A DNA stretch of 6,890 nt, from NCBI GenBank assembly GCA_003132865.1, contig PKYZ01000150.1:1-6890 (forward strand), written 5' to 3'. The position numbers and the translations under genes were made by a program. Positions 1-6,890 of this stretch are shown one piece after another. This DNA is from Bryobacterales bacterium (lineage in GTDB: Bacteria; Acidobacteriota; Terriglobia; Bryobacterales; Bryobacteraceae). The notes under the pieces are model-generated. The model was not told the DNA's origin. It searched no databases and was given only the letters and a program-made list of their open reading frames with translations. How positions within the stretch are numbered: position 1 is the stretch's first letter; every line of letters begins with the position of its first letter.

Positions 1-27
1 CCGCCGCAGGCCGAGGGCCTGCCCCAC
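1..27 (-). repeat. Lead module of the GTGGGG hairpin repeat, cut by the window edge
   Basis: On the minus strand this stretch begins GTGGGGCAG and folds into a perfect 7-bp hairpin, GCAGGCC / GGCCTGC with a 3-nt loop (positions 22-16 and 12-6), followed by GGCGG at the edge. It has the same GTGGGGCAG lead, the same hairpin placement and the same CTGCGG trailer as the modules at 3454-3501 and 3504-3551. It starts 9 nt beyond the P1 helix of the RNase P RNA, so it lies directly downstream of that RNA. It could also act as the stem of a terminator, but any T-run would be outside the window. Confidence 0.7.
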
Positions 28-36
28 GTATTTGCA

Positions 37-411
37 GCCTGCCGGATTATAAGCCGGTTTCTGTACCCTTACGGGCGGCAGCCATTCATCTGGGCCGGAC
101 ATTGCTGCCCGGCTCTAGCGACCTACCCGAGAGTTCATCGGAGCGGGCCGCTCCTCCTCTCCTATTTGGTCTTGCTCCGCGTGGGGTTTGCCCTGCCAGC
201 CGGATTGCTCCGTCCGCGGTGCGCTCTTGCCGCACCATTTCACCCTTACCCGAAGGCCGTGCGCTTGCGCGCCCGGATCGGGCGGTATACTTTCTGTTGC
301 ACTTTCCGTAAGGATTCCGTCGCCAGAACCCTTCCCGGCCGTTAGCCGGCACGCTGCCCTGTGGAGACCGGACTTTCCTCCCGTTTCCGGGCGGCTGCCC
401 ATCCGGCAGGC
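37..411 (-). ncRNA. rnpB: RNase P RNA, bacterial class A
   Basis: This is the catalytic RNA of RNase P, which removes 5' leaders from tRNA precursors together with the small protein RnpA. Read on the minus strand, it shows the universally conserved core: GAGGAAAGTCCGG (380-368), the GGTAAGGGTGAAA stretch, AGAGCGCACCGC, the L15 region with GGCAAACCCC and GGAGCAAGACCAAATA, AGATGAATG (91-83), and the 3' ACAGAAACCGGCTTAT (64-49). The ends were set by P1: 401-411 and 37-47 are exactly complementary over 11 bp, giving about 375 nt, the usual size for this class. A few unpaired nucleotides at either end may belong to the mature RNA. It is transcribed away from the large surface-protein gene and has its own promoter just upstream. 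Open reading frames crossing it on either strand are spurious. Confidence 0.97.
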
Positions 412-421
412 TACACCCGCC

Positions 422-430
422 ATTATCCCA
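422..430 (-). promoter_or_regulatory. Extended -10 promoter of rnpB
   Basis: On the minus strand the bases read TGGGATAAT, that is a TGn extension followed by GATAAT, one change from TATAAT. Transcription would begin about 7 nt further on, near 414, which agrees with the 5' end of the RNA placed at about 411 from the P1 helix. No good -35 hexamer lies at 16-18 nt spacing, which fits an extended -10 promoter. Confidence 0.6.
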
Positions 431-457
431 TTTTCTGTGAGGGAACACCCCATTCGA

Positions 458-487
458 TTGACTAAAAGCCGCAAAATGTTGTAGATA
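458..487 (+). promoter_or_regulatory. Possible promoter of the large OmpA/Ig protein gene
   Basis: TTGACT (458-463) resembles a -35 box, and TAGATA lies 18 nt later (482-487) as a weak -10. If used, the leader would be about 90 nt. A second weak candidate is TTGCAT (535-540) with TACACG (558-563) at 17 nt spacing. The TTGACT box is good but both -10 boxes match only half the consensus, so the assignment is tentative. Confidence 0.3.
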
Positions 488-509
488 TGGATAAGGGTAC
501 CGGTGTATC

Positions 510-522
510 CTAAATAGTTTAG
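510..522. promoter_or_regulatory. Small inverted repeat in the leader of the OmpA/Ig gene
   Basis: CTAAA-TAG-TTTAG is a perfect 5-bp inverted repeat with a 3-nt centre. Just before it, GGATA (489-493) and TATCC (506-510) form another 5-bp pair around 12 nt. Either could be an operator or a small leader hairpin between the candidate promoter and the gene. Both are short enough to occur by chance. Confidence 0.2.
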
Positions 523-573
523 ACTGGTTGTTGTTTGCATTCGTAAAAAGTCTCGCGTACACGCTGAAATGTT

Positions 574-580
574 GAGGAGG
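574..580 (+). promoter_or_regulatory. Strong ribosome binding site that fixes the start at 586
   Basis: GAGGAGG is a near-perfect Shine-Dalgarno sequence ending 5 nt before the ATG at 586. The longer in-frame start, GTG at 580, overlaps this site and cannot use it, so the ATG is taken as the true start. Confidence 0.85.
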
Positions 581-585
581 TGCTC

Positions 586-3297
586 ATGATAAAACAACTG
601 GCGGCAATAGGCGCAATCGGAGTGTTTTCGACGTGCCTGTTCGCTCAGGGCTTGAACACAAGCCAAACCAAAGATCAATGGGAAGAGATCAACTTCGAAT
701 TCAATTCTTCCATCCTCTCGGACGGATATCCGAGCCTCTTGCGGCTGGCCGAGATGTTGAGCCAGCATCGCGATTACCACGTGAAGCTGGTCGGAAACAC
801 CGACTACGTGGGCTCCGCGCGTTACAACGACCGCCTGGCGATGCGGCGCGCCGAAACCGTTCGCGAATTTCTGGTGAAATACGGAGCCGCGGCTGACCAG
901 GTCTCGACGGCCGGCGACGGCAAGAACGATCCGGAAGTCAACAACAAGACCAAGGAAGGCCGGTTCTTGAACCGCCGCGTGGTCTTGACCGTCACCGACG
1001 GCCAAGGCAAGATCGTAGCCGCCGGCGGAGCGACGGAGGTGATGCCCACACTGTCGGAGCTTCTCAAGAAGCAGGAGGAGTGCTGCGCCACCATCCTGAA
1101 GCGGCTCGACAAGCTGGAGGATATTCTCGCGGCGTTGCGCGATATCAAGGGCGAGAACGACCGGCTGAAGGGCCAGGTGGCCGAGCTCCAGAACCAGGAG
1201 AAGGCGCTGGAGGACAAAGTCAACGGTATGCCGAAGCCGCTATCGAAGGACGAGACTACTGTTATCGCTGAAAAGGCGGGCACGGACGCTTTGAACGAGG
1301 CGCAGACCCGCAACAAGAAGTTCTCGCTGTTGGGCCTCGACGTTGGTCCTACGATGGGCAACCGGCCGTCGGGCGACGTCACTATCCAGGGCAGAGGCCA
1401 GTTCTTCTCGCCATTTGGCGGCGACGGCTCACACGCTGTGCAGGCGGAAGCCGAGTACATGCGCTATCCCGGCCGTCAGGAAGGCCAGTTCGACATCGGT
1501 CTGGTCAACCGTTGGGATCACCTGCAGGCGGGCTTGTTCTCCAGCTTCAAGTACATCCGGTTCGGCGAGTATGAAAATGGCGGCAGCATGGGGCAGGGCG
1601 CTTTCCTGCTCGATTACCTCTTCAGCCGCGGCCGGATCGGTTTCTACGGAACGGAAGGCTTCAAGAATACCGGCGCGCTCACCGAAACGCCGCTGGGCCT
1701 GACGTCATTCATCGAAACCTACGCGCGCCCCATGAACCAGCTCGGCTTCAACACGCAGGTGGGTGCCTGGGGCGACGCCTGGATTCAAGGCAACTTCGGC
1801 TATATTCATAGCCACAGTTCCACGCCGAACCGCCCAGGGGGCGAGATCAAACTCGTGCAGCCCTTAAGCAAGGAATTCGCTTTCACCGTCCGCGCGGGCC
1901 TGAACTCCACCCTGCTGACAGCCAAGAATACCGGCGAACTCACGTTCGGGTTGGAATTCGGCAACTTCATGCGGCCGAAAGAATACACGACCTTCACGCA
2001 TCCGGTCCCCATGGACGTGCCGCGCATCCGGTATGAGTTCCTGACGCGCCAGGTGGGCCACAGCGCGCCCGTGGCCGACGCAGGTCCGGCTCAGATCGGC
2101 GTGCCGCCCGGCACCATCACCCTGAACGGCAGTGGCTCCTATAGCCCGGATCACGATGCTCTGAACTACTCATGGACCCAGGTTTCCGGTCCTAACGTGG
2201 CAATATCCAGCGCCAATGCGGCCATCGCCACATTCACCGCGGCGGGCTCCACCAGCTACGGCTTCCGCCTGACCGTTACCGATCAGTTGACTGGCCTGAC
2301 CGCCAGTGCTAACACCACCGTGACCACGCAGAGAGCTCTGCAAGTGGTGCGGTTCTCGGCGACTCCCAGCCAGATAGCCGCGGGACAGTCGTCCACCCTG
2401 GCCTGGAACGTGACCAACGCGACCTCGGTCAGCATCTCGGGCGTCGGCTCGGGTCTCAATGCGCAAGGCACCGCGACCGTGTCGCCGACCCAGACCACTA
2501 CCTATAACTTGACCGCCACCGGGGCGGGAGGCCAGTCGATCACCGCAAGCGTTACCGTTACCGTCGGCGCGTCCAAGCCCGCTATCGTACGCTTCACAGC
2601 CGCGCCGACCAATATCAACCAGGGCCAGTCTTCGCTTCTGTCCTGGACGACCACCGGCGCCAGCACCGTCACTATCAACAACGGAGTGGGCACCGTGCCC
2701 GCGAACGGCAGCAAGAGCGTTTCGCCGTCCACAACCACTACATACACCCTGACGGCCACAGGCGCCGATGGGGTCACCGCGGTTACCGCCGCCGTCACCG
2801 TTACCGTGGGTGGCGGAGCGGTGCCGGGCATCCTTAGCTTTACGGCTTCGCCGACGGTCATCGTTGCAGGTGGCCAATCGTCGCTCTGCTGGAACGTGAC
2901 CAATGCTCAGACAGTCAGCATCGCGCCTGGACTTGGTAATGAGCCCTTGGTTGGCTGCACGACCGTCACACCGGCCGCAACCACTACCTACGTGCTAACG
3001 GCTACCAACGCCGTTGGCCCAATCCAAGCCGTCGTAACAGTGAGCGTGGGAGCCGTTCAGATCCTCACGTTCTCTGCCAATCCGGCTTACTCGCCGGCTT
3101 CCGGAGCGCCCGTAGTCTTGTCGTGGACGACCCAGAACGCCACTTCCGTAACCATTACCGGCACGGGCGTACCCGCCGGAGCTCAGTCCGTCAACGGCAG
3201 CGTCACCGTGAATCCGACCACCAACTCGGATTACACGTTGACCGCTTACGGTCCAGGTGGGCCGGTATCCTCCGTGATCCACGTGTTCGTGAGATAA
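586..3297 (+). CDS. Exported OmpA-like / coiled-coil / barrel / PKD / Ig-repeat surface protein (903 aa)
   Basis: I recognise the domains but not a named gene. Residues 1-20 form a signal peptide with a likely cut after LFA. Residues about 34-136 are an OmpA-like peptidoglycan-binding domain; D73 (in NTDYVG) and R88 (in AMRRAE) lie 15 apart, like the meso-diaminopimelate-binding Asp and Arg known in OmpA. Residues about 156-212 are a charged heptad-like coiled coil containing the pair C166-C167. Residues about 246-475 are rich in Gly and aromatic residues in alternating strands, suggesting an outer-membrane beta-barrel (inferred). Residues about 494-581 resemble a PKD domain (APVADAG start, SYSPDHDALNYSW core). 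Four Ig-like repeats fill about 586-903. The likely role is a surface or adhesin-type protein anchored to peptidoglycan. It is monocistronic, with its own ribosome binding site and terminator. OmpA domains are usually C-terminal, so this order is unusual. Confidence 0.9.
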   Translation: MIKQLAAIGAIGVFSTCLFAQGLNTSQTKDQWEEINFEFNSSILSDGYPSLLRLAEMLSQHRDYHVKLVGNTDYVGSARYNDRLAMRRAETVREFLVKYGAAADQVSTAGDGKNDPEVNNKTKEGRFLNRRVVLTVTDGQGKIVAAGGATEVMPTLSELLKKQEECCATILKRLDKLEDILAALRDIKGENDRLKGQVAELQNQEKALEDKVNGMPKPLSKDETTVIAEKAGTDALNEAQTRNKKFSLLGLDVGPTMGNRPSGDVTIQGRGQFFSPFGGDGSHAVQAEAEYMRYPGRQEGQFDIGLVNRWDHLQAGLFSSFKYIRFGEYENGGSMGQGAFLLDYLFSRGRIGFYGTEGFKNTGALTETPLGLTSFIETYARPMNQLGFNTQVGAWGDAWIQGNFGYIHSHSSTPNRPGGEIKLVQPLSKEFAFTVRAGLNSTLLTAKNTGELTFGLEFGNFMRPKEYTTFTHPVPMDVPRIRYEFLTRQVGHSAPVADAGPAQIGVPPGTITLNGSGSYSPDHDALNYSWTQVSGPNVAISSANAAIATFTAAGSTSYGFRLTVTDQLTGLTASANTTVTTQRALQVVRFSATPSQIAAGQSSTLAWNVTNATSVSISGVGSGLNAQGTATVSPTQTTTYNLTATGAGGQSITASVTVTVGASKPAIVRFTAAPTNINQGQSSLLSWTTTGASTVTINNGVGTVPANGSKSVSPSTTTTYTLTATGADGVTAVTAAVTVTVGGGAVPGILSFTASPTVIVAGGQSSLCWNVTNAQTVSIAPGLGNEPLVGCTTVTPAATTTYVLTATNAVGPIQAVVTVSVGAVQILTFSANPAYSPASGAPVVLSWTTQNATSVTITGTGVPAGAQSVNGSVTVNPTTNSDYTLTAYGPGGPVSSVIHVFVR
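2341..3294 (+). repeat. Four tandem Ig-like repeats within the surface protein
   Basis: The protein-level repeats cover residues about 586-660, 665-741, 748-821 and 825-903. Each has the pattern F-S/T-A-x-P, then a GQSS-like turn, a W-N/T-x-T-x-A-x-S/T-V core, T-V-x-P, T-T-Y-x-L-T-A and a closing V-T-V strand. Unit length is about 75-80 residues. The DNA copies have diverged at many positions, so this is an old domain array and not a recent tandem duplication. Only the third repeat carries cysteines (C768 and C791), placed where a disulfide could join two strands. Confidence 0.85.
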
Positions 3298-3320
3298 CGG
3301 GGCGAAAACACGTAACGACC

Positions 3321-3353
3321 AGCCGGGCGGCTAACCACCGCCCGGCTTTTTTT
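3321..3353 (+). terminator. Rho-independent terminator of the surface-protein gene
   Basis: AGCCGGGCGG (3321-3330) pairs perfectly with CCGCCCGGCT (3338-3347) around a 7-nt loop and is followed by seven T (3347-3353). It lies 23 nt after the stop codon of the large gene, the expected place. It is separate from the hairpin repeat further on. Confidence 0.93.
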
Positions 3354-3413
3354 GCATAGTTAGGTTAGTTTAGGGCCTGACCCGGCTCGAAGTGGGGCAG
3401 GCAGTCCCTGCCC

Positions 3414-3452
3414 AATGACACTTAGTCTTCCCATCTTGAGCAAAGTGTTATT
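3414..3452. repeat. Central inverted repeat of the composite element
   Basis: AATGACACTT (3414-3423) and AAGTGTTATT (3443-3452) pair over 10 positions, nine of them Watson-Crick and one a G-T wobble, around a 19-nt AT-richer loop. It joins the left GTGGGG module (3392-3413) to unit 1 (from 3454), so those two modules would sit at the base of one stem. Confidence 0.55.
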
Positions 3453-3453
3453 C

Positions 3454-3501
3454 GTGGGGTAGGACTCCCGTCCTGCGGCCGACGTCCACGTCGGCGTTTC
3501 C
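3454..3501 (+). repeat. Two-hairpin repeat unit 1
   Basis: This is a 48-nt unit beginning GTGGGGTAG. Hairpin 1 pairs unit positions 6-12 with 17-23 (one G-T wobble) around TCCC. Hairpin 2 pairs 25-31 with 36-42 around TCCA. The two loops are exactly 19 nt apart. It aligns without gaps to unit 2, 30 of 48 identical by hand count, with the differences concentrated in the stems. Confidence 0.75.
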
Positions 3502-3503
3502 GA

Positions 3504-3551
3504 GAAGAGCGGGTCCTGGAGGACCCCCGCAGACCTGGAGGTCTGCCCCAC
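3504..3551 (-). repeat. Two-hairpin repeat unit 2, facing unit 1
   Basis: Read on the minus strand, it begins GTGGGGCAG at 3551. Hairpin 1 pairs unit positions 6-12 with 17-23 around TCCA, and hairpin 2 pairs 26-31 with 36-41 around TCCA, with the same 19-nt loop spacing as unit 1. It starts 3 nt after the stop codon of the ABC ATPase gene, so the operon transcript would enter it first. It has no T-run, so it is not a classical terminator. Confidence 0.75.
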
Positions 3552-3554
3552 AAG

Positions 3555-4343
3555 CTACCAGAGATGGTAGTAGTCATCCCGCTGGGTCAGATCGACCGGC
3601 AGGCCGAACAAGCCCGCGAGCGCCGTGGCTGTAAGCACATCCTGTTTGCGCCCGTCCGCCACGATGCGGCCCTCGCGCATCAGAATCACGCGATCGATTT
3701 CGGGAATGATATCGGCCAAGTGGTGCGTCACGAGAATGATTCCAATCTCCGCGCGCGCCAGCTTGCGCATGGTCTCGCGCAATTCGTGCTGCGCAAAAAC
3801 ATCCAGGCTGTTGCTGGGCTCGTCCAGCACCAGCGCGCGGGGATCGTGCACCAGCGCGCGCGCCAGCAACACGCGCCGCGCTTCCCCCGACGACATCTCC
3901 GTTAGGGTCCGCTCCGCCAGATGCGGAATTTCGAGCAGCGCCAGGATCGCGGCCGTTTGGCGCTCGATTTCCGGCGTAATGCGATGGTAAGGCTGCACGC
4001 CGACGCTGCCGAAGAAGCCGGATAGCACCGCCTCGCGCCCGGTGATCTCGCGCGTGCACAGTGCCATCCAGTCGTTGGAGACCACTCCCAGCAGCGGACG
4101 GAGATCGAAGATGTTCCAGCGCTCCTGTCCGAAGATGGCCATGCGCGACCCCTCGCGCACCAGCGGATAGCATTCCCGCGCGATGGTCTTGATGAGCGTG
4201 GATTTGCCGCACCCGTTGGGACCCAGGATGGCGACGTGCTCGCCCACACCTATGCGCAGGCTCACATCGCGCAGCACGATCTTTTCGCCGCGCATCACGC
4301 AGACGCGCTCCAGTTCGATGAGCGGGCGCTGGTCAGATGGCAC
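3555..4343 (-). CDS. Soluble ABC-type ATPase of the ModF/YlmA kind
   Basis: This 262-aa protein is a single ABC nucleotide-binding domain. Walker A is GPNGCGKST (41-49, K47), the signature is SSGEARRVLLARAL (151-164), Walker B is ALVLDEP (170-176; D174, E175), the D-loop is SLD (179-181) and the switch His is H207. The signature has SSGE instead of LSGGQ, and LGVVSND (85-91) stands where most transport ATPases have the Q-loop Gln; I recall similar changes in ModF/YlmA-type proteins. No permease or binding protein is in the window, so a transport role is unproven and the substrate unknown. Translation appears to start at GTG, with a GGAGGAG site 10 nt upstream; no better in-frame start precedes it. 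The start overlaps the end of the alcohol dehydrogenase gene by 11 bp, indicating translational coupling as the last gene of the operon. Confidence 0.9.
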   Translation of the reverse strand: MPSDQRPLIELERVCVMRGEKIVLRDVSLRIGVGEHVAILGPNGCGKSTLIKTIARECYPLVREGSRMAIFGQERWNIFDLRPLLGVVSNDWMALCTREITGREAVLSGFFGSVGVQPYHRITPEIERQTAAILALLEIPHLAERTLTEMSSGEARRVLLARALVHDPRALVLDEPSNSLDVFAQHELRETMRKLARAEIGIILVTHHLADIIPEIDRVILMREGRIVADGRKQDVLTATALAGLFGLPVDLTQRDDYYHLW

Positions 4344-5475
4344 GGGTGAGCAACTCCTCCAACTGGCCGCGCGTCAGCACAATGGGATTGGCCTGCATGC
4401 TGCTGGCGCGGGCGGCCTTATCCGCCAGCGCGGGCACGTCCGCTGCGCGAACTCCGTAAGCGCCGAGCGGCCGGATTTCGAGATCGCGGCACAAGCACTC
4501 GACCCATGCGGCCCCATCTTCGGGCGTAGCGTCCGAGTGGCCCGTGAGGGTGCGTGCGACCGCAGCGTGGCGCGACAGGCTTTCCGCGTGGGGTGGCGAA
4601 GCACGCAGCGCCGCGATGTTCACGCGCATGGCATGCGGCAGCAGCGCCGCGCAAAGGGCGCCGTGCGGCGCATCGAACATTCCGCCCAACGGGGCCGCGA
4701 ATCCGTGCACCGCGCCCAGACCGGCGTTGGCCAGCGCCAAGCCGCCCAGCAGGCTCGCGAAAGCCATGTCAGTGCGGGCGGCGAGATCGTGGCCGTCGTG
4801 CCAGGCCCGCCGCAGCGCGGATGCCGCCAGCCGCATGCCTTCCGCGCAGTAGAGATCCGTTATGGCATTGGCGCGAATCGAGACGTACGGCTCGATGAGC
4901 TGCGTCAGCGCGTCGAGTCCCGTGCTGGCGGTGAGCGCGGGAGGCAGATCCAGCGTCAGCTCGGGGTCCACTACCGCTAGACTGGGCAGCATATATGGGC
5001 TGCGCAGGCTGGCCTTGACGCGGTGCTCGGGCGAGCGAAGAACCGCATTGCGGGTGACTTCCGAGCCGGTACCCGCGGTGGTCGGGATGGCGATGAATGG
5101 CGCCGATGGGCGGTTCAGCGGTTTCGCTTGCCCCACGACCTCCAGGTAATCGAGCGGATCGCCGCCATTGGTCAATAGCGCCGCGATGGCCTTGCCCGCG
5201 TCAATCGTGCTGCCGCCGCCCAGCGCGATCACCAGATCGCAGGCCGCGTCACGCGCCAGTTGCGTGCCCTGCCGCACCATGTCTACCGTGGGTTCGCCAT
5301 GTATCGGGAAATGGATCGGGAACGGCACGCCCGCAATTCCCGTGCGTTTGAAATCCGCGGACGCCCGAGTGACAACCAAGGCCCGCCGCCCCATTTCCGC
5401 AGCCGCGGCGGGGACCTCCCGCACCGTTCCGGGGCCGAAGACGATCCGCGCAGCCGTCGCGAATTCGAAGCGCAT
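4333..5475 (-). CDS. Iron-containing (group III) alcohol dehydrogenase
   Basis: This 380-aa protein has the usual length and layout of the metal-dependent alcohol dehydrogenase family (FucO, maleylacetate reductase and relatives), which interconvert alcohols and aldehydes or reduce related carbonyls with NAD(P)H. The N-terminal half has the nucleotide-binding GGGSTIDAGKA (86-96) and PTTAGTGSEVT (131-141). The C-terminal half has the metal-site motifs GLDALTQLIEPYVS (186-199), GAVHGFAAPLGG (254-265) and APHG (269-272). By FucO spacing the ligands are D188, position 192, H257 and H271; position 192 is Gln instead of the usual His. The cytoplasmic enzyme's substrate cannot be inferred. ATG at 5475 gives the family-typical start MRFEF; the upstream site is weak, and coupling to the preceding gene, whose stop is 6 nt away, is likely. 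Its 3' end overlaps the ABC ATPase start. Confidence 0.95.
   Translation of the reverse strand: MRFEFATAARIVFGPGTVREVPAAAAEMGRRALVVTRASADFKRTGIAGVPFPIHFPIHGEPTVDMVRQGTQLARDAACDLVIALGGGSTIDAGKAIAALLTNGGDPLDYLEVVGQAKPLNRPSAPFIAIPTTAGTGSEVTRNAVLRSPEHRVKASLRSPYMLPSLAVVDPELTLDLPPALTASTGLDALTQLIEPYVSIRANAITDLYCAEGMRLAASALRRAWHDGHDLAARTDMAFASLLGGLALANAGLGAVHGFAAPLGGMFDAPHGALCAALLPHAMRVNIAALRASPPHAESLSRHAAVARTLTGHSDATPEDGAAWVECLCRDLEIRPLGAYGVRAADVPALADKAARASSMQANPIVLTRGQLEELLTRAI
4354..4360 (-). promoter_or_regulatory. Ribosome binding site for the ABC ATPase, inside the dehydrogenase gene
   Basis: GGAGGAG on the minus strand lies 10 nt before the GTG at 4343. It falls within the last codons of the alcohol dehydrogenase gene. 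It supports the GTG start and coupled translation of the two genes. Confidence 0.65.
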
Positions 5476-5481
5476 TCGGCG

Positions 5482-5787
5482 TTACCAGCCTTCGCCGCCC
5501 GGAAAGACGTTCGAGCACTTCACGCTGCTGCGCGGCTCGGCCATCATCTCCGCCACCGTATCCCGCCAGGTTTGGTAGTGCGCGGTTTCCTTGTGCTGCG
5601 CGGGCGCTTCGGCCGTCCGGTAGACTTCAACCAGGATGAACCTGGTGGGCGCGTCCGCCTCCTGCAGCACATCGAAGCGCGCGATGCCCGGCTCCTTCAC
5701 GCTCTGCCGCGCGTTGGCGATGGTGGCTTGCCGGAAGGCTTCCACGGACTCCGGCTTCACATGGACGTGAACATGCACGATCGGCAT
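5482..5787 (-). CDS. Small ABM-fold protein, LsrG/YgiN-like (putative quinol monooxygenase or isomerase)
   Basis: This 101-aa protein fits the dimeric alpha-beta barrel (antibiotic biosynthesis monooxygenase) family. Its pattern is close to E. coli LsrG as I recall it: RFDVLQ (37-42), a strand ending in VEVY (53-56), [10 protein letters not shown] (65-74), then MMAEPR (81-86) and a closing FP. LsrG acts on the phosphorylated autoinducer-2 product, and YgiN oxidises quinols. Family members keep few catalytic residues, so the reaction is not assigned. The open frame extends further upstream, but the family-like sequence begins at MPIVHVHV, and the extension would run through the promoter region, so ATG 5787 was chosen. 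No Shine-Dalgarno is visible; translation may be nearly leaderless. It is the first gene of the operon, 6 nt ahead of the alcohol dehydrogenase, suggesting that both act on the same metabolite. Confidence 0.87.
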
Positions 5788-5793
5788 GCAGCC

Positions 5794-5802
5794 ATCGTAT
5801 AA
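5794..5802 (-). promoter_or_regulatory. -10 region of the ABM/dehydrogenase/ABC operon
   Basis: The minus strand reads TTATACGAT. Using TTATAC (5802-5797) as the -10 puts the transcription start near 5790, 3 nt before the ATG; using TACGAT (5799-5794) puts it on the ATG itself. No clear -35 box is seen. The operon would then have a very short leader or none. Confidence 0.4.
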
Positions 5803-5832
5803 CGTGGCGCGCGTTCGACGCCGGGCCTGTTT

Positions 5833-5838
5833 TATACT
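5833..5838 (+). promoter_or_regulatory. -10 box of the serine hydrolase gene
   Basis: TATACT is one change from TATAAT. Transcription would start near 5845, only about 8 nt before the ATG at 5853, and no Shine-Dalgarno is visible in that stretch. No convincing -35 lies at normal spacing. Together with the minus-strand box it makes a compact divergent promoter. Confidence 0.4.
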
Positions 5839-5852
5839 TGTCTTCCAAGCCC

Positions 5853-6890
5853 ATGCGACCCACCGCCAGCGCTCTTCTATTGTTCGCATTTATGCCTTTG
5901 TGCGGCGTGGCTGCGCCAGCCGATCCGCGGGACAAGATCGACGCGTATGTGACAGCCGAGGTGAAACGGGAACACATACCCGGCCTGGCGCTAGGCATCT
6001 ACAGGCGCGGCGAGATCCTCAAGGCGCAAGGCTATGGCCTCGCGAATGTGGAGCTGGATGTGCCGGTGAAGCCGGAGACTGTATTTCAATCGGGTTCCGT
6101 CGGGAAACAGTTCGCGGCCACCGCCATCATGATGCTGGTGGAAGAAGGCAAGATCGATCCGGAGGACAGCGTGACGAAGTACTTCGATCGCGCGCCGGCA
6201 ATTTGGAAGCCGATCAAGGTGAAGAATCTGCTGTCGCACACCTCGGGCCTCGCCGAATATGAAACCGACGCGCGCACCAAAGCCGACGGCCCTTTCTACT
6301 TGCGGTTGGACTGCACGGAAACCGAGCTCTTCGACAAGATCGCGGCGCTGCCCATGGATTTTCAGCCCGGCGACAAATGGCGGTATACCAATACCAATTA
6401 CGCGATCCTGGGCATGACGATCCGCAAGGTCACGGGCCAATTCTACGGCGACTTTCTGGCCGAACGCATCTTCCGGCCGCTGGGCATGACTGCCACGCGC
6501 ATCATCCGCGAGCGCGACATCATTCCCAACCGCTCATCCGGGTACGAGTGGACCAAGGACGGGTTAAAGAACCAGGAGTGGGATGCGGCCCTCTATACCG
6601 AAAAACTGGTGAAGAAAGCGTCGCTCGACCGGATGTGGACCGTGTTTCCGTTGAACGACGGCAAGCCCAACCCGGGCAATTACGGCTTTGCCTGGGCCAT
6701 CGGCAAACAGAACGGCCACAGGGTCATCGAACATAGTGGCGCCTGGCAGGGTTTCACCACGTACATCGGCCGCTACGTGGATGATGGCTTGACGGTGGTG
6801 GTGCTGACCAATCTCGATGCCGGCCACGCGCGTCCCGGCAAGATCGGGCACGAGGTTGCGGGATTGTACGATCCCGCGCTGGCGGCGGCA
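5853..6890 (+). CDS. Serine hydrolase of the class C beta-lactamase / EstB family, 3' end off the window
   Basis: The first 346 residues are present with no stop before the edge. Residues 1 to about 22 form a signal peptide (hydrophobic [14 protein letters not shown], then APA), so the protein is exported, probably to the periplasm. The catalytic set of the family is intact: SVGK (82-85; nucleophile S82, base K85), YTN (178-180) and HSG (294-296) in the place of the KTG box. This set is shared by beta-lactamases, D-alanyl-D-alanine peptidases and esterases, and the substrate is not determined; the HSG box favours an esterase or peptidase over a beta-lactamase. Between W243 and D244 a conserved stretch of the family seems to be missing. 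ATG 5853 was chosen because it gives a full signal peptide; M14 would remove most of it. The gene diverges from the ABM operon across 65 bp. Confidence 0.92.

Follow-up and report, generated by a model that had tools for sequence, protein, structure and literature searches.

The window, by which we mean the whole 6,890-nucleotide stretch of Bryobacterales DNA analysed here, contains an RNase P RNA match (34-410, minus strand), a gene ending at 3297 that we take, from its translation, to encode an OmpA-like protein, and a minus-strand gene with its stop at 3555 that presumably encodes an ABC-transporter ATPase (this name, too, comes from the translation). A terminator (3321-3347) follows the OmpA-like gene. 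The element studied here, a facing pair of two-hairpin units, ends 3 nt from the ATPase gene, next to a hairpin repeat of another kind, and a further unit of this two-hairpin kind, with a different loop type, is truncated at the left edge of the window:

1..27, minus strand: truncated two-hairpin unit with ctc loop, running off the window edge, GTGGG GCAGGCC ctc GGCCTGC GGCGG...
3392..3452, plus strand: adjacent hairpin repeat, different in kind, GTGGGGCAGGCAGTCCCTGCCC, followed by the arms AATGACACTT...AAGTGTTATT
3454..3496, plus strand: left two-hairpin unit (foot, hairpin 1, hairpin 2)
3454-3458, plus strand: foot of the left unit, GTGGG
3459-3476, plus strand: hairpin 1 of the left unit, stem GTAGGAC/GTCCTGC with one T-G, loop TCCC
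3477-3496, plus strand: hairpin 2 of the left unit, stem GGCCGACG/CGTCGGCG, loop TCCA, outermost pair unformed
3497..3508, no strand: spacer separating the facing units
3509..3551, minus strand: right two-hairpin unit, inverted
3551-3547, minus strand: foot of the right unit, GTGGG
3546-3529, minus strand: hairpin 1 of the right unit, stem GCAGACC/GGTCTGC, loop TCCA
3528-3509, minus strand: hairpin 2 of the right unit, stem GGGGGTCC/GGACCCGC, loop TCCA, one mismatch

Both window units begin with GTGGG beside a palindrome, the arrangement of a REP with its 5′ GT[AG]G, and 3454-3551 as a whole has the two inverted REPs and the short hairpin-capable spacer of a REPIN. A sequence-only reading of this DNA had described two units with covarying stems at a common loop spacing, and we could reproduce its description: 3454-3501 (plus strand) and 3551-3504 (minus strand) align without gaps over 48 positions with 30 identities, both partners are switched at six pairs (10:19 GC/AT, 11:18 AT/CG, 26:41 CG/GC, 27:40 CG/GC, 29:38 AT/TA, and 31:36 GC/CG), all of which are Watson-Crick in both units, and in either unit the first loop opens at position 13 and the second at 32, a spacing of 19. 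At 7:22 one unit has T-G where the other has C-G, and 25:42 is unpaired in the minus-strand unit. Our strict two-hairpin finder returns 2 units in the intergenic region of the window, compared with one unit in 1 and two units in 0 of 2000 dinucleotide shuffles of this region; 200 shuffles of the whole window likewise yielded one unit in 1 and two units in 0. A terminator had been discounted by the same reading, rightly so: a scan of 3250-3650 gives only 3321-3347 and the antisense 3339-3314, and no intrinsic terminator (a G+C hairpin followed by a T-run) is present at 3454-3551.

The closest relative that we found is a Bryobacterales MAG (locus L001, genome G001; 94% protein identity, and 87% DNA identity over 2.27 kb), whose intergenic region differs from that of the window. 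The RNase P RNA match has its 3′ end 6 nt before the start of the edge unit, and the repeat at 3392-3452 resembles the loci L010, L026, and L039 of genome G006.

Copies in related genomes

The repeat is widespread within a single group of soil bacteria. R1, a model of the repeat that was trained on both window units and recovers these by construction, matches 63 of 150 genomes sampled in the closest relative's family, with at least 42 matches in 11 of the 150. Across a phylum sample, with 32 candidates scored per genome, it matches 3/199 genomes, G001 included, which makes rarity beyond the group a tentative statement at most. A pattern scan is positive in 60/150 genomes, reaching a maximum of 252 places in one genome (one place in the backward control). 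The edge unit at 1-27, which lies outside the R1 training rows and whose match is cut by the window edge, scores 24.6 bits and is of the same type as copies in G001. Raw counts from the strict finder, with the reversed-foot control in brackets, are 25 in 400 kb for G026 (1), 23 in 321 kb for G001 (0), 15 in 297 kb for G069 (0), 7 in 297 kb for G036 (1), 0 in 160 kb for G130 (0), and 0 in 37 kb for G055 (0), with one G069 row and one G036 row that look like chance. Outside the window, 14 facing pairs occur among 95 units, one being a unit that overlaps itself, and 44/94 units lie outside called ORFs by crude gene calls.

In genome G026 one facing element is a dispersed repeat of ~126 bp, present in 42 distinct copies, some full and some partial, and the spacer in many non-coding copies is about 40 nt long. 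Loop types detected by the strict finder in G001 are tcca, tcta, and ccct, and also ctc, atcc, and atct; the 25 units in 400 kb of G026 have loops of the families atcc with ttc, ttca, or ttta, ccct, and ggt, ggc, or gtc. Stems vary among G026 units inside one loop family, and the window stems GGCCGACG and GCAGACC as well as the right arm GGACCCGC are also found in the G026 ccct family. The foot, GTGGG in the window, is GTAGG, GTGGC, or GGAGG elsewhere. In five G026 copies of the facing element (L287, L288, L289, L295, and L306), one end carries a GGAGG or GAAGG foot and the opposite end CCTCC; L288 lies roughly 270 bp away from a gene for a different kind of Y1 transposase (G026:C45:50513-50851).

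Comparison of G026 loci with the sister genome G091 revealed no insertion or excision. Eleven gaps were compared, five of which contain repeat hairpins (a, b, d, g, k) and three other DNA (f, h, i), while the remaining ones (c, e, j) adjoin N runs in G091; only gap a is nearly clean (97 bp versus 1 bp in G091). We rejected the absence of the L107 copy from G091 as a case of an empty site, since 187 bp are missing, with GCTA ends and, by reading, seemingly through a start codon, which makes a deletion in G091 likelier. Repeat hairpins in DNA shared with G091 amount to 0/12 in the searched stretches of L106, L107, and L112 (one chance-looking hairpin is shared, and four more hairpins of L107 lie outside the searched part), and thus we found no shared copy in which a stem could be traced in place. 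At L112 (G026, 7663-7854), 192 bp with inverted ends like TTTCACCGCAGAGACGCGGAG, a repeat of another type, are missing from G091.

Covariation of the stems

The window feature is a repeat, and its stems covary. For a first set, 28 contexts were selected solely on the letters of foot and loop; hairpin 1 pairs at 6 or 7 of 7 positions in 25/28 contexts, and hairpin 2 at 7 or 8 of 8 in 24/28. Removal of three of the 28 rows (two register-shifted, one duplicate) left a 25-row alignment, one likely chance row being retained, in which 94.9% of the cells are paired compared with 74.6% after shuffling and two-sided changes are seen at 14/15 pairs. The covariation score of this alignment is 0.513 (0.154 shuffled, at most 0.112 slid; reached by 0/500 shuffles), and per-pair sums amount to 66 two-sided versus 6 one-sided changes. 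We collected a second set from G026 by BLAST homology, removing 6/48 copies as duplicates and 14/84 unit ends that had no recognisable foot. Its 52 distinct units are paired at 86.7% of 780 cells (69.7% shuffled, at most 43.7% slid), the 104 unpaired cells being partly the result of small indels that put units out of register, and show 126 two-sided and 17 one-sided changes (53 and 32 when shuffled). The sequence-only reading had called for further copies in relatives and for covariation among them as a sign of selection on a folded strand; such copies exist, and their covariation above the shuffled and slid controls supports that selection.

The two ends of one element often differ. Copies with poorly paired ends were excluded from these comparisons (20 copies form the in-register set, 19 plus the window the folding set, and 23 plus the window the end comparison). 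Left and right stems are the same in 0 of the 20 G026 copies with both ends in register for hairpin 2 and in 5 for hairpin 1, and in the 23 copies, which were chosen to have at least 11 pairs per end, the ends share only 0.55 of their hairpin 2 stem letters, with each end pairing at 14.5/15.

Two-sided changes far outnumber one-sided changes in both sets, as would also result from a copying process that regenerates palindromes (template switching or fold-back synthesis), which rewrites one arm so that matched blocks change with no selection on the fold. We consider such a process unlikely. At least one non-Watson-Crick pair is present in 18/40 distinct in-register G026 units, 7 of the odd pairs being A-C; mismatches thus arise and persist, and palindrome regeneration is not needed. 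Moreover, it would not protect the feet and loops, yet both are nearly constant across the G026 copies.

Odd pairs that are G-T more often than A-C would identify the foot strand. The count is 51 versus 8 in the raw data and 41 versus 8 in distinct hairpins, but the excess shrinks to 14 versus 8 when collapsed (p 0.29) and to 8 versus 7 in the G026 copies, and we therefore set the ratio aside as proof of strand. When whole elements were folded as DNA (20 elements), the foot and hairpin 1 mostly paired across the element, foot to foot, with mean local hairpin probabilities of 0.05 (left) and 0.13 (right) for hairpin 1, and of 0.77 and 0.63 for hairpin 2. A clover fold forced by the unequal ends was not borne out by these calculations.

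RAYT genes between like units

RAYT genes (encoding HUH-type Y1 REP-associated tyrosine transposases) are found between like units. A protein encoded between two facing units (L094) has matches in 63/150 genomes and, judged by its sequence, is an HUH-Y1 enzyme related to TnpA-REP. The HUH motif is present in 88/90 RAYT proteins and Y...NP in 81/90, and a PDB search returned TnpA-REP (4er8; E 1.3e-4) as the sole match at E 0.001, whereas the two proteins scanned with NCBIfam REP_Tyr_transpos scored 76.9 and 69.5 bits, both below the cut-off of 80. The genes between like units combine the HUH motif, the catalytic tyrosine, and the TnpA-REP similarity that define a RAYT. Around 90 RAYT genes, the strict finder, which required a GT[AG]G foot at these loci, detected two-hairpin units at both ends in 28 cases, at one end in 27, and at neither in 35. 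In RAYT-bearing elements the transposase gene sits between the units, with 5′ units starting 72-121 nt ahead of the gene match in 35/41 and 3′ units beginning 28-83 nt past it in 38/42. Five RAYT genes (L182, L183, L202, L207, and L230) have a 3′ unit and no 5′ unit that we could find. Single-hairpin units became visible on looser inspection at L269, L252, and L242, which belong to a clade without two-hairpin units. A hairpin repeat, GTGGGGCAGGCGCTTCCGCCTGC, is common in G042, G098, and G143 and perhaps belongs to a RAYT clade with single-hairpin neighbours (L242, L252).

With RAYT presence called at E 1e-20, 46 of the 150 genomes have both a RAYT and R1 matches, 17 a RAYT only, 17 R1 only, and 70 neither (odds ratio 11, p 6e-11, kinship ignored); a RAYT is thus absent at this threshold from 17/63 genomes with R1. 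The window holds none (best tblastn E 0.49). A strict tcca unit was found at 0/90 RAYT loci, related ccct-type loops at 8, and the loose finder identified one RAYT locus with a tcca unit (L220). G001 has four RAYT matches, and the loop type of the window is absent from the three that we inspected (atct, none, ctc).

Unit type tracks the RAYT tree. The types sort with branches of SH-aLRT 99 (atcc), 97 (ttca), 94 (GTGGC/ctcg), 93 (gtc), and 85 (ccct), on a tree that is weak overall, 14/87 inner branches being starred and 46 open. Foot base 5, the loops, and the closing pairs all take fewer changes than in any of 500 shuffles: foot base 5 requires 5 changes (lowest shuffle 12), the closing base of hairpin 1 nine (lowest shuffle 19), and the first base of loop 1 fourteen (lowest shuffle 22). 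Several stem bases also track the tree, for example the second base of hairpin 2, with 11 changes against 18 in the lowest shuffle. Foot base 3, at 7 changes and a shuffle mean of 7.7, shows no such signal, and thus the tree test does not set foot and loop apart. Counts of 60 and 67 two-sided changes on the tree were discarded as circular for pairing, the units having been preselected for perfect pairing. The loops, described as fixed in the sequence-only reading, are so within one repeat family, but they differ between RAYT clades.

A structured regulatory RNA or 3′-end element, with its hairpins selected in transcripts, appears quite improbable to us. The window copy does lie 3 nt from the end of the ABC gene, and intergenic units are found in convergent gaps in 22/41 cases compared with 135/534 gaps of at least 100 bp (crude gene calls), but inserts that avoid promoters would likewise favour such gaps. 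The element has no Rfam match at gathering scores and no T-run, its copies differ between sister genomes, and like units are located at the ends of transposase genes. Chance, or common ancestry of two palindromes without a pairing constraint, might be entertained for the two related sequences of the window alone, but the window shuffles and the shuffled and slid controls on the further copies render it negligible.

Candidate mechanism and known systems

The feature is probably a non-autonomous, REPIN-like mobile element whose stems drift under a shape-reading RAYT acting in trans. Because the facing pair is a dispersed repeat in G026 and like units lie at RAYT gene ends, the element is MITE-like, so the earlier statement that no simple MITE explains it is only half right. 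We envisage two inverted two-hairpin REP units, each made of a foot followed by two short hairpins. The RAYT would bind the single-stranded foot strand and read the foot and loops, the stems needing mainly to be paired. A stem mutation would be kept only together with a change in its partner, and the stems would consequently drift by compensated changes. The repeat is probably moved by a transposase that recognises hairpin shape and ends; we infer that this enzyme is the RAYT, that selection would act on single-stranded DNA, and that recognition in this element would be of foot and loop.

According to PMC8266576, the foot matters to RAYTs, as do loop bases for REPs with perfect stems, and the loop and upper stem of an E. 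coli REP can be swapped. Variation of the stem letters at constant pairing, feet, and loops fits this published recognition of foot and loop. More tentatively, RAYT clades of this group might read a shape code made up of a foot base together with the loop letters and loop-closing pair of both tandem hairpins, with most of the 15 stem pairs free but complementary; we would not favour this extension at present, since stem bases also track the RAYT tree. If it were true, one genome would carry many letter-different, shape-equal substrates, and RAYT clades would diverge by loop and foot change.

REP/REPIN-RAYT systems (REPtrons) share with our element the GT[AG]G foot, the palindrome, inverted doublets, many copies in a genome (as in G026), and, for the kind as a whole, a RAYT gene between two inverted copies. 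In contrast to REPtrons, each unit here has two tandem hairpins, and stem letters differ within a genome and between the ends of an element, feet and loops of a family being constant. TIRtrons (TIRYT; PMC3733652) also place a Y1 transposase between inverted repeats, in part double palindromic, and include a sharply defined acidobacterial group, whereas the repeats described here are high-copy and covarying. The TIRtron motif GGGGWSAS is by reading absent from the window units, which give GGGGTAGG and GGGGCAGA. TnpA-Y1 class 3 (PMC6006769) shares with our element an acidobacterial host and high-copy secondary structures beside a Y1 transposase, ~600 copies with a CnGA foot having been noted in Solibacter usitatus in 2018. 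The class 3 Y motif is YV[VI]xEQ as opposed to mostly YIExNP here, and in place of a CnGA foot we find GTGG in the window and GTGG or GTAG at RAYT loci with strict units. TnpA-REP subclass 2.4, from the same paper, is similar in its NHxH motif, a Y motif near YIxNNP, the GT[AG]G foot, and WQ, which is present in two RAYT proteins read; its published REPs are single long or double-foot hairpins.

Compensated REP stems and double-palindrome transposase ends are already known: preserved REP palindromy was taken to suggest selection for complementary mutations in 2010 (PMC2817692), compensatory changes were noted in REPINs in 2011 (PMC3116915), and double palindromic ends of Y1 transposase genes together with an acidobacterial enzyme group were reported in 2013 (PMC3733652). 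In the open-licence literature searched, we recognised no description of the repeat in this group, nor did we find a two-hairpin REP with stems so variable within a single genome. In these copies, a REP-like substrate has undergone a natural mutational scan, with letter-different paired stems, near-constant feet and loops, and RAYT genes in the same genomes, so that one can directly test whether a RAYT reads foot, loop, shape, or letters. The finding also adds to the repeat types by which genomes in one Acidobacteriota group are shaped.
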